Assembly: GCF_900176115.1 (NCBI RefSeq)
Contig: NZ_FWWR01000009.1
Coordinates: 558,001-622,000, forward strand
DNA from: Peptoniphilus asaccharolyticus DSM 20463
GTDB lineage: Bacteria; Bacillota; Clostridia; Tissierellales; Peptoniphilaceae
DNA length: 64,000 nucleotides
Direction of reading: 5' to 3'
In this document: piece after piece, positions 1-64,000 of the stretch
Position numbering within the stretch: the first letter of the stretch is position 1
Layout: every line of letters starts with the position of its first letter
Position numbers and translations under genes: made by a program
The notes under the pieces: model-generated
What the model was told of the DNA's origin: nothing
Databases searched by the model: none
The model's input: the letters and a program-made list of their open reading frames with translations, nothing else

Positions 1-685
1 TTAACATTACATTCCCTACAAAGCCATCACATACCACTAAATCACAAACGCCTAATGATATATCTCTTGCTTCAACATTTCCAACAAAATTTAATCCTGA
101 TTCTTTTAACATAGGATAAACTGCCTTAGTCAAAGAATTTCCTTTGTGTTCTTCAACTCCTACATTTAAAAGTCCTATTCTTGGATTTTCAATTCCATTG
201 ATTTTTAAATATTGATCTCCCATTTTTGCAAATTGTAGTAGCAAATCTTCGCTACAGTCCATATTTGCCCCAGAATCTATAACTAGAGTAGATCCTTTTA
301 AATTAGGTATAGAAGTTGGTAAAACAGCTCTCTTTACATTTTCTATTCTCCCAACTATAAAAAGGCCTCCAGCTAATAATGCACCTGTACTTCCTGCAGA
401 TATAAAGGCATCATATTTTTTTTCTTTTAAAAGACTTAACCCTATAACTGTTGAAGAATTTTTCTTTTTTCTAAGTGCAAAAGCAGGTTCTTCATTGTTT
501 TCAATATTTTCGGTCGCATTGACTATCTCTGCTGTCTCATTTAATTCATCTAACGAACTCTTTATTGCATTTTCATTCCCTATAAGGGCTATTTCTACAC
601 CAAGTTCGTTTCTAGCATCTATAGCTCCCTTTACTATTTCAAAAGGTGCATTGTCTCCTCCGTTGGCATCGAATAATATCTTCAA
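1..685 (-). CDS. plsX: Phosphate acyltransferase PlsX (3' part beyond window)
   Basis: PlsX makes acyl-phosphate from acyl-ACP for the PlsY step of phosphatidic acid synthesis at the membrane. About 228 N-terminal residues are visible and the C-terminus lies outside the window. The protein opens with a DANGGD motif, equivalent to the family's DAMGGD, and contains SAGSTGALLAGG and DSGANMD blocks typical of PlsX. I choose a TTG start at 685 because GGAGGGG lies four bases upstream and the family begins at this point; no upstream ATG fits. It is the last visible gene on this strand, separated from the tRNA by a terminator. Confidence 0.93.
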   Translation of the reverse strand, partial: MKILFDANGGDNAPFEIVKGAIDARNELGVEIALIGNENAIKSSLDELNETAEIVNATENIENNEEPAFALRKKKNSSTVIGLSLLKEKKYDAFISAGSTGALLAGGLFIVGRIENVKRAVLPTSIPNLKGSTLVIDSGANMDCSEDLLLQFAKMGDQYLKINGIENPRIGLLNVGVEEHKGNSLTKAVYPMLKESGLNFVGNVEARDISLGVCDLVVCDGFVGNVML

Positions 686-790
686 ACTACCCCTCCATTC
701 TAAAATAATATATAGTAAATATGATAAAAAATCAATTTCAAATTACTAAAATACAAACTTAAATTATCACACTAATTTTTAATACGTTTT

Positions 791-834
791 AAATAAAAAA
801 ACCGCTATTCACTAAAACCTTAGTAAATAACGGT
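791..834 (-). terminator. Rho-independent terminator after tRNA-Trp
   Basis: On the minus strand an inverted repeat (ACCGTTATTTACTAA paired with TTAGTGAATAGCGGT, small loop) is followed by seven T residues. It lies just downstream of the tRNA and probably ends its transcript before plsX. Confidence 0.8.
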
Positions 835-841
835 AACTATA

Positions 842-917
842 TGGCAGGGGTAGCAGGACTCGAACCCACGGCACTTGGTTTTGGAGACCAATGTTCTACC
901 AACTGAACTATACCCCT
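842..917 (-). tRNA. tRNA-Trp (anticodon CCA)
   Basis: A 76-base cloverleaf reads on the minus strand. The acceptor stem AGGGGTA pairs with TACCCCT, the D arm contains AGTTGGTAGA, the anticodon loop is CTCCAAA giving anticodon CCA, and the T arm contains GGTTCGAGTCC. The 3' CCA is encoded. A terminator follows at 791-834. Confidence 0.95.
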
Positions 918-963
918 ACAACAGAATTTATTTTATCAAAAATTTACTAATGTTTCAAGCATA

Positions 964-1000
964 AATTTTTCAGTTCCTCAAATTTTGAAGAACTGAAATT
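964..1000 (-). terminator. Terminator after the rph-rdgB fusion gene
   Basis: The minus strand forms a hairpin TTTCAGTTCTTC / GAGGAACTGAAA followed by a T-rich tract. It lies about 20 bases after the stop codon of the RNase PH/RdgB gene. Confidence 0.7.
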
Positions 1001-1021
1001 TAATTTACACTGTAAACCCTC

Positions 1022-2332
1022 TTATTTACTTAATTCTTCTTCAATAAATTTTCTGAATTTTTTTAAAGCATTTGCTCTATGACTTATCTTATTTTTTTCT
1101 TCAGCTCCTAATTCAGCAAAAGTTTTGTCATATCCCTTTGGCATAAATATACTATCATATCCAAATCCTGCTTCACCTTTTTCAGTCTTAGTTATTTCAC
1201 CTTTGCAGATACCTTCAAAAAATAATTCTTCGTCATTTTCTCCTATATATGCTATAACAGTTTTAAATTGAGCTTTTCTACTGTTTGATTTCTCTAAATT
1301 TTTCAAAAGCAATTTTCTATTTTCTTTATCGTCGTGGTCAAACTTATCATTATATCTTGCTGATCTGACTCCCGGTTCTCCATTGAGTTCATCTACAAAT
1401 AACCCAGTGTCATCAGCTATAACGCAATGTTTAGTATATTTTTTCAACTCTACAGCTTTTATATGAGCATTTCCCTCTAATGTGTTTGAGTTCTCTTCTA
1501 CCTCTAAATCACCACTTAATATATCTGACTTAGTTAGTATTTCAACGTCTAATCCATCTAAAATTTTCTTTATCTCTTCAACTTTATGCTCATTATCTGT
1601 AGATAAAACAATCTTTTTATTTTTCTTGCTAGCTTTTTCTTGAATTTCGAATATCTTATTAAAAGACTCTTTTGATAAATCTAAAAGCTCATTTAATTTA
1701 CTAAATGAGAAAGGACTTCCTTCGGCAGTTCCTTGAATTTCAACAAATTCAAATTTATCATTTATAACTAAATTCAAATCAACATCCGCCTTTGAATCTT
1801 CTTTATAGCACAAGTCTACTAAACTTTCTCCATTTACTACTCCAACAGATAGAGCGGCTATTTTACTGATTATAGGATCTTCTTTAAAAATCCCTTTTTC
1901 TATATACTTATCAACCGCTAATCTTAAAGCTACATAAGCTCCATTTATACTAGTTGTTCTAGTACCCCCGTCAGCAGAAATTACATCGCAATCTATCCAA
2001 ATAGTTCTCTCTCCTATTTTAGAAAGATCTATTGCCTGTCTTAAACTTCTACCTATTAATCTTTGTATCTCTTGACTTCTGCCATCAATTTTCCCTCTTG
2101 AAGAATCTCTAACTTTTCTTGTATCAGTTGAACCTGGTAGCATGGAATACTCACTTGAAAGCCACCCAGTATTTTTACCTTTTAAGAAAAATGGAACTTT
2201 ATCTTCTATCATAGCTGTACATATGATTTTTGTATTCCCACATTCTATTAAGACAGAACCATCTGGATGATTTAGATAATTCTTTTGTATTTTTATGTTT
2301 CTCATTTCATTATTATTTCTATCTTTTCTCAT
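1022..2332 (-). CDS. rph: Fused RNase PH / XTP-dITP pyrophosphatase (RdgB/Ham1)
   Basis: A 436-residue two-enzyme fusion. Residues about 10-235 are RNase PH, a phosphorolytic 3'-5' exoribonuclease that trims tRNA 3' ends; the block DCDVISADGGTRT is diagnostic. Residues about 241-436 are a Ham1/RdgB pyrophosphatase that removes ITP and XTP from the nucleotide pool; STDNEHKVEEI, DDTGLFVDELNGEPGVRSARY-type and SHRANALKK motifs are present. In Bacillus and many clostridia these are adjacent separate genes. The ATG at 2332 follows GGAGGG with only three bases of spacing, but the protein start aligns with RNase PH proteins. A terminator hairpin sits just upstream, so the gene probably has its own promoter or depends on readthrough. 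Confidence 0.94.
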   Translation of the reverse strand: MRKDRNNNEMRNIKIQKNYLNHPDGSVLIECGNTKIICTAMIEDKVPFFLKGKNTGWLSSEYSMLPGSTDTRKVRDSSRGKIDGRSQEIQRLIGRSLRQAIDLSKIGERTIWIDCDVISADGGTRTTSINGAYVALRLAVDKYIEKGIFKEDPIISKIAALSVGVVNGESLVDLCYKEDSKADVDLNLVINDKFEFVEIQGTAEGSPFSFSKLNELLDLSKESFNKIFEIQEKASKKNKKIVLSTDNEHKVEEIKKILDGLDVEILTKSDILSGDLEVEENSNTLEGNAHIKAVELKKYTKHCVIADDTGLFVDELNGEPGVRSARYNDKFDHDDKENRKLLLKNLEKSNSRKAQFKTVIAYIGENDEELFFEGICKGEITKTEKGEAGFGYDSIFMPKGYDKTFAELGAEEKNKISHRANALKKFRKFIEEELSK

Positions 2333-2344
2333 ATTCCCTCCAAA

Positions 2345-2370
2345 AAGAAAAGAGGTCGTCGACCTCTTTT
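2345..2370 (-). terminator. Terminator after the amidase gene
   Basis: On the minus strand a perfect hairpin AAAAGAGGTCG / CGACCTCTTTT is followed by CTTTTT. It lies about 50 bases after the amidase stop codon and directly abuts the ribosome binding site of the rph fusion. Confidence 0.8.
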
Positions 2371-2423
2371 TATGGAACTACAAGTTCCTCAGGCTAACCA
2401 AAACTCTATACTGGTTAACAACC

Positions 2424-3710
2424 TTATTTCTCTACATACTTGTCTACATAGTTATTTATACCTTGATAAACTCCCTCAACTAATTTATCTATGTACTCAT
2501 CATCCTTAATTTTTTCTAACTCTTCTTCATTAGATAAAAATCCAAGTTCAACAAGTGCAGCTACAGTATTAGTCTTATTTAAAACTAAATAACTAGAACC
2601 ATCTTTTGCCCCTCTATTATTAGCTCCTGTTACAGATATAACTGCTTTTTGAATCTCTTGAGCAAATGGTTTTTGCTCAACAGACTTAATACCAACTGTT
2701 TTTTCACTAGCATAGAAAGTTTCTATTCCTTTAGCTCCCGAATTCGCAGAGCAATTAAAATGTATAGATAAAAATAACTCAGCTTCAGAATCATTTGAGA
2801 TTCCAGCTCTATCCAAGAGTTCTATGTACACATCACTATTTCTAGTCATTATGACTTCATAGCCCTTGTCTTTTAATTTTTCAGACAATCTTTTTGCAAC
2901 TTTTAAAGTAGGTACTTTCTCCATATACCCATCTTTGCTAAGTCCACCACTATCTTTTCCACCATGACCTGCATCTAAAACTATAGTTACCTTGCCCTTT
3001 GTCTTAAGAGTTTTTGAAATATTTCTCTTTTTTTGAGGCTCTACCAGTTTTTCTTTTTTGTCAAGTTCACTCATCTGTTTTAATTCATTTTCAGACCTAA
3101 AACCATCTGTGTTTTTAGGCTTGACTATTATACCATTTTTTGTTTCATTTATGGTCAATGCTCCTGCTTTTTGTCCTGTATTTTCTTCTTTCACAGGCTC
3201 AACTATAGGTTCGGCATTTTTTGAAGTATTAACTATTGCTGTTTGTGAACTTTGATCCCAAGAAACAGAATATCCAAAAGTCTCAGATAAAAACCTTAAA
3301 GGAACCATTGTTTTAGTTTCATACTTAGGTTTTAAGTATGTTGCAAACTTAGGTATAGAATCTTTTGATATTGTGTTTTTTTCATTATTAACATAGATTA
3401 CATCTGAATCTATTTTCATTTTTATAGATTGTTTTTCATTTTCTATAGTAGCACTCTTAGTTTTATTTTCCCATGATACTTTCGCACCTAAACTTTCAGT
3501 CAACTCTCTAATAGGCACAAAAGTTCTTCCATTGACAGTATAAGCACTGCAATTTGTCTTTAAAAGATTTCCATCAACTTTTACACTTACTTCGTTTACT
3601 TGCGTATTTTTATTATCAATTTTTATATTAAACATGTTATTTGCGTAACTACTCGCTGGTATAAAAATAGAAATAATAAACACCCATAATAGAATTAGTT
3701 TATATTTCAT
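2424..3710 (-). CDS. Secreted N-acetylmuramoyl-L-alanine amidase with copper-amine-oxidase-like N-domain
   Basis: A 428-residue exported peptidoglycan hydrolase. A signal peptide spans residues 1-23 (ending SSYA). Residues about 35-165 resemble the copper amine oxidase N-terminal domain seen as a wall or stalk module in clostridia (GRTFVPIRELTESLGAKVSW and a second VPLRFLSETFGYSVSW-type repeat). Residues about 240-425 form an Amidase_3 zinc domain: the LDAGHGGKDSG motif, a catalytic-site Glu after it, LSIHFNCSAN, and VELGFLSNEEE. The ATG follows AAGGAGGATTT. It probably cuts the stem peptide from MurNAc during wall turnover. It stands alone between terminators. Confidence 0.93.
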   Translation of the reverse strand: MKYKLILLWVFIISIFIPASSYANNMFNIKIDNKNTQVNEVSVKVDGNLLKTNCSAYTVNGRTFVPIRELTESLGAKVSWENKTKSATIENEKQSIKMKIDSDVIYVNNEKNTISKDSIPKFATYLKPKYETKTMVPLRFLSETFGYSVSWDQSSQTAIVNTSKNAEPIVEPVKEENTGQKAGALTINETKNGIIVKPKNTDGFRSENELKQMSELDKKEKLVEPQKKRNISKTLKTKGKVTIVLDAGHGGKDSGGLSKDGYMEKVPTLKVAKRLSEKLKDKGYEVIMTRNSDVYIELLDRAGISNDSEAELFLSIHFNCSANSGAKGIETFYASEKTVGIKSVEQKPFAQEIQKAVISVTGANNRGAKDGSSYLVLNKTNTVAALVELGFLSNEEELEKIKDDEYIDKLVEGVYQGINNYVDKYVEK

Positions 3711-3766
3711 AAATCCTCCTTACTCTATAATTTATACCATTTATCAACTATTTTTTCAAATATTAC

Positions 3767-4744
3767 TTACACCACTTTATAAAGTTCGTCCACTGTAGTG
3801 TTTGTTATAAACTCTACTTCATCTGAAACAACTTCTATATTATTTCCATCTGTGATATATCCTATCTTGGTTACTTTTATATCTTCTTCATCACATTTTG
3901 ATTTAAATTTTTCAAAGTCCTCTTGAGAAAAAATCATTATAAGCGAACCGCTTGATATAAGTCTATAAGGATCCAAAGAAAGTTTATTACATATCTTGTT
4001 GCTTATTTCTTTTAAAGGAATTAAATCTTTTTTAATTATAAATTTTTTCTTTAAGAATTCACTGCTTTCCCAAAGTGCACCATATACTCCACCTTCTGTT
4101 ATATCGTGCATAAATTTAACTCCAAAATTTCGTGCAATCATGGCCTCTTTAACTATTGAAATTCCATTTGCCATTTCTTCTATTTCTTTTAATTCATTAT
4201 CTGATAAATTTAAAATATCTTTTTTTGCATCTGCAACTATGTAACTACCTTCCATAGCTATATATTTTGAAACGCAAACTACATCTCTATTTTCAACCCT
4301 ATTTCTTTTAAGAGCCATACTCTTATTTATTTTCCCCACTACGGTTGAAGTGACAATGACTTTATTAACTGCATCTGTAATCTCTGTATGTCCACCTATG
4401 ATATCTAAACCTATTTCTCTGCACTCTCTACTAGCTTCTATCATTATCTCTTCTAAATCATTTAGCTCACATGTGGGTGGCGCCAATACACTTAGAAGTA
4501 TTCCAACTGGTTCGGCCCCTTCTGTAGCCACATCATTACATGAAATGTTTACAGATAGTTTGCCTATCCCACAATTTGTACCAGTTATTGGGTCAATTGA
4601 AAGCACAGCCAAATTATCTCCCAAATCTAAAACCGCTGTGTCTATGCCTATGTCAGAGTTTTTTAAAACTTCACTTCTCGATTTAAAAATATATTTAAAT
4701 ATATGCTCTTTTAATTCTTCATCAGTTAACTTTCCTATTTTCAT
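3767..4744 (-). CDS. AIR synthase/HypE-like protein of the PurM superfamily
   Basis: A 325-residue ATP-binding protein related to AIR synthase (PurM), HypE, SelD and ThiL. N-terminal residues about 25-130 carry the conserved D-TAVLDLG, LSIDPITG, NDVATEGAEP and GGHTEITD elements; residues 150-300 form the C-terminal AIRS-C fold (HDITEGGVYGALWE). No other hyp genes are nearby, so HypE's role in NiFe hydrogenase cyanation is unlikely. The gene follows the PilM-like gene with no gap (TGA ATG) and appears to be the last gene of the pilus operon. Its substrate cannot be deduced. Confidence 0.8.
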   Translation of the reverse strand: MKIGKLTDEELKEHIFKYIFKSRSEVLKNSDIGIDTAVLDLGDNLAVLSIDPITGTNCGIGKLSVNISCNDVATEGAEPVGILLSVLAPPTCELNDLEEIMIEASRECREIGLDIIGGHTEITDAVNKVIVTSTVVGKINKSMALKRNRVENRDVVCVSKYIAMEGSYIVADAKKDILNLSDNELKEIEEMANGISIVKEAMIARNFGVKFMHDITEGGVYGALWESSEFLKKKFIIKKDLIPLKEISNKICNKLSLDPYRLISSGSLIMIFSQEDFEKFKSKCDEEDIKVTKIGYITDGNNIEVVSDEVEFITNTTVDELYKVV

Positions 4745-5974
4745 TCAATCCCTCAATACTACTTCTATTTCAAAATATAAATATCCATCTTTGATAGAGC
4801 TTGAAAGTAACTTTGCATTTTTGCTTTGTCCCATTGCTCTTTTCAATATATTAGTAGAATTTGCAATTCCCTTTATATTAACTTTATCATCATAGAATCT
4901 ATATTCTTCAAAAAATATTTCATCATGATTAAAGTTTTCTAACTTCTGCACTAACTTTTCAAACTTCTTATTATATTCTACATCACTATTTGAATATTTA
5001 TAAGATTCTTTTTTCTTTGAATCTTTAATAGATTTTTCCTCTGCCATTTGTTTTAGTGTATTAGAAAATTCTAACCTAGCTGTGTTCTCCCTATTATTCA
5101 ATATACAAAATAGTATGACATTAAATGCTATTAAAACTACAACAGCTAAAATTGAATATTTACTCTTACTACTCTTCTTCTCTATAAAATTATTTTTTAG
5201 TTTTAAATCATTTATACTTAGCTTTCTTAAATTGATTCCAAATAGATTTTCAATTGGCAAATCTCCAAAATAGATGTAGTCTTTATCTTTTAAAAATCTC
5301 TTAAGCCACGCTACCCTCTCAAACTTAAAACTTTCTAATAGTCTTTCTAATTTTTCTACTACAGCACTATCTTCACCATTAAAATTTCCATTATAAATAT
5401 TAGCTATATCTTCAGCATTTAAATCATACTCTTCTAATTTTTTGGATATTTCTTTTGAAAAAATATCTTTTCTAAAATCTTTTTCAATTATCTTGGCTCT
5501 GTTTAGAGAATAATTAATATAGTTGTTTTCTGAAATTGCATCTTCAACATCAAAAATGCCCACGAGATTTAGCTTTAAAAGTTTTGCCAATTCTTTATAA
5601 CTATCTAAAAATGATTTTTCTACCAATCTAACCTTTACTAAAGTTTCATCGTATTCATATGTAAAATAATAATTTTCAACACTTTCTGGTAGCAACTTCT
5701 GCAGTTCATAATGTATATAAGATTCTGTTTCATCTTTCTTTATATTGGACACATCTATTTCAAAATTTAAAAATTTAGAAGAATTTATTAAAAAAATCAC
5801 ATTTCCTTCAAAAGCTATACTTTCCAGTTTTTCCTTCATTAAGTAATAAACATAATTCAAATCCAATATGACCCCATTCTCTATTAGTTGAGGATATAGA
5901 CATATTTCATCTTCCTTCTTACCTAACAAAAATATTTTCAAATCTTCAAATAAAAAAGCTGTATAATTTTTCAT
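4745..5974 (-). CDS. PilM/PilN-like type IV pilus assembly protein (divergent)
   Basis: A 409-residue protein that I assign mainly from position. Residues 1-270 are soluble and resemble a divergent PilM actin-like module (early phrase YIHYELQKLLPES is like the PilM inter-domain region). A single membrane segment lies at about 273-292, followed by a periplasm-type coiled region and a small C-terminal domain, which is the layout of PilN. It may therefore combine PilM and PilN functions in one chain, linking the cytoplasmic ATPase to the outer part of the machine. The ATG overlaps the prepilin peptidase stop (ATGA), so they are translationally coupled. Confidence 0.6.
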   Translation of the reverse strand: MKNYTAFLFEDLKIFLLGKKEDEICLYPQLIENGVILDLNYVYYLMKEKLESIAFEGNVIFLINSSKFLNFEIDVSNIKKDETESYIHYELQKLLPESVENYYFTYEYDETLVKVRLVEKSFLDSYKELAKLLKLNLVGIFDVEDAISENNYINYSLNRAKIIEKDFRKDIFSKEISKKLEEYDLNAEDIANIYNGNFNGEDSAVVEKLERLLESFKFERVAWLKRFLKDKDYIYFGDLPIENLFGINLRKLSINDLKLKNNFIEKKSSKSKYSILAVVVLIAFNVILFCILNNRENTARLEFSNTLKQMAEEKSIKDSKKKESYKYSNSDVEYNKKFEKLVQKLENFNHDEIFFEEYRFYDDKVNIKGIANSTNILKRAMGQSKNAKLLSSSIKDGYLYFEIEVVLRD

Positions 5975-6663
5975 AACATCACCGTAAGAATTCCCATTAC
6001 TATAAATGGACAGAAAGCCATCTTGTGTTCATCTCTTTTTTTATAAATTAGTTTCATTAATACAATGTAAACTAAAGCAAGTACAAATGTATTTCTAAAC
6101 ATTACAAAGCACTTGAAGTATGAATTTGAATACAATCCTCCAATAGCTCCAACCATAAAGTCTGCGTCTCCCATCATATCTAATTTATAAAATATAAAAT
6201 ATATACTGCCAATTAAAACTGCATTTACTATTCTAATTAGACTATCTCCAACAAACAAATTCACCAAGCTAAAAATTAGCAGAATGATTATATCTAAATA
6301 ATATACCTCTTGAGTTCTTAAATCGTTTAGCGCAATGCTCATCATAAAAATAATTTGAATTACACTGATATAAAATTTATAGTTCAACCCATATTTATGG
6401 TATGCCAAAAGAAAACAAATTGGAGTTGCTATCTCATATAAAAAATTTGTAATATCTATCTTAGAATTACAATTAGAACATCTTCCCCTTAAGAATAAAA
6501 AAGATATTATCGGAATATTTTCCATAGGCTTTATATTTGCATTACATTTTTCACATTTAGATTTTCCATAGATAAAAGACTTTATATCTCTTCTTCTATA
6601 ATTTAAACAAGCAAGTGTCGAACCCACCACTGCACCTAATATAAATATAAATACTTCAATCAT
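5971..6663 (-). CDS. Prepilin peptidase/N-methyltransferase (PilD/ComC type)
   Basis: A 230-residue membrane aspartic protease that cleaves prepilin leaders. The N-terminal domain has two CxxC pairs (CEKC and CSNC), the zinc site of the methyltransferase part. The two catalytic Asp residues are visible in ALNDLRTQEV and GDADFMVGAIGG. About six to seven hydrophobic segments follow. Its substrate is most likely the pilin encoded immediately upstream, with which it overlaps by four bases (ATGA). Confidence 0.93.
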   Translation of the reverse strand: MIEVFIFILGAVVGSTLACLNYRRRDIKSFIYGKSKCEKCNANIKPMENIPIISFLFLRGRCSNCNSKIDITNFLYEIATPICFLLAYHKYGLNYKFYISVIQIIFMMSIALNDLRTQEVYYLDIIILLIFSLVNLFVGDSLIRIVNAVLIGSIYFIFYKLDMMGDADFMVGAIGGLYSNSYFKCFVMFRNTFVLALVYIVLMKLIYKKRDEHKMAFCPFIVMGILTVML

Positions 6664-7037
6664 TTTGTTACCGCAACTAAATTATCTCCCTCTACTTTCA
6701 CTTCTCCCGGGCTTACAGTTACATTGCCATTATTTGCAACTGAAACTGTAAAAGAATTTTCCTTCAATGCCTTTGCCGGTTTTGGAAAATCACCTTCAAA
6801 ATATGTTTTCAAATCATTTTCAGATATAGTTCCAGTTGTGTCAGGATTCTCCATCTTATACATTATCGCCGCGTTTTTTATTTCTTTAACATTTAAGTTA
6901 TGTGTCGCTGCTTGAGCTGATAAATTCGACTTTGTAAATCTAGGTATGGCAATAGATACCAAAATTAAAAGTATTGCAATAACTACAACTAATTCAACTA
7001 AAGTGAAACCATTCTTTTTCTTTTTTACAATCTTCAT
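6660..7037 (-). CDS. Type IV pilin/pseudopilin (ComGC-like)
   Basis: A 125-residue prepilin. A short basic leader (MKIVKKKKNG) precedes the peptidase site G/FTLVE, with the conserved Glu at mature position 5. A hydrophobic helix runs to about residue 30 (VVVIAILLILVSIAIPRF), followed by a small soluble domain ending in GEVKVEGDNLVAV. It is the only pilin in this operon, suggesting it is the major subunit. A strong AGGAGGAAG site precedes the ATG, stronger than those of its neighbours, as expected for a structural protein needed in excess. Confidence 0.9.
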   Translation of the reverse strand: MKIVKKKKNGFTLVELVVVIAILLILVSIAIPRFTKSNLSAQAATHNLNVKEIKNAAIMYKMENPDTTGTISENDLKTYFEGDFPKPAKALKENSFTVSVANNGNVTVSPGEVKVEGDNLVAVTK

Positions 7038-7046
7038 AACTTCCTC

Positions 7047-8225
7047 CTATCCTATATAATTGACCACATCAAACATAGGCAGTGCAATAGATAACACAAC
7101 AAATCCTACGAATATAGATAAAATTAAAATGATAATAGGTTCAATAAAAGCTAAAAACTTTTTAGAATCCATATCCAATTTCTTCTCATAATATTTTTTT
7201 AATGAATTCATCACTTTTTCTATAGAAGATGACTTCTCTCCTACTCTTAGTATTGAAAGAGATATGTTGTCAAAAAATTTAGAACCCTTTAATGACTCTG
7301 CCAAATCCACTCCGCCATATAATTTATCAACCGCTTTGTATATTTCTGCTTTCATATGCAAATTGTCTAAAGATTCTCTTGATATTTTGAGCGCTTCTGA
7401 AACAATCACTTTAGAATTTAATAAAAAATTCATCATAGCTATAAAATTATAAGATTGAATAACTCTATACAATTTGGACTTTAATAATATATTTTCTAAT
7501 TTTAGCTTCCCAGAATCTGTCCTTATATAAATTAGAGCTGAAGCTATAATTAAAATAATTGCAGAGAAAAAATATATAAAGTTTAATCTTAAAATATTAG
7601 ATGCCTTTATAAGTATTCTTGTTATAAATGGCAATTCAACTCCAGACTCAGCAAATATATTAGAAAAAGTAGGCAATATATACAAAACTAAAAAGTTCAT
7701 AATCAGAATAGTAGATATGAATAAAATTGCAGGATATGTAAGAGTTGTGTACAGCTTTTTCTTAAATATTTCTTTTTCAAAATAGTAATTTGATAACTCT
7801 TTTAACACCAAATCCAGTTGTGCCGACTCTTCTCCTATTTTGATCATATTAACAGCAAACTTTGGACAAACCTTTTCATCACCTATGGATTCAGACAATT
7901 TCATACCACCAGCTATATTTTTGTATATATTTTTTAAATGCATAGCTTTACTCTTTGCATAAGTATTGGACAAAATTAAAACAGCCTCAGGAATACTTAT
8001 TTTTGACTCTATCAGAATATGAAGTTGATAGAATAATATGTACAGATCTTCATTTTTGAATTCTCTGTTTTTATAATTTTCTAAATTCAGCTTAGACACC
8101 TTGTCTATCTTTACTATACTATACCCTCTAGAAATTAGTTTTTCTTCACACTCTAATAAACTATCAGCTTCAATTTGCCCATCTATCCTCTCATTGCCAT
8201 TTAAAACTGTATACCTATAAATCAT
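7047..8225 (-). CDS. PilC/GspF-family inner membrane platform protein
   Basis: A 392-residue polytopic protein with two T2SSF domains, at about residues 55-180 and 255-380. Each contains helical bundles with GGxxLxESI-type motifs (GGMKLSESIG and GGVDLAESLKG) and each is followed by hydrophobic segments (near 165-195, 215-240 and 360-385). It is the membrane platform on which the PilB ATPase acts to polymerise pilin. The ATG overlaps the pilB stop (ATGA) and the gene lies just before the pilin. Confidence 0.92.
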   Translation of the reverse strand: MIYRYTVLNGNERIDGQIEADSLLECEEKLISRGYSIVKIDKVSKLNLENYKNREFKNEDLYILFYQLHILIESKISIPEAVLILSNTYAKSKAMHLKNIYKNIAGGMKLSESIGDEKVCPKFAVNMIKIGEESAQLDLVLKELSNYYFEKEIFKKKLYTTLTYPAILFISTILIMNFLVLYILPTFSNIFAESGVELPFITRILIKASNILRLNFIYFFSAIILIIASALIYIRTDSGKLKLENILLKSKLYRVIQSYNFIAMMNFLLNSKVIVSEALKISRESLDNLHMKAEIYKAVDKLYGGVDLAESLKGSKFFDNISLSILRVGEKSSSIEKVMNSLKKYYEKKLDMDSKKFLAFIEPIIILILSIFVGFVVLSIALPMFDVVNYIG

Positions 8226-9646
8226 AGCTCACCTGTAGACTCAACATTTTTATAAATTTCCTCTAATGAGGTTACACCACTGCTCAACATATGTTTCATA
8301 CTATCTTTTAAAGAAATCATATTTTTTGAACATAAATCTCTAAATTCTTTTAAAGACACTCCTTTTACAATTGCTTCTTTAAGTTCATCATTTAAAATTA
8401 AGATTTCAAACACTGCTGTTCTTCCAACATATCCATTCCTACATTTTTTACAACCAACAGGTTTATAATGAGTTATCTCTCTATTAAAAATGTCTACATA
8501 CTCCGTTACAGGTTCTGAACAATCACAAAGCTTTCTAACCAACCTTTGAGATATTATACCTATAAGTCCGGCTGATATAAGATAGTTTTCTATCCCCATA
8601 TCCCTCAATCTGTAAATTGCAGATGGAGAATCTGCTGTGTGAATAGAGGATAATACTAATCTACCTGTAATAGCTGCTCTAAGGGCCGTTTGTGCCGTTT
8701 CTTTATCCCTTATCTCGCCTACCATTACTTTGTCTGGATCAAGTCTTAAAATACTCTTTAATCCTTCGTTAAAACCTCTACCCAGCTCTTTATTTATTTC
8801 AATTTGATTTATTCCATCTATCTTGTACTCAACAGGATCTTCAACAGTTATAATATTTAGTTCTCTTGAATAGATATGTTTTAAAAGCGTATATAAAGTG
8901 GAAGACTTCCCACTTCCAGTTGGCCCTGAAACGAGTAACAACCCACTAGGTTGTCTAACAAGTTTTTTAACCTTCTCAGCATCTTCCCCAAACAGCCCTA
9001 TACCATCCATAGAAAAATCGATTGCAGTCTTATCCAAAATTCTCAAAACAATCTTTTCATAAATTGCCGTCGGAATTATAGCAACTCTTATATCCACAGA
9101 CCTATCGTCTTTTTTAAAAGTAAATCTTCCGTCAAGCGGTTTATTTTTAACTGTGTAATCTAAATTAGATATAACTTTTATTCTTGTGGATATTAGATTG
9201 TAGCTAAACCTTGAAATTTTGCTCACATCATGAAGTATGCCATCTATCCTCATTCTGACCACAATCTCATTTATTTGAGAATCAAAATGTATATCAGATG
9301 CCCTTTTTTCTAAAGCATATACCAATATAGTATCTAGAGCTTTAGAAGCTTCTGAATCACTACTAAACTCAGTATTTAAATTGGTATTTTTATTTAGAGA
9401 AAAATTTAAGATGAGTTTATCGTCACCCAAGTCATAAAATTCATCTCTCTTAAAATTCAACAACTTAGTATTGATAACTTCAAACCCTATATCCTTTTGA
9501 AATATAATTTTTAAAGCATTCTCAATATTCTCACTCGCTTCATCAGTAAAGAACATAACAATATCTTCTAATTCACACTTATAGACAACATTATATTTTT
9601 CTGAAAGTTCTTTGGGAAACTTAACTATAAACTCATCTCTATTCAT
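8222..9646 (-). CDS. PilB/GspE-family pilus assembly ATPase
   Basis: A 474-residue hexameric ATPase powering pilus extension. The Walker A GPTGSGKSSTLYTLL, an Asp box, Walker B region LRLDPDKVMVGEIRD and a His box HTADSPSAIYRLRDMGI are all present, followed by the LCDCS...CKKCRNG four-Cys zinc motif. I place the start at the ATG at 9646 because GAGGAATAAA lies upstream; it begins one base after the topA stop. An in-frame ATG at 9676 has no ribosome site. No PilT retraction ATPase is in this window, which fits a ComGA-like competence system. Confidence 0.92.
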   Translation of the reverse strand: MNRDEFIVKFPKELSEKYNVVYKCELEDIVMFFTDEASENIENALKIIFQKDIGFEVINTKLLNFKRDEFYDLGDDKLILNFSLNKNTNLNTEFSSDSEASKALDTILVYALEKRASDIHFDSQINEIVVRMRIDGILHDVSKISRFSYNLISTRIKVISNLDYTVKNKPLDGRFTFKKDDRSVDIRVAIIPTAIYEKIVLRILDKTAIDFSMDGIGLFGEDAEKVKKLVRQPSGLLLVSGPTGSGKSSTLYTLLKHIYSRELNIITVEDPVEYKIDGINQIEINKELGRGFNEGLKSILRLDPDKVMVGEIRDKETAQTALRAAITGRLVLSSIHTADSPSAIYRLRDMGIENYLISAGLIGIISQRLVRKLCDCSEPVTEYVDIFNREITHYKPVGCKKCRNGYVGRTAVFEILILNDELKEAIVKGVSLKEFRDLCSKNMISLKDSMKHMLSSGVTSLEEIYKNVESTGEL

Positions 9647-9647
9647 T

Positions 9648-11720
9648 TTATTCCTCGATTGTATCACGATAATCACAATTTGGATTGCTACACTTAATTC
9701 TCTTTTTACCTTTTCCTTCCATTTCAGTTAAAATAGAATCGCACTTAGGGCACATTTTGTCTATAGGCTTATTCCAAGTTACAAAATCACACTCTGGATA
9801 ATTATCGCAACCATAGAATTTTCTACCCTTCTTGCTTCTTTTAACGACTATTTCTCCACCACACTTAGGACACTTTACTCCTATTTTTTCAACGAGCGGT
9901 TTTGTATTTCTACAATCCGGGAATCCAGGACAAGCTAAAAACTTCCCATATCTTCCCATCTTTATAACCATATTTCTTCCACATTTGTCACATATGACAT
10001 CTGTCTCTTGTTCTTTTATTTCAACTTTCTCAATATTTGCTTCTGCTTTGTCTAAATCCTGTCTTAGTTTAGAGTAAAAAGAAGATATAATCTCTTTCCA
10101 TTCTCTTTCTCCATCAGCTATTTCATCAAGGCTAGTTTCCATGTTAGCCGTAAAATCTTTATTTATTAAATCTGAAAAATTGTCAGTTAATATTTCATTT
10201 ACAGTAACGCCCAACTCTGTAGGAACAAGCTTCTTCTCATCTACTACTACATAATATCTTGAAAGCAGTGTTGAAATTATAGGCGCATAAGTTGATGGTC
10301 TACCTATTCCATACTCTTCCAAATATTTGATTAAACTAGCTTCATTATATCTTGCTGGAGGTTGTGTAAAATGTTGATTCGGCATAATTTCTTTCGCCTT
10401 TAATACATCATCTTTGACTAATTCAGGTAAGATATTATCTTTTTCATTAGAGTAATTATAGACTCTTGAAAATCCATCAAATTTTATTTGAGAACCTGAA
10501 GCTTTAAATATATTGTCATTTGATAAAATATCCAAACTCATAGTTGCGTATTGGGCAGCTTTCATTTGTGAACTCACGGTTCTCTTCCATATTAATTCAT
10601 ATAATTTATATTGATCTTTAGTAAGAGAGTCCTTTATTAAATATGGAGTCTTGAATACATCAGTAGGCCTAATACACTCATGCGCATCTTGTACGTTAGA
10701 TTTCTTATTTTTATTCTTGTGAAACTCTAGGTACTCTTTACCTATTTCATCGCTTATATAAACTCCTATGGCCTTCAAAGCCTCATCACTTATTCTAGTA
10801 GAGTCAGTTCTCATGTATGTTATCAAACCAACAGAACCTATTTTCGGTAGAGCTACACCTTCATATAAACTTTGAGCAACCATCATAGTCTTCTTAGTAG
10901 TAAAACCAAGTTTTTTAGAAGCCTCTTGTTGCATAGTTGAAGTTGTAAAAGGATTATAAGGATTTCTAGATCTTGTACCTTCTTTTAAAGAGTGCACTAT
11001 AAAATTATCCTCATCTATAGTTTTTAAAACTTCGTTGGTTTCTTTCTCATCCTTTAAATCAAGTTTTACAGCTTTTCCATCTTTTAATTTACCATAAAAT
11101 TTAGTTTCAAAAGATTTTCTACCTTTTTTTAGTATAGCCTCTATTGACCAATACTCTTCTGCAATAAACTCTTCTATTTCTCTTTCTCTATCGCAAATAA
11201 GCTTTAAAACCACAGACTGAACTCTACCTGCTGATAATCCACTCTTTACTTTTTTCCAAAGTAAAGGTGAAATTTTATATCCAGCAAGTCTGTCTAAAAC
11301 TCTTCTTGCTTGTTGAGCATCTACCAAATTTATATCAATTTTTCTTGGCTTCTTTATATTCTCTTTAACAGTATCCTTTGTTATTTCGTTAAATGTAACT
11401 CTAATAGGAGTATTAGGATCTAAACCCAATATATAACTCAAGTGCCAAGAGATAGCTTCACCTTCTCTATCGGGGTCAGTTGCGAGATATATGTTGTCGC
11501 TATCTTTAGCTTCTTTCTTTAATTCCTTTATTAACGGTCCTTTTCCTCTTATATTTATATACTCAGGATCAAAATTATTTTCTATATCAATTCCTAGTCT
11601 GCTCTTTGGTAAATCTCTTATATGTCCAACAGACGCCATGACTTTATAATTTTTACCTAACATTTTCTTTATTGTCTTCGCCTTAGTAGGCGACTCTACA
11701 ACGACTAAATTCTTAGTCAA
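9648..11720 (-). CDS. topA: DNA topoisomerase I
   Basis: A type IA topoisomerase of 690 residues that relaxes negative supercoils. The Toprim domain starts at once (LVVVESPTKAKTIKKML, DPDREGEAISWHL), and the active-site Tyr lies in GLITYMRTDSTR. The C-terminus has three four-Cys zinc ribbons (CDKC/CPGFPDC, CPKCGG/CDNYPEC, CPKCDS/CSNPNC). I choose the TTG start at 11720: AAAGGAAG lies seven bases upstream and the protein then begins like family members (MTKNLVVVESP). An ATG at 11765 would add 15 residues but has no ribosome site. The pilus operon follows with no gap, so topA and pilB are probably co-transcribed. Confidence 0.95.
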   Translation of the reverse strand: MTKNLVVVESPTKAKTIKKMLGKNYKVMASVGHIRDLPKSRLGIDIENNFDPEYINIRGKGPLIKELKKEAKDSDNIYLATDPDREGEAISWHLSYILGLDPNTPIRVTFNEITKDTVKENIKKPRKIDINLVDAQQARRVLDRLAGYKISPLLWKKVKSGLSAGRVQSVVLKLICDREREIEEFIAEEYWSIEAILKKGRKSFETKFYGKLKDGKAVKLDLKDEKETNEVLKTIDEDNFIVHSLKEGTRSRNPYNPFTTSTMQQEASKKLGFTTKKTMMVAQSLYEGVALPKIGSVGLITYMRTDSTRISDEALKAIGVYISDEIGKEYLEFHKNKNKKSNVQDAHECIRPTDVFKTPYLIKDSLTKDQYKLYELIWKRTVSSQMKAAQYATMSLDILSNDNIFKASGSQIKFDGFSRVYNYSNEKDNILPELVKDDVLKAKEIMPNQHFTQPPARYNEASLIKYLEEYGIGRPSTYAPIISTLLSRYYVVVDEKKLVPTELGVTVNEILTDNFSDLINKDFTANMETSLDEIADGEREWKEIISSFYSKLRQDLDKAEANIEKVEIKEQETDVICDKCGRNMVIKMGRYGKFLACPGFPDCRNTKPLVEKIGVKCPKCGGEIVVKRSKKGRKFYGCDNYPECDFVTWNKPIDKMCPKCDSILTEMEGKGKKRIKCSNPNCDYRDTIEE

Positions 11721-11800
11721 ATCAACACTTCCTTTAAGTATTTTCTTAATTCTTACATCCATCATATCAAACTAAATAAGTTCACACAACTTAAATTTAT

Positions 11801-11830
11801 ATATAAAAAATCCAAGGTTTTCGCCTTGGA
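11801..11830 (-). terminator. Terminator after the NlpC/P60 gene
   Basis: The minus strand forms TCCAAGGCGAAAACCTTGGA followed by TTTTTT, about 20 bases after the NlpC/P60 stop codon. Confidence 0.85.
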
Positions 11831-11850
11831 TTAGTAAATATCAAATTAAA

Positions 11851-12798
11851 TTATAATACTCTTGTTGCATTTACATATCTATCATTGTAGTAATCTTCAC
11901 TTAAATTTGAAGTTATAACCTTTCCTTGACCACTTGACGCATGAATAAATGCACCATTTCCTTTGTATATTCCAACATGAGAAACTCCGCTTCCAGTTGT
12001 ATTAAAGAAAACTAAGTCTCCAGGTTGTAACTCATTTCTAGAAACTTGCATTCCATATTTAGATTGGTCTCTAGATGCTCTTGGAAGATTAATTCCCATT
12101 TCATTTTTATAAACTGCATAAACTAAACCTGAACAATCATATCCAGTAGATCCTGTTGAACCATAGATATATGGAGAACCTAATTTGTTAGTAGCAGAAT
12201 AGATAGCTGATTGAGCTGAAGCACTAGTAACTTCTGCTGAATAAGCAACACTTGCTGAAGCAGTAGCTACATTAGCTGAACTCTTTGTAACAGTCATCTT
12301 AATTTCGTTATCACCATAAGTTTTAGCTTTTGCAATAGCATCTTCCTTATTTATGTTCTTTACATTAGAAGAAACAAATTCAAGAGCTTCTGCAATAACA
12401 TTTCCATTTATTCCATCTTCAGTAGTAACATTTAAAACGCCATCTTTTTTAGAATTTAATGTAACATTTTCTCCTAAAAATAGATTTCTTAGAATTTGAT
12501 TTTCATCATTCTTAATTGCTACTGATTGTACGACTTTATATGTTGATGTTGTAACTTCTGTTACAGCAATTTTTGACATTGGTATTGTTACTCTAGCAGC
12601 ACCTTTAGCAACTATGTAACCTCTAGCAGAAGTTTCTACAATCTCTGCCTTTTCACCAGTTTCAAAATAAACTTGATTTCCGCTATAAGTAGTTTGTACG
12701 TGGTTGCTTATAAAAATTCCGGTATCCTTTAGCCCTAATATGGAAACAACTGCTAGAGCTGCAACTCCTAGAGGCACCCTCTTACTTATATTAAACAA
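11851..12798 (-). CDS. Secreted NlpC/P60 D,L-endopeptidase
   Basis: A 315-residue exported cell-wall hydrolase. A signal-anchor or signal peptide covers residues about 6-25 (VPLGVAALAVVSILGL). The middle contains SH3-like stretches (residues 35-150) and an Ala/Ser-rich linker. Residues about 195-315 are the NlpC/P60 cysteine peptidase: catalytic Cys in YDCSGLVYAVY, His in SHVGIYKG and a polar third residue in IHASS. It would cut D-Glu to diamino acid links in wall peptides. I choose TTG at 12798, eight bases after AAGGAG; a GTG at 12807 would overlap the ribosome site. Confidence 0.92.
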   Translation of the reverse strand: MFNISKRVPLGVAALAVVSILGLKDTGIFISNHVQTTYSGNQVYFETGEKAEIVETSARGYIVAKGAARVTIPMSKIAVTEVTTSTYKVVQSVAIKNDENQILRNLFLGENVTLNSKKDGVLNVTTEDGINGNVIAEALEFVSSNVKNINKEDAIAKAKTYGDNEIKMTVTKSSANVATASASVAYSAEVTSASAQSAIYSATNKLGSPYIYGSTGSTGYDCSGLVYAVYKNEMGINLPRASRDQSKYGMQVSRNELQPGDLVFFNTTGSGVSHVGIYKGNGAFIHASSGQGKVITSNLSEDYYNDRYVNATRVL

Positions 12799-12870
12799 TA
12801 AAAACACTCCTTATACTTTATAGACTTCTTATCTTTTCTAAAGTATAACAAAATGGTAACAGAAAAGCAA

Positions 12871-12921
12871 TAAAAAGATTACAAAACGTTAAATTTTTTT
12901 AACTCTTTTGTAATCTTTTTT
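12871..12921 (-). terminator. Terminator after rnpB
   Basis: A long hairpin, AAAGATTACAAAA paired with TTTTGTAATCTTT around an AT-rich loop, with T-runs on both sides. It lies 25 bases past the mature 3' end of RNase P RNA and could act in both directions. Confidence 0.75.
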
Positions 12922-12945
12922 AACTTAAATTAATTTAATTTTAAT

Positions 12946-13273
12946 GAGTAAGTTTATAAGCTGCGTTCTGTCTTGTTCAATCATCTATCTAGATTATTTG
13001 TCACCAAATAATTCAAGCGACCTACCTCCCGGCAGATGCGAGCAGCATCTGTTTTGTCCTATTTTGGTCTTGCTCCGAATGGGGTTTACATAGCATTTTC
13101 ATCACTGAAAACCTGGTGAGCTCTTACCTCGCCTTTCCACCCTTACCTTTTTCAAGGCGGTATATCTCTGTTGCACTAGCCTTAGGGTCGCCCCTACCAG
13201 TCGTTAACTGGCATCCTGCTCTGTGGAGCGCAGACTTTCCTCATCAAAAATGATGCGATTGAATAACTTACTC
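12946..13273 (-). ncRNA. rnpB: RNase P RNA
   Basis: The catalytic RNA of RNase P, which matures tRNA 5' ends. On the minus strand the conserved core GAGGAAAGTCTGCGCTCC, CACAGAGCAGGATG, GAAAAAGGTAAGGGTGGAAAGGC-type and the 3' block AGACAGAACGCAGCTTATAA are all readable. The ends pair as helix P1 (GAGTAAGTT with AACTTACTC), which sets the boundaries. The layout looks like the ancestral type A form found in clostridia rather than the Bacillus type B. Confidence 0.93.
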
Positions 13274-13280
13274 TTATTTA

Positions 13281-13309
13281 ATTTTAACAAATTTTAATAT
13301 TTTAATCAA
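13281..13309 (-). promoter_or_regulatory. Probable sigma-A promoter of rnpB
   Basis: Minus strand TTGATT, 17-base spacer, TAAAAT, with the -10 box ending about eight bases before the RNase P RNA 5' end. It overlaps the 3' end of the nif3 gene. Confidence 0.6.
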
Positions 13310-14078
13310 GTTTTAAGGTGAAAGCATTTTCTGACAGAACTTTTATTTCTAAATCGAAGTTGTCCTCAATATATTTTTTAAGCCATGCTAAAGCCAACTT
13401 TTCACTATCATTATGACTTATATCTATTACAATTAAGTCATTTTCATAAGCAAATTGAGCATCATGATGCTTAACATCTGATGTTATATATACATCTGCT
13501 CCAGATTCTATAGCTGCTTGCATCTCACTGGCTCCAGAACCACCTAACAAAGCTATTTTAGATAGATTCTTTTTTCTTCTGCCATATATTCTATAGCTAT
13601 CATCTAACAAATTTTCTTCTAAAAATCTTAGAAGTTCAGAAATATCTCCAAACTTTTTGTTTTTACCAACCAATCCTAAACCACTTTTGGTCTCTGTAAT
13701 TATTAAATCTTCAGAATCTTCAAGGCTTAAAAAATCAAAAAGAACTTTATTCACACCCTGCTTCGAAACATCAAAAGAAGTGTGTGCAGAATATACTCCT
13801 ATATTATTTAAAATCAATTTTTTTATCATCTGTGACTTGTAATCGTCTTTTATCGATTTAATTCCTAAGAAGAACAGTGGATGATGAGTTAAAATTAAAT
13901 TAAACCCATTATCTATTGCATAATCAACTCTATCTAAAGTTAAATCCATACATATCAAAACTTTAGACACATCTGCACTATTTTTTATCTGCCAGCCACT
14001 GTTATCCCATTTTTCTTGATATTCAGGATTAGCAAGTCTTTCTACATATTCTACAATATCTACTGATTTATAACTCAT
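13302..14078 (-). CDS. NIF3-like dinuclear metal centre protein (YqfO family)
   Basis: A 258-residue member of the widely conserved NIF3/YqfO/YbgI family, of uncertain biochemical role (GTP cyclohydrolase I type 2 is a common but unproven label). Metal ligands are visible in THHPLFFLG, the Asp/His region AHTSFDVSKQGVN, and a C-terminal ISHNDSEKLAL that replaces the usual GHxxSE. The short form lacks the PII-like insert of the Bacillus protein. It overlaps trmK by four bases, the same order as in Bacillus (sigA-trmK-yqfO). Confidence 0.9.
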   Translation of the reverse strand: MSYKSVDIVEYVERLANPEYQEKWDNSGWQIKNSADVSKVLICMDLTLDRVDYAIDNGFNLILTHHPLFFLGIKSIKDDYKSQMIKKLILNNIGVYSAHTSFDVSKQGVNKVLFDFLSLEDSEDLIITETKSGLGLVGKNKKFGDISELLRFLEENLLDDSYRIYGRRKKNLSKIALLGGSGASEMQAAIESGADVYITSDVKHHDAQFAYENDLIVIDISHNDSEKLALAWLKKYIEDNFDLEIKVLSENAFTLKLD

Positions 14079-14740
14079 AACAACCTCTGTAATCTATCAT
14101 TTTTTGATTTTATAAAATCAATCTTATTATTTTCTGTCTTAGATTTTTTTATATTCTCAATTATATCTTTGTTTTTTTTAATTTTGTGATTTATAAACTC
14201 AGTGCAAATCTTCTCTTTTTTATCATAAGAAACCTTTGGAATTTCAAAGTATATCTCATCTACTGAAGTCTTTTCTCCTGTGTATACAACTTGAATTATT
14301 TCAAAGTATCTAGAATCTTCATACACAATTTTTTCGTCTATGAATTTATATTTCTCGTATAGATACTCTCTTAAATATTCTGTTCCTTGCATTGGCTGTA
14401 AAATAAGAGATTTTAAATTTCTTACAATTTCTAAATTCTCTTCCAAAATCTTAACTATTAAATGTCCACCCATTCCTGCTATTATAACTTCATCAACTTC
14501 ATTTTTTTCAAGTACATTAAGTCCGTCTCCAAGCCTTGGATAGATGTTATTAAAACTCTTTACTATCTCTTCACTTTTTCTCAGGGATGGTTCACTTATA
14601 TCAGAACAAACTATGTAGTTTGATATATTATTTTCAGATAGAAAAATAGGCACCTGACCATGATCGGTGCCTATATCTGCTACTTTTGAATTTTTTGAAA
14701 CCATCATTGCAATTGTCTCTAATCTGTTTGATAATCTCAT
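14075..14740 (-). CDS. trmK: tRNA (adenine-22-N1)-methyltransferase TrmK
   Basis: A 221-residue SAM-dependent methyltransferase that modifies A22 in the D-loop region of tRNA. The SAM motif is [15 protein letters not shown], motif [10 protein letters not shown], and the family signature [14 protein letters not shown] is followed by [18 protein letters not shown]-terminal lysine-rich coiled coil (residues about 170-221) is typical for this family. It overlaps the sigA stop by four bases, so it is translated with it. Confidence 0.94.
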
Positions 14741-15849
14741 TCCAAAAAGTCCTTTAATTTCTTACTTCTACTTGGATGACGCAACTTTCTAAGAGCCTTA
14801 GCTTCTATTTGTCTAATCCTCTCTCTAGTTACATCAAATTCTTTTCCAACTTCTTCCAAAGTTCTAGCTCTTCCATCTTCTAAGCCAAATCTCAATGTCA
14901 AAACTTTCTTTTCTCTCTCTGTAAGAGTTTCTAATACAGTTTCTAATTGTTCTTTTAACAGAGTGAACGTAGCTGCATCTGAAGGAGATAGAATTTCTTC
15001 ATCAGGTATGAAGTCTCCCAAATGAGAATCTTCTTCCTCTCCTATAGGAGTTTCTAAAGAAACTGGTTCTTGAGCAATTTTTTGTATTTCTCTAACTTTT
15101 TCTACATCCAAGCTCATCTCTGCCGCTATTTCTTCAGGAGATGGATCTCTTCCAAGTTCTTGAACTAATTGTCTTTGAACTCTAACTAATTTATTTATTG
15201 TTTCTACCATATGCACGGGGATTCTGATAGTTCTTGCTTGGTCAGCTATAGCACGAGTTATAGCTTGTCTTATCCACCATGTAGCATACGTTGAAAATTT
15301 AAATCCTTTTGTGTAGTCGAATTTTTCAACAGCTTTCATAAGACCAAGATTTCCTTCTTGGATCAAATCTAAAAAGCTCATTCCTCTTCCAACATATCTC
15401 TTGGCAATAGAAACTACAAGTCTTAAGTTAGCTTCTGCCAATTCTTTTTTAGCTAATTCTTCACCTGTCTCCATACGTTTGGCAATAGAAACTTCTTCAT
15501 CTCCAGTAAGTAGTGGTATTTTACCTATTTCTTTAAGGTACATTCTAACAGGGTCATCTACACTAACCCCTTTAGGAACTGATAGATCTTCTTTTTTTAT
15601 GTCTTCATCGTCGTCTACTTGATTAGAAATTTCAATTTCTATCTTTTCATCGTCTAAAAGTTCTATACCTTCGCTCTCAAAGTCTTGATATATTTTATCT
15701 ATCTCTTCACTTTCCAAAGGTATTTCTTCAAGAGCCGCAACTATCTCTTCATAAGTAAGATTACCTTTTGCCCTACCTATATTTCTTAACCCACCAACAA
15801 TGCTTTCTTTTGAATGAGGTTTATTTATATCATTAAGTTTTTCTGTCAT
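14737..15849 (-). CDS. rpoD: RNA polymerase primary sigma factor (SigA/RpoD)
   Basis: The 370-residue housekeeping sigma factor. Region 1.1 is short and acidic (residues 1-95); region 1.2 contains [16 protein letters not shown]; region 2 includes [26 protein letters not shown] and the -10 binding [15 protein letters not shown]; region 3 [13 protein letters not shown]; region 4.2 the -35 binding [21 protein letters not shown] clear AGGAGG precedes the ATG. It is the third gene of the dgt-like/dnaG/sigA macromolecular synthesis operon. Confidence 0.97.
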
Positions 15850-15860
15850 TTTTTAGCCTC

Positions 15861-17663
15861 CTAGCCAGGAAGATTTAGCTTAAGATTTAGCTCATTTAAC
15901 TCATCTATCAAGCCATTTAATTCTTGCACATCAAATTCTTTCTTACCATCTAGAGATTTAATCTTTTCTAATAATTTATCTCTTCTATCTTCTAAACTAT
16001 AATTTTTAATTGTATCTATTAATTCTTTCAAAATGTCTGTAGAATTTCTCAAATCTACTTTTACTCCCATCAATTTAGATAAATATTCTTCACTTATTAG
16101 CTTATTATCTTTAATATGCTCTTCTAAATTATCTAAATCCGATTCGGTATATAAATTTTTTATAATCTCAAAAGCATCTCTTTCCTTCATTCCGCTAAAT
16201 TCATATGATTCTAAATTAGAATCTACTATATTGAATAAATCTCTACCATGTATTAAATATGAAATAAGCTGAACTTCAATTTGAGCTCTTGATTTTTTTA
16301 CATCTAAAGAATTTTGTTCCTTTTTTACAAGATTCTTTTTTTCGACAAACTTGTCTTTTTTTAATTTACTTTTAAAATCTCTACCCTTTAATTGAATATA
16401 AGATATTATAGACTCTGATTTAATCCCAAAATTTTTTGATATTTTATCAATGTATACATCTCTTTCAATTGGATTTTTGAGTCTAATTAAGAGATCAGAA
16501 ACCTCAGTTGTAAAGCCAACAATTCCCTCAGATGAATTTAAATTCCATCTGGACTTTATCTTGGCTATTTTATAGTCCAAATAAGTGACAGCCTTAGATA
16601 ATTCTAACTCAAAATCTAATTTGCCATACTTTCTAACAAAATCATCAGGATCCATTCCATCTGTGAGTTGTATTATTTTAGGTTTCACATTTTGTGATAG
16701 TAGTATATCTATCGCTCTGTCTGTCGCTCTAATTCCTGCCTGATCTGAATCATAACAGATGTAGACCTCTTCAGCATACTTTTTAATAAGCTTAGCTTGA
16801 TTTTCAGTAAAAGCCGTCCCGAGGCTAGCTACACTATAATTTATACCACTTTTATAAAGTGAAATAACATCCATATATCCTTCAACCAATATAATTTTTC
16901 CAGTTTTATTCTCTTCTTTTACTTTATTTATGTTATAGAGATTATCGCCTTTATTGAAAATAATAGTGTCACTTGAATTTAAATATTTTGGAATTGAAGA
17001 ATCAAGAGTTCTGCCACCAAAAGCAATAACTCTTTTAGATATATCTAATATAGGGAACATAATTCTATTTCTAAACCTATCTATGTATGTCCCTCTTTTA
17101 GACTTACTTATCAAATTCGCCGCTTCTAACTCTTCATCTCTATAGCCTTTTGATTTTAAATAGTCATATAAATTAGTCCATCCATCTGGAGAGTATCCTA
17201 TTCCAAATTTAAGTATTATAGACTTATCTATTGATCTATTCTTCAAATAGTTTAAAGCTACAGAACTTTTAGTTAAACAATTCATATAATAAATAGCAGC
17301 ATCTCTATTTGCTTCGTAAATCTTTTCTCGTAACTCTCTATGTTGTTTAGATTCGTTATTTTTATATTCTTTTAGCTCTATATTGTATTTATTTGCCAAA
17401 AATTCAACAGCTTCTCTAAAAGAAAGATTTTCTTTTTGCATTATAAAGCTTATATGGTCTCCCCCAACTCCACATCCAAAACATTTGAATATTCCCTTTG
17501 TTGGAGACACTGAAAAAGACGGTGTCTTTTCATTATGAAATGGACACAGTCCCATATAGTTAGAGCCACTTTTTTTCAAAGGTAGATAATCAGATATTAA
17601 ATCAACAATATCTACTTGAGCCCTTATCTTTTCTAATACTTCGTCATCTATTATATAACTCAT
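15861..17663 (-). CDS. dnaG: DNA primase
   Basis: A 600-residue replicative primase that lays RNA primers for DNA polymerase III. The N-terminal CHC2 zinc domain shows CPFHNEKTPSFSVSP and FKCFGCGVGGD. The Toprim core includes VEGYMDVISLYKSG and YDSDQAGIRATDRA. The C-terminal helicase-binding domain (residues about 440-600) is divergent and rich in charged helices. The ATG lies inside the 3' end of the HD hydrolase gene (20-base overlap) and follows AAAGGGTTGG. Confidence 0.96.
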   Translation of the reverse strand: MSYIIDDEVLEKIRAQVDIVDLISDYLPLKKSGSNYMGLCPFHNEKTPSFSVSPTKGIFKCFGCGVGGDHISFIMQKENLSFREAVEFLANKYNIELKEYKNNESKQHRELREKIYEANRDAAIYYMNCLTKSSVALNYLKNRSIDKSIILKFGIGYSPDGWTNLYDYLKSKGYRDEELEAANLISKSKRGTYIDRFRNRIMFPILDISKRVIAFGGRTLDSSIPKYLNSSDTIIFNKGDNLYNINKVKEENKTGKIILVEGYMDVISLYKSGINYSVASLGTAFTENQAKLIKKYAEEVYICYDSDQAGIRATDRAIDILLSQNVKPKIIQLTDGMDPDDFVRKYGKLDFELELSKAVTYLDYKIAKIKSRWNLNSSEGIVGFTTEVSDLLIRLKNPIERDVYIDKISKNFGIKSESIISYIQLKGRDFKSKLKKDKFVEKKNLVKKEQNSLDVKKSRAQIEVQLISYLIHGRDLFNIVDSNLESYEFSGMKERDAFEIIKNLYTESDLDNLEEHIKDNKLISEEYLSKLMGVKVDLRNSTDILKELIDTIKNYSLEDRRDKLLEKIKSLDGKKEFDVQELNGLIDELNELNLKLNLPG

Positions 17664-18672
17664 TAGCCCAACCCTTTGGAATAAACAACTTTTTATATAT
17701 TTCGACTACATATATATCAGTCATTCCTGCGATATAATCACTAACCACATCTTCATCTATATGTTCTCTATCTTTGTATAAATTTAAGTGAGCTTCTGGG
17801 ATTCTCTTTAAATCTTCCATGTAATAATTAAATAGAGATTCTATTATGTGGTATATTTTTTCATTTTCAGATTTTACAGTCTTGTCATAATAAACATTTT
17901 TAAACATATACTGTCTAAGTTCTAATGTAGCTCGTTCTATGTCCGGCTCCATCTTTACAAAATCTTTATGATAAGAATTTTTATATATTGAAGTTATCAT
18001 AGTATCTATTCTCTTAGAGTGCCCAGAACCTAATATCTCTGTCAACTCAGAAGGTAAATCCCTCTCTTTTATAATTCCAGCTCGAATAGCATCATCAATG
18101 TCGTGATTAATGTAGGCTATTCTATCTGCATATTTTATAATTTTACCCTCTAAAGTTTGAGCCTGTCCTTCTCCTGAGTGATTTAAAATACCATCTTTTA
18201 CTTCATAAGTTAAATTTAATCCAACTCTATTTTCAGTAGTAGCTAAAAATTCAACCACTCTTATAGATTGTTCGTTATGTTTAAATCCATTAGGATGTAA
18301 TCTATTTAAGATTGTCTCTCCACTATGACCAAAAGGAGTGTGACCCAAGTCATGTCCCAAAGCCATTGCTTCAATTAAATCTTCATTCAATTCAAGCAAC
18401 CTACCTATTGTCCTAGCTATTTGAGCAACTTCTAAAGTATGAGTTAATCTAGTTCTAAAATGATCTCCTTCAGGTGAAATAAAAACTTGAGTCTTATGTT
18501 TCAGTCTTCTAAAAGCTTTAGAATGTAATATTCTATCTCTATCTCTTTGAAAGCATGTTCTCATATCGCAATCCTCTTCGGGAACCAATCTTCCTTTTGA
18601 TTGGTCTGAAAAAGTTGCGATCTTATATAAAATAACATGTTCGAGTTCTTCTCTTCTCTTTCTAGGGATCAT
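17644..18672 (-). CDS. Deoxyguanosinetriphosphate triphosphohydrolase-like HD protein
   Basis: A 342-residue HD-domain phosphohydrolase of the dGTPase family. Metal ligands are in HFRTRLTHTLEVAQIA, the HD pair LGHDLGHTPFGHSGE, and the later Asp in YADRIAYINHDIDDA. Short forms like this one often act on several dNTPs rather than dGTP alone, so I do not assign dgt. It starts the dnaG-sigA unit, an arrangement seen in many clostridia. Confidence 0.9.
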   Translation of the reverse strand: MIPRKRREELEHVILYKIATFSDQSKGRLVPEEDCDMRTCFQRDRDRILHSKAFRRLKHKTQVFISPEGDHFRTRLTHTLEVAQIARTIGRLLELNEDLIEAMALGHDLGHTPFGHSGETILNRLHPNGFKHNEQSIRVVEFLATTENRVGLNLTYEVKDGILNHSGEGQAQTLEGKIIKYADRIAYINHDIDDAIRAGIIKERDLPSELTEILGSGHSKRIDTMITSIYKNSYHKDFVKMEPDIERATLELRQYMFKNVYYDKTVKSENEKIYHIIESLFNYYMEDLKRIPEAHLNLYKDREHIDEDVVSDYIAGMTDIYVVEIYKKLFIPKGWANELYNR

Positions 18673-18683
18673 TTTATCACCTC

Positions 18684-19499
18684 TTAAAACACTTTTTTCA
18701 TATGTTCTATTATAAGTTCAGCTGTTTCTTCTATAGCACTATTAGTTACATCAAAAACTACACATCCTAATTCTTGCATAACCTTTTTAGAATAATCTAA
18801 TTCTTCTTTTACTCTTTCTATATCCGCATACTTAGCAGATGAAGAAAGACCAAGTGCTTTTAGACGTTCTGTTCTTATAGATATTAACTTTTCCGGATTG
18901 CAAGTAAGTCCTATTACTCTACGAATATCTTTATCGTAAACTTCTTTAGGAACTGGCACTTCTGGCACCAACGGTATATTTGCAACTTTATAATGTTTAT
19001 TAGCCAAGTACATTGACAAAGGAGTCTTTGATGTACGAGATATACCAACTAGACAAATATCTGCTTTTTTAGCCCCTCTAGGGTCTTTTCCATCATCATA
19101 CTTAACAGCAAACTCTACTGCTTCTACCTTTTTAAAGTAATTTTCATCAAGTCTTCTGATAAGTCCAGGTTCTCTTAAAGCTTTATAACCTAAAACTTCT
19201 TCAAGTTTAGCTAATGGTTCTCCCATTACATCCACAACTTTTAAATCTAACTCTTCTGCTTTTTCTTCAATAAAATCTCTAGTTTCTTTGACAACGTTGG
19301 TGTAAATTATAAGAGACTTTTCTTCCTTTGCTGCTTCGTATAAAATCGGTTCTATTTGTTCTATGCTATTATGATAAGGATATCTTTTTACCTCATAGTT
19401 GTGTGTTTCAAACTGTCTGACACTAGCCTTAGCTATAAGCTCTCCGGTTTCTCCTACAGAATCCGAAATTACATATATTACGAGTGTATTCTCTGTCAT
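18684..19499 (-). CDS. Pyruvate, phosphate dikinase regulatory protein (DUF299)
   Basis: A 271-residue bifunctional serine/threonine kinase and pyrophosphorylase that switches pyruvate phosphate dikinase off and on. The P-loop-like motif GISRTSKTPLSMYLA and the downstream FDVTNSAIEETA are characteristic. Good ribosome site AGGAGGACTA. It sits directly behind the CcpN-like regulator, the same pair as yqzB(ccpN)-yqfL in Bacillus, where both influence the glycolysis/gluconeogenesis switch. Its PPDK target is not in this window. Confidence 0.93.
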   Translation of the reverse strand: MTENTLVIYVISDSVGETGELIAKASVRQFETHNYEVKRYPYHNSIEQIEPILYEAAKEEKSLIIYTNVVKETRDFIEEKAEELDLKVVDVMGEPLAKLEEVLGYKALREPGLIRRLDENYFKKVEAVEFAVKYDDGKDPRGAKKADICLVGISRTSKTPLSMYLANKHYKVANIPLVPEVPVPKEVYDKDIRRVIGLTCNPEKLISIRTERLKALGLSSSAKYADIERVKEELDYSKKVMQELGCVVFDVTNSAIEETAELIIEHMKKVF

Positions 19500-19507
19500 T
19501 AGTCCTC

Positions 19508-20131
19508 CTAAAAATCCTCTCTAACCAAATCTACAAAAATTCTAGTAATATTTGTCTTTGTAAATCTTCCGACACATTTCAACCCTGTTTTAGATTCTCT
19601 TACCACAGGTAAGGAGTCAATCTTATGTTCAAAAATCTTTATTGCCGCATCTAATATATTGTCATCTTCTTTAACATAGATTATATTAGGCATTCTTGTC
19701 ATTATAAGGCCCACAGGAGTTATATTTAAATCCATTTTACCAAGAGTTGTTCTAAGTAAATCTTTTCTAGAAACAACTCCTGACAAAACTCCATCTTGTG
19801 ATATAAATATTGAGCTTACATTTTCTAAAAACAATCCCACTATGACATCATATACACTAGTGTTTGCATCCATAACCACAGGAACACTCATTGTATCTTT
19901 TACAAGAATTGTATCTACTTTCTTTTTAAATCCACTTGATTGATTTTCCATAGAATAATAGTATCCAACTTTAGGACGTGCTCCTAAAATTTCTATCATT
20001 GTAAGTATGGTCAAATCACTTCTTATAGTAGATCTGGATATATTTAGCTCCTTAGCTATTTCATCACCCGTTATAGGCCCTTTTTCTTTGACAATGGCAA
20101 CTATTTCGTTTTGCCTCTTTGTTAACTCCAA
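19508..20131 (-). CDS. CcpN-like transcription regulator with HTH and two CBS domains
   Basis: A 207-residue repressor-type protein. Residues 1-60 form an HTH_11 domain (ITGDEIAKELNISRSTIRSDLTILTMI). Residues about 75-200 are a CBS pair (MSVPVVMDANTSVYDV and a second IYVKEDDNILDAAIKIF), which probably senses adenine nucleotides. In Bacillus CcpN represses gluconeogenic genes. Start is TTG at 20131, after GAGGTGAGTT. It lies between glyS and the PPDK regulator. Confidence 0.9.
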   Translation of the reverse strand: MELTKRQNEIVAIVKEKGPITGDEIAKELNISRSTIRSDLTILTMIEILGARPKVGYYYSMENQSSGFKKKVDTILVKDTMSVPVVMDANTSVYDVIVGLFLENVSSIFISQDGVLSGVVSRKDLLRTTLGKMDLNITPVGLIMTRMPNIIYVKEDDNILDAAIKIFEHKIDSLPVVRESKTGLKCVGRFTKTNITRIFVDLVREDF

Positions 20132-20139
20132 AACTCACC

Positions 20140-22215
20140 TCAATTTATAACAAGTTTTTTAATATCCAATATCTCCTTAATTACTACATCTATTGAATTT
20201 AATAAGCTCATTCTGTTATTCTTTAAATCTTCATTTTCACTTAGAACAAAAATATTTTCAAAGAAATTTTGAATTGGAACTGAAAGCTCAGCTAAATCAT
20301 TAATAGCTTTTTCATATTCTCCTAATTGAATTGATTTTTCTACAATTGGAAGAATTTCTTTAGATTTATTATATAGTTCGATTTCTTCTTTTTCTGTTAA
20401 TAAAGTTTCATTGATTTCAGCTATCTTATCTGCTTTATCTAACATATTTTCAAGTCTCACAAAACTATCAACTACATCTTTTCTATCTTCTTTAAAGAAA
20501 TTATTTAAGTCTTGAGCCTTTGTAAATATATTTAGTATATTGTCACTATTTCCAAGAACTGCATCAATTACGTCGTATCTTATTTCTTGTCCTTGTAAAA
20601 TTGTTTGAACTCTACCCTTGAAGAAATCAATTATTTCTTTTTTAACTACGTCATAATCAAATGCAATTTGTAATCCATCAGTATATAAGAAAAGTGATGA
20701 ATCTATAAGATCGCTAAGTGATATATCCCATTTCTTATTTAGAATTATATTTATAATACCTATAGCTTGTCTTCTAAGTGCAAATGGGTCTTGAGAACCA
20801 GTTGGAATTAATCCCACTGCAAACATACCACAAATACTATCAAGTTTATCGGCTATTGCAAGTACAGAACCTACTGTTGACTCTGGTAACTTATCTCCTG
20901 AGAATCTTGGCATATATTGTTCATTTATAGCTTTAGCTACTATTTCAGGTTCACCAGAATTTTCCGCATAGATTGAACCCATCACACCTTGTAATTCTGT
21001 AAACTCTTGAACTAATTTTGTAGTTAAATCAGCTTTGGAAAGTTCTGAAGCTCTTTTCAAATCTTCCTTAGTAGTTTCTCCAAGTTGTAATTCCTCTCCG
21101 ATTTTAATTGCCAACTTAGTATCTCTGTCTGTCTTATCTGACATATTACCTAATTTTTCGTGGAACATTAGGCCTGTTAGATTAGATTTATAAGCTTCTA
21201 AAGGTTTTGAGATATCATCTTTATAGAAGAATACAGCATCTTCTAAACGAGCTTCTAAAACTTTTAAGTTTCCGTTTATTACTATGTCTTTATGGTCTTC
21301 ATTACCATTTCTAATAGTTATAAAGTAAGGTAATAATCCACCATTTGAATTATAGATTGGTATAAATCTTAAATGGTCCCTCATAGGAGTTGTTATAACT
21401 TCTTTTGGTAATTGTAAATATTTTTCTTTAATTTCGCCCATAATAGGAGTTGGATATTCAACAATAAATGTCAACTCTTCAGTTAAATCTTCATCTGGTA
21501 TTAATTCTCCATTTACAGATTTAGCTAATTTCATTGAATCATATTTTATAATATCTCTTCTTCTATCTTGGTCTAAAATTACATAGTTTTCTTCTAAAAG
21601 TTTTTCATAGTTATCTACGTGATCAACAACTATGTCACCTTTTCCTAAAAATCTATGTCCATAAGTTACATTAGAAACTGTTATTCCTTCAAATTCAAAT
21701 GGAACTACTTCATCATTTAGAATAGAAACTACCCATCTAATAGGTCTTGCAAATTTTATTGCCTTTCCGCCCCATTTCATATTCTTAGGGAAGTTAATAG
21801 ATTTTATTAAGTCTGACATATTATCAGAAACTATTTCTTGAAAACTTGCGCCTTTTTTATGAATTTTTGCATAAATGTACTCAGTACCTTTTAATTCTTT
21901 TTTAAATATATCTTTTTCAGTAATACCCTGAGATTTCATAAAACCTTGTAGTGGCTTAGTAGGATTTCCAGCTTCATCAAAAGCTATCTTAGCTGCTGGC
22001 CCTTTAACTTCTAAATCCACATCAGGTTGTCTTTCATCTAATCCATTTATAAAAAGTGTAAGTCTACGAGGAGTAGCATTTACCTTTATTGATTCATATC
22101 CTAAAGAATATTCCTTCATCAACTTATTTGCTTTTGCTTCTAATTGGTCAATCGCCATCTGACAAAATCTTGAAGGTAATTCTTCAACTCCGATTTCTAA
22201 TAAATATTTATTCAA
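20140..22215 (-). CDS. glyS: Glycyl-tRNA synthetase beta subunit
   Basis: The 691-residue beta chain of the alpha2beta2 bacterial glycyl-tRNA synthetase; it carries tRNA-recognition domains, including HD-like and anticodon-binding parts near the C-terminus. The start [15 protein letters not shown] is the family signature, and KRIRW-type ([12 protein letters not shown]) and [22 protein letters not shown] blocks follow. I choose TTG at 22215, eight bases after GAGGGG; the GTG at 22224 touches the ribosome site. It overlaps the glyQ stop, so the two subunits are coupled. Confidence 0.96.
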
Positions 22216-23089
22216 CTTCAGCACCCCTCTTTAATGGATATCCCATTTCTTTTCTTTGCTCTAAATATAAACTAGCAACTTGTCTAGCAAGGTTTCTAAC
22301 TCTGTGTATATAACCTGTTCTTTCAGACACAGAAAGAGCACCTCTTGCATCTAATAAGTTAAAAGCATGAGAACACTTTAAACAATAATCATACGCAGGA
22401 AGAGCTAAATTTTCTTTTATAATTCTTTCGTATTCATTTTCATAAGTATTGAATAGTTCAACTAACATTTCGGTATTGGATACTTCAAAAGCATATTTTG
22501 ATTGCTCATATTCAGCAACTTTAAATACATCGCCGTATTTTACATTTTCATTCCATTGAATATCATATACATTAGATACATCTTGAAGATACATAGCTAT
22601 TCTTTCAAGACCATAAGTCAATTCAGCAGACTCTAATTCACAGTTTATTCCACCAACTTGTTGGAAATATGTAAATTGAGTTACTTCCATACCGTCTAAC
22701 CATACTTCCCAACCAAGTCCCCATGCTCCAAGAGTTGGTGATTCCCAGTTGTCTTCAATAAATCTTATATCGTGTTTTAAAGGATCTATTCCTATCTCTT
22801 TTAGAGAATTTAGATATAAATCTTGAACATCTTCTGGTGATGGTTTTAGAATCACTTGTAGTTGGTGATGTTGATATAATCTGTTAGGATTTTCTCCATA
22901 TCTACCGTCTGCAGGTCTTCTTGATGGTTCTACATAACAAACCTTCCACTCTTCGGGTCCTAAAGCCTTTAAGAAAGTTTGAGGGTTCATTGTTCCCGCA
23001 CCTTTTTCGATGTCATATGGTTGCATTAATATACAGCCTTTTTCTTGCCAATAATTTTGTAATGTTTGTATCAATTCCTGAAAGTACAT
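22208..23089 (-). CDS. glyQ: Glycyl-tRNA synthetase alpha subunit
   Basis: The 293-residue catalytic class II synthetase subunit that activates glycine. The motifs [40 protein letters not shown] (shown in part) and [18 protein letters not shown] are classical. The ATG follows GAAGGAGGAGC. Only 21 bases separate it from recO, so no T-box leader is present and expression depends on the upstream operon. Confidence 0.97.
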
Positions 23090-23110
23090 TTGCTCCTCCT
23101 TCTACAATTC

Positions 23111-23797
23111 TTATAAAATTTTTAAAGAATTGAATTCGTGAATTTCTAAATTATATTTTATATAATCCGCTACTAAATTTAAAAGAAATAATGTTCTGCT
23201 TTTATCATATTCAAATACTATTTCATCTAATGAAGTATACAACAATTTTTTTAGGTAGTAAATATCTTCTATATTTAAAGCTACCCCTCCAAGATTTGTT
23301 ACTCCACCTTCGTGATTTGAAAAATACGCCTCATCGACTTCTTTTAAATTCGGTCTATATCCCATATAGCTTATATATTTTAAGCTAAATGCCAAAACCA
23401 AAGCTTCGACATTTTTATTCTGATTCATCAATTTGAGTGTCTTTACTATTAAGTCGAATATAGTTTTATTTGTTTCTCCCTCTAAAAAACTTTTATCCAC
23501 CATTTCAGATATAAATCCAGCTAAAACAATGGTGTTATATTCTCTTCTAAGAGAAAAATTCGAATCAATTATATTAATTGGCTCTATATAGTAAAAGTTT
23601 TTACCTTGAGTCAATTTACATAAAAAATGGCAATGGGGTTGGCTAAAAGTAACAAGCTTTGATTTGGGTCTAAGTGCACCTTTTGCCATTATACTTACTT
23701 TGCCTATCTCTCTTGTATAAGCCCTCAATATTTTACTAGATTCACTATACTTAGTCTCTGATAGTATGACTGCCTCAGTAGTTATTGCTGGTTTCAT
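23111..23797 (-). CDS. recO: DNA repair protein RecO
   Basis: A 228-residue recombination mediator of the RecFOR pathway that anneals strands and loads RecA on SSB-coated DNA. The N-terminal OB fold (EAVILSETKYSESSKILRAYTREIGKVSIMAKGA) is clear; the C-terminal helical part is divergent and lacks the four-Cys zinc motif of some homologues. It overlaps the era stop by four bases. Confidence 0.92.
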   Translation of the reverse strand: MKPAITTEAVILSETKYSESSKILRAYTREIGKVSIMAKGALRPKSKLVTFSQPHCHFLCKLTQGKNFYYIEPINIIDSNFSLRREYNTIVLAGFISEMVDKSFLEGETNKTIFDLIVKTLKLMNQNKNVEALVLAFSLKYISYMGYRPNLKEVDEAYFSNHEGGVTNLGGVALNIEDIYYLKKLLYTSLDEIVFEYDKSRTLFLLNLVADYIKYNLEIHEFNSLKIL

Positions 23798-24684
23798 TGA
23801 TATCCGAAATTCTTTAACTTAATTTCTTTCTCTCTCCAATTTTTCTCAACCTTAACCCATAACTTTAGATTTACTTTGTAATCTAATAGATTTTCTATTT
23901 CGATTCTGGCTTGAGTTCCGATTTTCTTTATCATGTCCCCATTTTTACCAATAACTATCTTTTTATGTGATTCACGTTCTATATATATATTTGCTTCAAT
24001 GTCACATATTTCTTTATTGTCTCTATACTTCATTTTTTCTATTGAGACAGCTATTCCATGAGGAACTTCTTCAGATAAATTTCTAAGCGCCTTTTCTCTG
24101 ATAAGTTCAGCGACAATAAATTTTTCTGGTTGATCTGTAACCAAATCCTCTGGATAGTATTGTGGTCCTTCAGGCAAATATTTTTTAAGCGCTTCTAAAT
24201 ATTCATTAACTCCGTCATTTTTCAAAGCTGAAATAGGAATTATTTCTGTAAATAGATCTAATTTAGAATACATTTCTATCAATTCAAATAAATTTTCTTT
24301 TTGAATTTCATCTATCTTATTAATTAATAATATAATAGGTGTTTTTATGTTTAGTTCTTTTAACGTGTTTACTATATATGAATCTAATTTTCCAATTGTT
24401 GGAGAACAATCAACTATATAAGTTATCACATCCACTTCATTAAGTGTAGACTCTGAAGTCTTAAGCATATAATCTCCCAATTTATTTTTTGGAGATTGTA
24501 TTCCCGGTGTATCTAAAAATACTGCTTGAAAATCATCTTCAGTATAGATGAATGTAATTTTATTTCTCGTAGTTTGTGGCTTGTTAGAAATAGCAGATAT
24601 CTTTTGACCAACTACTTGATTAAGTAGTGTACTCTTTCCAACATTCGGTCTTCCTATTATAGTTATAAAACCTGATTTAAACAT
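23794..24684 (-). CDS. era: GTPase Era
   Basis: A 296-residue GTPase needed for 16S rRNA maturation and 30S assembly. G1 is GRPNVGKSTLLNQ, G2 is in KPQTTRN, G3 DTPG, G4 NKID, and the C-terminal KH domain (residues about 200-290) carries VIGKNGDMIKKIGTQARIEIE. The gene overlaps cdd by eight bases and recO by four, the standard era neighbourhood. Confidence 0.97.
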   Translation of the reverse strand: MFKSGFITIIGRPNVGKSTLLNQVVGQKISAISNKPQTTRNKITFIYTEDDFQAVFLDTPGIQSPKNKLGDYMLKTSESTLNEVDVITYIVDCSPTIGKLDSYIVNTLKELNIKTPIILLINKIDEIQKENLFELIEMYSKLDLFTEIIPISALKNDGVNEYLEALKKYLPEGPQYYPEDLVTDQPEKFIVAELIREKALRNLSEEVPHGIAVSIEKMKYRDNKEICDIEANIYIERESHKKIVIGKNGDMIKKIGTQARIEIENLLDYKVNLKLWVKVEKNWREKEIKLKNFGYQ

Positions 24685-25081
24685 TTTTCACTCCTAAGTC
24701 TTCAGGACCAAAGCTATGTGGTAGTAATTCTTCCAACGTAAAAACTTTATAATCCTCTGGTGTAGTAGCTATTATAATTTCAACATCCTTGCCAAATTCT
24801 CTAATAACCTGTCTACAAACTCCACACGGAAAAGTTTCTCCTCCGCTAGATACAATTGCTATCTTTCTAATTTCTCTGTGCCCTTCACTAACAGCTTTAA
24901 ATATAGCCGTTCTCTCTGCACAATTTGTTGGTGAATATGAAGAAATTTCTATATTCCCTCCTGAGTAAACAGAACCATCAGCCATTTCAACTGCTGCACC
25001 AACTCTAAAGTTTGAATATGGCGTATATGAAGCATTATCTCTAGCTTCTATTGCCATTTCTATTAATTTATTATTTTCCAT
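24677..25081 (-). CDS. cdd: Cytidine deaminase
   Basis: A 134-residue tetrameric zinc enzyme that deaminates cytidine and deoxycytidine in pyrimidine salvage. The catalytic Glu and first zinc ligand are in NCAERTAIFKA, and the other two zinc Cys are in PCGVCRQ. It overlaps the DgkA fusion by one base and continues into era. Confidence 0.96.
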   Translation of the reverse strand: MENNKLIEMAIEARDNASYTPYSNFRVGAAVEMADGSVYSGGNIEISSYSPTNCAERTAIFKAVSEGHREIRKIAIVSSGGETFPCGVCRQVIREFGKDVEIIIATTPEDYKVFTLEELLPHSFGPEDLGVKNV

Positions 25082-25788
25082 TATCCCACTACCTTAAATA
25101 TCAAAATCGCCACACACGTACCTAGTATAGCTCCTGAAATCACTTCACTAATAGTGTGTATTTTTCCTTCCACTCTACTTTCAGCAACTAACAGTGCTAT
25201 TCCAAATACAGAGAATGCGATAAGTGCCTTACGTGTAACCAACGAAATAATAGTAGCTGCACAAAATGCCAAAGCTGAATGCCCTGAAATAGCACCCCCT
25301 TGAAAATATGTGCCACCATTTTTCTTTGCTCTTATATATTTTCCTCCAACAGTTAAAATAAGAACTATCAAAACTGTTACAAATGCCAAGTGTTCATTCG
25401 AATTGGCAATTCTTCTAAGACCAAATTCAGTATATCTGGCAAATTTACTATAGAACAATAGATAAGCTACTATTAATGCATTTATAGCTGACAACATAAC
25501 AGCTCCCGCTGAAACATCTTTTACATACTTAGCGATTGGGTTGTACTCTTGTACTATTAAATCAACTGTTCTCTCTATCGCAGTATTAATCATTTCTGCA
25601 ACTACTACAAAAATTATAGACAGTAGGAGCACTAAAAATTCAGTCTTAGTAAAATCCATAAAGAGAGAAAGAAATATAGTTATAAGAGCTGCTATATAGT
25701 GGAACTTTAAATTTCGTTCTGTTTTTAATGCCGAAACTATTCCCTGAACTGCATAATTAAAAGAAGCGATAAATCCTCCCTTTTTCAT
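25081..25788 (-). CDS. dgkA: Fusion of DgkA-type lipid kinase and PAP2 phosphatase
   Basis: A 235-residue membrane protein with two lipid-active halves. Residues 1-115 form a DgkA-family diacylglycerol/undecaprenol kinase (ALKTERNLKFH, then the signature AEMINTAIERTVDL and the DVSAGAVML helix). Residues about 130-235 are a PAP2 phosphatase with KxxxGGTYFQGGAISGHSALAF and the last motif SRVEGKIHTISEVISGA. One chain could therefore both phosphorylate and dephosphorylate undecaprenol-type lipids. It lies between ybeY and cdd, exactly where dgkA is in Bacillus. Confidence 0.9.
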   Translation of the reverse strand: MKKGGFIASFNYAVQGIVSALKTERNLKFHYIAALITIFLSLFMDFTKTEFLVLLLSIIFVVVAEMINTAIERTVDLIVQEYNPIAKYVKDVSAGAVMLSAINALIVAYLLFYSKFARYTEFGLRRIANSNEHLAFVTVLIVLILTVGGKYIRAKKNGGTYFQGGAISGHSALAFCAATIISLVTRKALIAFSVFGIALLVAESRVEGKIHTISEVISGAILGTCVAILIFKVVG

Positions 25789-25792
25789 ACAA

Positions 25793-26239
25793 TCACCTCA
25801 AAGTTCCCAATTTTTGCATAACAGCTTCTTCTATTTCTCTCATTTCTTTCTTTTCATCATCTTCCATATGGTCATATCCTAAAAGATGTAGAACAGAATG
25901 CACAGTCAAATAAGCTATTTCTCTCTCATTTGAATGTCCAAACTCTTCAGCTTGTTCAAGAACCCTTTTGGTATTTATAACAACATCCCCAAGCATTATA
26001 GGATGTATGTCAAATTCATCTTCCAATGGAAAAGAAAGTACATCTGTAATTTTATTCACACCTCTAAAGTCTCTATTTAGAGTTTGTATCTCTTCAGCAG
26101 TTACAAATGAAATACTTACTGTAACTTCATCATCTATTTCTAGATAATTTAAAGTTTCTTTAACAGCTTTCTTTATTAATTCATTTCCAGCTTCATCAAG
26201 ATATACATCATCTTGTCTATCATCAAAAAGTATTTCCAT
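25793..26239 (-). CDS. ybeY: Endoribonuclease YbeY
   Basis: A 148-residue metalloprotein for 16S rRNA 3' end maturation and ribosome quality control. The zinc motif HSVLHLLGYDH (H3xH5xH pattern) is intact, as is LNRDFRGVNKITDVLSFP. It overlaps the phoH stop by one base, the usual phoH-ybeY pair. Confidence 0.96.
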   Translation of the reverse strand: MEILFDDRQDDVYLDEAGNELIKKAVKETLNYLEIDDEVTVSISFVTAEEIQTLNRDFRGVNKITDVLSFPLEDEFDIHPIMLGDVVINTKRVLEQAEEFGHSNEREIAYLTVHSVLHLLGYDHMEDDEKKEMREIEEAVMQKLGTLR

Positions 26240-27195
26240 TATTTTCTCTTTTCAAATTTATCATAAGCTTCTATAATTCTTTGCACTAATGGGTGTCTTA
26301 CAATATCCTTTGAAGTTAAATAAGTTATTCCAACTCCTTTAACATTTTTAAGTATATTCAAGACTACCTTTAAACCTGAGGTTTTTGATTTTGGCAAGTC
26401 TGTTTGTGTTATATCGCCTGTGATTATGGCTTTTGAACCATATCCAAGCCTTGTCAAAAACATCTTCATTTGTTCATTAGTAGTATTTTGAGCCTCATCC
26501 AAAATTACAAAAGCAGAATCCAACGTTCTTCCCCTCATATATGCTAGAGGAGCAACTTCTATCATGCCCTTTTCTACATACTTATTGTAGTTATCTACTC
26601 CCAACATTTCAAAAAGAGCATCATATAAAGGTCTTAAATAAGGGTCTACTTTCATTTGTAAATCCCCAGGCAAAAACCCTAAGCTTTCTCCAGCTTCTAC
26701 AGCTGGTCTAGTTAAAATTATTCTAGAAACCTCTTGATTTTTAAATGCCTTTACTGCACAAGCCATTGCCAAATAAGTTTTACCAGTTCCTGCTGGCCCA
26801 ATTCCAAAACATACATCATTTTTCTTGATAGCATCTAAATATTTTTTTTGACCTAATGTTTTTGCTCTTATTGGCTTACCCATTGCAGTGTAAACTATTG
26901 TCTCATTTAACAGTTCAGCTATAGACTCTGTATGTCCATCTTTAACCAAACTTAATGCATAATCAAACTCGCTTTTTTCTAAAGACTTTTGTCTCAATAT
27001 CAATTCGACTAAATTTTCTAATAAAATTTTAGCGAATTCAGCTCTTTCTCCAGTTACATTCAAAAAATAATCTGAAGCTTTTATATTTACATCAAAACTT
27101 TTTTCTATTGTTATTAAATACTCATCTAACTTCCCAAATAAAATCGGTCTTAATTCATTATTTAATTTAGAAATATCAACTTTTAACTCTGCCAT
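26239..27195 (-). CDS. phoH: PhoH-like ATPase
   Basis: A 318-residue P-loop ATPase. An N-terminal region with KH-like character precedes Walker A GPAGTGKTYLAMACAV and Walker B FVILDEAQNTT; RGRTLDSAF and GDITQTDLP are also family blocks. Its molecular role is linked to RNA metabolism through its constant partner ybeY. The ATG follows CAGGAGGTATTA. Confidence 0.95.
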   Translation of the reverse strand: MAELKVDISKLNNELRPILFGKLDEYLITIEKSFDVNIKASDYFLNVTGERAEFAKILLENLVELILRQKSLEKSEFDYALSLVKDGHTESIAELLNETIVYTAMGKPIRAKTLGQKKYLDAIKKNDVCFGIGPAGTGKTYLAMACAVKAFKNQEVSRIILTRPAVEAGESLGFLPGDLQMKVDPYLRPLYDALFEMLGVDNYNKYVEKGMIEVAPLAYMRGRTLDSAFVILDEAQNTTNEQMKMFLTRLGYGSKAIITGDITQTDLPKSKTSGLKVVLNILKNVKGVGITYLTSKDIVRHPLVQRIIEAYDKFEKRK

Positions 27196-27255
27196 TAATA
27201 CCTCCTGTAACCTAAAATTATATCATAAACATGGCTTGTATTCTACATATACACA

Positions 27256-27279
27256 CAAAAAGGGAGATTAGCTCTCCCT
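27256..27279 (-). terminator. Terminator overlapping the end of the small basic membrane protein gene
   Basis: The minus strand forms AGGGAGA / TCTCCCT followed by TTTTTG. The stem includes the stop codon of the gene ending at 27268. Confidence 0.75.
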
Positions 27280-27744
27280 AAGTGATACTGGTTTATCCAA
27301 AATTTCTTTCATAATTATAGCCTTTACAAGTTCATCTCTAGTAAATTCTTTTTTTACATCTAACTCTATAATCTCATCATTGAATTCAGAGGATATAGGA
27401 GTATAATTGTCATTTTTTATATTTTCTCTTTCAGCTCGTATGCTTTCTAAAACTTCATTAGTTTCTTTTTTATTTGAAACTTTTTTATTTTCAGTCTTGT
27501 TAGCATATTTTTTTTGATCTTCCGGAGAGAGATGCGGCTTTATACTGTCAATAAAACTGCCTATTAAATCTTCTATAGAATCTTTATTTTTTCTATTATT
27601 ATTTTTCTTAGGCTTATTATTTGCAACAGGCTTTATTTTTTCTGGATTTTTGTTTTCTATTGTTGTTTTCTTTTTATTTTCTTTTTTCTTGTCTATTAAT
27701 AAATTTATTAAGATAAATATAATTGGAACTAATATTTTTCCCAT
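27268..27744 (-). CDS. Unknown small membrane-anchored, lysine-rich protein
   Basis: I do not recognise this 158-residue protein. Residues 1-17 are hydrophobic (VPIIFILINLLI), then a long Lys/Asn/Glu-rich, probably disordered stretch runs to about residue 110 and includes DLIGSFIDSIKPHLSPEDQKKYA. The C-terminal 30 residues (FTRDELVKAIIMKEILDKP) could form a helix. It shares a one-base junction with floA, so it may be a membrane partner of the flotillin system. It occupies the position of yqfB/C in Bacillus but is not obviously related. Confidence 0.65.
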   Translation of the reverse strand: MGKILVPIIFILINLLIDKKKENKKKTTIENKNPEKIKPVANNKPKKNNNRKNKDSIEDLIGSFIDSIKPHLSPEDQKKYANKTENKKVSNKKETNEVLESIRAERENIKNDNYTPISSEFNDEIIELDVKKEFTRDELVKAIIMKEILDKPVSLRES

Positions 27745-28736
27745 TATTTATCATCTACCTTACCATCTGTTACATTTGATATTGCTTTTCTCATATCTGT
27801 ATCAGAATTTATATTTTGAATTTTATAATAGTCCATAGCTCCTATGTTGCCACTCTTAAGTGCTTCTGCCATCGCAAGAGGAACTTGTGATTGAGCTTCA
27901 ACAACTTTCGCTCTCATTGCTTCTACTTCAGCTTTCATTTCTTGTTCACGAGCTAGTGCCATTGCTCTTCTTTCAGAAGCTTTCGCTTCAGCGATTCTCT
28001 TGTCAGCTTCCGCTTGGTCTGTTTGCAGTCTAGCTCCTATATTTCTAGCGACATCAACATCCGCTATGTCTATTGATAGGATTTCAAACGCAGTGCCTGA
28101 GTCCAATCCTTTTTCAAGAACCATTTTTGAAATTGAATCAGGATTTTCAAGAACAGCTTTATATGTCATAGAAGAACCCACAGTAGTTACAATACCTTCC
28201 CCAACTCTGGCTATTATTGTTTCTTCTCCAGCTCCCCCTACTAATCTGTCTATATTAGCTCTAACTGTTACCTTAGCCTTTACCATAACTTCAATACCAT
28301 CTTGAGCTACTGCAGATATATTAGGTGTCTCTATAACTTTAGGATTTACAGAAACTTGTACAGCTTCTAAAACATTTCTACCCGCCAAGTCTATCGCTGC
28401 TCCTCTTTCAAAAGGAAGCGGTATATTAGCTCTTTCAGCAGCTATAAGTGCATCTACTAAAGTATTTACATTACCACCAGCCAAGTAGTGACCTTCTAAA
28501 TCTTCAATCCTTAAATTCAACCCCGCTTTTGTAGCCTTTATCATAGGATTAACTATTCTACCAGGTCTTACTCTTCTAAGTTTCATTCCAATTAAAGTTG
28601 ATATTTTAACCTTAACTCCTGAGAAAAAAGCTGTTATCCAAAGTCCAACCGGTACAAATGAGAAGAAGAATATTAAAACTATTACAAATAGGATTATTAC
28701 CCCACTTCCTAAAATCGCTCCACTATTAAACATCAT
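27744..28736 (-). CDS. floA: Flotillin-like protein FloA
   Basis: A 330-residue membrane scaffold that organises functional membrane microdomains. An N-terminal hairpin (residues about 5-35, [18 protein letters not shown]) anchors it, followed by an SPFH-like domain ([23 protein letters not shown]) and a C-terminal Ala/Glu-rich coiled coil ([24 protein letters not shown]). A strong GGAGG precedes the ATG. It pairs with the NfeD-type gene directly upstream, the conserved yqeZ-yqfA pair. Confidence 0.95.
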
Positions 28737-29989
28737 TAAATTGTCCTCCTAACGTAGATTTTAGATTTTTCTACTTTTGATACTTCAACTTCAACATCTT
28801 TATCTATGTATCCATCTACAGAAATCGCCTCATACTTTGTTCCCATATATTCAATAAAGCCTGTAGGTTTCAATACAGTCTTAGTTATACAAATATCTCC
28901 AACATTTAGCTTAGCAGTATCTACACTTAAAAACCCTTCTTCAGACGATAACGAATTATTTAATCTAAGACTATTAAATAAATTTGTTTTCATTCCCTTT
29001 TTAACCATAAACATACCTATTCCTATAGTGACTATTATGGCGAGTGAGAGAGATTTAACAGCTACTTCTAAACTTCCCATAGCAAATATTACACCTAAGA
29101 CTAACGAAACTATTCCACTTATACCCGCAATTCCAAATCCAGGCATCATAATTTCAATAAATACCAACACAATACCAAGAACAAAAATAGCCATCGCATA
29201 CCAACTTGCATTTCCAGCAAATATATTTCCTGCAAAGAAGAGTCCAAAAGCCATTATACTCACTACTCCCCCAACTCCAAAACCAGGCATGAATAATTCT
29301 ACAACACACGCCGCCATACCTATTATTAATAATAAAGATGAAATTGATTGGGATGAAATAACATCTAAAAACTTCATTCCCACACTCATTCTTGCAGTTT
29401 CATATTTATCTATGTTCTTATCCAGTAAAAACTGTTCAAAATTTTTATAAGTTTCATCGGATATTCCGAGGTCTTTGCTTTTTTGAGCATTTAAATTTAA
29501 TAATTTGCCCTTCTCAATAACATTTTCTATTGCAATGTCGGAATCTGCCATAGATACTATTACATCTTTATTTCTTCCCCTTCTAGACGCTGTATCCTCT
29601 AATACAGACCTCCAATAAGAAAGTGTCTTTTCAGTATTTGGTATCGGCTCAGCAGAACCTATTGTAGAGCCTTCGACCATATAAACTTCGCTACTAGCTA
29701 TTGTCAGAAGAACCCCAGCAGATTCCGCCTTATTATCTACTACAGAAATGGTTTTAGCTTCACAATTCATTATAGAATTTTTAATCTGCTCCGCCGAAAT
29801 TATAGCTCCACCGTATGTGTCTATTTTAAATATAGCTGTATCTTCACTTGTCAAATTTTTTATAGATTCACTTACAAAATTAGCTTTTGCTGAATTGATT
29901 TCGCCTTCAACTGGCACAACCAAAACTTTTGCATCTACTCTTGTGAACAATAATATTGATAAAAAAACTCCTAAAATAATTTTCTTCAT
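28736..29989 (-). CDS. NfeD-like membrane serine protease (YqeZ family)
   Basis: A 417-residue membrane protein. A signal peptide (residues 1-20) leads into a ClpP-class serine protease domain ([17 protein letters not shown], then [26 protein letters not shown]), in which the Ser of SAG and the later Lys would form the active site. About five membrane segments (residues 225-340) are followed by a C-terminal NfeD OB domain. It works with flotillin FloA, encoded immediately downstream. Ribosome site AAAGAGGTAT. Confidence 0.92.
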
Positions 29990-30002
29990 ACTATACCTCT
30001 TT

Positions 30003-30034
30003 ACAAAAAAAGCCTAAGGATTTCCCTAGGCTTT
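30003..30034 (-). terminator. Terminator at the end of the rpsU-yqeY unit
   Basis: On the minus strand AAAGCCTAGG / CCTTAGGCTTT with a small loop precedes TTTTT. The hairpin overlaps the yqeY stop codon and separates it from nfeD. Confidence 0.85.
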
Positions 30035-30472
30035 TAGTAATTTTCCAGCAACTGCACTTACGAGTTTACCGTCAGCTCTTCCTTTGACTTTAGGCATAAC
30101 ATTCTTCATAAGTTTACCCATGTCAGCGGAAGATTCTATTCCGTGTTCACTCATAACTTCTTTGATGATTTCAGTTAATTCTTGTTCATCTAATTGCTTT
30201 GGCAAATATTTAAGTAGTATTTCAATTTCAGCATTGGTCTTTTCAACTAAATCGTCTCTATCCCCACGCTTGAATTCATCAATTGCCGATCTTCTTTCTT
30301 TAACTTGTTTAGAAATTATGTCAAGTATATCGGAATCATTGAGTTCTGTTCTCTCATCTACTTCTTTTTGTTTGATGCTGGCACGTACAAGTGTGATAGT
30401 ATCTTTAGCCAACTTGTCTTTGTCTCTCATAGCAGACTTTAAATCTTCCATGAGTTTGTCTTTTAGTGACAT
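30026..30472 (-). CDS. GatB/YqeY domain protein
   Basis: A 148-residue protein of the YqeY family, homologous to the tail domain of GatB and thought to bind tRNA. The block EVDERTELNDSDILDIISKQVKERRSAI (in part) and the C-terminal KGRADGKLVSAVAGKLL are typical. It follows rpsU by 10 bases, a nearly universal Firmicutes pair, and ends in a terminator. Confidence 0.94.
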   Translation of the reverse strand: MSLKDKLMEDLKSAMRDKDKLAKDTITLVRASIKQKEVDERTELNDSDILDIISKQVKERRSAIDEFKRGDRDDLVEKTNAEIEILLKYLPKQLDEQELTEIIKEVMSEHGIESSADMGKLMKNVMPKVKGRADGKLVSAVAGKLLKA

Positions 30473-30482
30473 ACTACACCTC

Positions 30483-30665
30483 TTAGTGTCTTGAACGCTT
30501 CTTTCTACGCGCTTCTTCAGATTTTTTCTTTCTTTTTACGCTTGGTTTTTCGTAATGTTCTCTCTTTCTAGCTTCTTTTAGAACTCCACTAGTGGCACAT
30601 TGTCTCTTAAATCTCTTAAGAGCATTGTCAAGAGATTCATTTTCTCCAACTCTAATTTCTGACAT
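30483..30665 (-). CDS. rpsU: 30S ribosomal protein S21
   Basis: A 60-residue basic ribosomal protein that helps start-site recognition. The sequence [20 protein letters not shown] and the Arg/Lys-rich tail are diagnostic. I use the ATG at 30665, preceded by GAGGGGAGGGG; an upstream ATG at 30683 would include the ribosome site within the coding region. It has its own promoter and leads the rpsU-yqeY transcript. Confidence 0.96.
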
Positions 30666-30716
30666 TGTTTCCCCTCCCCTCATAGAAAGGTAGCTTTTCT
30701 TAGCTAATTCTTATTA

Positions 30717-30745
30717 ATTATACACTCTAAAGCTTTAAATTTCAA
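30717..30745 (-). promoter_or_regulatory. Sigma-A promoter of rpsU
   Basis: Minus strand TTGAAA, 17-base spacer, TATAAT, about 50 bases before the rpsU start codon. Confidence 0.8.
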
Positions 30746-30753
30746 TATCTTTT

Positions 30754-31092
30754 TCAACCTGGTGGCCATTTCATACTTCTTCCACCTAATACGTGGAAAT
30801 GAAGGTGTTCAACAGTCTGTCCTCCATCTTCTCGAGTGTTTGCTATAACTCTATATCCATCCTTTAAATTTTTTTCTTTAGCTATTTCACTTATCTTCAA
30901 CATAATATGTCCAAGTAAATCTTTGTGTTCCTTGCCAACTTCATATAGAGAAGTTATATGTTGCTTTGGAATTACTAAAAAATGTTGTGGGGCTTGTGGG
31001 TCAATATCATTAAAAGCATAAATTAAATCATCTTCGTAAATTTTATCAGATGGAATTTCACCAGAAATTATTTTACAAAACAAACAATCCAT
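30754..31092 (-). CDS. HIT-family nucleotide hydrolase (HinT type)
   Basis: A 112-residue histidine-triad protein that hydrolyses adenosine phosphoramidates. The active site HLHFHVLGG lies near residues 97-105, and the N-terminal CLFCKIISGEIPS has the CxxC seen in many HinT proteins. Ribosome site TAGGAGGGAATATA. It follows mtaB by 11 bases. Confidence 0.95.
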   Translation of the reverse strand: MDCLFCKIISGEIPSDKIYEDDLIYAFNDIDPQAPQHFLVIPKQHITSLYEVGKEHKDLLGHIMLKISEIAKEKNLKDGYRVIANTREDGGQTVEHLHFHVLGGRSMKWPPG

Positions 31093-31103
31093 TATATTCC
31101 CTC

Positions 31104-32393
31104 CTAACTTAAAACTACTTCGAAAGGTTCGCTTTCGTTAGATACTATTTTAACACTTTTGGTGATATTTTTTAAGTCATCTTGACTTTCAATTGAACAT
31201 CTTAAATAGTTAGTTGAATATCCCACAAACTTACCATCAATTTCTTCTTCAAATAGGACATCTAAAGTATCTTGCTCTGAAGCAAATTTCTTCATCAACT
31301 TTTCATTTAACTCAATAAGCTTTTGAGATCTTTCGTGTTTTACCTGACCGTGGACTTGGTCAGTTCTTTTTGCGGCAGGAGTCCCATCTCTCATAGAATA
31401 CTTGAACACATGTATTCTAGAAAACTCTACTTCTTCTACAAATTTGCATGTGACTTCAAATTCCTCGTCTGTTTCTCCAGGGAATCCGACAATTATATCA
31501 GTAGTTATTCCAGCTTTTGGCATATATTTTCTGATTAAATCAACCACAGCTTTGTATTCTTCGGTTGTGTATCTACGATTCATTTCTTTTAAGACTTTGT
31601 CACAACCACTTTGTAGCGACAAATGGAAATGATCGCAGAATTTTCCAGTAGCTATTGCTCTTTTTAAAAAATCTTCCGTTATAGTCATAGGTTCAACAGA
31701 TGACATTCTAATTCTTTCAATACCATCAACCTTGGCTATTTCTTCTATTAATTCTATTAAGTTTTTTCCAGACTCTTTTCCGTAAGAACCTATGTGAATT
31801 CCCGTAAGAACTATTTCTTTATATCCAGCTTCAGCAAGCCTTTTAGCTTCTTTTACAGAATCTTCAATACTTCTTGATCTGATTCTACCTCTTGCATAAG
31901 GAATTATACAATAAGTGCAAAATCTATTGCAGCCATCTTGTACTTTCATGTATGCTCTGGTCATATCTGATTCTTTTGAGATATTTATAGGTTGAAATTC
32001 ATAGTCTCCATCTAAACTTCTAACTACATTTATAGATTGTCCATTGCTTTGAAAATCTTCAACCATATTTACAATATCAGCACGTTCAGTAGTTCCCAAC
32101 ACTATGTCCACACCTTCAATAGAAGCTACTTCCTTCGGTGAAACTTGTGAGTAACACCCCACTACCGCAACTATGGCCTCAGGATTTTCTCTCTTTGCCT
32201 TTCTAATTACCTGTCTAGATTTTCTGTCAGACAAATTGGTAACCGTACAAGTATTTATTATATATATATCTGCAACTTCTGTTTCTTGGTCAACTTTCAT
32301 ATAACCTTTTTCTTCAAACAGTTCACTCATAGCTTCAGATTCATATTGATTAACCTTACAACCAAGAGTAGTTATAGAAAATGTTCTTTTCAT
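31104..32393 (-). CDS. mtaB: tRNA t6A37 methylthiotransferase MtaB
   Basis: A 429-residue radical SAM enzyme that turns t6A37 into ms2t6A in ANN-decoding tRNAs. The N-terminal UPF0004 domain holds three cluster Cys (TLGCKVNQ, NTCTV, VGCYSQ), the radical SAM motif is CNRFCTYCIIPYARG, and a TRAM-type C-terminus follows. The ATG at 32393 follows GGAAGGGG and overlaps the stop of the broken rsmE gene (ATGA). The IS element in rsmE probably cuts its native transcription, so it may depend on IS readthrough or a local promoter. Confidence 0.95.
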   Translation of the reverse strand: MKRTFSITTLGCKVNQYESEAMSELFEEKGYMKVDQETEVADIYIINTCTVTNLSDRKSRQVIRKAKRENPEAIVAVVGCYSQVSPKEVASIEGVDIVLGTTERADIVNMVEDFQSNGQSINVVRSLDGDYEFQPINISKESDMTRAYMKVQDGCNRFCTYCIIPYARGRIRSRSIEDSVKEAKRLAEAGYKEIVLTGIHIGSYGKESGKNLIELIEEIAKVDGIERIRMSSVEPMTITEDFLKRAIATGKFCDHFHLSLQSGCDKVLKEMNRRYTTEEYKAVVDLIRKYMPKAGITTDIIVGFPGETDEEFEVTCKFVEEVEFSRIHVFKYSMRDGTPAAKRTDQVHGQVKHERSQKLIELNEKLMKKFASEQDTLDVLFEEEIDGKFVGYSTNYLRCSIESQDDLKNITKSVKIVSNESEPFEVVLS

Positions 32394-32582
32394 CTTTCCC
32401 CTTCCAAACAATTAATAACATGGTAGCTAGCAGTAATCGCAGCTGTCTCCGCTCTTAATATTCTCTTTCCAAGAGATATGATATGCGCTCCATAAGATTT
32501 TAGTTTTTCTATTTCGCTATCCTCAAATCCACCTTCAGGTCCTATTACCAAAGCTATCTTTTTAGATTCAAGTTTTAAATCT

Positions 32583-33698
32583 GATAATTTATCATAACAA
32601 GTGCAACATAAATAAACTCATAGCTAATCAGCTGTGTTAATATGTAAGTGACCAAACAAAACATATTAAAAGGAGTGATTAACTATGAGCTATAACCATC
32701 TTACCATAGAAGAAAGATCTTGTATTTACCAATTTTTAAATTTAGGAATGAGTATAAGGAAAATTGCACAAGCACTTAAAAGGTCACCTAGTACAATATC
32801 TAGAGAAATTAAAAGAAATTCATCTAAGATAAAAGTTAGTAGGGGAAGTTACACTAAGTACTTTCCGATAAAGGCAAATGATAAATATATTGATAGAAGA
32901 AAAGACTGCCATAGAAAAAGTAAATTTTCTAAAGATGTTATTGATTATTTAACTGTAAAGATTAACGAACATTGGTCCCCTGAACAAATATCAAATAGAA
33001 ACACAAATGAGATTCATGAATTACCATCTACATCAACGATATATAGAATGATACACGCCAAAAAGCTGCCAAAAACTAGTATGAAAAATTTGAGAAGAAA
33101 AGCTAAATTTAAAAGGCCAGCAGAAAAAAGAGGAAAATTCAATGATAAAGGTAGAACAATTAAGAAAAGACCTAAAGAGATATACAGAAGGCAAGAATTA
33201 GGCCACTGGGAAGCAGATACAGTGGAATCAGGCAGATTAGATCATAAAAGGAAAAGTAGATGTTGTTTCGTAACTTTAGCAGAAAGAAAATCTAGATATT
33301 ATATAGCAATCCTAGTTGAAAATAGAAAGTCGGAAAGCGTAACACCAGCAATAATAAATGCATTAAAAGATTATCCAAAAGAATTAGTAAAAACAATAAC
33401 CTTTGATAGAGGTAAAGAATTTTCAGAATTTGAGAAAATAGAAAAAGAATTAGGATGCAAAACTTATTTTTGTGATCCCTATTGTGCATGGCAAAAAGGT
33501 ACAAATGAAAATAGTAACGGACTTTTGAGGGAGTTTTATCCTAAGGGTATGGATTTATCAGAAGTGAATATTGATGAATTAAATTATAACTTAAGTTTAA
33601 TGAATAATAGACCTAGAAAATGTATAAAATATAAAACACCTAAAGAAGAACTTTTTGGTCTCTTACCATAGGTGTTGCATTTGATTTGACAATTCGTC
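32583..33698 (+). mobile_element. IS30-family insertion sequence, copy 1 (intact)
   Basis: A 1,116-base element with imperfect terminal inverted repeats (left GATAATTTATCA, right TGACAATTCGTC). It is flanked by the 4-bp target duplication ATCT at 32579-32582 and 33699-33702. It holds one complete transposase gene. Three more copies lie at 49769, 51358 and 56978; copies 1 and 2 differ by one base in the coding region I compared. Confidence 0.95.
32685..33671 (+). CDS. IS30-family transposase (copy 1)
   Basis: A 328-residue DDE transposase. The N-terminal HTH_38 (LTIEERSCIYQFLNLGMSIRKIA) and second HTH recognise the inverted repeats. The catalytic triad is Asp in HWEADTVES, Asp in TFDRGKEF and Glu in GTNENSNGLLRE. 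Ribosome site AAAAGGAGTGATTAACT precedes the ATG. Length and motifs are those of a complete, probably active enzyme. Confidence 0.96.
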   Translation: MSYNHLTIEERSCIYQFLNLGMSIRKIAQALKRSPSTISREIKRNSSKIKVSRGSYTKYFPIKANDKYIDRRKDCHRKSKFSKDVIDYLTVKINEHWSPEQISNRNTNEIHELPSTSTIYRMIHAKKLPKTSMKNLRRKAKFKRPAEKRGKFNDKGRTIKKRPKEIYRRQELGHWEADTVESGRLDHKRKSRCCFVTLAERKSRYYIAILVENRKSESVTPAIINALKDYPKELVKTITFDRGKEFSEFEKIEKELGCKTYFCDPYCAWQKGTNENSNGLLREFYPKGMDLSEVNIDELNYNLSLMNNRPRKCIKYKTPKEELFGLLP

Positions 33699-34198
33699 AT
33701 CTAAAAATCTAAGGTCCTCTTCATTTTCATAGCAAACTATCAACTCACCATCAAAATCCTTTAAATCTTCTATCTTTATTGGATGGTAAACTTGTGGAAT
33801 ATAATCTCTTTTGGATTGTTTAGCAGCAACCTCTGAAATTTTTTGCCATCTATCAATTTTCTTATCAGTCTTTTTATCAATGTCACTTACATTTCTCTTA
33901 GCTATAAGTGGCCTTATTGAATAAACACCAACTTCTATGGCCCCTTTTATTGCCGCTTCCATCTTATCGCTCTTCAAAATAGCTTGCACCAAAGTCAATT
34001 GGACATCACTTTCATGCTTGTTTTCTACTTTATCCAGAATCTTTAACGTTACATTCTTTTTTTCAAAACTTTCAAAAAGAGCTTTGTATACTCCTGACTC
34101 TGTTACCACTTCAACCTCTTCATCTTCAGATATTCTAAGAACCCTTACAAAATGATGAGAGTTTTGTTTGTCTAATATAGCTTTTTGAATATCTTCTG

Positions 34199-35119
34199 TT
34201 AATCTTCCAAAGAATCTGTACATATTCTACCTACTACAAGAGCCCAGCCATTCTTTTCTCTTTTTTCAATTATTTCAAATCCATTTTCAATTAATGCTTC
34301 TTCTACCATATATATTTTCTCTACTATAATTCCTGATGATATAAATATCCCATCATCTTCAAGATGCTTCTTTAAATCAGGTACCATTTCAGTTATTATT
34401 TCTGCAATTATATTTGAAACAATAATATCAGCCTTTCCATCTACTACATCAAGTAGATTTGCAGTGTGGATTTCAACCTTATCTTCAACATTATTAAGTA
34501 TTGCATTCTCTTTACTAACTTGTGTACATTTAGAGTCTATATCTACAGCTACTATTTTTTCAGCTCCTAATTTAGTAGCTGCAACGCCTAAAATACCTGA
34601 GCCACATCCTATATCAAAAACTGTATCTTCTTCTATTACATAGTCCTCTAAAGCTTCAAGACACATATAAGTTGTCTCGTGAGTTCCTGTACCAAAAGCC
34701 ATTCCCGGTTCTATATATATTTTATTTTCATGTGTTCCTTCATATTCTAACCAAGATGGAATTATTACTAAACTCTCTCCTATTTCAACTGGCTCATAGT
34801 ATTTTTTCCAATTATTTGCCCAGTCTTCATCATCTGTTTCTTCAATTTTAAGTTCACCTAGAGAATATAATTGCTCTTTTAATCTTTCTACAATTTCTAT
34901 TTCTGACTCTTGGAAGTAAATCTTAAAAGTTCTCATTCCAGGTTCTAAATTAAGAATTCTCTCATCAACAAAATCCCAATCTTTTTCTGTTTTGTCTAAT
35001 TCTTCAATTATTTCTTTTCCTTCTTCTTCAAATATATAAATGTCATTATCATATAAAACATTTAAAATATCTTCACGATTTTCATCTTTTGCCTTTAAGA
35101 CTAATTCTATATACTTCAT
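34199..35119 (-). CDS. prmA: Ribosomal protein L11 methyltransferase
   Basis: A 306-residue SAM enzyme that trimethylates ribosomal protein L11. An N-terminal substrate domain (residues 1-110) precedes the methyltransferase fold: MAFGTGTHETTYMCLE, DIGCGSGILGVAATKLGA, VDIDSKC and the NPPY-like VSNIIAEII. I use the ATG at 35119, after CAGGGGGATAAA; an ATG at 35146 lies inside the dnaJ terminator. The 3' end overlaps rsmE by 25 bases. Confidence 0.95.
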   Translation of the reverse strand: MKYIELVLKAKDENREDILNVLYDNDIYIFEEEGKEIIEELDKTEKDWDFVDERILNLEPGMRTFKIYFQESEIEIVERLKEQLYSLGELKIEETDDEDWANNWKKYYEPVEIGESLVIIPSWLEYEGTHENKIYIEPGMAFGTGTHETTYMCLEALEDYVIEEDTVFDIGCGSGILGVAATKLGAEKIVAVDIDSKCTQVSKENAILNNVEDKVEIHTANLLDVVDGKADIIVSNIIAEIITEMVPDLKKHLEDDGIFISSGIIVEKIYMVEEALIENGFEIIEKREKNGWALVVGRICTDSLED

Positions 35120-35131
35120 TTTATCCCCCTG

Positions 35132-35166
35132 TAAAAAAATAGACAAAATCTAAGATCTTGCCTATT
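35132..35166 (-). terminator. Terminator at the end of dnaJ
   Basis: The minus strand forms a 12-pair stem AATAGGCAAGAT / ATTTTGTCTATT (with G-T pairs) followed by TTTTTTT. It includes the dnaJ stop codon and ends just before prmA's ribosome site. Confidence 0.7.
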
Positions 35167-36277
35167 CAAAAAACTCTTTCAATTTATCAAACAATGACTT
35201 ATTTTCTTGAACAGTATCCTTACTCTTTTCTCTAAGTTGTTCAAGTAATTCTTTCTGCTCATTACTTACTTTTTTAGGAACAATTATATTTACAGTGAAA
35301 TATAAATCTCCATTCCCTTCTCTTTTTACATATGGAACACCTTTACCTTTTAATTTAAAAGTTGTACCTCCAGCTGTTCCGGAAGGGATTTTATAGTCTG
35401 CCAATTCTGTCAGAGTAGGAACTTTTATTTCTGCTCCAAGAACTGCATCCATATAAGTTATAGGAATATTTAAGTGTAAATCAAATCCACTTCTCTTAAA
35501 TACTGAATCCTCTCTAACCGTAATATATATAAACAAGTCTCCATTTGGCCCGCCATTTTCTCCAGCATGTCCTTGGCCTTTCATAGATACGATAGTATTG
35601 TTATCTACCCCTGCTGGTATCTTTACCTTGACCTTTTTAGTTATTACTTCTTTTCCTGTTCCATGACAGTACTTACAAGGCTTTTCAATAACCTCTCCAG
35701 TTCCATGACACTTATCACATTCCACAACTCTTACAAATCTTCCAAATGCAGAGTTGGTTTCCACTCTGACTTGACCTGTCCCGTGGCACTTATCGCAAGT
35801 TTTCTTTTCAGAACCTTTTTCTGCGCCTGTGCCTTCACATACATGACAGTTTTGTCTAACTCTCAAACTTATTTCTTTTTCTATTCCAAAAACAGCTTCT
35901 CTAAAGTCAAGTGTTATATCATATCTAATATCATCGCCCTTAATCGGACCCCTGTATTGATTCGAACCCCTAAATCCAGAAGAACCTCCGAACATATCGA
36001 ATATATCTCCAAATATATCTGAAAACCCTCCAAATCCTGATGATTCAAATCCACCACCATTTAGACCTTCTTCTCCATACCTATCATATTTCTGTCTTTT
36101 ATCTTCGTCAGACAAAACTTCATACGCTAAATTTATTTCTTTGAATTTAGTTTCAGCTTTTTCATTTCCTGGATTCAAGTCTGGATGATATTTTTTTGCA
36201 AGTTTTTTATATGATTTTTTAATTTCAGCTTGAGATGCTCTTTTCTCAACTCCTAAAATTTCATAAAAGTCTCTCAA
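35162..36277 (-). CDS. dnaJ: Chaperone DnaJ
   Basis: A 371-residue type I Hsp40 co-chaperone of DnaK. J-domain residues 1-70 carry YHPDLNPG (HPD motif), followed by a Gly/Phe-rich linker ([17 protein letters not shown]). The zinc domain has four CxxCxGxG repeats ([16 protein letters not shown] twice, CKYCHGTG), then the C-terminal substrate domains. TTG start at 36277 behind GGTGAAAA. A terminator separates it from dnaK. Confidence 0.96.
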
Positions 36278-36318
36278 ATTTTCACCACATTTCTAAAATT
36301 ATATTTTAACCTTTTTAG

Positions 36319-36356
36319 CAAAAAAAATAAAGCTAAATCGTGTGATTTAGCTTTAA
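36319..36356 (-). terminator. Terminator between dnaK and dnaJ
   Basis: The minus strand forms TAAAGCTAAATC / GATTTAGCTTTA followed by a long T-run. Readthrough here would set the dnaJ:dnaK ratio. Confidence 0.85.
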
Positions 36357-36364
36357 AATATTAA

Positions 36365-38194
<1,830 letters not shown>

Positions 38195-38197
38195 CTA

Positions 38198-38731
38198 TTA
38201 TTGTGAAACTTTAACCATAGCCGGTCTAAGTACTTTTTCTTTCATTTTATATCCTTTTTGTAAAACCTCTATTACAAGGCCTTCTTCTACACCTTCTCTT
38301 TCCTCTACAAGTACTCCGTGGTGTAAATTAGGATCAAATTTTACATTTAATTCATTTATTTCTTCTACTTCATATTTTTTGATAAGCTCAACTAATTGAT
38401 TGTAAATTAATTCAACCCCTTCAAAAAATCCATCTTTTTCAGACTCTTGTAATAGAGCTCTTTCAAAATTATCAACAACTCCAAGCAAATCTAAAATAAC
38501 TTTTTGAGAACCTAATGATAGGTAATCTTTCTTTTCATTTTCAGATCTTCTTTTATAGTTTGTAAAATCTGCCTGTAATCTTATCAATTGTTCTTTTAAT
38601 TGATTTTCTCTTTCAGACTCTTGCTCTTCTTTATTTTCTTCTGCAATTACTTCTTCTGCTGAGTCTTCAATAACTACCTCTTCAGTTTCTAAATTTTCTT
38701 CTTTGCCATCTAAGTCTTTCTCGTTCACCAT
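38198..38731 (-). CDS. grpE: Nucleotide exchange factor GrpE
   Basis: A 177-residue dimeric exchange factor for DnaK. An acidic disordered N-terminus (residues 1-45) leads into the coiled coil with LQADFTNYKRRSENEKKD and the beta domain near the C-terminus (VLQKGYKMKEKVLRPAMVKVSQ). It follows hrcA at once (one base between genes). Confidence 0.96.
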   Translation of the reverse strand: MVNEKDLDGKEENLETEEVVIEDSAEEVIAEENKEEQESERENQLKEQLIRLQADFTNYKRRSENEKKDYLSLGSQKVILDLLGVVDNFERALLQESEKDGFFEGVELIYNQLVELIKKYEVEEINELNVKFDPNLHHGVLVEEREGVEEGLVIEVLQKGYKMKEKVLRPAMVKVSQ

Positions 38732-38732
38732 C

Positions 38733-39752
38733 TCACCTCAACATATTGTCTATAGCTAATTTCAAATTATCTCTGATAATTTTCACATTTTGAATTTGGC
38801 TTCTATAGTCCATTCTGATAGGACCTAAAATCCCAACTTTACCTATTAGTTCTCTATTTTTATCATGAAAAGAAGATACTATAATTGAATTTTCCTTTAT
38901 TATATCTATCTCGTTTTCATTTCCTATTATCACAGTTAGATCTTCATCTACTTCGTTTAGCTTATCTGCCAAATAACTGCTCTCCATAAGGTTCATTATG
39001 TCTATTACTTGACTTTTATCTATTTCATCTTGGAAATTAAATACATTCTTTATTCCATCATAAAAGAAATCTATTTTTTCAACTTCCTTATTAAAATCAG
39101 ATATGGTTCTTACTACATCTGTTATAAAATTGGCCCATTGTGCCATAGAACTTGATATGGAAATATCCAATCTATCTAACTCCATAAGATTTATTCCAAC
39201 TAAATTATCACTCAGTAGTGAATTTATATTTTCCAGTTCGCCTTCAGTTATCTGCACATCTAATTTGAAAAAATGTTTTTCAACAACTCCCTTATCGCCT
39301 ACTACTAAAAGAAGTACTGTTAAAGGATCTATCAAAACTAATTGCACAAGTTTTATTCTAGCGTCCGGTTTTTTAAATGATATTACATAAGAAATATAAT
39401 TTGACTTCTCTGCTAAAATTTTTGCAGCATTTCTAAATACATCATTTATGCTATCTGCACCAGTTAACATAATTTCCATTAAGTTATCTCTTATAATTTC
39501 ATCATTTAAAAAATGTTTTTGAAGTTCATCTACAAAAAATCTATAAGCTTTAGCAGATGGAATTCTTCCAGCTGAGGTGTGCGGTTTATTTAAATAGCCT
39601 AAATCCTCTAAATCCGCCATTTCATTACGAATGGTCGTAGAACTAACTCCCAGATTAAAGTCCTTGGAGATTGTCCTCGAACCAACTGGACTTGGAGAAC
39701 TTATATAGGAATTTATAATTGCGTTTAAAATTTCTACCTTTCTCGAATCCAT
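38733..39752 (-). CDS. hrcA: Heat-inducible transcription repressor HrcA
   Basis: A 339-residue repressor of the class I heat-shock operon. The winged helix at the N-terminus (SPVGSRTISKDFNLGVSSTTIRNEMADLEDLGYLNKPHTSAGRIPSAKAYRFFVDEL, read in parts) binds CIRCE; the GAF-like core needs GroEL for activity in other species. A perfect CIRCE lies 15 bases upstream of its start, so it represses its own operon. Confidence 0.96.
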   Translation of the reverse strand: MDSRKVEILNAIINSYISSPSPVGSRTISKDFNLGVSSTTIRNEMADLEDLGYLNKPHTSAGRIPSAKAYRFFVDELQKHFLNDEIIRDNLMEIMLTGADSINDVFRNAAKILAEKSNYISYVISFKKPDARIKLVQLVLIDPLTVLLLVVGDKGVVEKHFFKLDVQITEGELENINSLLSDNLVGINLMELDRLDISISSSMAQWANFITDVVRTISDFNKEVEKIDFFYDGIKNVFNFQDEIDKSQVIDIMNLMESSYLADKLNEVDEDLTVIIGNENEIDIIKENSIIVSSFHDKNRELIGKVGILGPIRMDYRSQIQNVKIIRDNLKLAIDNMLR

Positions 39753-39767
39753 GTTACCACCCTTTTG

Positions 39768-39794
39768 TTAGCACTCTTTTTATTTGAGTGCTAA
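39768..39794 (-). promoter_or_regulatory. CIRCE operator for HrcA
   Basis: TTAGCACTC, nine-base spacer, GAGTGCTAA: an exact match to the consensus CIRCE. It lies between the hrcA promoter and start codon, so HrcA bound here would block the hrcA-grpE-dnaK-dnaJ transcript. Confidence 0.97.
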
Positions 39795-39808
39795 AGCTTA
39801 TGATTAAA

Positions 39809-39836
39809 TATTATACGTTTAGTCAAAGAATGTCAA
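39809..39836 (-). promoter_or_regulatory. Probable sigma-A promoter of the hrcA operon
   Basis: On the minus strand a perfect TTGACA (39831-39836) is followed by TAATAT at a 17-base spacing, or by TATAAT at 15. It lies just upstream of CIRCE. Confidence 0.7.
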
Positions 39837-40096
39837 TACTTTTTATAAAATTTTTTTGACCATTATTTTTATTAACTTATTAAGTTAAAATAAAACTATA
39901 TTTCCTATATCAACCAAATATTACTATTAGTTAGTAAAATTCTATCCCCCCTCAATTTATACTTAAATTCAAAACTTAAATCACTTTAAATTTACTTTTC
40001 TTAACATTCTTCAAACATTTGTAAAAGTAGTTATAATTTTAAAATTAGTGAATATATGGTAAAATATTTTAATGCTATAAGCTTTAAATAGCAATT
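39837..40096. other. AT-rich intergenic region between hrcA and lepB
   Basis: The gene-free stretch between the divergent hrcA and lepB genes. Apart from the hrcA promoter, I see a perfect 17-base palindrome TTAACTTATTAAGTTAA at 39872-39888, which could be an operator, and a weak possible lepB promoter (TTCAAA, 16 bases, TATAAT near 40010-40040). No ORF or RNA structure is evident. Confidence 0.4.
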
Positions 40097-40111
40097 AAAG
40101 GAGTTATGAAA

Positions 40112-40651
40112 ATGAAAAATGAAAAAAAAGAAAATGTAGTTCTCAGTTACATAAGTACTTTTGCTTTTGCAATAATACTTGCTCTACTTATTAAAACTTT
40201 TATATTTAGTTCTAATATGGTCATGGGAGAGTCTATGCAGCCCACTCTTCATCAAAATGATAGGCTGATTGCTATGATACTTCCCTTACGTTTTAAAGAT
40301 CCTGAAAGATCAGATATTGTGATTATAGATGCTCCGGATGAAAAAGGAAAAGAATATATTAAAAGACTTATTGGTAAACCTGGAGATACTGTTGAAATAA
40401 AAGGCGGTGAGGTTTACTTAAATGATTCTAAACTTCAAGAATCCTATATTGATTCAGGTGTTTACACTGAAATATACGATCAATCTTCATGGACTTTAGG
40501 AGAAAATGAATTTTTCGTAATGGGTGATAACAGAAATCCTGGCAAGAGTTTGGATTCAAGATACTTTGGACCTGTAAAAAAAGATGCCATTAAAGGTGTC
40601 GTTAAATTTAGATTTTGGCCATTTAGTGATTTTGGCATAATTGGAGGTTAA
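40112..40651 (+). CDS. lepB: Signal peptidase I
   Basis: A 179-residue type I leader peptidase that cleaves Sec and Tat signal peptides. One N-terminal membrane segment (residues about 11-31) is followed by the catalytic Ser in MGESMQPTL and the Lys in [30 protein letters not shown] is the C-terminal box. The ATG at 40112 lies eight bases after AAAGGAG; another ATG at 40106 is only two bases from it. lepA follows by two bases. Confidence 0.95.
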
Positions 40652-40653
40652 AT

Positions 40654-42462
40654 TTGTCTAGACAAAAAAATATTAGAAATTTTTCTATAATCGCACATAT
40701 TGACCATGGAAAATCTACGCTGGCAGATAGACTTATAGAAATGACGGGAATGCTCACTTCAAGAGAAATGGAGTCACAAGTTTTAGACTCTATGGACTTG
40801 GAACGTGAAAGAGGTATAACAATAAAATTAAAGGCCGTAAGATTAATCTATAAAGATGAAAATAACGAAGAATATATTTTCAACTTAATAGACACTCCCG
40901 GACACGTCGATTTTAACTATGAAGTATCTAGATCTTTAGCAGCTTGCGAAGGAGCTATAGTTGTAGTTGATGCAAGTCAAGGAGTTGAGGCTCAAACTTT
41001 GGCGAATGTATATCTTGCTTTAGACCAAAACTTAGAATTAGTTCCTGTTATAAATAAAATAGACTTACCTAGTGCAAGAATAGACGAAGTAAAAAAAGAA
41101 ATAGAAGATATAATTGGAATAGACACTGAAGGTGCACCACTTGTATCTGCAAAAAAAGGTATAGGCATTGAAGATGTATTTAAAAAGATTATTGAAGATG
41201 TCCCTGCTCCTCACGGTTCAGAAGACAAACCTTTAAAGGCTTTGATTTTCGATTCTTATTACGACTCATACAAAGGTGTTGTTTGTTATATAAGAGTTCA
41301 TGACGGTTCTATAAAACCTGGCGATGAAATTCGTATGATGGCAACAGGAAAAACTTTTGAAGTTGTTGAGGTTGGTGTAGTAACTTCTTCTCACATAGCT
41401 CTTAACTCGCTACAAGCCGGGGATGTTGGCTACATCACCGCAAGTATTAAAAATGTTAAAGAAGCTACAGTCGGAGATACTATCACTCATAAAAACAATC
41501 CTACTGACAGTCCTTTCCCTGGATACAAAAAAGTTGTACCTATGGTGTACTGTGGTATCTACCCTGGTGAAGGAGAAGAATATACAGAAGTAAGAGATGC
41601 ACTTGAAAAGCTTCAAGTAAATGATGCTGCTCTTGATTTTGAAGCAGAAACTTCAGTTGCACTGGGCTTTGGTTTTAGATGTGGTTTCTTAGGATTACTA
41701 CACATGGAAATCATTCAAGAAAGACTTGAGAGAGAATTTGACTTGAATATCGTAACAACTTCACCATCTGTTATCTACAAAGTAACTACTACTAGCGGTG
41801 AGCATTTGGATATTCAAAACCCAACAAATCTTCCTCCTGTAACTGAAATAGCATCTATAAAAGAACCTATTGTACGAGCTGAAATTATGACTCCTACTGA
41901 CTACGTTGGAGCAGTTATGGATTTGTGTCAAAACAGACGTGGTACATTTATAGATATGACATATCTTGAAGAAACTCGTGCTCTTATAAAATATGACCTT
42001 CCTTTAAACGAAGTAATATATGATTTCTTTGATGCTCTTAAATCAAAAACAAGAGGATATGCTTCCTATGACTATGAACTTACTGGCTATCAAGAAAGTG
42101 ATTTGGTTAAACTCGATATACTTATCAATGGTAATCTTGTAGATGCTTTCTCAATAATAGTTCATGAGTCCACTGCTTACAACAAAGGAAGAAGAATATG
42201 CGAAAAACTTACTGATGTAATACCAAGACATCAATTTGCCGTTCCTATACAAGCAGCAATTGGAAATAAGGTAATTGCTCGTGAAACTATAAGAGCTCTT
42301 CGTAAAGACGTGCTTTCTAAGTGCTATGGTGGAGATATCTCAAGAAAGAGAAAACTTCTTGAAAAGCAAAAAGAAGGTAAGAAGCGTATGAGAATGGTTG
42401 GAGATGTAGAAGTTCCACAAGAAGCCTTCTTAGCCGTACTCAAATACGACGAGGAAAAATAA
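40654..42462 (+). CDS. lepA: Elongation factor 4 (LepA)
   Basis: A 602-residue translation GTPase acting in 30S biogenesis or back-translocation. G1 [15 protein letters not shown]2 RGITIK, G3 DTPGHVDF, G4 NKIDLP, and the unique LepA C-terminal domain ending [29 protein letters not shown] (in part). TTG start at 40654 behind GGAGGTTAAAT. Its stop overlaps the hemW ATG. Confidence 0.97.
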
Positions 42463-43646
42463 TGAATACTTTAAATTTCAAGTCCCAAGAATTTTGGGAC
42501 TTTTTAAACACCCAAGGGGCAGAAGAACTTTCCCTCTATATTCATATTCCATTCTGCGAACAAAAATGTCTCTATTGTGACTTCTATTCAGAAGTTTCAA
42601 AATCAGACACTCACTCAATGTATGTAGATTCGCTTATCAATGAACTAAGTGAGTACAAAGATTATCTATCTAACAAAAAAATTGTCTCTATATTTATAGG
42701 CGGAGGAACGCCCAGCGCTATCTCTCCTACTCTTATAAGAAAATTCATGAACTACCTCAAATCAATTGCTTTCCTTTCAGAAGATTGTGAAATAACTACT
42801 GAGAGCAATCCAAATTCTCTTTCAGATAATTCAATTAAGACTTATATCGAAAGTGGAATAAATAGAATTTCTATGGGTGCTCAAAGTTTTAATGACAAAA
42901 TTTTAAAAACCATCGGTAGAATTCACACTGCTGATCAAATATACAAGGCAATCGACTTACTACAAGCTAATGACTTTAAGAATTTTAATTTAGATTTGAT
43001 GTTAGCTTTGCCAGGTCAAACTATTTCAGATATAGAAAAATCTATTGAAATAATTAAAAAATATGATGTCCCACATATATCGTATTACTCTTTAATTCTT
43101 GAAGAAGGCACTCCCCTATACAAAAATATGCATCTCTATAATTTCCCAGATGAAATTTCAGATAGGAAAATGTATAGATTTGTAGTGAATGAACTTGAAA
43201 AACTTGGTTTAAAGCAATATGAAATATCTAATTTTTCTAAAAATAATTTTGAATGCAAACACAATTTGAGATATTGGAAACTTAAAGACTACATTGGCAT
43301 AGGATGTTCTGCACAATCAAACATAGGAAATATTAGATACTCGAATGTAACTTCACTAAAAAATTATTTAAAAAATAAAAATGATTATGTCTTTGAAAAA
43401 TTAAATAAAATCGAACGTTTGAATGAGTATAATATGCTTGGACTCAGGTTGAATTCAGGGATTGAGATAGAAGATGTAAATTTCAAATTCAATATTGACT
43501 TTGAAAAAGAATACCATGATGTTATTATAAAAAATATAGAAAATAAACTTATAACGTTAAATAATGGTATAATAAAGCTGACAAATCATGGAAAAGATTT
43601 ATCAAATGCGGTAGAATTAGACTTTACAAGAATACCTTGTAATTAA
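42462..43646 (+). CDS. hemW: HemW-like radical SAM protein
   Basis: A 394-residue radical SAM protein. The cluster motif is CEQKCLYCDFYSE, followed by GGGTPSAIS, ESNPNSL and GAQSFNDKIL. This is the HemW type (heme chaperone), long misannotated as oxygen-independent coproporphyrinogen oxidase; true HemN has a longer N-terminus. lepA-hemW is a standard Firmicutes pair. No heme biosynthesis genes are in the window. Confidence 0.93.
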   Translation: MNTLNFKSQEFWDFLNTQGAEELSLYIHIPFCEQKCLYCDFYSEVSKSDTHSMYVDSLINELSEYKDYLSNKKIVSIFIGGGTPSAISPTLIRKFMNYLKSIAFLSEDCEITTESNPNSLSDNSIKTYIESGINRISMGAQSFNDKILKTIGRIHTADQIYKAIDLLQANDFKNFNLDLMLALPGQTISDIEKSIEIIKKYDVPHISYYSLILEEGTPLYKNMHLYNFPDEISDRKMYRFVVNELEKLGLKQYEISNFSKNNFECKHNLRYWKLKDYIGIGCSAQSNIGNIRYSNVTSLKNYLKNKNDYVFEKLNKIERLNEYNMLGLRLNSGIEIEDVNFKFNIDFEKEYHDVIIKNIENKLITLNNGIIKLTNHGKDLSNAVELDFTRIPCN

Positions 43647-43713
43647 ATCTTGCAATTACGAGATAATAATGCTAAAATAACAAGAGCGCAAATTGAGTGT
43701 GGAGGTGAATTTC

Positions 43714-43977
43714 ATGGCAAATATAAAATCAGCAATCAAAAGAATAGACGTTGCAAAAAGAAATGCAGCACGTAATAAGTCTGTTAAAACTGAAATTAAA
43801 AATTATATTAAAAAGTTTGAATCAGCTATTGATAGTGGAAAAGTTGAAGAAGCAAGAGAGCTTTTAAAACTTACTGACAAGAAGCTTAAAAGAGCTGTTA
43901 CTAAGAATGTTTTTCATAAAAATAATGCATCAAGAAAAATATCTAAACTTGCTAAAAAATTAAACTCTGCAAAATAA
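43714..43977 (+). CDS. rpsT: 30S ribosomal protein S20
   Basis: An 87-residue three-helix basic protein binding 16S rRNA early in assembly. MANIKSAIKRI and NVFHKNNASRKISKLAKKL are typical. The ATG at 43714 follows GGAGGTGAATTTC. A terminator follows. It lies next to convergent holA, the same neighbours as in Bacillus. Confidence 0.96.
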   Translation: MANIKSAIKRIDVAKRNAARNKSVKTEIKNYIKKFESAIDSGKVEEARELLKLTDKKLKRAVTKNVFHKNNASRKISKLAKKLNSAK

Positions 43978-43997
43978 TTGATTACATCAGATAGATT

Positions 43998-44021
43998 AAC
44001 CCGGGAAATCCCGGGTTTTTT
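43998..44021 (+). terminator. Terminator between rpsT and holA (converging genes)
   Basis: AACCCGGGAAATCCCGGGTT followed by TTTT. The GC-rich stem is striking in this AT-rich sequence; A residues on the other side may allow weaker use for holA. Confidence 0.9.
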
Positions 44022-44022
44022 G

Positions 44023-45021
44023 TTATATAACCATCTTTACCAATAGACTTTCAAACATTGCTCTCTCGTCTACTGTTCTGGTCTTTATAGTGTGATCATA
44101 TTCTAATAAAAGTCCATATATCTCTTTTAACTTTTCTTTTTCATATCTAGTCGCAGATACTCTCAATTTAGAAAATTCATATTGCTTTATCCCAAGTTGT
44201 TCCATTATTTTATTATCCGGATAACCCTGTTCTTTTAAATTTTTATATGACAACAACAATCTAAACTGCCTTGATACCATATAAAAAATCTTTTGTATAG
44301 GCTCTCCAACTTGGTATAGATTGTTTAATTCTAAAAGAGCTGTAGAAATATTTTTGTTAGTCAAAGCCTCTAAAAAATTAAAAATATTTGTGTCTATATT
44401 TGAAATATAAACTTCATCTATCATATCTCTTGAAACAACATCTTTCGCTATGGCTAAAATCTTGTCTACTTCATTTTTCACATCATACAATACAATACTT
44501 AAATTTCTAGAGTTATAACTAGACTTTTGAGCTAAGTAACTTATATCTGATGGAGATATTTTAAATCCTCTTTCTGAAATATAATCACCCAAAAATTTTC
44601 TGAACTCATTTTCTTTTAATTTTGGAAACTCTACATTCTTCTTTGTCTTTGAAAAATATTTGTAGAACTTAGTTGTCTTTAACACTTCATTTTCATAGTC
44701 TAAAAATATTAAAATAGAAGTTTCACTCATATCTTGCATCATTTCTATTATTTCATCTTGTACATTCTTTATAGAATCAACAAAATTTTTAACAATGACT
44801 ATTTTTTTTAAATCAAATACCGGCAATGTCTCTACAGCTGAAATCAAAGTTCCTATTTCTAAATTTTTCCCATCTATATACTGTAAATTAAAGTTTCTAA
44901 AATTTTCAGAAGTTTGACTTTCAATTATATCTTTGAGCACCCTATCCATCATTAGCTGCTCACTTCCATAAAATAAGTATGCCCCACTTATATCTGTATT
45001 ATAAAGTTCTTGATAAACCAT
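44023..45021 (-). CDS. holA: DNA polymerase III delta subunit
   Basis: A 332-residue clamp-loader subunit that opens the beta clamp. N-terminal motif AYLFYGSEQLMMDRVLKDI, the degenerate AAA+ fold with KKIVIVKNF, and C-terminal helical domain (FYMVSRQFRLLLSYKNLKEQGY in part) fit HolA. It overlaps the comEC stop by 23 bases, the usual comEC-holA pair. Confidence 0.93.
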   Translation of the reverse strand: MVYQELYNTDISGAYLFYGSEQLMMDRVLKDIIESQTSENFRNFNLQYIDGKNLEIGTLISAVETLPVFDLKKIVIVKNFVDSIKNVQDEIIEMMQDMSETSILIFLDYENEVLKTTKFYKYFSKTKKNVEFPKLKENEFRKFLGDYISERGFKISPSDISYLAQKSSYNSRNLSIVLYDVKNEVDKILAIAKDVVSRDMIDEVYISNIDTNIFNFLEALTNKNISTALLELNNLYQVGEPIQKIFYMVSRQFRLLLSYKNLKEQGYPDNKIMEQLGIKQYEFSKLRVSATRYEKEKLKEIYGLLLEYDHTIKTRTVDERAMFESLLVKMVI

Positions 45022-47248
45022 AATTCTCCTTTAATTCTCTCTCATTAATCTTCACCAACAATATTAACACAATCAAATCCATAAAAAGAGCTATAATATT
45101 AACTCTATAATCTCTTTTTTCAAGATAACCACTAAATTTAATCTTATTTCCCAATTTGAAATTTATTTCTCCAACTTGTGATGTAACCTTGTAATTAGTC
45201 TCCAACAATTTAAGCATTGAAGTCACTTCTTCATGCGGATGTCCATAAGAATTATCTATCCCCGCAGAAATTGTTGCAAACTTTGGATTGCAACTCTTTA
45301 AAAATTTAGCTGAAGTTGAATTCCTGGAGCCGTGGTGTGCTACCTTCAAAAAATCTATCTCGTTTCCTATGCCATCTATCATGCTGGCATCTCCAGTGAA
45401 AAGTGCTCTAAACCATTCAAGCTGAACTAACATTATCATAGAGTTGTCATTTTCTTCTCTATGTTCCAAATAGTTATTTAAACTATAAAAATTTATTCCA
45501 TTCTCACTCAACTTATTTCCCTTAGTAAATTGTCTTAGATTACTGTGTGTATTTAAAGTCCTTACATAATCATTATCAGCAATATAAGGTACATAAGCTT
45601 CTTTTATTTCTATATTGCCTATTAAATCATATACTCCATCCACATGGTCTTCATCAAAATGAGATATAAATAGCTTGTCAATTTTTCTTATTCCCTTAGC
45701 TTTTAAATAGTTTAATAGATATACCTTGCCCGGTCTAAAATTTGAAACTCCTCCGCCAGTGTCTACTAAATAATTTTCACCTCTATAACTTATGTGAGTT
45801 GAATCTCCTTGACCCACATATATTGCATTTATCTGTAGCTTAGAATTATCTATTATGCTATTTACCGCCAATAAACTTGTACAACATACAATAGTTACAA
45901 ATACAAATTTATTAAATCTATATTCCTTAAATTTTATGTCCCTTACTATAAAAAATATTGCCAAGTATAAAATTAATATGTAAACCAAACTTGGTTTAGG
46001 GATGTTTATTTTACAATTTACATTTAACACTTTGGGTATAAAATCTGTAATCCTGAGTAAAACTTCTATAGATGGCTTAACTATAAATCCAAAAGGTGTA
46101 AAAGTTGCTATAAAACCTAAAATAATAGCAATTGAATAAATTGGAACCAATATTACATTTGATACTATGGAAATAGGATTTATTTCGTAGAAAAAATATG
46201 CCATAACTGGAGATATGGCAATAAAAACACTCATAGAAACTCCAAATGCCCTTGTAAAAAAGTTTTTCTTATATAGATAGCTATACCTCTTATATGAAAT
46301 CAAAATGCCCAATACAGCCGTATAACTCATCCAAAATGAAATCGAAAAAATATTGTAAGGGTTTAATAAGAGTATCAACAAGCCGCTCATTTCCAAGCTC
46401 TTAAGCGGGCTATATTTTTTATATAACACGAATGCAACCAACTGACAGCTTGCCATTATAAAAGCTCTTACAGCAGCTACTGGAGCTCCCACCAGCCATA
46501 TATATGTATAAGTTAACCCTATAGCTAGAAATCTTCTAATGAGTTTAGGTATTTTTAAAATTTTAAATATATTTTCTAAACAAGCTAACACTATCCCTAT
46601 ATGAAAACCTGACATTGCAATTAAATGTATTATTCCAAGATTTCTATAAGTAGTTAATTCCTGCTCATCTATGTAGTCAGAGTCTGATAAGATAACAGAT
46701 GTTAAAAACTCTCCATGCTCTTTAGACAAATTGGTAAAACTATTTTTCACATGGTTTTTAAACTCTTCTCTTAATCCAAATAGTTTATTCTTTCCAACTA
46801 TCTCTTCATTTTTTGAAAAAACAATGAATTTTATATTCTTGCTCAGTAAATATGTCTTGTAATCAAAATCTGTGGAGTTCATCTTTCCAATAGGATTAGA
46901 AACTTTTCCAGAAAACTCAACTACATCTCCTATTGCCAAATTATTTTTAGAATATAACAATACATTTTTTCTATTAGCTATTTTGACTACGTATTTATTT
47001 TCATTCTTTACATAGTCATCCACTACTATTCCAGTTGTTGAAATATCTTTAGGTATCATTTCTCTCTCTATAACATTAAAACTGGTTATTAGATAAAATG
47101 ATATAAATAATATCAAATATTTATTTAACTTATTCAAATTTGAGTATTTTAAAATTCCAAAGAATAATATCAAAATTGAAACACCTATTACATACTTCGA
47201 CATTGGAATAAGATATCCAAATAAAATGCCTAAGAATCCAATTTCCAT
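44999..47248 (-). CDS. comEC: ComEC/Rec2 DNA uptake channel
   Basis: A 749-residue membrane protein that imports single-stranded DNA in transformation. An N-terminal OB-like part (residues about 50-150) is followed by the Competence domain with many membrane helices (residues about 190-450; IIHLIAMSGFHIGIV motif). A metallo-beta-lactamase domain (residues about 465-710) has AIYVGQGDSTHI, ISHFDEDHVDG and VAHHGSRNS, so a nuclease function for the non-transported strand is plausible. A last hydrophobic segment closes the protein. It pairs functionally with the pilus operon at 3.8-9.6 kb. Confidence 0.95.
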   Translation of the reverse strand: MEIGFLGILFGYLIPMSKYVIGVSILILFFGILKYSNLNKLNKYLILFISFYLITSFNVIEREMIPKDISTTGIVVDDYVKNENKYVVKIANRKNVLLYSKNNLAIGDVVEFSGKVSNPIGKMNSTDFDYKTYLLSKNIKFIVFSKNEEIVGKNKLFGLREEFKNHVKNSFTNLSKEHGEFLTSVILSDSDYIDEQELTTYRNLGIIHLIAMSGFHIGIVLACLENIFKILKIPKLIRRFLAIGLTYTYIWLVGAPVAAVRAFIMASCQLVAFVLYKKYSPLKSLEMSGLLILLLNPYNIFSISFWMSYTAVLGILISYKRYSYLYKKNFFTRAFGVSMSVFIAISPVMAYFFYEINPISIVSNVILVPIYSIAIILGFIATFTPFGFIVKPSIEVLLRITDFIPKVLNVNCKINIPKPSLVYILILYLAIFFIVRDIKFKEYRFNKFVFVTIVCCTSLLAVNSIIDNSKLQINAIYVGQGDSTHISYRGENYLVDTGGGVSNFRPGKVYLLNYLKAKGIRKIDKLFISHFDEDHVDGVYDLIGNIEIKEAYVPYIADNDYVRTLNTHSNLRQFTKGNKLSENGINFYSLNNYLEHREENDNSMIMLVQLEWFRALFTGDASMIDGIGNEIDFLKVAHHGSRNSTSAKFLKSCNPKFATISAGIDNSYGHPHEEVTSMLKLLETNYKVTSQVGEINFKLGNKIKFSGYLEKRDYRVNIIALFMDLIVLILLVKINERELKENYGLSRTL

Positions 47249-47319
47249 ACTACACCTCTTTTAAATCCTAATTATATTTTACAATAATCTATGATAAAAT
47301 AGTATTGAAAGAGGTAATT

Positions 47320-48822
47320 ATGGAAGAAAGATATATTAAATTAGCTTATGAAAAAATACATACTTCAGATATTGAAAGTATAAGAGAAATTGATGGTATT
47401 AAATATGCCCTACCAAAGAGTACAAATGTATTTTTTGGCACAGATAATATAGTTGGAGATAAATTTAAAGTCAACGATGAAAAACCCGAAGCCAAAGAAA
47501 TTTCAAATCAAATATATTTTAAAACTAACTCAAACAATTTAAAATTTGAAATTGACTACACCCAAAGACTTGATCTGATCCAACAAATCACTGCAAATGC
47601 AATAGTTAGAATTATAATTAACAAGGCTACAAATTTAAAAATTGACGACTACTACATAAGTCCTGTCGACAATCAAATCATAATTGATTCTAACGACATT
47701 AGCTTTATGCAAATAGAACAAATAGAGTCTACTGCAAATCACCTTATTTTAAGTAATCTATCAACTAACAATACAGGAAGTATTTTGATGGTTCGAGGAT
47801 ATGGTAGTGTTGAGTCAGTTGGCCCAGTTTGTGAAAGAATTGGAGAACTTGGACTTCTAAAGATCAAATCTGCATCTAGAAAAAATGGAAAAATATCTAT
47901 TCACATAGTGAGTGGTAAGAGAGCTATTGACGACTACTTTGAAAAATCTAAAATTGTAGAAAATCTTCAAAGTATCTTAAATGTAAATCAATCCGAGATA
48001 TTAAAAAAGGTTAAAGAAATTAAACTTGGTAAAGTTTCAAGGGAAAGTAGACCTTCTGAAATGATTTATAGTGATTCAAATAAACTAAATCCTCTATCTG
48101 AAAACAACACGAAAAATACTGAGGAAGCTAATGAATCTCATAACATCGTTGTTGAGCCTTTAATTTCTAAAAATGAACCTGTTGAAACCGAAATCGATGA
48201 AGAAATAAATACTAAAAATTCAGAAGAAGAATCTTCTAAACCTTCTGTAGCCAAAGAAATAGCTACTAAAAATAATCCTGAAGTAGAAACTACACCTAGT
48301 GCTGAAAAAATAGTTACTGAAGAAAATTCTAATATAGAAAATAAAGAAATTGTAAACGAAGAAGATGTCGTTTCAGAAAAACAAGAAGAAAAAATTGTAG
48401 AACATACTGCCCAAGTAATAAACTTAGTTGAACAAGCTAATAAATCTAAAGCTACAAATCCTTTGGATAAGTTATCAGAAGAAGCACTTAAAATAACTAA
48501 ATTCGCCACAGATGTAGATGGAATACATTTTATTTATAAAGTTTTTAGAAATAAAAGTGTTCCTGAAGTTATTAAACATGCAAAAGAAATTTCTAATTTA
48601 CCAGACTATATTTCAATTTTAGGATTCCCTATAGGTGATATTTCTAATTTCTATGTGGTGCGTTCTAAAAATTTGAATGTAGATTTAAAAAATATCTTGG
48701 AAAAAATAAATCCGAAATTATTCTTAAAGAGCTCTGGCAACATGTATGAAGTTGAAGGTTCTGTACACACTCAAAACTTGGCAACTGTTATGGAATCTTT
48801 CTTACTAAATATTAAAAACTAA
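47320..48822 (+). CDS. Degenerate alanyl-tRNA editing protein (AlaX-L-like) with acidic insert
   Basis: A 500-residue protein that I relate to AlaX-L editing proteins by reading its architecture. Residues about 75-145 match the editing fold (DYTQRLDLIQQITANAIV, then QIEQIESTANHLI); residues 164-235 match the end of that domain (GELGLLKIKSA, VSGKRAIDDYF, LNVNQSEILKKVKEI). Residues about 395-500 resemble the DHHA1 tail. The zinc ligands are lost: the HxxxH positions are I90 and A94 (QQITANAI) and the CxxxH positions are V167 and V170. A 150-residue acidic, Ser/Glu/Asn-rich linker (245-380) separates the halves. Catalysis is therefore unlikely. ATG at 47320 follows AAAGAGGTAATT. Function unknown; it may retain tRNA or protein binding. 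Confidence 0.7.
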   Translation: MEERYIKLAYEKIHTSDIESIREIDGIKYALPKSTNVFFGTDNIVGDKFKVNDEKPEAKEISNQIYFKTNSNNLKFEIDYTQRLDLIQQITANAIVRIIINKATNLKIDDYYISPVDNQIIIDSNDISFMQIEQIESTANHLILSNLSTNNTGSILMVRGYGSVESVGPVCERIGELGLLKIKSASRKNGKISIHIVSGKRAIDDYFEKSKIVENLQSILNVNQSEILKKVKEIKLGKVSRESRPSEMIYSDSNKLNPLSENNTKNTEEANESHNIVVEPLISKNEPVETEIDEEINTKNSEEESSKPSVAKEIATKNNPEVETTPSAEKIVTEENSNIENKEIVNEEDVVSEKQEEKIVEHTAQVINLVEQANKSKATNPLDKLSEEALKITKFATDVDGIHFIYKVFRNKSVPEVIKHAKEISNLPDYISILGFPIGDISNFYVVRSKNLNVDLKNILEKINPKLFLKSSGNMYEVEGSVHTQNLATVMESFLLNIKN

Positions 48823-48832
48823 AAATAAATTT

Positions 48833-48860
48833 TAACCCCATATAAATGGGGTTATTTTTA
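48833..48860 (+). terminator. Bidirectional terminator between AlaX-like and EamA genes
   Basis: TAACCCCA / TGGGGTTA hairpin with a six-base loop, T-rich on the plus side and on the minus side. It serves both converging genes. Confidence 0.85.
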
Positions 48861-48875
48861 TGCCACTATATAAAA

Positions 48876-49781
48876 TTATAATTTCTTATTTAAAACTAAT
48901 ACACCTATTATAACCATGATAAAACCTATTAAAAGTCTTATGTTAAAATCTTCTCCCAATATTATCACTGAAAGTATTGAACCAAAAATCGGCACGAACA
49001 ATTTATATATTCCAAACTCTCCAGCAGATTGATTTTTTAAAACCATGTACCATAGAGTAAATGCAGTAGATGATACAAATCCACCGTATATTATTAAAAG
49101 AATTCCTTTAATATTAATTGTCCATACTGTCTGTTTTAACATTAAACCAATCACTATAAGCGGAATGCATCCCACACAAAATTGGAAGGTTGATATTACA
49201 AATGAGTTTATTCCCGCACCTTCTTTTTTCACAAGCACAGTAGCCAGTCCATTTAAGGTAATTGCCATAATTATTGCTCCCTCACCTAAAAGTGAAAATG
49301 AAGTACTCAAATCACCACCAGAGTTTACATATATTATCCCAATTGTCCCTATGCAAAGAGCCAATAATTTACGCTTATTTAGCCCATCCCCTTTTATCAA
49401 AAGAGCTGAAAAGATTACAATAATAAATGCATTAAAAGATTGTATTACAGATGCTTTAACCCCTTTTGTATAGAATAGACCTGTGTAGTAAAAGATATAG
49501 TGCAGAGTAATTTGCAACAATGCTATTTTAATTAAGAACCTATAGTTTAAATTTTTAAAATCAACTTTTTCTTCTCGATTAAATATTTTAAAATAAAATA
49601 TAGTTATAAGTCCCGCAATAAAAAATCTAATCCCAGCTACTAATAATCTTGAGCCAATATCTCCCTTTACAATTGATAAAAACTCATATTGCATTTTTAT
49701 CATGGGAATTGCCGAACCCCATAAAAACATACAGAAAAGTGATATAAATATTGCCTTCCTTTTGTCTTGACGAATTGTCAA
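48876..49781 (-). CDS. EamA/DMT-family transporter, N-terminus replaced by IS sequence
   Basis: A drug/metabolite transporter with ten predicted membrane helices in two EamA repeats (residues about 12-140 and 155-300). The native gene began ATG GAA CTT TTT AAA GAC at 52488, overlapping the end of thrB. The composite transposon cut it after the second base of codon 6. The frame now opens with TTG ACA ATT CGT CAA from the IS right end, fused to the remaining native codons (DKRKAIFISLF). No ribosome site precedes this TTG, so translation is probably weak. The original thrB-linked position suggests export of threonine, homoserine or a related amino acid, but the substrate is not shown. Confidence 0.85.
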   Translation of the reverse strand: MTIRQDKRKAIFISLFCMFLWGSAIPMIKMQYEFLSIVKGDIGSRLLVAGIRFFIAGLITIFYFKIFNREEKVDFKNLNYRFLIKIALLQITLHYIFYYTGLFYTKGVKASVIQSFNAFIIVIFSALLIKGDGLNKRKLLALCIGTIGIIYVNSGGDLSTSFSLLGEGAIIMAITLNGLATVLVKKEGAGINSFVISTFQFCVGCIPLIVIGLMLKQTVWTINIKGILLIIYGGFVSSTAFTLWYMVLKNQSAGEFGIYKLFVPIFGSILSVIILGEDFNIRLLIGFIMVIIGVLVLNKKL

Positions 49782-50884
49782 ATCAAATGCAACACCTATG
49801 GTAAGAGACCAAAAAGTTCTTCTTTAGGTGTTTTATATTTTATACATTTTCTAGGTCTATTATTCATTAAACTTAAGTTATAATTTAATTCATCAATATT
49901 CACTTCTGATAAATCCATACCCTTAGGATAAAACTCCCTCAAAAGTCCGTTACTATTTTCATTTGTACCTTTTTGCCATGCACAATAGGGATCACAAAAA
50001 TAAGTTTTGCATCCTAATTCTTTTTCTATTTTCTCAAATTCTGAAAATTCTTTACCTCTATCAAAGGTTATTGTTTTTACTAATTCTTTTGGATAATCTT
50101 TTAATGCATTTATTATTGCTGGTGTTACGCTTTCCGACTTTCTATTTTCAACTAGGATTGCTATATAATATCTAGATTTTCTTTCTGCTAAAGTTACGAA
50201 ACAACATCTACTTTTCCTTTTATGATCTAATCTGCCTGATTCCACTGTATCTGCTTCCCAGTGGCCTAATTCTTGCCTTCTGTATATCTCTTTAGGTCTT
50301 TTCTTAATTGTTCTACCTTTATCATTGAATTTTCCTCTTTTTTCTGCTGGCCTTTTAAATTTAGCTTTTCTTCTCAAATTTTTCATACTAGTTTTTGTCA
50401 GCTTTTTGGCGTGTATCATTCTATATATCGTTGATGTAGATGGTAATTCATGAATCTCATTTGTGTTTCTATTTGATATTTGTTCAGGGGACCAATGTTC
50501 GTTAATCTTTACAGTTAAATAATCAATAACATCTTTAGAAAATTTACTTTTTCTATGGCAGTCTTTTCTTCTATCAATATATTTATCATTTGCCTTTATC
50601 GGAAAGTACTTAGTGTAACTTCCCCTACTAACTTTTATCTTAGATGAATTTCTTTTAATTTCTCTAGATATTGTACTAGGTGACCTTTTAAGTGCTTGTG
50701 CAATTTTCCTTATACTCATTCCTAAATTTAAAAATTGGTAAATACAAGATCTTTCTTCTATGGTAAGATGGTTATAGCTCATAGTTAATCACTCCTTTTA
50801 ATATGTTTTGTTTGGTCACTTACATATTAACACAGCTGATTAGCTATGAGTTTATTTATGTTGCACTTGTTATGATAAATTATC
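49769..50884 (-). mobile_element. IS30-family insertion sequence, copy 2 (intact)
   Basis: A 1,116-base copy with the same ends as copy 1 (GACGAATTGTCA at 49769, GATAAATTATC at 50884 on the plus strand). It forms the left arm of the composite unit. Its transposase is complete; one base difference from copy 1 changes Pro to Thr in the KKLPKTS region. Confidence 0.93.
49796..50782 (-). CDS. IS30-family transposase (copy 2)
   Basis: 328 residues, identical to copy 1 except for Thr in place of Pro in AKKLTKTSMK. The HTH region and catalytic residues (HWEADTVES, TFDRGKEF, GTNENSNGL) are intact, so this copy could drive movement of the composite unit. The ribosome site AAAAGGAGTGATTAACT is present. 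Confidence 0.95.
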   Translation of the reverse strand: MSYNHLTIEERSCIYQFLNLGMSIRKIAQALKRSPSTISREIKRNSSKIKVSRGSYTKYFPIKANDKYIDRRKDCHRKSKFSKDVIDYLTVKINEHWSPEQISNRNTNEIHELPSTSTIYRMIHAKKLTKTSMKNLRRKAKFKRPAEKRGKFNDKGRTIKKRPKEIYRRQELGHWEADTVESGRLDHKRKSRCCFVTLAERKSRYYIAILVENRKSESVTPAIINALKDYPKELVKTITFDRGKEFSEFEKIEKELGCKTYFCDPYCAWQKGTNENSNGLLREFYPKGMDLSEVNIDELNYNLSLMNNRPRKCIKYKTPKEELFGLLP

Positions 50885-50896
50885 TATTGTAAAACA

Positions 50897-51079
50897 TTAA
50901 TCTTTATATCTTTCTTCAATTAGTGTTTTTAGTTCTTCTAAATCTTCTTCTGTGGCATGATTTCTTATGAAATTTCTTGCAGACCTTCTCAAAGTTAGAT
51001 AGTAATTTCTTTCCTTATTGTTTTGTTCCCATTTTCTAGAAGCTTTTCTTTGGGCTTCACTTGTTTTTTCTTCGTTCAT
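50897..51079 (-). CDS. Unknown 60-residue charged protein (transposon cargo)
   Basis: I do not recognise a named family. The 60-residue chain is highly charged and probably all helical: a Glu/Lys/Arg-rich first half (EAQRKASRKWEQNNKERNYY), then RRSARNFIRNHATEEDLEELKTLIEERY. Such small proteins are common in phages and conjugative elements. The ATG follows AAAGGAATTAGACA and lies inside the 3' end of the small membrane protein gene, so they are coupled. It ends 13 bases from the end of IS copy 2. Confidence 0.6.
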   Translation of the reverse strand: MNEEKTSEAQRKASRKWEQNNKERNYYLTLRRSARNFIRNHATEEDLEELKTLIEERYKD

Positions 51080-51197
51080 TGTCTAATTCCTTTTCTAATT
51101 TTTGCTTTTTATTTTTCTTAATTGCTAATATTATTAAAAGCAAGAGAATGATTATAATAGATATCCCGATTAAAATGTTCAAAGCTTGATTTAACAT
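51057..51197 (-). CDS. Unknown 46-residue single-span membrane peptide (transposon cargo)
   Basis: A short ORF starting at the ATG at 51197. Residues about 5-26 are a strongly hydrophobic helix (LNILIGISIIIILLLLIILA), followed by a basic, coiled tail (KKNKKQKLEKELDNERRKNK). It overlaps the next small gene by 23 bases. The layout resembles holin-like or small toxin-type peptides, but no family can be named. No clear ribosome site is seen before its ATG. Confidence 0.45.
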   Translation of the reverse strand: MLNQALNILIGISIIIILLLLIILAIKKNKKQKLEKELDNERRKNK

Positions 51198-51218
51198 AAT
51201 GTTTTTGGTAGAATCCAC

Positions 51219-51256
51219 TTAGGAGAGGGTTATTCCCTCTGCCTAAGTTTTTTAAT
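51219..51256 (+). terminator. Strong terminator inside the transposon cargo
   Basis: CTTAGG(AG)AGGG / CCCTCTGCCTAAG hairpin followed by TTTTTTAATTTTT on the plus strand, the correct layout for termination of rightward transcripts. All small ORFs of the cargo run leftward, so it has no matching gene. It would block outside transcription from entering toward copy 3. Confidence 0.7.
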
Positions 51257-51357
51257 TTTTAGCTTTAATTCTTGTATCTCTAATTTAGTCTTTTTGTTTT
51301 GCAGACCTAATTGATTAATTGTTAGAGTTGCAATTATTAAAGCTATTATTTTTTCTA
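51230..51357 (-). pseudogene. Small membrane/coiled-coil ORF truncated by IS copy 3
   Basis: A short frame ending at 51230 encodes a hydrophobic stretch (KIIALIIATLTINQLGL) and a Lys-rich coiled tail (KKTKLEIQELKLKIKKLRQRE). Its 5' end is cut by IS copy 3, which supplies an in-frame TTG ACA ATT CGT. The original start is lost, and about 41 native codons remain. Confidence 0.45.
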
Positions 51358-52471
51358 GACGAATTGTCAAATCAAATGCAACACCTATGGTAAGAGACCA
51401 AAAAGTTCTTCTTTAGGTGTTTTATATTTTATACATTTTCTAGGTCTATTATTCATTAAACTTAAGTTATAATTTAATTCATCAATATTCACTTCTGATA
51501 AATCCATACCCTTAGGATAAAACTCCCTCAAAAGTCCGTTACTATTTTCATTTGTACCTTTTTGCCATGCACAATAGGGATCACAAAAATAAGTTTTGCA
51601 TCCTAATTCTTTTTCTATTTTCTCAAATTCTGAAAATTCTTTACCTCTATCAAAGGTTATTGTTTTACTAATTCTTTTGGATAATCTTTTAATGCATTTA
51701 TTATTGCTGGTGTTACGCTTTCCGACTTTCTATTTTCAACTAGGATTGCTATATAATATCTAGATTTTCTTTCTGCTAAAGTTACGAAACAACATCTACT
51801 TTCCTTTTATGATCTAATCTGCCTGATTCCACTGTATCTGCTTCCCAGTGGCCTAATTCTTGCCTTCTGTATATCTCTTTAGGTCTTTTCTTAATTGTTC
51901 TACCTTTATCATTGAATTTTCCTCTTTTTTCTGCTGGCCTTTTAAATTTAGCTTTTCTTCTCAAATTTTTCATACTAGTTTTTGGCAGCTTTTTGGCGTG
52001 TATCATTCTATATATCGTTGATGTAGATGGTAATTCATGAATCTCATTTGTGTTTCTATTTGATATTTGTTCAGGGGACCAATGTTCGTTAATCTTTACA
52101 GTTAAATAATCAATAACATCTTTAGAAAATTTACTTTTTCTATGGCAGTCTTTTCTTCTATCAATATATTTATCATTTGCCTTTATCGGAAAGTACTTAG
52201 TGTAACTTCCCCTACTAACTTTTATCTTAGATGAATTTCTTTTAATTTCTCTAGATATTGTACTAGGTGACCTTTTAAGTGCTTGTGCAATTTTCCTTAT
52301 ACTCATTCCTAAATTTAAAAATTGGTAAATACAAGATCTTTCTTCTATGGTAAGATGGTTATAGCTCATAGTTAATCACTCCTTTTAATATGTTTTGTTT
52401 GGTCACTTACATATTAACACAGCTGATTAGCTATGAGTTTATTTATGTTGCACTTGTTATGATAAATTATC
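51358..52471 (-). mobile_element. IS30-family insertion sequence, copy 3 (defective)
   Basis: A 1,114-base copy, the right arm of the composite unit. Both ends are intact, so it can be mobilised in trans by other copies. Two one-base deletions in T-runs inactivate its transposase. Confidence 0.92.
51385..52369 (-). pseudogene. IS30 transposase, frameshifted (copy 3)
   Basis: Identical to the other copies to about residue 189, then a one-base deletion in the AAAA run of the KRKSRCC codons (near 51800) shifts the frame and the product ends after 195 residues (KRKVDVVS). A second one-base deletion lies near 51665. The first catalytic Asp remains but the second Asp and the Glu are lost. Confidence 0.93.
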
Positions 52472-52488
52472 TCTTTAAAAAGTTCCAT
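52472..52488 (-). pseudogene. 5' remnant of the EamA transporter gene
   Basis: ATG GAA CTT TTT AAA GA, the first five codons and part of the sixth of the transporter whose body lies at 48876. It overlaps the thrB stop and has a modest ribosome site (AAGGT). The two parts are separated by the composite transposon. Confidence 0.75.
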
Positions 52489-53305
52489 ATACCTTAGCTC
52501 CCTCATTGTCTACTTCACAATCAAAAACCTTCCAATTGTTTTTCAATTTGCTTAGCTTTTTAAATTCTTTTGAAAAATCTGTTTCTGCTTTTCCAACTAG
52601 CAATATTGTTGAACCAGAGCCACTTAAAAATAGTTTTGAATTTTCTCCATTAAAAATTTCTTTTACAGATTCATATTCATCTATATTTTCAAATCTTTTT
52701 TGTTGATGAATTGTGTCTTCAGGAGCAGATTTTAATAACTCAAAGTCTCCAAGTCTTAGTGCATTTGTAATCATAGCTGCCCCAGCTATATTTTGTACTG
52801 CCTCGCTTGTCGAAAGTGTTTTAGCAACCAAAGTTCTTGAAACTTCTGTAGACATCTCAAAATTTGGCACTAAAGCATAAAATTTTAATTTTTCAGACAC
52901 TTCTACTTTAACAACAGTATCTCCAAAAGCTATAGTGTGCCCTCCGAAGATAGCTGCTGCAACATTATCAGGATGTCCCTCTAGTTCAGTAGCCAGTTTT
53001 AAAAGCTCGTACTTATCCAATTTTGAACCATTGTATTCATTGGCAGCCATAAGCCCCGCTACTATACATGTTGCTGATGATCCAAGCCCTCTACTTCTAG
53101 GCACTTCTGACACTCCACTTATATCAACTTCAGGACAATCCAACCCCAATTTTTTGAAATAAAATTTAAATGATTTTGAAATCAAGCTACTTTCTTTTAA
53201 CTTGCCTAATTTGAATTCAAATTCATTGTATATATTAAATGCCATACCAAAGCTGTCATATCCAGGACCTATGTTTGCTGAAGTTGCCGGTACTCTTACT
53301 AACAT
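52475..53305 (-). CDS. thrB: Homoserine kinase
   Basis: A 276-residue GHMP kinase that phosphorylates homoserine in threonine synthesis. Motifs: VRVPATSANIGPGYDSFGMA, the ATP loop PRSRGLGSSATCIVAGLMAANE (in part) and SGSGSTILLVG. It overlaps the thrC stop by seven bases. The composite transposon inserted at its very 3' end; the stop codon is preserved. Confidence 0.95.
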   Translation of the reverse strand: MLVRVPATSANIGPGYDSFGMAFNIYNEFEFKLGKLKESSLISKSFKFYFKKLGLDCPEVDISGVSEVPRSRGLGSSATCIVAGLMAANEYNGSKLDKYELLKLATELEGHPDNVAAAIFGGHTIAFGDTVVKVEVSEKLKFYALVPNFEMSTEVSRTLVAKTLSTSEAVQNIAGAAMITNALRLGDFELLKSAPEDTIHQQKRFENIDEYESVKEIFNGENSKLFLSGSGSTILLVGKAETDFSKEFKKLSKLKNNWKVFDCEVDNEGAKVYGTF

Positions 53306-54735
53306 AGTATTCTCTCCTCTATAAATTTTTTGATATTTTCTTTTTCTATAACTATTTCGTCTCCATCTTTAATATCAACTTGTTTTAAGAATTCAATATC
53401 ATTTGAAAGTTTTGCAACTTTTTCTATTGCATCCTTTTCATCTTTAAGATCAAGACCTATTGCTTTAGAAATCTCCATAGCAAATTTTATTGGAGATGCT
53501 GTAGCTGCTATTAAAACTTTTTTATTATTTTCTTTTAAATACTCTTCGGCTGCCTTTACAGCTACTGCTGTGTGAGTATCTATAACATATCCTGACTTCT
53601 TATAAATTTTATCTATTATTTCTAAAGTTTCTTCTTCACCGCATGAATATCCATGCATATTTAGATCGTGTTTATACTCAAATTTACCTGTATCTTTTAA
53701 ATCATTCATAATACTTTCAATTTCACTAGCATTATTTGACTTTAGTGATAAATATCTTTCTAAGTTACTTGATACCAATATGTCCATTGATGGAGAATTT
53801 GTCTTATAGAATTCTCTGTGTGTATCGTATATATTTGTATTTATAAAATCTTCAAGTATATTATTTTTATTTGATGCACATATAAAATCTTCTATTGGAA
53901 GTCCCATTTCTTTTGCAAAATATGCAGCCAATATATTCCCAAAATTTCCTGTTGGAACAGTTACCGCTACACTATCTCCATTTTCAATTTCTTTATTCTT
54001 TACCAATTTGTAATATGAATAAAAATAATAAGCTATTTGCGGAACTAATCTCCCAACATTAATTGAGTTCGCAGAAGTTAGCATATATTTTGCACTTTTA
54101 AGCTTCTCTTTGAAATCTGAATCGTTAAATATCTTTTTTAACGCTGATTGAGCATCGTCAAAATTCCCTTCTATTGCAACTGCAGTTGCATTTTCAGCTC
54201 CGGAATTTACCATTTGAGCTCTTTGAATTAAACTTATACCATCTGTTGGATAGAATACTATTATCTCGCTATCTTTCACTCCAGCAAATCCACTTATTGC
54301 AGCAGAGCCAGTATCTCCAGATGTGGCAGTTAATATTAAAGTCTTATCATCAACTTTATTTTCTTCTTTTGCTATTTTAATTAGTCTTGGAAGTAATGAA
54401 AGAGCAAAATCCTTAAACGCTCTTGTTTTTCCATGGAATAATTCCATAAAATATAGATTATCTACATTCTTTATTGGTAGTAAATCCTTAGGGAATGTAT
54501 CATAAGCTGCCTCTATCTCTGTTTTTAATTTTTCTTTGTCTAAATCATCAAATATTGTTGAGATTACTTTATATGCAAACTCAGTGTAGTCTAATCTCTC
54601 TATTTCTTCTTCATTAAAATTTATTTTTTCAATTTTTTCCGGTATAAAAAGTCCACCATCATCAGCTAAGCCTTTTAAAAGTGCTTCTGCTGTTGAATTC
54701 ACAAAGCTTTTTCCTCTTGTACTATAATATTTCAT
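53299..54735 (-). CDS. thrC: Threonine synthase
   Basis: A 478-residue PLP enzyme making threonine from O-phosphohomoserine. The N-terminal YYSTRG and the PLP Lys in FHGKTRAFKDFALSLLP, then TATSGDTGSAAISGF and VPTGNFGNILAAYFAKEMG, are typical of the long class. Ribosome site AAGGAGTTAGAA. Together with thrB it completes the last two steps; the earlier aspartate-pathway genes are not here. Confidence 0.95.
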   Translation of the reverse strand: MKYYSTRGKSFVNSTAEALLKGLADDGGLFIPEKIEKINFNEEEIERLDYTEFAYKVISTIFDDLDKEKLKTEIEAAYDTFPKDLLPIKNVDNLYFMELFHGKTRAFKDFALSLLPRLIKIAKEENKVDDKTLILTATSGDTGSAAISGFAGVKDSEIIVFYPTDGISLIQRAQMVNSGAENATAVAIEGNFDDAQSALKKIFNDSDFKEKLKSAKYMLTSANSINVGRLVPQIAYYFYSYYKLVKNKEIENGDSVAVTVPTGNFGNILAAYFAKEMGLPIEDFICASNKNNILEDFINTNIYDTHREFYKTNSPSMDILVSSNLERYLSLKSNNASEIESIMNDLKDTGKFEYKHDLNMHGYSCGEEETLEIIDKIYKKSGYVIDTHTAVAVKAAEEYLKENNKKVLIAATASPIKFAMEISKAIGLDLKDEKDAIEKVAKLSNDIEFLKQVDIKDGDEIVIEKENIKKFIEERILC

Positions 54736-54737
54736 TT

Positions 54738-56000
54738 CTAACTCCTTGTCTGACCTTCTCCAAGTAAAACATACTTATATGTTGTGAGTTCCTTTAGACC
54801 TACAGGTCCACGTGCATGTAGTTTTTGAGTTGATATTCCTATTTCAGCTCCAAAGCCAAATTCCGCTCCGTCGGTAAATCTCGTGCTAGCATTTACATAC
54901 ACACAAGCCGAGTCCACTTCATCTGTAAACTTCATAGCATTTACTAAGTTCTCCGTTACTATAGCTTCTGAATGGTTTGTTGAATACTCGTATATGTGCT
55001 CTATAGCCTCGTCTACTCCGCTCACTATCTTCATAGAGAATTCATAATCTAAATATTCCGTTCTATAATCTTCATCAGTTGCCAAGATAACTTCATTTAA
55101 TTTTTTAGAACTCTTTTCACAACCATGAACCACTATATTATATTTATCTATTATATTCTGCAACCCAGTGTAAAATTCATCAGATACCTTTTCGCTCACC
55201 AACAATGATTCAAGTGCATTACACACTCCTATTCTCTGTGTCTTAGCATTTTCAAAAATTTTAAGAGCTTTCTCAATATCTGCTGAATCATCTATATATA
55301 GGTGACAATTTCCAACTCCAGTTTCTAAAGTTGGAACATTTGAATTTTCTACTACAGAATTTATCAATCGTTGGCTTCCCCTTGGTATTAAAAGATCTAT
55401 ATAACCTCTTAGCTTCATAAGTTCAACTGCTGACTCTCTGCTAGTATCTTCTATTAATGTTACCATATTTCTATCAAATCCGGCTTTTTCTATTCCATAT
55501 CTTATAGAATTTGCTATTGCCTTATTTGAGTTTATTGCCTCTTTGCCGCCTCTTAAAATAATTGCATTTGAAGATTTAATCGCAAGTATTGCCGCATCCA
55601 ATGTTACATTTGGTCTTGCTTCATAGATAACCGCCAACACTCCTATAGGAACTCTTTTTTTACCTATTTGAATTCCATTTGGCAATTTATTTACTTCGTC
55701 CATGTTCCCAACCGGATCTTCTAAATTTATTATTATATCAACTGAGTTTGCCATAGAATTTATTCTGTCTCTTGTCAAAAGCAATCTATCTAACAATCCA
55801 TCACTCATTCCATCAGCTATGCCATTTTCTATATCCACTTCATTGGCCTTTAGTATTTCTTCTGAGCTGTTTTGCAAACTATCTTTAATTGACTTTAAAA
55901 CTCTATTCTTATCAAGAGTTGATAGACGTCTTAACTCTCTACTCGCTCTCTTAGTTTTATTTGCTATTTCTAATAAATCATCCCTTAAAGATTGTCCCAA
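54738..56000 (-). CDS. proA: Gamma-glutamyl phosphate reductase
   Basis: A 420-residue aldehyde-dehydrogenase-like enzyme, second step of proline synthesis. The catalytic Cys is in RIGVCNALESLLV; PIGVLAVIYEARPNVT and FGFGAEIGISTQKLHARGPVGL are diagnostic. TTG start at 56000 after AAGGGAGAAGAAG, overlapping proB by 23 bases, so both are translated together. Confidence 0.96.
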   Translation of the reverse strand: MGQSLRDDLLEIANKTKRASRELRRLSTLDKNRVLKSIKDSLQNSSEEILKANEVDIENGIADGMSDGLLDRLLLTRDRINSMANSVDIIINLEDPVGNMDEVNKLPNGIQIGKKRVPIGVLAVIYEARPNVTLDAAILAIKSSNAIILRGGKEAINSNKAIANSIRYGIEKAGFDRNMVTLIEDTSRESAVELMKLRGYIDLLIPRGSQRLINSVVENSNVPTLETGVGNCHLYIDDSADIEKALKIFENAKTQRIGVCNALESLLVSEKVSDEFYTGLQNIIDKYNIVVHGCEKSSKKLNEVILATDEDYRTEYLDYEFSMKIVSGVDEAIEHIYEYSTNHSEAIVTENLVNAMKFTDEVDSACVYVNASTRFTDGAEFGFGAEIGISTQKLHARGPVGLKELTTYKYVLLGEGQTRS

Positions 56001-56763
56001 CTTCTTCTCCCTTAACTATTCTTCTAATATTTTTCAAATCATCAGAATTTGATATTACTACGTCTATTCCCTTTTCCATACACATAGTGCAAGCTTTTAT
56101 CTTGGTTGCCATGCCACCGGTCCCAACACTTGAGTCCGAACCCTTTGCCATTGAAATTAATTTATCATCTATTATATTCACTTCTCTTATGAGTTCTGCA
56201 TCTGGATTCTTATTTGGGTCATCTGTATACAATCCGTCGATGTCTGACAAAAGTATCAATAAATCCGCATCTATAAGCCTTGCCACAACAGCAGACAATG
56301 TATCATTATCTCCAAACATAATTTCAAATGTAGAAATGGTGTCATTTTCATTTACAATCGGCACAACTTCCATCTTCATCAACTGGTCAAATGTGTTTCT
56401 AGCATTTCCACTCATTTGCTCATCAGTTTCAATCATCTTTGTAAGTAGCACTTGTCCAACTCTATATCCGTATTCTCCAAATGCTCTGTTGTATGTATTC
56501 ATCAATGCTACTTGACCTACTGCAGAAGTTGCTTGCTTGCCTATTGTATCTCTTGGTCTCTTTTCCATGCCAAGTTGTTTCGCCCCACAAGCTATAGCTC
56601 CAGAAGAAACTAGCACGACACTTATCCCCTTGTCTTGTATATTGGAAATTTCCTTTGCCAGCTCTTCTATTCTCTCTATATTAACTGCTCCATTTTCATG
56701 TGTAATCGATGAAGATCCTATCTTTATTACTATTTTTTTTAATCTATTACTAAACTCTCTCAT
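55978..56763 (-). CDS. proB: Glutamate 5-kinase (short form without PUA domain)
   Basis: A 261-residue amino-acid kinase, first step of proline synthesis. KIGSSSITHENGA, SSGAIACGAKQLG, NENDTISTFEIMFGDNDTLSA and GTGGMATKIKA are present. The chain ends right after the kinase domain, so the C-terminal PUA domain of the E. coli enzyme is absent; short forms are known. It has its own promoter and a GGGAGG ribosome site. Confidence 0.94.
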   Translation of the reverse strand: MREFSNRLKKIVIKIGSSSITHENGAVNIERIEELAKEISNIQDKGISVVLVSSGAIACGAKQLGMEKRPRDTIGKQATSAVGQVALMNTYNRAFGEYGYRVGQVLLTKMIETDEQMSGNARNTFDQLMKMEVVPIVNENDTISTFEIMFGDNDTLSAVVARLIDADLLILLSDIDGLYTDDPNKNPDAELIREVNIIDDKLISMAKGSDSSVGTGGMATKIKACTMCMEKGIDVVISNSDDLKNIRRIVKGEEVGTIFKG

Positions 56764-56788
56764 TCTTCCTCCCGCAATGTTACAGTTT

Positions 56789-56817
56789 AATATACTACAC
56801 TAAGTTTTCTAATTCAA
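56789..56817 (-). promoter_or_regulatory. Sigma-A promoter of the proBA-thrCB operon
   Basis: Minus strand TTGAAT, 17-base spacer, TATATT, about 26 bases before the proB start codon. Confidence 0.65.
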
Positions 56818-56911
56818 TAATTTAATAATTAATTTGTTCGCACTAATAATCTCTGGAATACTTTATTTTACAAACACCAAGATCGATTTTTATGGTTTTT
56901 CACTATATGGA

Positions 56912-56940
56912 TTGTTATTTAAATTGCTATTCAGTATAAT
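56912..56940 (+). promoter_or_regulatory. Native promoter of the NfnAB-like gene, now upstream of IS copy 4
   Basis: TTGTTA, 17-base spacer, TATAAT. It is followed by AAAGAGGTGTTTTTATG at 56959-56975, the original ribosome site and start codon, which are separated from the gene body by the IS element. Confidence 0.75.
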
Positions 56941-56977
56941 ATAGTAGTCTAATTTATAAAAGAGGTGTTTTTATGTA

Positions 56978-58103
56978 GATAATTTATCATAACAAGTGCA
57001 ACATAAATAAACTCATAGCTAATCAGCTGTGTTAATATGTAAGTGACCAAACAAAACATATTAAAAGGAGTGATTAACTATGAGCTATAACCATCTTACC
57101 ATAGAAGAAAGATCTTGTATTTACCAATTTTTAAATTTAGGAATGAGTATAAGGAAAATTGCACAAGCACTTAAAAGGTCACCTAGTACAATATCTAGAG
57201 AAATTAAAAGAAATTCATCTAAGATAAAAGTTAGTAGGGGAAGTTACACTAAGTACTTTCCGATAAAGGCAAATGATAAATATATTGATAGAAGAAAAGA
57301 CTGCCATAGAAAAAGTAAATTTTCTAAAGATGTTATTGATTATTTAACTGTAAAGATTAACGAACATTGGTCCCCCTGAACAAAATATCAAATAGAAACA
57401 CAAATGAGATTCATGAATTACCATCTACATCAACGATATATAGAATGATACACGCCAAAAAGCTGCCAAAAACTAGTATGAAAAATTTGAGAAGAAAAGC
57501 TAAATTTAAAAGGCCAGCAAGAAAAAAGAGGAAAATTCAATGATAAAGGTAGAACAATTAAGAAAAGACCTAAAGAGATATACAGAAGGCAAGAATTAGG
57601 CCACTGGGAAGCAGATACAGTGGAATCAGGCAGATTAGATCATAAAAGGAAAAGTAGATGTTGTTTCGTAACTTTAGCAGAAAGAAAATCTAGATATTAT
57701 ATAGCAATCCTAGTTGAAAATAGAAAGTCGGAAAGCGTAACACCAGCAATAATAAATGCATTAAAAAGATTATCCAAAAAGAATTAAGTAAAAACAAATA
57801 ACCTTTGATAGAGGTAAAGAATTTTCAGAATTTGAGAAAATAGAAAAAGAATTAGGATGACAAAACTTTATTTTTGTGATCCCTATTGTGCATGGACAAA
57901 AAGGTACAAATGAAAATAGTAACGGACTTTTGAGGGAGTTTTATCCTAAGGGTATGGATTTATCAGAAGTGAATATTGATGAATTAAATTATAACTTAAG
58001 TTTAATGAATAATAGACCTAGAAAATGTATAAAATATAAAACACCTAAAGAAGAACTTTTTGGTCTCTTACCATAGGTGTTGCATTTGATTTGACAATTC
58101 GTC
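56978..58103 (+). mobile_element. IS30-family insertion sequence, copy 4 (defective)
   Basis: A 1,126-base copy with intact ends, flanked by the 4-bp duplication TGTA (56974-56977 and 58104-58107). It differs from copy 1 by ten single-base insertions, all at or beside short runs in the second half, and I see no substitutions. It inserted inside the first codons of the NfnAB-like gene. Confidence 0.93.
57080..58076 (+). pseudogene. IS30 transposase, multiply frameshifted (copy 4)
   Basis: The first 99 residues are identical to copy 1, then an extra C near 57375 stops the frame. Further one-base insertions follow near 57384, 57512, 57767, 57780, 57787, 57797, 57861, 57870 and 57896. The last 60 residues are again in frame with the normal stop. 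The pattern of insertions only is unusual for natural decay. Confidence 0.92.
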
Positions 58104-60448
58104 TGTATAAAATAATGCGAAAAGAGCTTTTAGCTCCGAACATTTACTTAATGGATGTATATGCTCCAAGAGTTGCCGCATCAGCTCAACCCGGACAGTT
58201 TATAATAGTCATCACAGACCAATACTCAGAAAGAATTCCACTAACAATATCTGATTACGATATGGAACGTGGAACTGTTCAAATTGTAGTTCAAGCTTCT
58301 GGACCATCTACTCAAAAACTTTGTGCCCTTGAAGAAGGTGCTGTCCTAAAAGATTTCGTTGGACCATTGGGTGTTCCTTCAGAATTTTTAAAAGAAGATT
58401 TAGAAGAACTTAAATCTAAAAAATATCTTATGGTTGCCGGTGGTGTCGGTACTGCTCCAGTTTATCCTCAAGCGAAATGGCTACATGAACATGGTGTTCC
58501 AGTTGATGTAATCATCGGTGCTAAAAACGAAGAATTTGTAATTCTTGAAAAAGAACTTGGTTCTGTATGTGACAATCTATACATATGTACTGATGATGGT
58601 AGCTACGGATTCAAAGGTCTAGTAACAGATAAAATTGTAGACTTAATTGAAAATGAAAATAAAAAGTATGACCAATGTGTTTCTATCGGGCCAATGATAA
58701 TGATGAAATTCGTATGCCTGACAACTAAAAAATACGAACTTCCTACTATCGTTTCATTAAACCCTATTATGGTTGATGGTACAGGTATGTGCGGAGCTTG
58801 TAGAGTTGCTGTTGATGGCGTTATGAAATTCGCATGTGTTGAAGGTCCTGAATTTGACGGTCACTTAGTTGATTTCGACTCTGCTATTGCAAGACAGAGA
58901 CAATTCGCAGATAACACTGAAAACTACCTAGACTTAAAGAAAAAAGACCATACTTGTAATATAGATATTGCAATTGCTAAACAACATAAAGAAATTCTTC
59001 ATGACATCGAAGAAAGTCTTACTGGTGAAAATGATAAAGCAGTTGAAGAAGTTGTTAAGAACGAAAAATTTGATAGATTTACAAGAACTCCAATCTCAAA
59101 TCAAGACCCTGAGGTGAGAAGCCATAACTTCGAAGAAGTTTGTCTTGGATATACAGAAGAAGAAGCTGTTATAGAAGCTAAGAGATGTTTAAACTGTAAA
59201 AAACCTCTGTGCGTTGGTGGATGTCCTGTATCTATAGATATCCCTGGATTTATAAAAGAAATAGCAAACGAAAACTTCGAACAATCTGCTAAAGTTCTTT
59301 CATTATACACAGCACTTCCTGCAGTTTGCGGTAGAGTTTGTCCACAAGAAACTCAATGTGAACAAAGATGTATTCTAACTAATAAGGGAGATGCAGTTGC
59401 GATCGGTAAACTTGAAAGATTTGCTGCAGACTATGCAAGAAAAAGTAATGTAACTCTTTCTGAAAAACCAAGATCAAACGGACACAAAGTTGCAATAATC
59501 GGTTGTGGTCCTGCTGGTATATCCTGTGCCGGAGAACTTGCAAAGATGGGATATGAAGTTACTATATTTGAAGCTCTTCACCAAAGTGGTGGTGTATTAG
59601 TTTATGGTATTCCAGAATTCAGACTTCCAGACGAAATAGTTAAACATGAAGTTGAAAACTTAATTAAAATCGGAGTTAAAATTGAAAATGATATAGTTGT
59701 TGGTAGAACTGTAACTATAGATTCTCTAATTGATGATGAAGGTTTTGAAGCTATATTCATAGGTTCTGGAGCAGGTCTTCCAAGATTTATGAACATTCCT
59801 GGAGAAAACTTAAACGGAGTTTACTCTGCAAATGAATTCTTAACAAGAAACAACCTTATGAGATCATTTGAAAGTGAATATGACACTCCAGTAGTGCTTG
59901 GTAAAAAAGTTGCCGTTATAGGTGGCGGTAATGTTGCTATGGATGCTGCAAGAGTTGCAAGAAGACTTGGTGCAGAAGTTGATATAGTATACAGAAGAAC
60001 AGAAGAAGAACTTCCTGCAAGAGTTGAAGAAGTTCACCATGCAAAAGAAGAAGGAATTACATTCAAAATGCTAACTGCTCCAGTTGAAATCTTAGGAACT
60101 GAAAGCGGATGGGTTCGTGGACTTGTAAATGTTAAAAACGAACTTGGTGAACCTGATGAATCAGGAAGAAGAAAACCTGTAACAATAAAAGGTTCTGAAT
60201 ACGAAACAGAATATCAAACAGTTATCATGGCTCTTGGTACAAATCCAAACCCTCTAATAGCTTCTACTACAGATAACTTAGAAACTAGCAAATGGGGCGG
60301 AATTGTAGCTAACGAAGATGGTCAAACTTCAAGACAGGAAATTTTTGCCGGTGGAGACGCTGTAACTGGTTCAGCTACAGTTATCCTTGCAATGGGAGCT
60401 GGAAAAGATGCCGCTGCTGCAATTGACCAATATATAAGAAATAAATAA
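58091..60448 (+). CDS. NfnAB/GltD-like fused NAD(P)H:ferredoxin oxidoreductase, N-terminus altered by IS
   Basis: A 785-residue flavoprotein fusing a PyrK/NfnA-like half and a GltD/NfnB-like half. Residues 1-280 hold FAD and NAD sites (MVAGGVGTAPVYPQ) and a [2Fe-2S] motif with Cys 234, 237 and 249 (GTGMCGACRVA, FACVEGP). Residues 350-785 contain two 4Fe-4S Cys sets (CLNCKKPLCVGGCP, CGRVCPQETQCEQRC) and two dinucleotide folds (GCGPAGISCAGEL, GGGNVAMDAARVA). It may run transhydrogenation with ferredoxin, or serve as a glutamate-synthase-like reductase. The native start was ATG TAT AAA; the frame now enters from IS codons TTG ACA ATT CGT CTG. An internal ATG at 58115 lacks a ribosome site. Confidence 0.9.
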   Translation: MTIRLYKIMRKELLAPNIYLMDVYAPRVAASAQPGQFIIVITDQYSERIPLTISDYDMERGTVQIVVQASGPSTQKLCALEEGAVLKDFVGPLGVPSEFLKEDLEELKSKKYLMVAGGVGTAPVYPQAKWLHEHGVPVDVIIGAKNEEFVILEKELGSVCDNLYICTDDGSYGFKGLVTDKIVDLIENENKKYDQCVSIGPMIMMKFVCLTTKKYELPTIVSLNPIMVDGTGMCGACRVAVDGVMKFACVEGPEFDGHLVDFDSAIARQRQFADNTENYLDLKKKDHTCNIDIAIAKQHKEILHDIEESLTGENDKAVEEVVKNEKFDRFTRTPISNQDPEVRSHNFEEVCLGYTEEEAVIEAKRCLNCKKPLCVGGCPVSIDIPGFIKEIANENFEQSAKVLSLYTALPAVCGRVCPQETQCEQRCILTNKGDAVAIGKLERFAADYARKSNVTLSEKPRSNGHKVAIIGCGPAGISCAGELAKMGYEVTIFEALHQSGGVLVYGIPEFRLPDEIVKHEVENLIKIGVKIENDIVVGRTVTIDSLIDDEGFEAIFIGSGAGLPRFMNIPGENLNGVYSANEFLTRNNLMRSFESEYDTPVVLGKKVAVIGGGNVAMDAARVARRLGAEVDIVYRRTEEELPARVEEVHHAKEEGITFKMLTAPVEILGTESGWVRGLVNVKNELGEPDESGRRKPVTIKGSEYETEYQTVIMALGTNPNPLIASTTDNLETSKWGGIVANEDGQTSRQEIFAGGDAVTGSATVILAMGAGKDAAAAIDQYIRNK

Positions 60449-60457
60449 CTAAAAAAT

Positions 60458-60492
60458 AAGACCTCTTAGCTTAGACTAGGAGGTCTTTTAGT
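60458..60492 (+). terminator. Bidirectional terminator between NfnAB-like and nicotinamidase genes
   Basis: AAGACCTCTTAG / CTAGGAGGTCTT stem with a short loop, followed by TTTAGTTT; on the minus strand the same stem is followed by TTATTTTTTAG. It serves both converging genes. Confidence 0.85.
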
Positions 60493-60496
60493 TTAA

Positions 60497-61006
60497 CTAT
60501 ATAATTTTTATTTGATTCATTTCCATTGCTCTAAGTGCATTTTCGTGACTTTCTACACTCACTCCAGCACAACAACTCTTGTCCACTTCTATTGGTGTAT
60601 TCGGTAAATACGCCTTTATTAAAAGCGCATTTGAAATTACGCAAATATCAGTACACAACCCAACCAATGTTACACTTTCTATTTCATTTTCTCTATTTAA
60701 ATTTTGTAACTCTTCTCCTAACTTGATTGAGCCAAAAGTTCCCTTGTCAAAAATTTTACCTTTTATTTCCAACTCAGGGTGAATTTTCCACCCATTAGTT
60801 CCCTCAATGCAATGTTTAACGGGCAGATTTCTTCCCTCTTCAGTTTCAAGATAATTTTCCTTATGAGTATCTCTTGTGTAGTACACTTTTCCATCAAATG
60901 TATCAATTTTTTCTTTTACGTTCTTTACTATTCCAACCGCTTCTTCCGTTCCCAAACTTCCGGTTATAAAATCATTTTGCATATCTACTACAACTAAAAC
61001 TTTCAT
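60497..61006 (-). CDS. Isochorismatase-family hydrolase, probably nicotinamidase
   Basis: A 169-residue cysteine hydrolase. Catalytic Asp in VVDMQNDFITG, Lys in the FDKGTFGS segment, and Cys in GLCTDICVISNALL make the triad. Nicotinamidase (nicotinamide to nicotinate for NAD salvage) is the best fit for the HCIEGTNGW region, but other amidases share this fold. Ribosome site AAAGAGGTGTAAG. Terminator shared with the converging upstream gene. Confidence 0.82.
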   Translation of the reverse strand: MKVLVVVDMQNDFITGSLGTEEAVGIVKNVKEKIDTFDGKVYYTRDTHKENYLETEEGRNLPVKHCIEGTNGWKIHPELEIKGKIFDKGTFGSIKLGEELQNLNRENEIESVTLVGLCTDICVISNALLIKAYLPNTPIEVDKSCCAGVSVESHENALRAMEMNQIKII

Positions 61007-61279
61007 CTTACACCTCTTTTAAAAACTTTAGGATCTATAATATCTGTTGGGGAGTAAATCTCTAACAGATATTTATATATGAAAAATACAAAAGCCACTT
61101 ATAGGAATTTAGTCCTAAAGATCTTGTACTAAGTCCAACATAATGGAATCAGCTTATTTCATTATGTTACATAGTAGTTCACAGATAAGTTTTTAAATCA
61201 GCGCTCCACAAATTTTAAATCAAATCAAATATAGAAAACCATTATCTTTTCATAAAGTGCAGATTTAAAGATTCTCTTA
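61007..61279. other. Intergenic region before the SLH protein end
   Basis: 273 AT-rich bases between the SLH gene 3' end and the hydrolase start. I see no ORF, no clear terminator for the SLH gene and no named RNA. Confidence 0.4.
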
Positions 61280-64000
61280 TTATTTAATTTTATTGATGTT
61301 AAATATAATCTGCGCAATTTCCCCTCTTGAAAGTGGTTTTTTCCCATTGAAGTTCCCATCATCCATTCCTAAAATTATTTGTGATTTAGAAAGTTCTCTA
61401 ACAGCTTCGTTAGCCCACTGAGGAATTTTGTCTTGATCTTTAAATTCTTTTGCTTCACCATCAAAGTTAATTTTCTTCATTTGCTTGTAACGGTAAAGAA
61501 TAGTTGCCATTTCTTCTCTCGAAATTTCTTTGTTCGGTGCAAAGTTTTTTGCATCCATTCCGTAAACAAGTCCAATTTCTTTTGCCCAATTTACATATTT
61601 CGCATAATAAGCATTAATATCAATATCTTGGAATATTTTGTCCGCAGTAAGTTTATTTACTTTTTCAAATCTTCCCAGAACAGCAATGAACTCAGCTCGT
61701 GTCATAGGTCGATTAGGTTCAAAGCGATTACCTTTTACTATATCATCAAATAGCCCATTCTCTAAACTAAAATTAATTGCTTCTTTTGCCCAATGATTAG
61801 CAATATCCGAATATTCTTGTGATTGATATCTTTTGTCTTCCTTTACTGCATTTACAGTTCGCACTGGTGTGGAATCTTGAGGAGTAGAATAATACCTGTA
61901 TATATTTCGTGAAAATTCGTCTCTTTCTTTAAACCATGGTTTCTCAACTTCTGGCTCATGTGGTTTCGGAACTTCTGGTTCATGTGGTTTCGGTATTTCT
62001 GGTTCATGTGGTGCAGGAATACTTGGGTCAGGTGTAGGCGAAGGATTCTTTTGATCTGTTTCAGGTGGAGTCGTTTTTTCCTCTTGTTTTACTTCATCCA
62101 ATACACGTTTTAAATCCCCAATTGCAACATTCATTTCATCTAAGGATTGTCCATTAAGTGCAGCTTCAGCAGTTTTTAGAGTGTTCTCAAATTTTTCTTT
62201 TAATTTTGAATCTGGAGACAATTTCTTTGTTTTTGCTTCTTCCACCAAAGTCTTCAGTTCTTCTCTTGCAGCCTTCAAAGTTTCTGCCTTGTTTTTTTCT
62301 CTTAGATTATCTTCATTTTTATGGATCGCTTCTTTTTTAATATCATTAATTTCATTAACACTTCCAGCTACATTCAAACGTTCTACATAGCCTTTCACTT
62401 CATCTTGTGATAAATTAGAAAGCTTTTCTACTTCCACGATTGCAGCTTTTTTTGCGGCTTCAAGATCTTCTTTTGTCCTACTTCTTTCTTCGTTGATTTT
62501 TGTGTATCTTTCAACAATTGCTGTAATTTCGGAAATGTCTCTTACTGCTTTAATTTCCTCAATAGCAGACTCTAGTTCAGATTCACTTAGTTCTTTTAAG
62601 TTTGTTACTTTTTCCAAGGCTGCAGCTTTGGCTTTAGATAAATTAATTTCTACCCCCCTCTTATATGCACTTTTTATAGCATCCATTATTTTAGCGTCTT
62701 GAATATCTTTTTTGAATTTGCTCTTATCCTCATTTGTTAAGTAAATCAAGTCATCAACTTTTTTGCTGTACTCATTTTTTGCATCTTCAAGCATCTTTTC
62801 TTGACTTATTTTCTTGCTCTCTTCTTCATATTTACTTACAATTTTATCAATTTCTACTTTATTACTTGCTTTTTTTAGTTCCTCTTCGGCTTGAGCAAGT
62901 TTTTCTTTCGGTAAGTTTGTCAGATTTTTTATTTTATTGAGAGCATCCTTCCTCTGGTCTTCAAGTATTTTTGCTTTTTCATTTTCTATGCTTTTATCTA
63001 AAGCCTTTTGATAAATGGCTTTTACAAAATTTCCTGACTCAGCTTTTTCAACTTCTTCAATAAAGGCCTTTCTATCATTTTCTGAGAGAGCATGGAGTTT
63101 ATTAATTTTATCTTTTGTTTCTTCTTTCAATTTACTCAAATTATTTTTAATACCATTTTCTGCATCAAGATTTCTATATTTCTTGGAAATTTCGGCAATT
63201 TTAGAGTATTCCTTTGCCGTTTTTATTTCTTTTTCTGCCTTAGCTCTTTGTTCATCAGATAGATTATTTAAATTTTTAATTTCTTCCAGAGTTTGATTTC
63301 TAAACTTTTCAAGCTCATCTTTTTCTGAATCTTTTTTCCTTGCCTCTTGGACAAAGCCATTGATTTCTTCCTCAGTGGAGGCGCCTATTACTTTTCCTAT
63401 ATAATTTTGCTTAGTCTTTTCATCAAGTTTTTTTAGAGCTTCAATAATTTTTCTCGCTTCTTGACGCTTAGAAACAAGCTTATCCCTAAGGTTCGGCAGG
63501 ATAATATTTTCTAAAGCATTTACTGCCCGATCCACTTCTTCTTGTGTTCTGTCTTCTTTTTCTAGGTTGTTTTTAATTGTTTCAATTTGTACTTTAAACT
63601 TTTCTTTCTTTTCATCGGGGTAGGTCTTCAGTTCTTCATAAAGTGGGCTTGCTTTTGTCATGTCTACTTTATAAGTTTCAGTCACAAGATTAGAAGAATT
63701 AAAGTTTTCACCTACTTGAGAAAATTTAAATTCCGCATTATTAGGAGTGCTTTTCGGAATAGAATAGAATAATCCGCCATCTACTAATGTAAGGTCTTGA
63801 TTTAATGATGACTTATTAATAGTATATGTTTTTTTTTCATTTCCTTTTACAAGTTTAAGTTGTGGAAATTTATTTTGAATTGGTGTTGGCTCAAGATTCT
63901 TATTATCAGGAAGAGAAATAGTAAAACCTGCCGAGGCATTTGCATTTTTACGCTCTTTAAATTTTACATCAGGTGCTTCATAAGTATTCTTAAAACGCAT
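61280..64000 (-). CDS. SLH-domain surface protein with helical repeats (5' end beyond window)
   Basis: At least 906 residues of a wall-anchored surface protein. The visible start is not a signal peptide, so the true N-terminus lies outside the window. After about 110 residues of mixed content, residues about 125-640 are a series of roughly 50-residue helical units with the pattern LNNLSDEQRAKAEKEI, like GA or FIVAR modules of adhesins. A proline-rich stretch with PHEPE repeats (about 660-705) then spans the wall. Residues about 735-905 are three SLH domains (HWAKEAINFSLENGLF, NRPMTRAEFIAVL, KEISREEMATILYRY) that bind pyruvylated secondary wall polymer. A host-binding adhesin is plausible but not shown. 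Confidence 0.9.
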   Translation of the reverse strand: MRFKNTYEAPDVKFKERKNANASAGFTISLPDNKNLEPTPIQNKFPQLKLVKGNEKKTYTINKSSLNQDLTLVDGGLFYSIPKSTPNNAEFKFSQVGENFNSSNLVTETYKVDMTKASPLYEELKTYPDEKKEKFKVQIETIKNNLEKEDRTQEEVDRAVNALENIILPNLRDKLVSKRQEARKIIEALKKLDEKTKQNYIGKVIGASTEEEINGFVQEARKKDSEKDELEKFRNQTLEEIKNLNNLSDEQRAKAEKEIKTAKEYSKIAEISKKYRNLDAENGIKNNLSKLKEETKDKINKLHALSENDRKAFIEEVEKAESGNFVKAIYQKALDKSIENEKAKILEDQRKDALNKIKNLTNLPKEKLAQAEEELKKASNKVEIDKIVSKYEEESKKISQEKMLEDAKNEYSKKVDDLIYLTNEDKSKFKKDIQDAKIMDAIKSAYKRGVEINLSKAKAAALEKVTNLKELSESELESAIEEIKAVRDISEITAIVERYTKINEERSRTKEDLEAAKKAAIVEVEKLSNLSQDEVKGYVERLNVAGSVNEINDIKKEAIHKNEDNLREKNKAETLKAAREELKTLVEEAKTKKLSPDSKLKEKFENTLKTAEAALNGQSLDEMNVAIGDLKRVLDEVKQEEKTTPPETDQKNPSPTPDPSIPAPHEPEIPKPHEPEVPKPHEPEVEKPWFKERDEFSRNIYRYYSTPQDSTPVRTVNAVKEDKRYQSQEYSDIANHWAKEAINFSLENGLFDDIVKGNRFEPNRPMTRAEFIAVLGRFEKVNKLTADKIFQDIDINAYYAKYVNWAKEIGLVYGMDAKNFAPNKEISREEMATILYRYKQMKKINFDGEAKEFKDQDKIPQWANEAVRELSKSQIILGMDDGNFNGKKPLSRGEIAQIIFNINKIK
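61946..62017 (-). repeat. Three 24-base tandem repeats (PKPHEPEV) in the SLH protein gene
   Basis: Units of 24 bases at 61946, 61970 and 61994 encode PKPHEPE(V/I) in the linker before the SLH domains. The last unit differs at several bases. Copy number could change by slipped replication without breaking the frame. Confidence 0.8.

Follow-up and report, generated by a model that had tools for sequence, protein, structure and literature searches.

AlaX-L, or type II AlaXp, is a free-standing editing domain joined to a C-Ala domain. C-Ala brings editing domains to tRNA, whose outer corner it binds (PMC3158927). In C. elegans C-Ala, a lysine of the GG-motif contacts the tRNA D-loop (G18) in a docking model, and mutating this lysine cuts binding 11-fold (PMC10485164); DHHA1 GG motifs take part in nucleic-acid sites (PMC5593865). 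The metal-binding residues of AlaX are conserved in Leishmania (PMC3532385). The AlaX-like domain (AXD) of Plasmodium tryptophanyl-tRNA synthetase has lost HxxxH and CxxxH, and its authors infer tRNA binding, not editing (PMC3680381). These statements follow excerpts of the cited papers. Among the matches listed in the AlaX/AlaXp literature, with most subscription papers outside the scope of the search, there was no free-standing bacterial AlaX without its zinc ligands (hereafter dead).

We analysed a window of 64,000 nt, the whole stretch of DNA presented here, from Peptoniphilus asaccharolyticus DSM 20463. It carries a gene that is near certain to be a zinc-less ortholog of AlaX-L (type II AlaXp). 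The open reading frame proposed for it in the initial annotation was confirmed, coordinates included. The features of the gene and of its neighbourhood are as follows.

47320..48822, plus strand: zinc-less AlaX-L ortholog, 500 aa, ATG start
47305, plus strand: in-frame alternative start (TTG) of the same gene
47308..47315, plus strand: Shine-Dalgarno-like AAAGAGGT, read from the sequence, ending 4 nt 5' of the ATG
47320..47553, plus strand: residues 1-78, beta domain at the N-terminus of the editing module, having lost the GGQPxDxG of intact AlaX-L
47554..47934, plus strand: residues 79-205, editing core with a tRNA_SAD-type fold (VIA-align Z 19.5 to 3kew_B for residues 1-203)
47587..47601, plus strand: residues 90-94 (ITANA), HxxxH position, ligand sites read I90/A94
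47773..47778, plus strand: site of the missing loop, about residues 152-153, where intact AlaX-L has ~21 residues (PIRK region)
47815..47829, plus strand: residues 166-170 (SVGPV), CxxxH position, ligand sites read S166/V170
48028..48468, plus strand: residues 237-383, acidic linker (net -18), for the most part predicted to be disordered, unconserved in the family
48469..48819, plus strand: residues 384-500, domain of DHHA1 / C-Ala type (C-Ala 3g98_A matched at Z 11.6 over 106 residues)
48730..48741, plus strand: residues 471-474, GG-motif reduced to SSGN (most of the dead core has G-x-G-N)
48833..48854, scored on both strands: terminator-like hairpin 3' of the gene
44999..47248, minus strand: comEC, divergent neighbour and locus marker
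44023..45021, minus strand: holA (DNA polymerase III delta), conserved neighbourhood
43714..43977, plus strand: 87-aa gene of the conserved neighbourhood (cluster c3), presumably rpsT (S20)

Three other ORFs of the window, of 328, 195 and 99 aa (49796-50782, 51782-52369 and 57080-57379), share the same transposase start. HTH_38 and rve of Pfam match the first, which we take to be IS30-like.

Searched alone, the window protein had no relevant Pfam match at E values up to 1, and none to a DHH catalytic domain. In NCBIfam it matched alaS (E 5.5e-4) and AlaXM (E 1.4e-3), both far under the cut-offs; it failed the AlaXM equivalog NF040865 with 18.4 bits against a curated cut-off of 300 bits. In the PDB it matched AlaRS 3wqy at E 0.052, and its kinase and monopolin Csm1 matches (E 0.2-0.5) were taken as chance. 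Among 18 zinc-less members, archaeal-type alaS was matched by 12, alaS by 11 and AlaXM by 10, while tRNA_SAD and DHHA1 of Pfam were matched by 9 and 5 of the 28 members of set A3, neither of them by the window protein. The profile of the 18 zinc-less members (A1) aligned with that of 8 intact members (A2) in hhalign at probability 100 and E 6.9e-54 over 374 columns, and matched Clostridium perfringens AlaX 3kew at 3.6e-22. The blocks QRLDLIQQ, GELGLLKIK and SGKRAIDDY, earlier likened to AlaX-L, align with the intact proteins. AlaX-likeness of the window protein is therefore weak when it is searched singly, and it takes relatives and structure to make the likeness decisive. A single scan of viral contigs revealed no viral relatives, a result of little weight.

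An AlphaFold2 model of the window protein, built from 4 sequences, gave block pLDDT values of 73-94 for residues 11-200, 80-94 for residues 381-500 and below 50 for residues 213-378. The predicted editing part superposed on C. perfringens AlaX 3kew_B with a VIA-align Z of 19.5 (3.1 A, 199 residues), so the structural comparison suggested with the initial annotation did find the AlaX fold; AlaX-M 2e1b was matched at Z 16.2, and the predicted C-terminal domain matched AlaRS C-Ala 3g98_A at Z 11.6 (2.6 A, 106 residues). The Foldseek list agreed with these matches. The model thus has an AlaRS/AlaX editing fold followed by a C-terminal C-Ala/DHHA1, the domains of AlaX-L, in the order first read from the sequence. 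Residues 1-203 take the AlaX fold, unlike DHH/DHHA1 phosphoesterases (RecJ, NrnA, GdpP). Residues 10-207 also list the mitoribosomal chains 9hcd_7 and 6zm5_7 (Z 10.4 and 9.8), presumably mL39, a ThrRS-like protein, an identity for which a literature search gave no confirmation. Profile comparison and structure together ruled out a chance likeness to AlaX-L.

Alignment to intact members showed that all four zinc ligands are gone from the window protein, which has I90, A94, S166 and V170 in their place. I90/A94 had been read correctly at HxxxH; of the V167/V170 given for CxxxH, V170 stands and V167 should be S166. Two losses had been missed: where the aligned intact members have GGQPxDxG the window protein reads FGTDNIVGDKFK, and a loop of ~21 residues (PIRK region) of intact AlaX-L is absent. 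Metal ligands elsewhere in the protein would have spoken against a pseudoenzyme, but none is conserved: no column among 22 dead representatives exceeds 32% His or Cys, which rules out an alternative metal site. The sequence predicts that the window protein does not hydrolyse Ser- or Gly-tRNA-Ala. In the window genome tRNA_SAD matches two open frames, one of 875 and one of 648 aa, which we read as AlaRS and ThrRS, so that no other free-standing AlaX is visible there. A third tRNA_SAD match occurs in 15 of 80 genomes of the family sample.

The strongly acidic linker of about 150 residues, a key point of the initial annotation, is present in this protein but does not hold as a family trait. With boundaries set in this analysis at residues 237-383, it comprises 147 aa with 34 D/E and 16 K/R (net -18). 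Homologs have no linker, or a neutral or basic one, and it is long only in some genera. Its pairwise dN/dS was 0.26-1.27 in 10 of 21 dead pairs, the other 11 being saturated or too short. Being lineage-specific, predicted disordered and fast-evolving, the linker should not carry a functional argument, and it was rejected as the key trait since it is absent or non-acidic in many relatives.

We then compared the locus across relatives, in which gene calls are our own ORF picks rather than annotation. Matches were found in 53 of 101 genomes searched. The family of the window is taken to be Peptoniphilaceae. In 53 of 61 loci (the window and L033-L092), comEC is divergent from the AlaX-L-type gene and next to it or next but one, mostly with holA and a small gene taken as rpsT behind. 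The arrangement extends to intact copies: it is found in 3 of 4 from other families of the order (L089, L090, L092) and in 5 of 6 from the own family, which represent five genera (L055, L062, L066, L067, L078); the sixth, L077, sits at a contig end. Besides the window, 49 own-family copies stand at the comEC locus, of which 5 are intact, 42 dead, one half-lost and one (L088) without a ligand reading. The half-lost copy (L080, genome G012) retains only the first His and the Cys (HLCL); it is a possible intermediate of ligand loss.

Other copies have lost more than the ligands. Sixteen editing-only copies of 203-290 aa in other genera are all divergent from comEC, and none has the four ligands in a low-identity alignment. 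DHHA1 is absent from three dead-core copies (L068, L075, L076) and from L081 and L083; the profile match of L083 continues through four stops, possibly a decayed tail. Stops break four copies (L061, L070, L071, L088). A search for comEC in 25 genomes lacking a profile hit gave a match in 23, of which 20 were fetched; 19 of these 20 have no AlaX-like gene beside comEC, which indicates that the gene is dispensable in several lineages. In L114 and L115 (G104, G116) the absence is clean, cluster c7 directly adjoining comEC; elsewhere this cluster, which we take to be thrB, is the gene on the far side of AlaX-L. In three copies from two genera (L060, L063, L069; g16, g29) the GG-motif is lost too, and the C-terminal part is strongly acidic (net -18 to -37). 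The same family also has a second AlaX-type protein away from comEC (L082, L084, L085, L086, L112, L113), with QxxxH (Q for the first His), CxTPH or CGTCH, and an intact GGGS.

In a quick tree of 55 rows, with SH-aLRT support only and long branches for L087, L078, L080 and L079, the lost state needs one change when the half-lost L080 is counted as lost. All lost rows formed a clade with a support of 88, and a dead core of 37 rows had a support of 99; L061, L082, L084, L085, L086, L088 and the 16 editing-only copies are left out of this tree. The search for the same gene in related genera thus returned orthologs at the comEC locus, with a dead core spanning 11 genera. As intact and dead copies share this locus, the ligands were most simply lost in place, and catalysis most simply once, in an ancestor within Peptoniphilaceae. 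In P. indolicus (L070 / L093), fragmentation near a contig end affects the AlaX-L gene as well as comEC and holA. The broken gene was not accepted as proof of decay, since the fragmentation of the adjacent comEC and holA suggests poor draft sequence; the locus reflects either draft errors or local decay.

In the dead clade, constraint has moved from the editing domain to DHHA1 (C-Ala). The median ratio of DHHA1 to editing Poisson distance was 1.89 in intact pairs (all 36) versus 0.80 in dead pairs (173 of 253, the other 80 having an editing p-distance of at least 0.75 or too few columns). The difference was 0.95-1.35 in 200 bootstraps over rows. At equal editing distance DHHA1 was closer in the dead set in 5 of 5 bins, the lowest of which holds one intact pair. 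With comEC as the clock, the editing value rose from 0.67 in intact to 0.96 in dead pairs and that of DHHA1 fell from 1.21 to 0.79 (24 and 133 pairs); with holA, the values changed from 0.73 to 1.14 and from 1.36 to 0.91 (21 and 162 pairs). Among dead-core rows with the domain, Y406, G435, S449, K457, N474 and F494 are invariant and R448 is present at 89%. Since S449, K457, N474 and F494 are already the commonest residues in the intact set, at 44-56%, this is tightening rather than novelty. The GG-motif, mostly GGGN or GGGS in intact proteins, is mostly G-x-G-N in the dead core. The window protein, with SSGN, ranks among the more reduced copies and lacks two of the three glycines, but G473 is kept, as in the intact and dead groups; the Gly-rich motif is therefore reduced (GGGN to SSGN) rather than replaced by SSGNMYEVEG, as had been thought.

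With the pocket lost and DHHA1 tightened, the protein most simply still binds tRNA or another RNA. We therefore favour, with a probability of about 0.45, a non-catalytic descendant of AlaX-L that probably binds the tRNA elbow. Of the roles first proposed, regulator of tRNA, synthetase or stress, only tRNA/RNA binding receives indirect support, from the shift of constraint to C-Ala/DHHA1. It is rather unlikely that the dead editing domain instead binds and modulates AlaRS or another translation protein. The editing fold is common to dead copies with or without DHHA1, and pseudoenzymes often act in this way (excerpts of reviews PMC5106787, PMC10211241). However, the locus is that of comEC and holA, no co-located gene points to AlaRS, and where DHHA1 is kept it was this domain rather than the editing domain that became more constrained.

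Slow decay, in which an AlaX-L redundant with AlaRS editing would lose its active site, then DHHA1 and then the whole gene, is consistent with the editing-only and broken copies and with several genera having no such gene beside comEC. In the window genome, AlaRS (875 aa) keeps HSVTH and CGGTH, so editing in trans may not be needed. Selection argues otherwise and makes this course unlikely. Pairwise dN/dS, from non-independent pairs chosen among tree neighbours, was 0.041-0.289 for the editing domain in 20 of 21 dead pairs and 0.026-0.259 for DHHA1 in 16 of 21, the remaining 1 and 5 pairs being saturated or too short, versus 0.11-0.34 for the neighbouring comEC (16 of 21) and 0.035-0.21 for holA (14 of 21). 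For P. indolicus against the window the value was 0.041 (dS 1.22) over 230 readable codons, beyond which the copy is broken. Both intact pairs were saturated or too short for an editing value, and one of them gave 0.475 for DHHA1. The low editing values together with the high linker values indicate that the dead domain is held by selection and the linker drifts. The six columns of DHHA1 that never vary in the dead core do vary among intact proteins, and the gene has been retained across the 11 genera of that core. It is well supported that the dead protein is under purifying selection and not simply decaying. Together with the AlaX fold, the loss of the ligands with no substitute His or Cys, and same-locus orthology to intact AlaX-L, this bears out the initial view of a pseudoenzyme.

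We consider it improbable that the pocket was rebuilt with new residues into a metal-independent enzyme acting on some other acyl or nucleotide substrate. All 22 dead representatives share D126 and P169, neither of which is invariant in intact proteins, Asn is the commonest residue at the first His position (64% of the 22), and N93, R97 and R173 are invariant across the five closest members. Yet the residues at the ligand positions differ between dead genera (IA, NA, NI, SV, YV), Asn90 is lost in the window protein, and the dead editing part evolves faster than in intact proteins. A sensor whose DHHA1 binds a nucleotide or short RNA, like that of NrnA/RecJ-type phosphoesterases, would suit the invariant S449, K457 and N474, R448 at 89% and the GGGH motif that forms part of the nucleotide site in NrnA DHHA1 (excerpt of PMC5593865), but is highly improbable, as the closest folds are AlaRS/AlaX and the Pfam search gave no match to a DHH catalytic domain.

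For the favoured tRNA-binding descendant, we propose that AlaX-L lost catalysis in place and was then kept as a non-catalytic protein. Its C-terminal C-Ala/DHHA1 would still bind the tRNA elbow through the GG-motif region, the bound tRNA being tRNA-Ala or a wider set. The dead editing domain may offer the acceptor end a second surface that does not hydrolyse, or else make contact with AlaRS, and the protein would act as a tRNA-holding or channelling accessory, not as a deacylase. C-Ala-type tRNA binding cannot be the function everywhere, because DHHA1 is missing in some dead lineages; in these, the editing fold itself does the work or is on its way out. A little more tentatively, we suggest that in much of the family a free-standing trans-editor may have become, without leaving its original locus, a conserved pseudo-editing factor that is non-catalytic, binds tRNA and works without deacylation, selection having moved from the editing pocket to the elbow-binding C-Ala domain.

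Across related species, a single trans-editing gene at a single locus offers a natural series of intact, half-lost, dead with DHHA1, editing-only and absent states. This series makes two questions testable, namely what role an editing protein has besides editing and whether C-Ala, when attached to a dead editing domain, gives a selectable function. An automatic annotation based on resemblance to AlaX or AlaRS would imply an enzyme, whereas the sequence predicts none.

The window protein shares domain order, predicted fold, locus and descent with AlaX-L, but lacks the four zinc ligands, GGQPxDxG and the ~21-residue loop; the dead clade further differs in its constraint, moved to DHHA1, and in the long linker of some genera. 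The mitoribosomal chains 9hcd_7 and 6zm5_7, of only distant fold likeness, suggest a possible non-catalytic use of the fold in an RNA machine; unlike the window protein, they are ribosomal and have no DHHA1. The DHHA1 part resembles AlaRS C-Ala, with the GG-motif kept in reduced form, but is attached to a dead editing domain and stands without an aminoacylation domain. The nearest precedent found is the AXD of Plasmodium TrpRS, which has ligand loss in common with the window protein. Whereas that domain is fused to a synthetase and has no C-Ala, the window protein is free-standing, comes from a bacterium and occupies the locus of the active enzyme.
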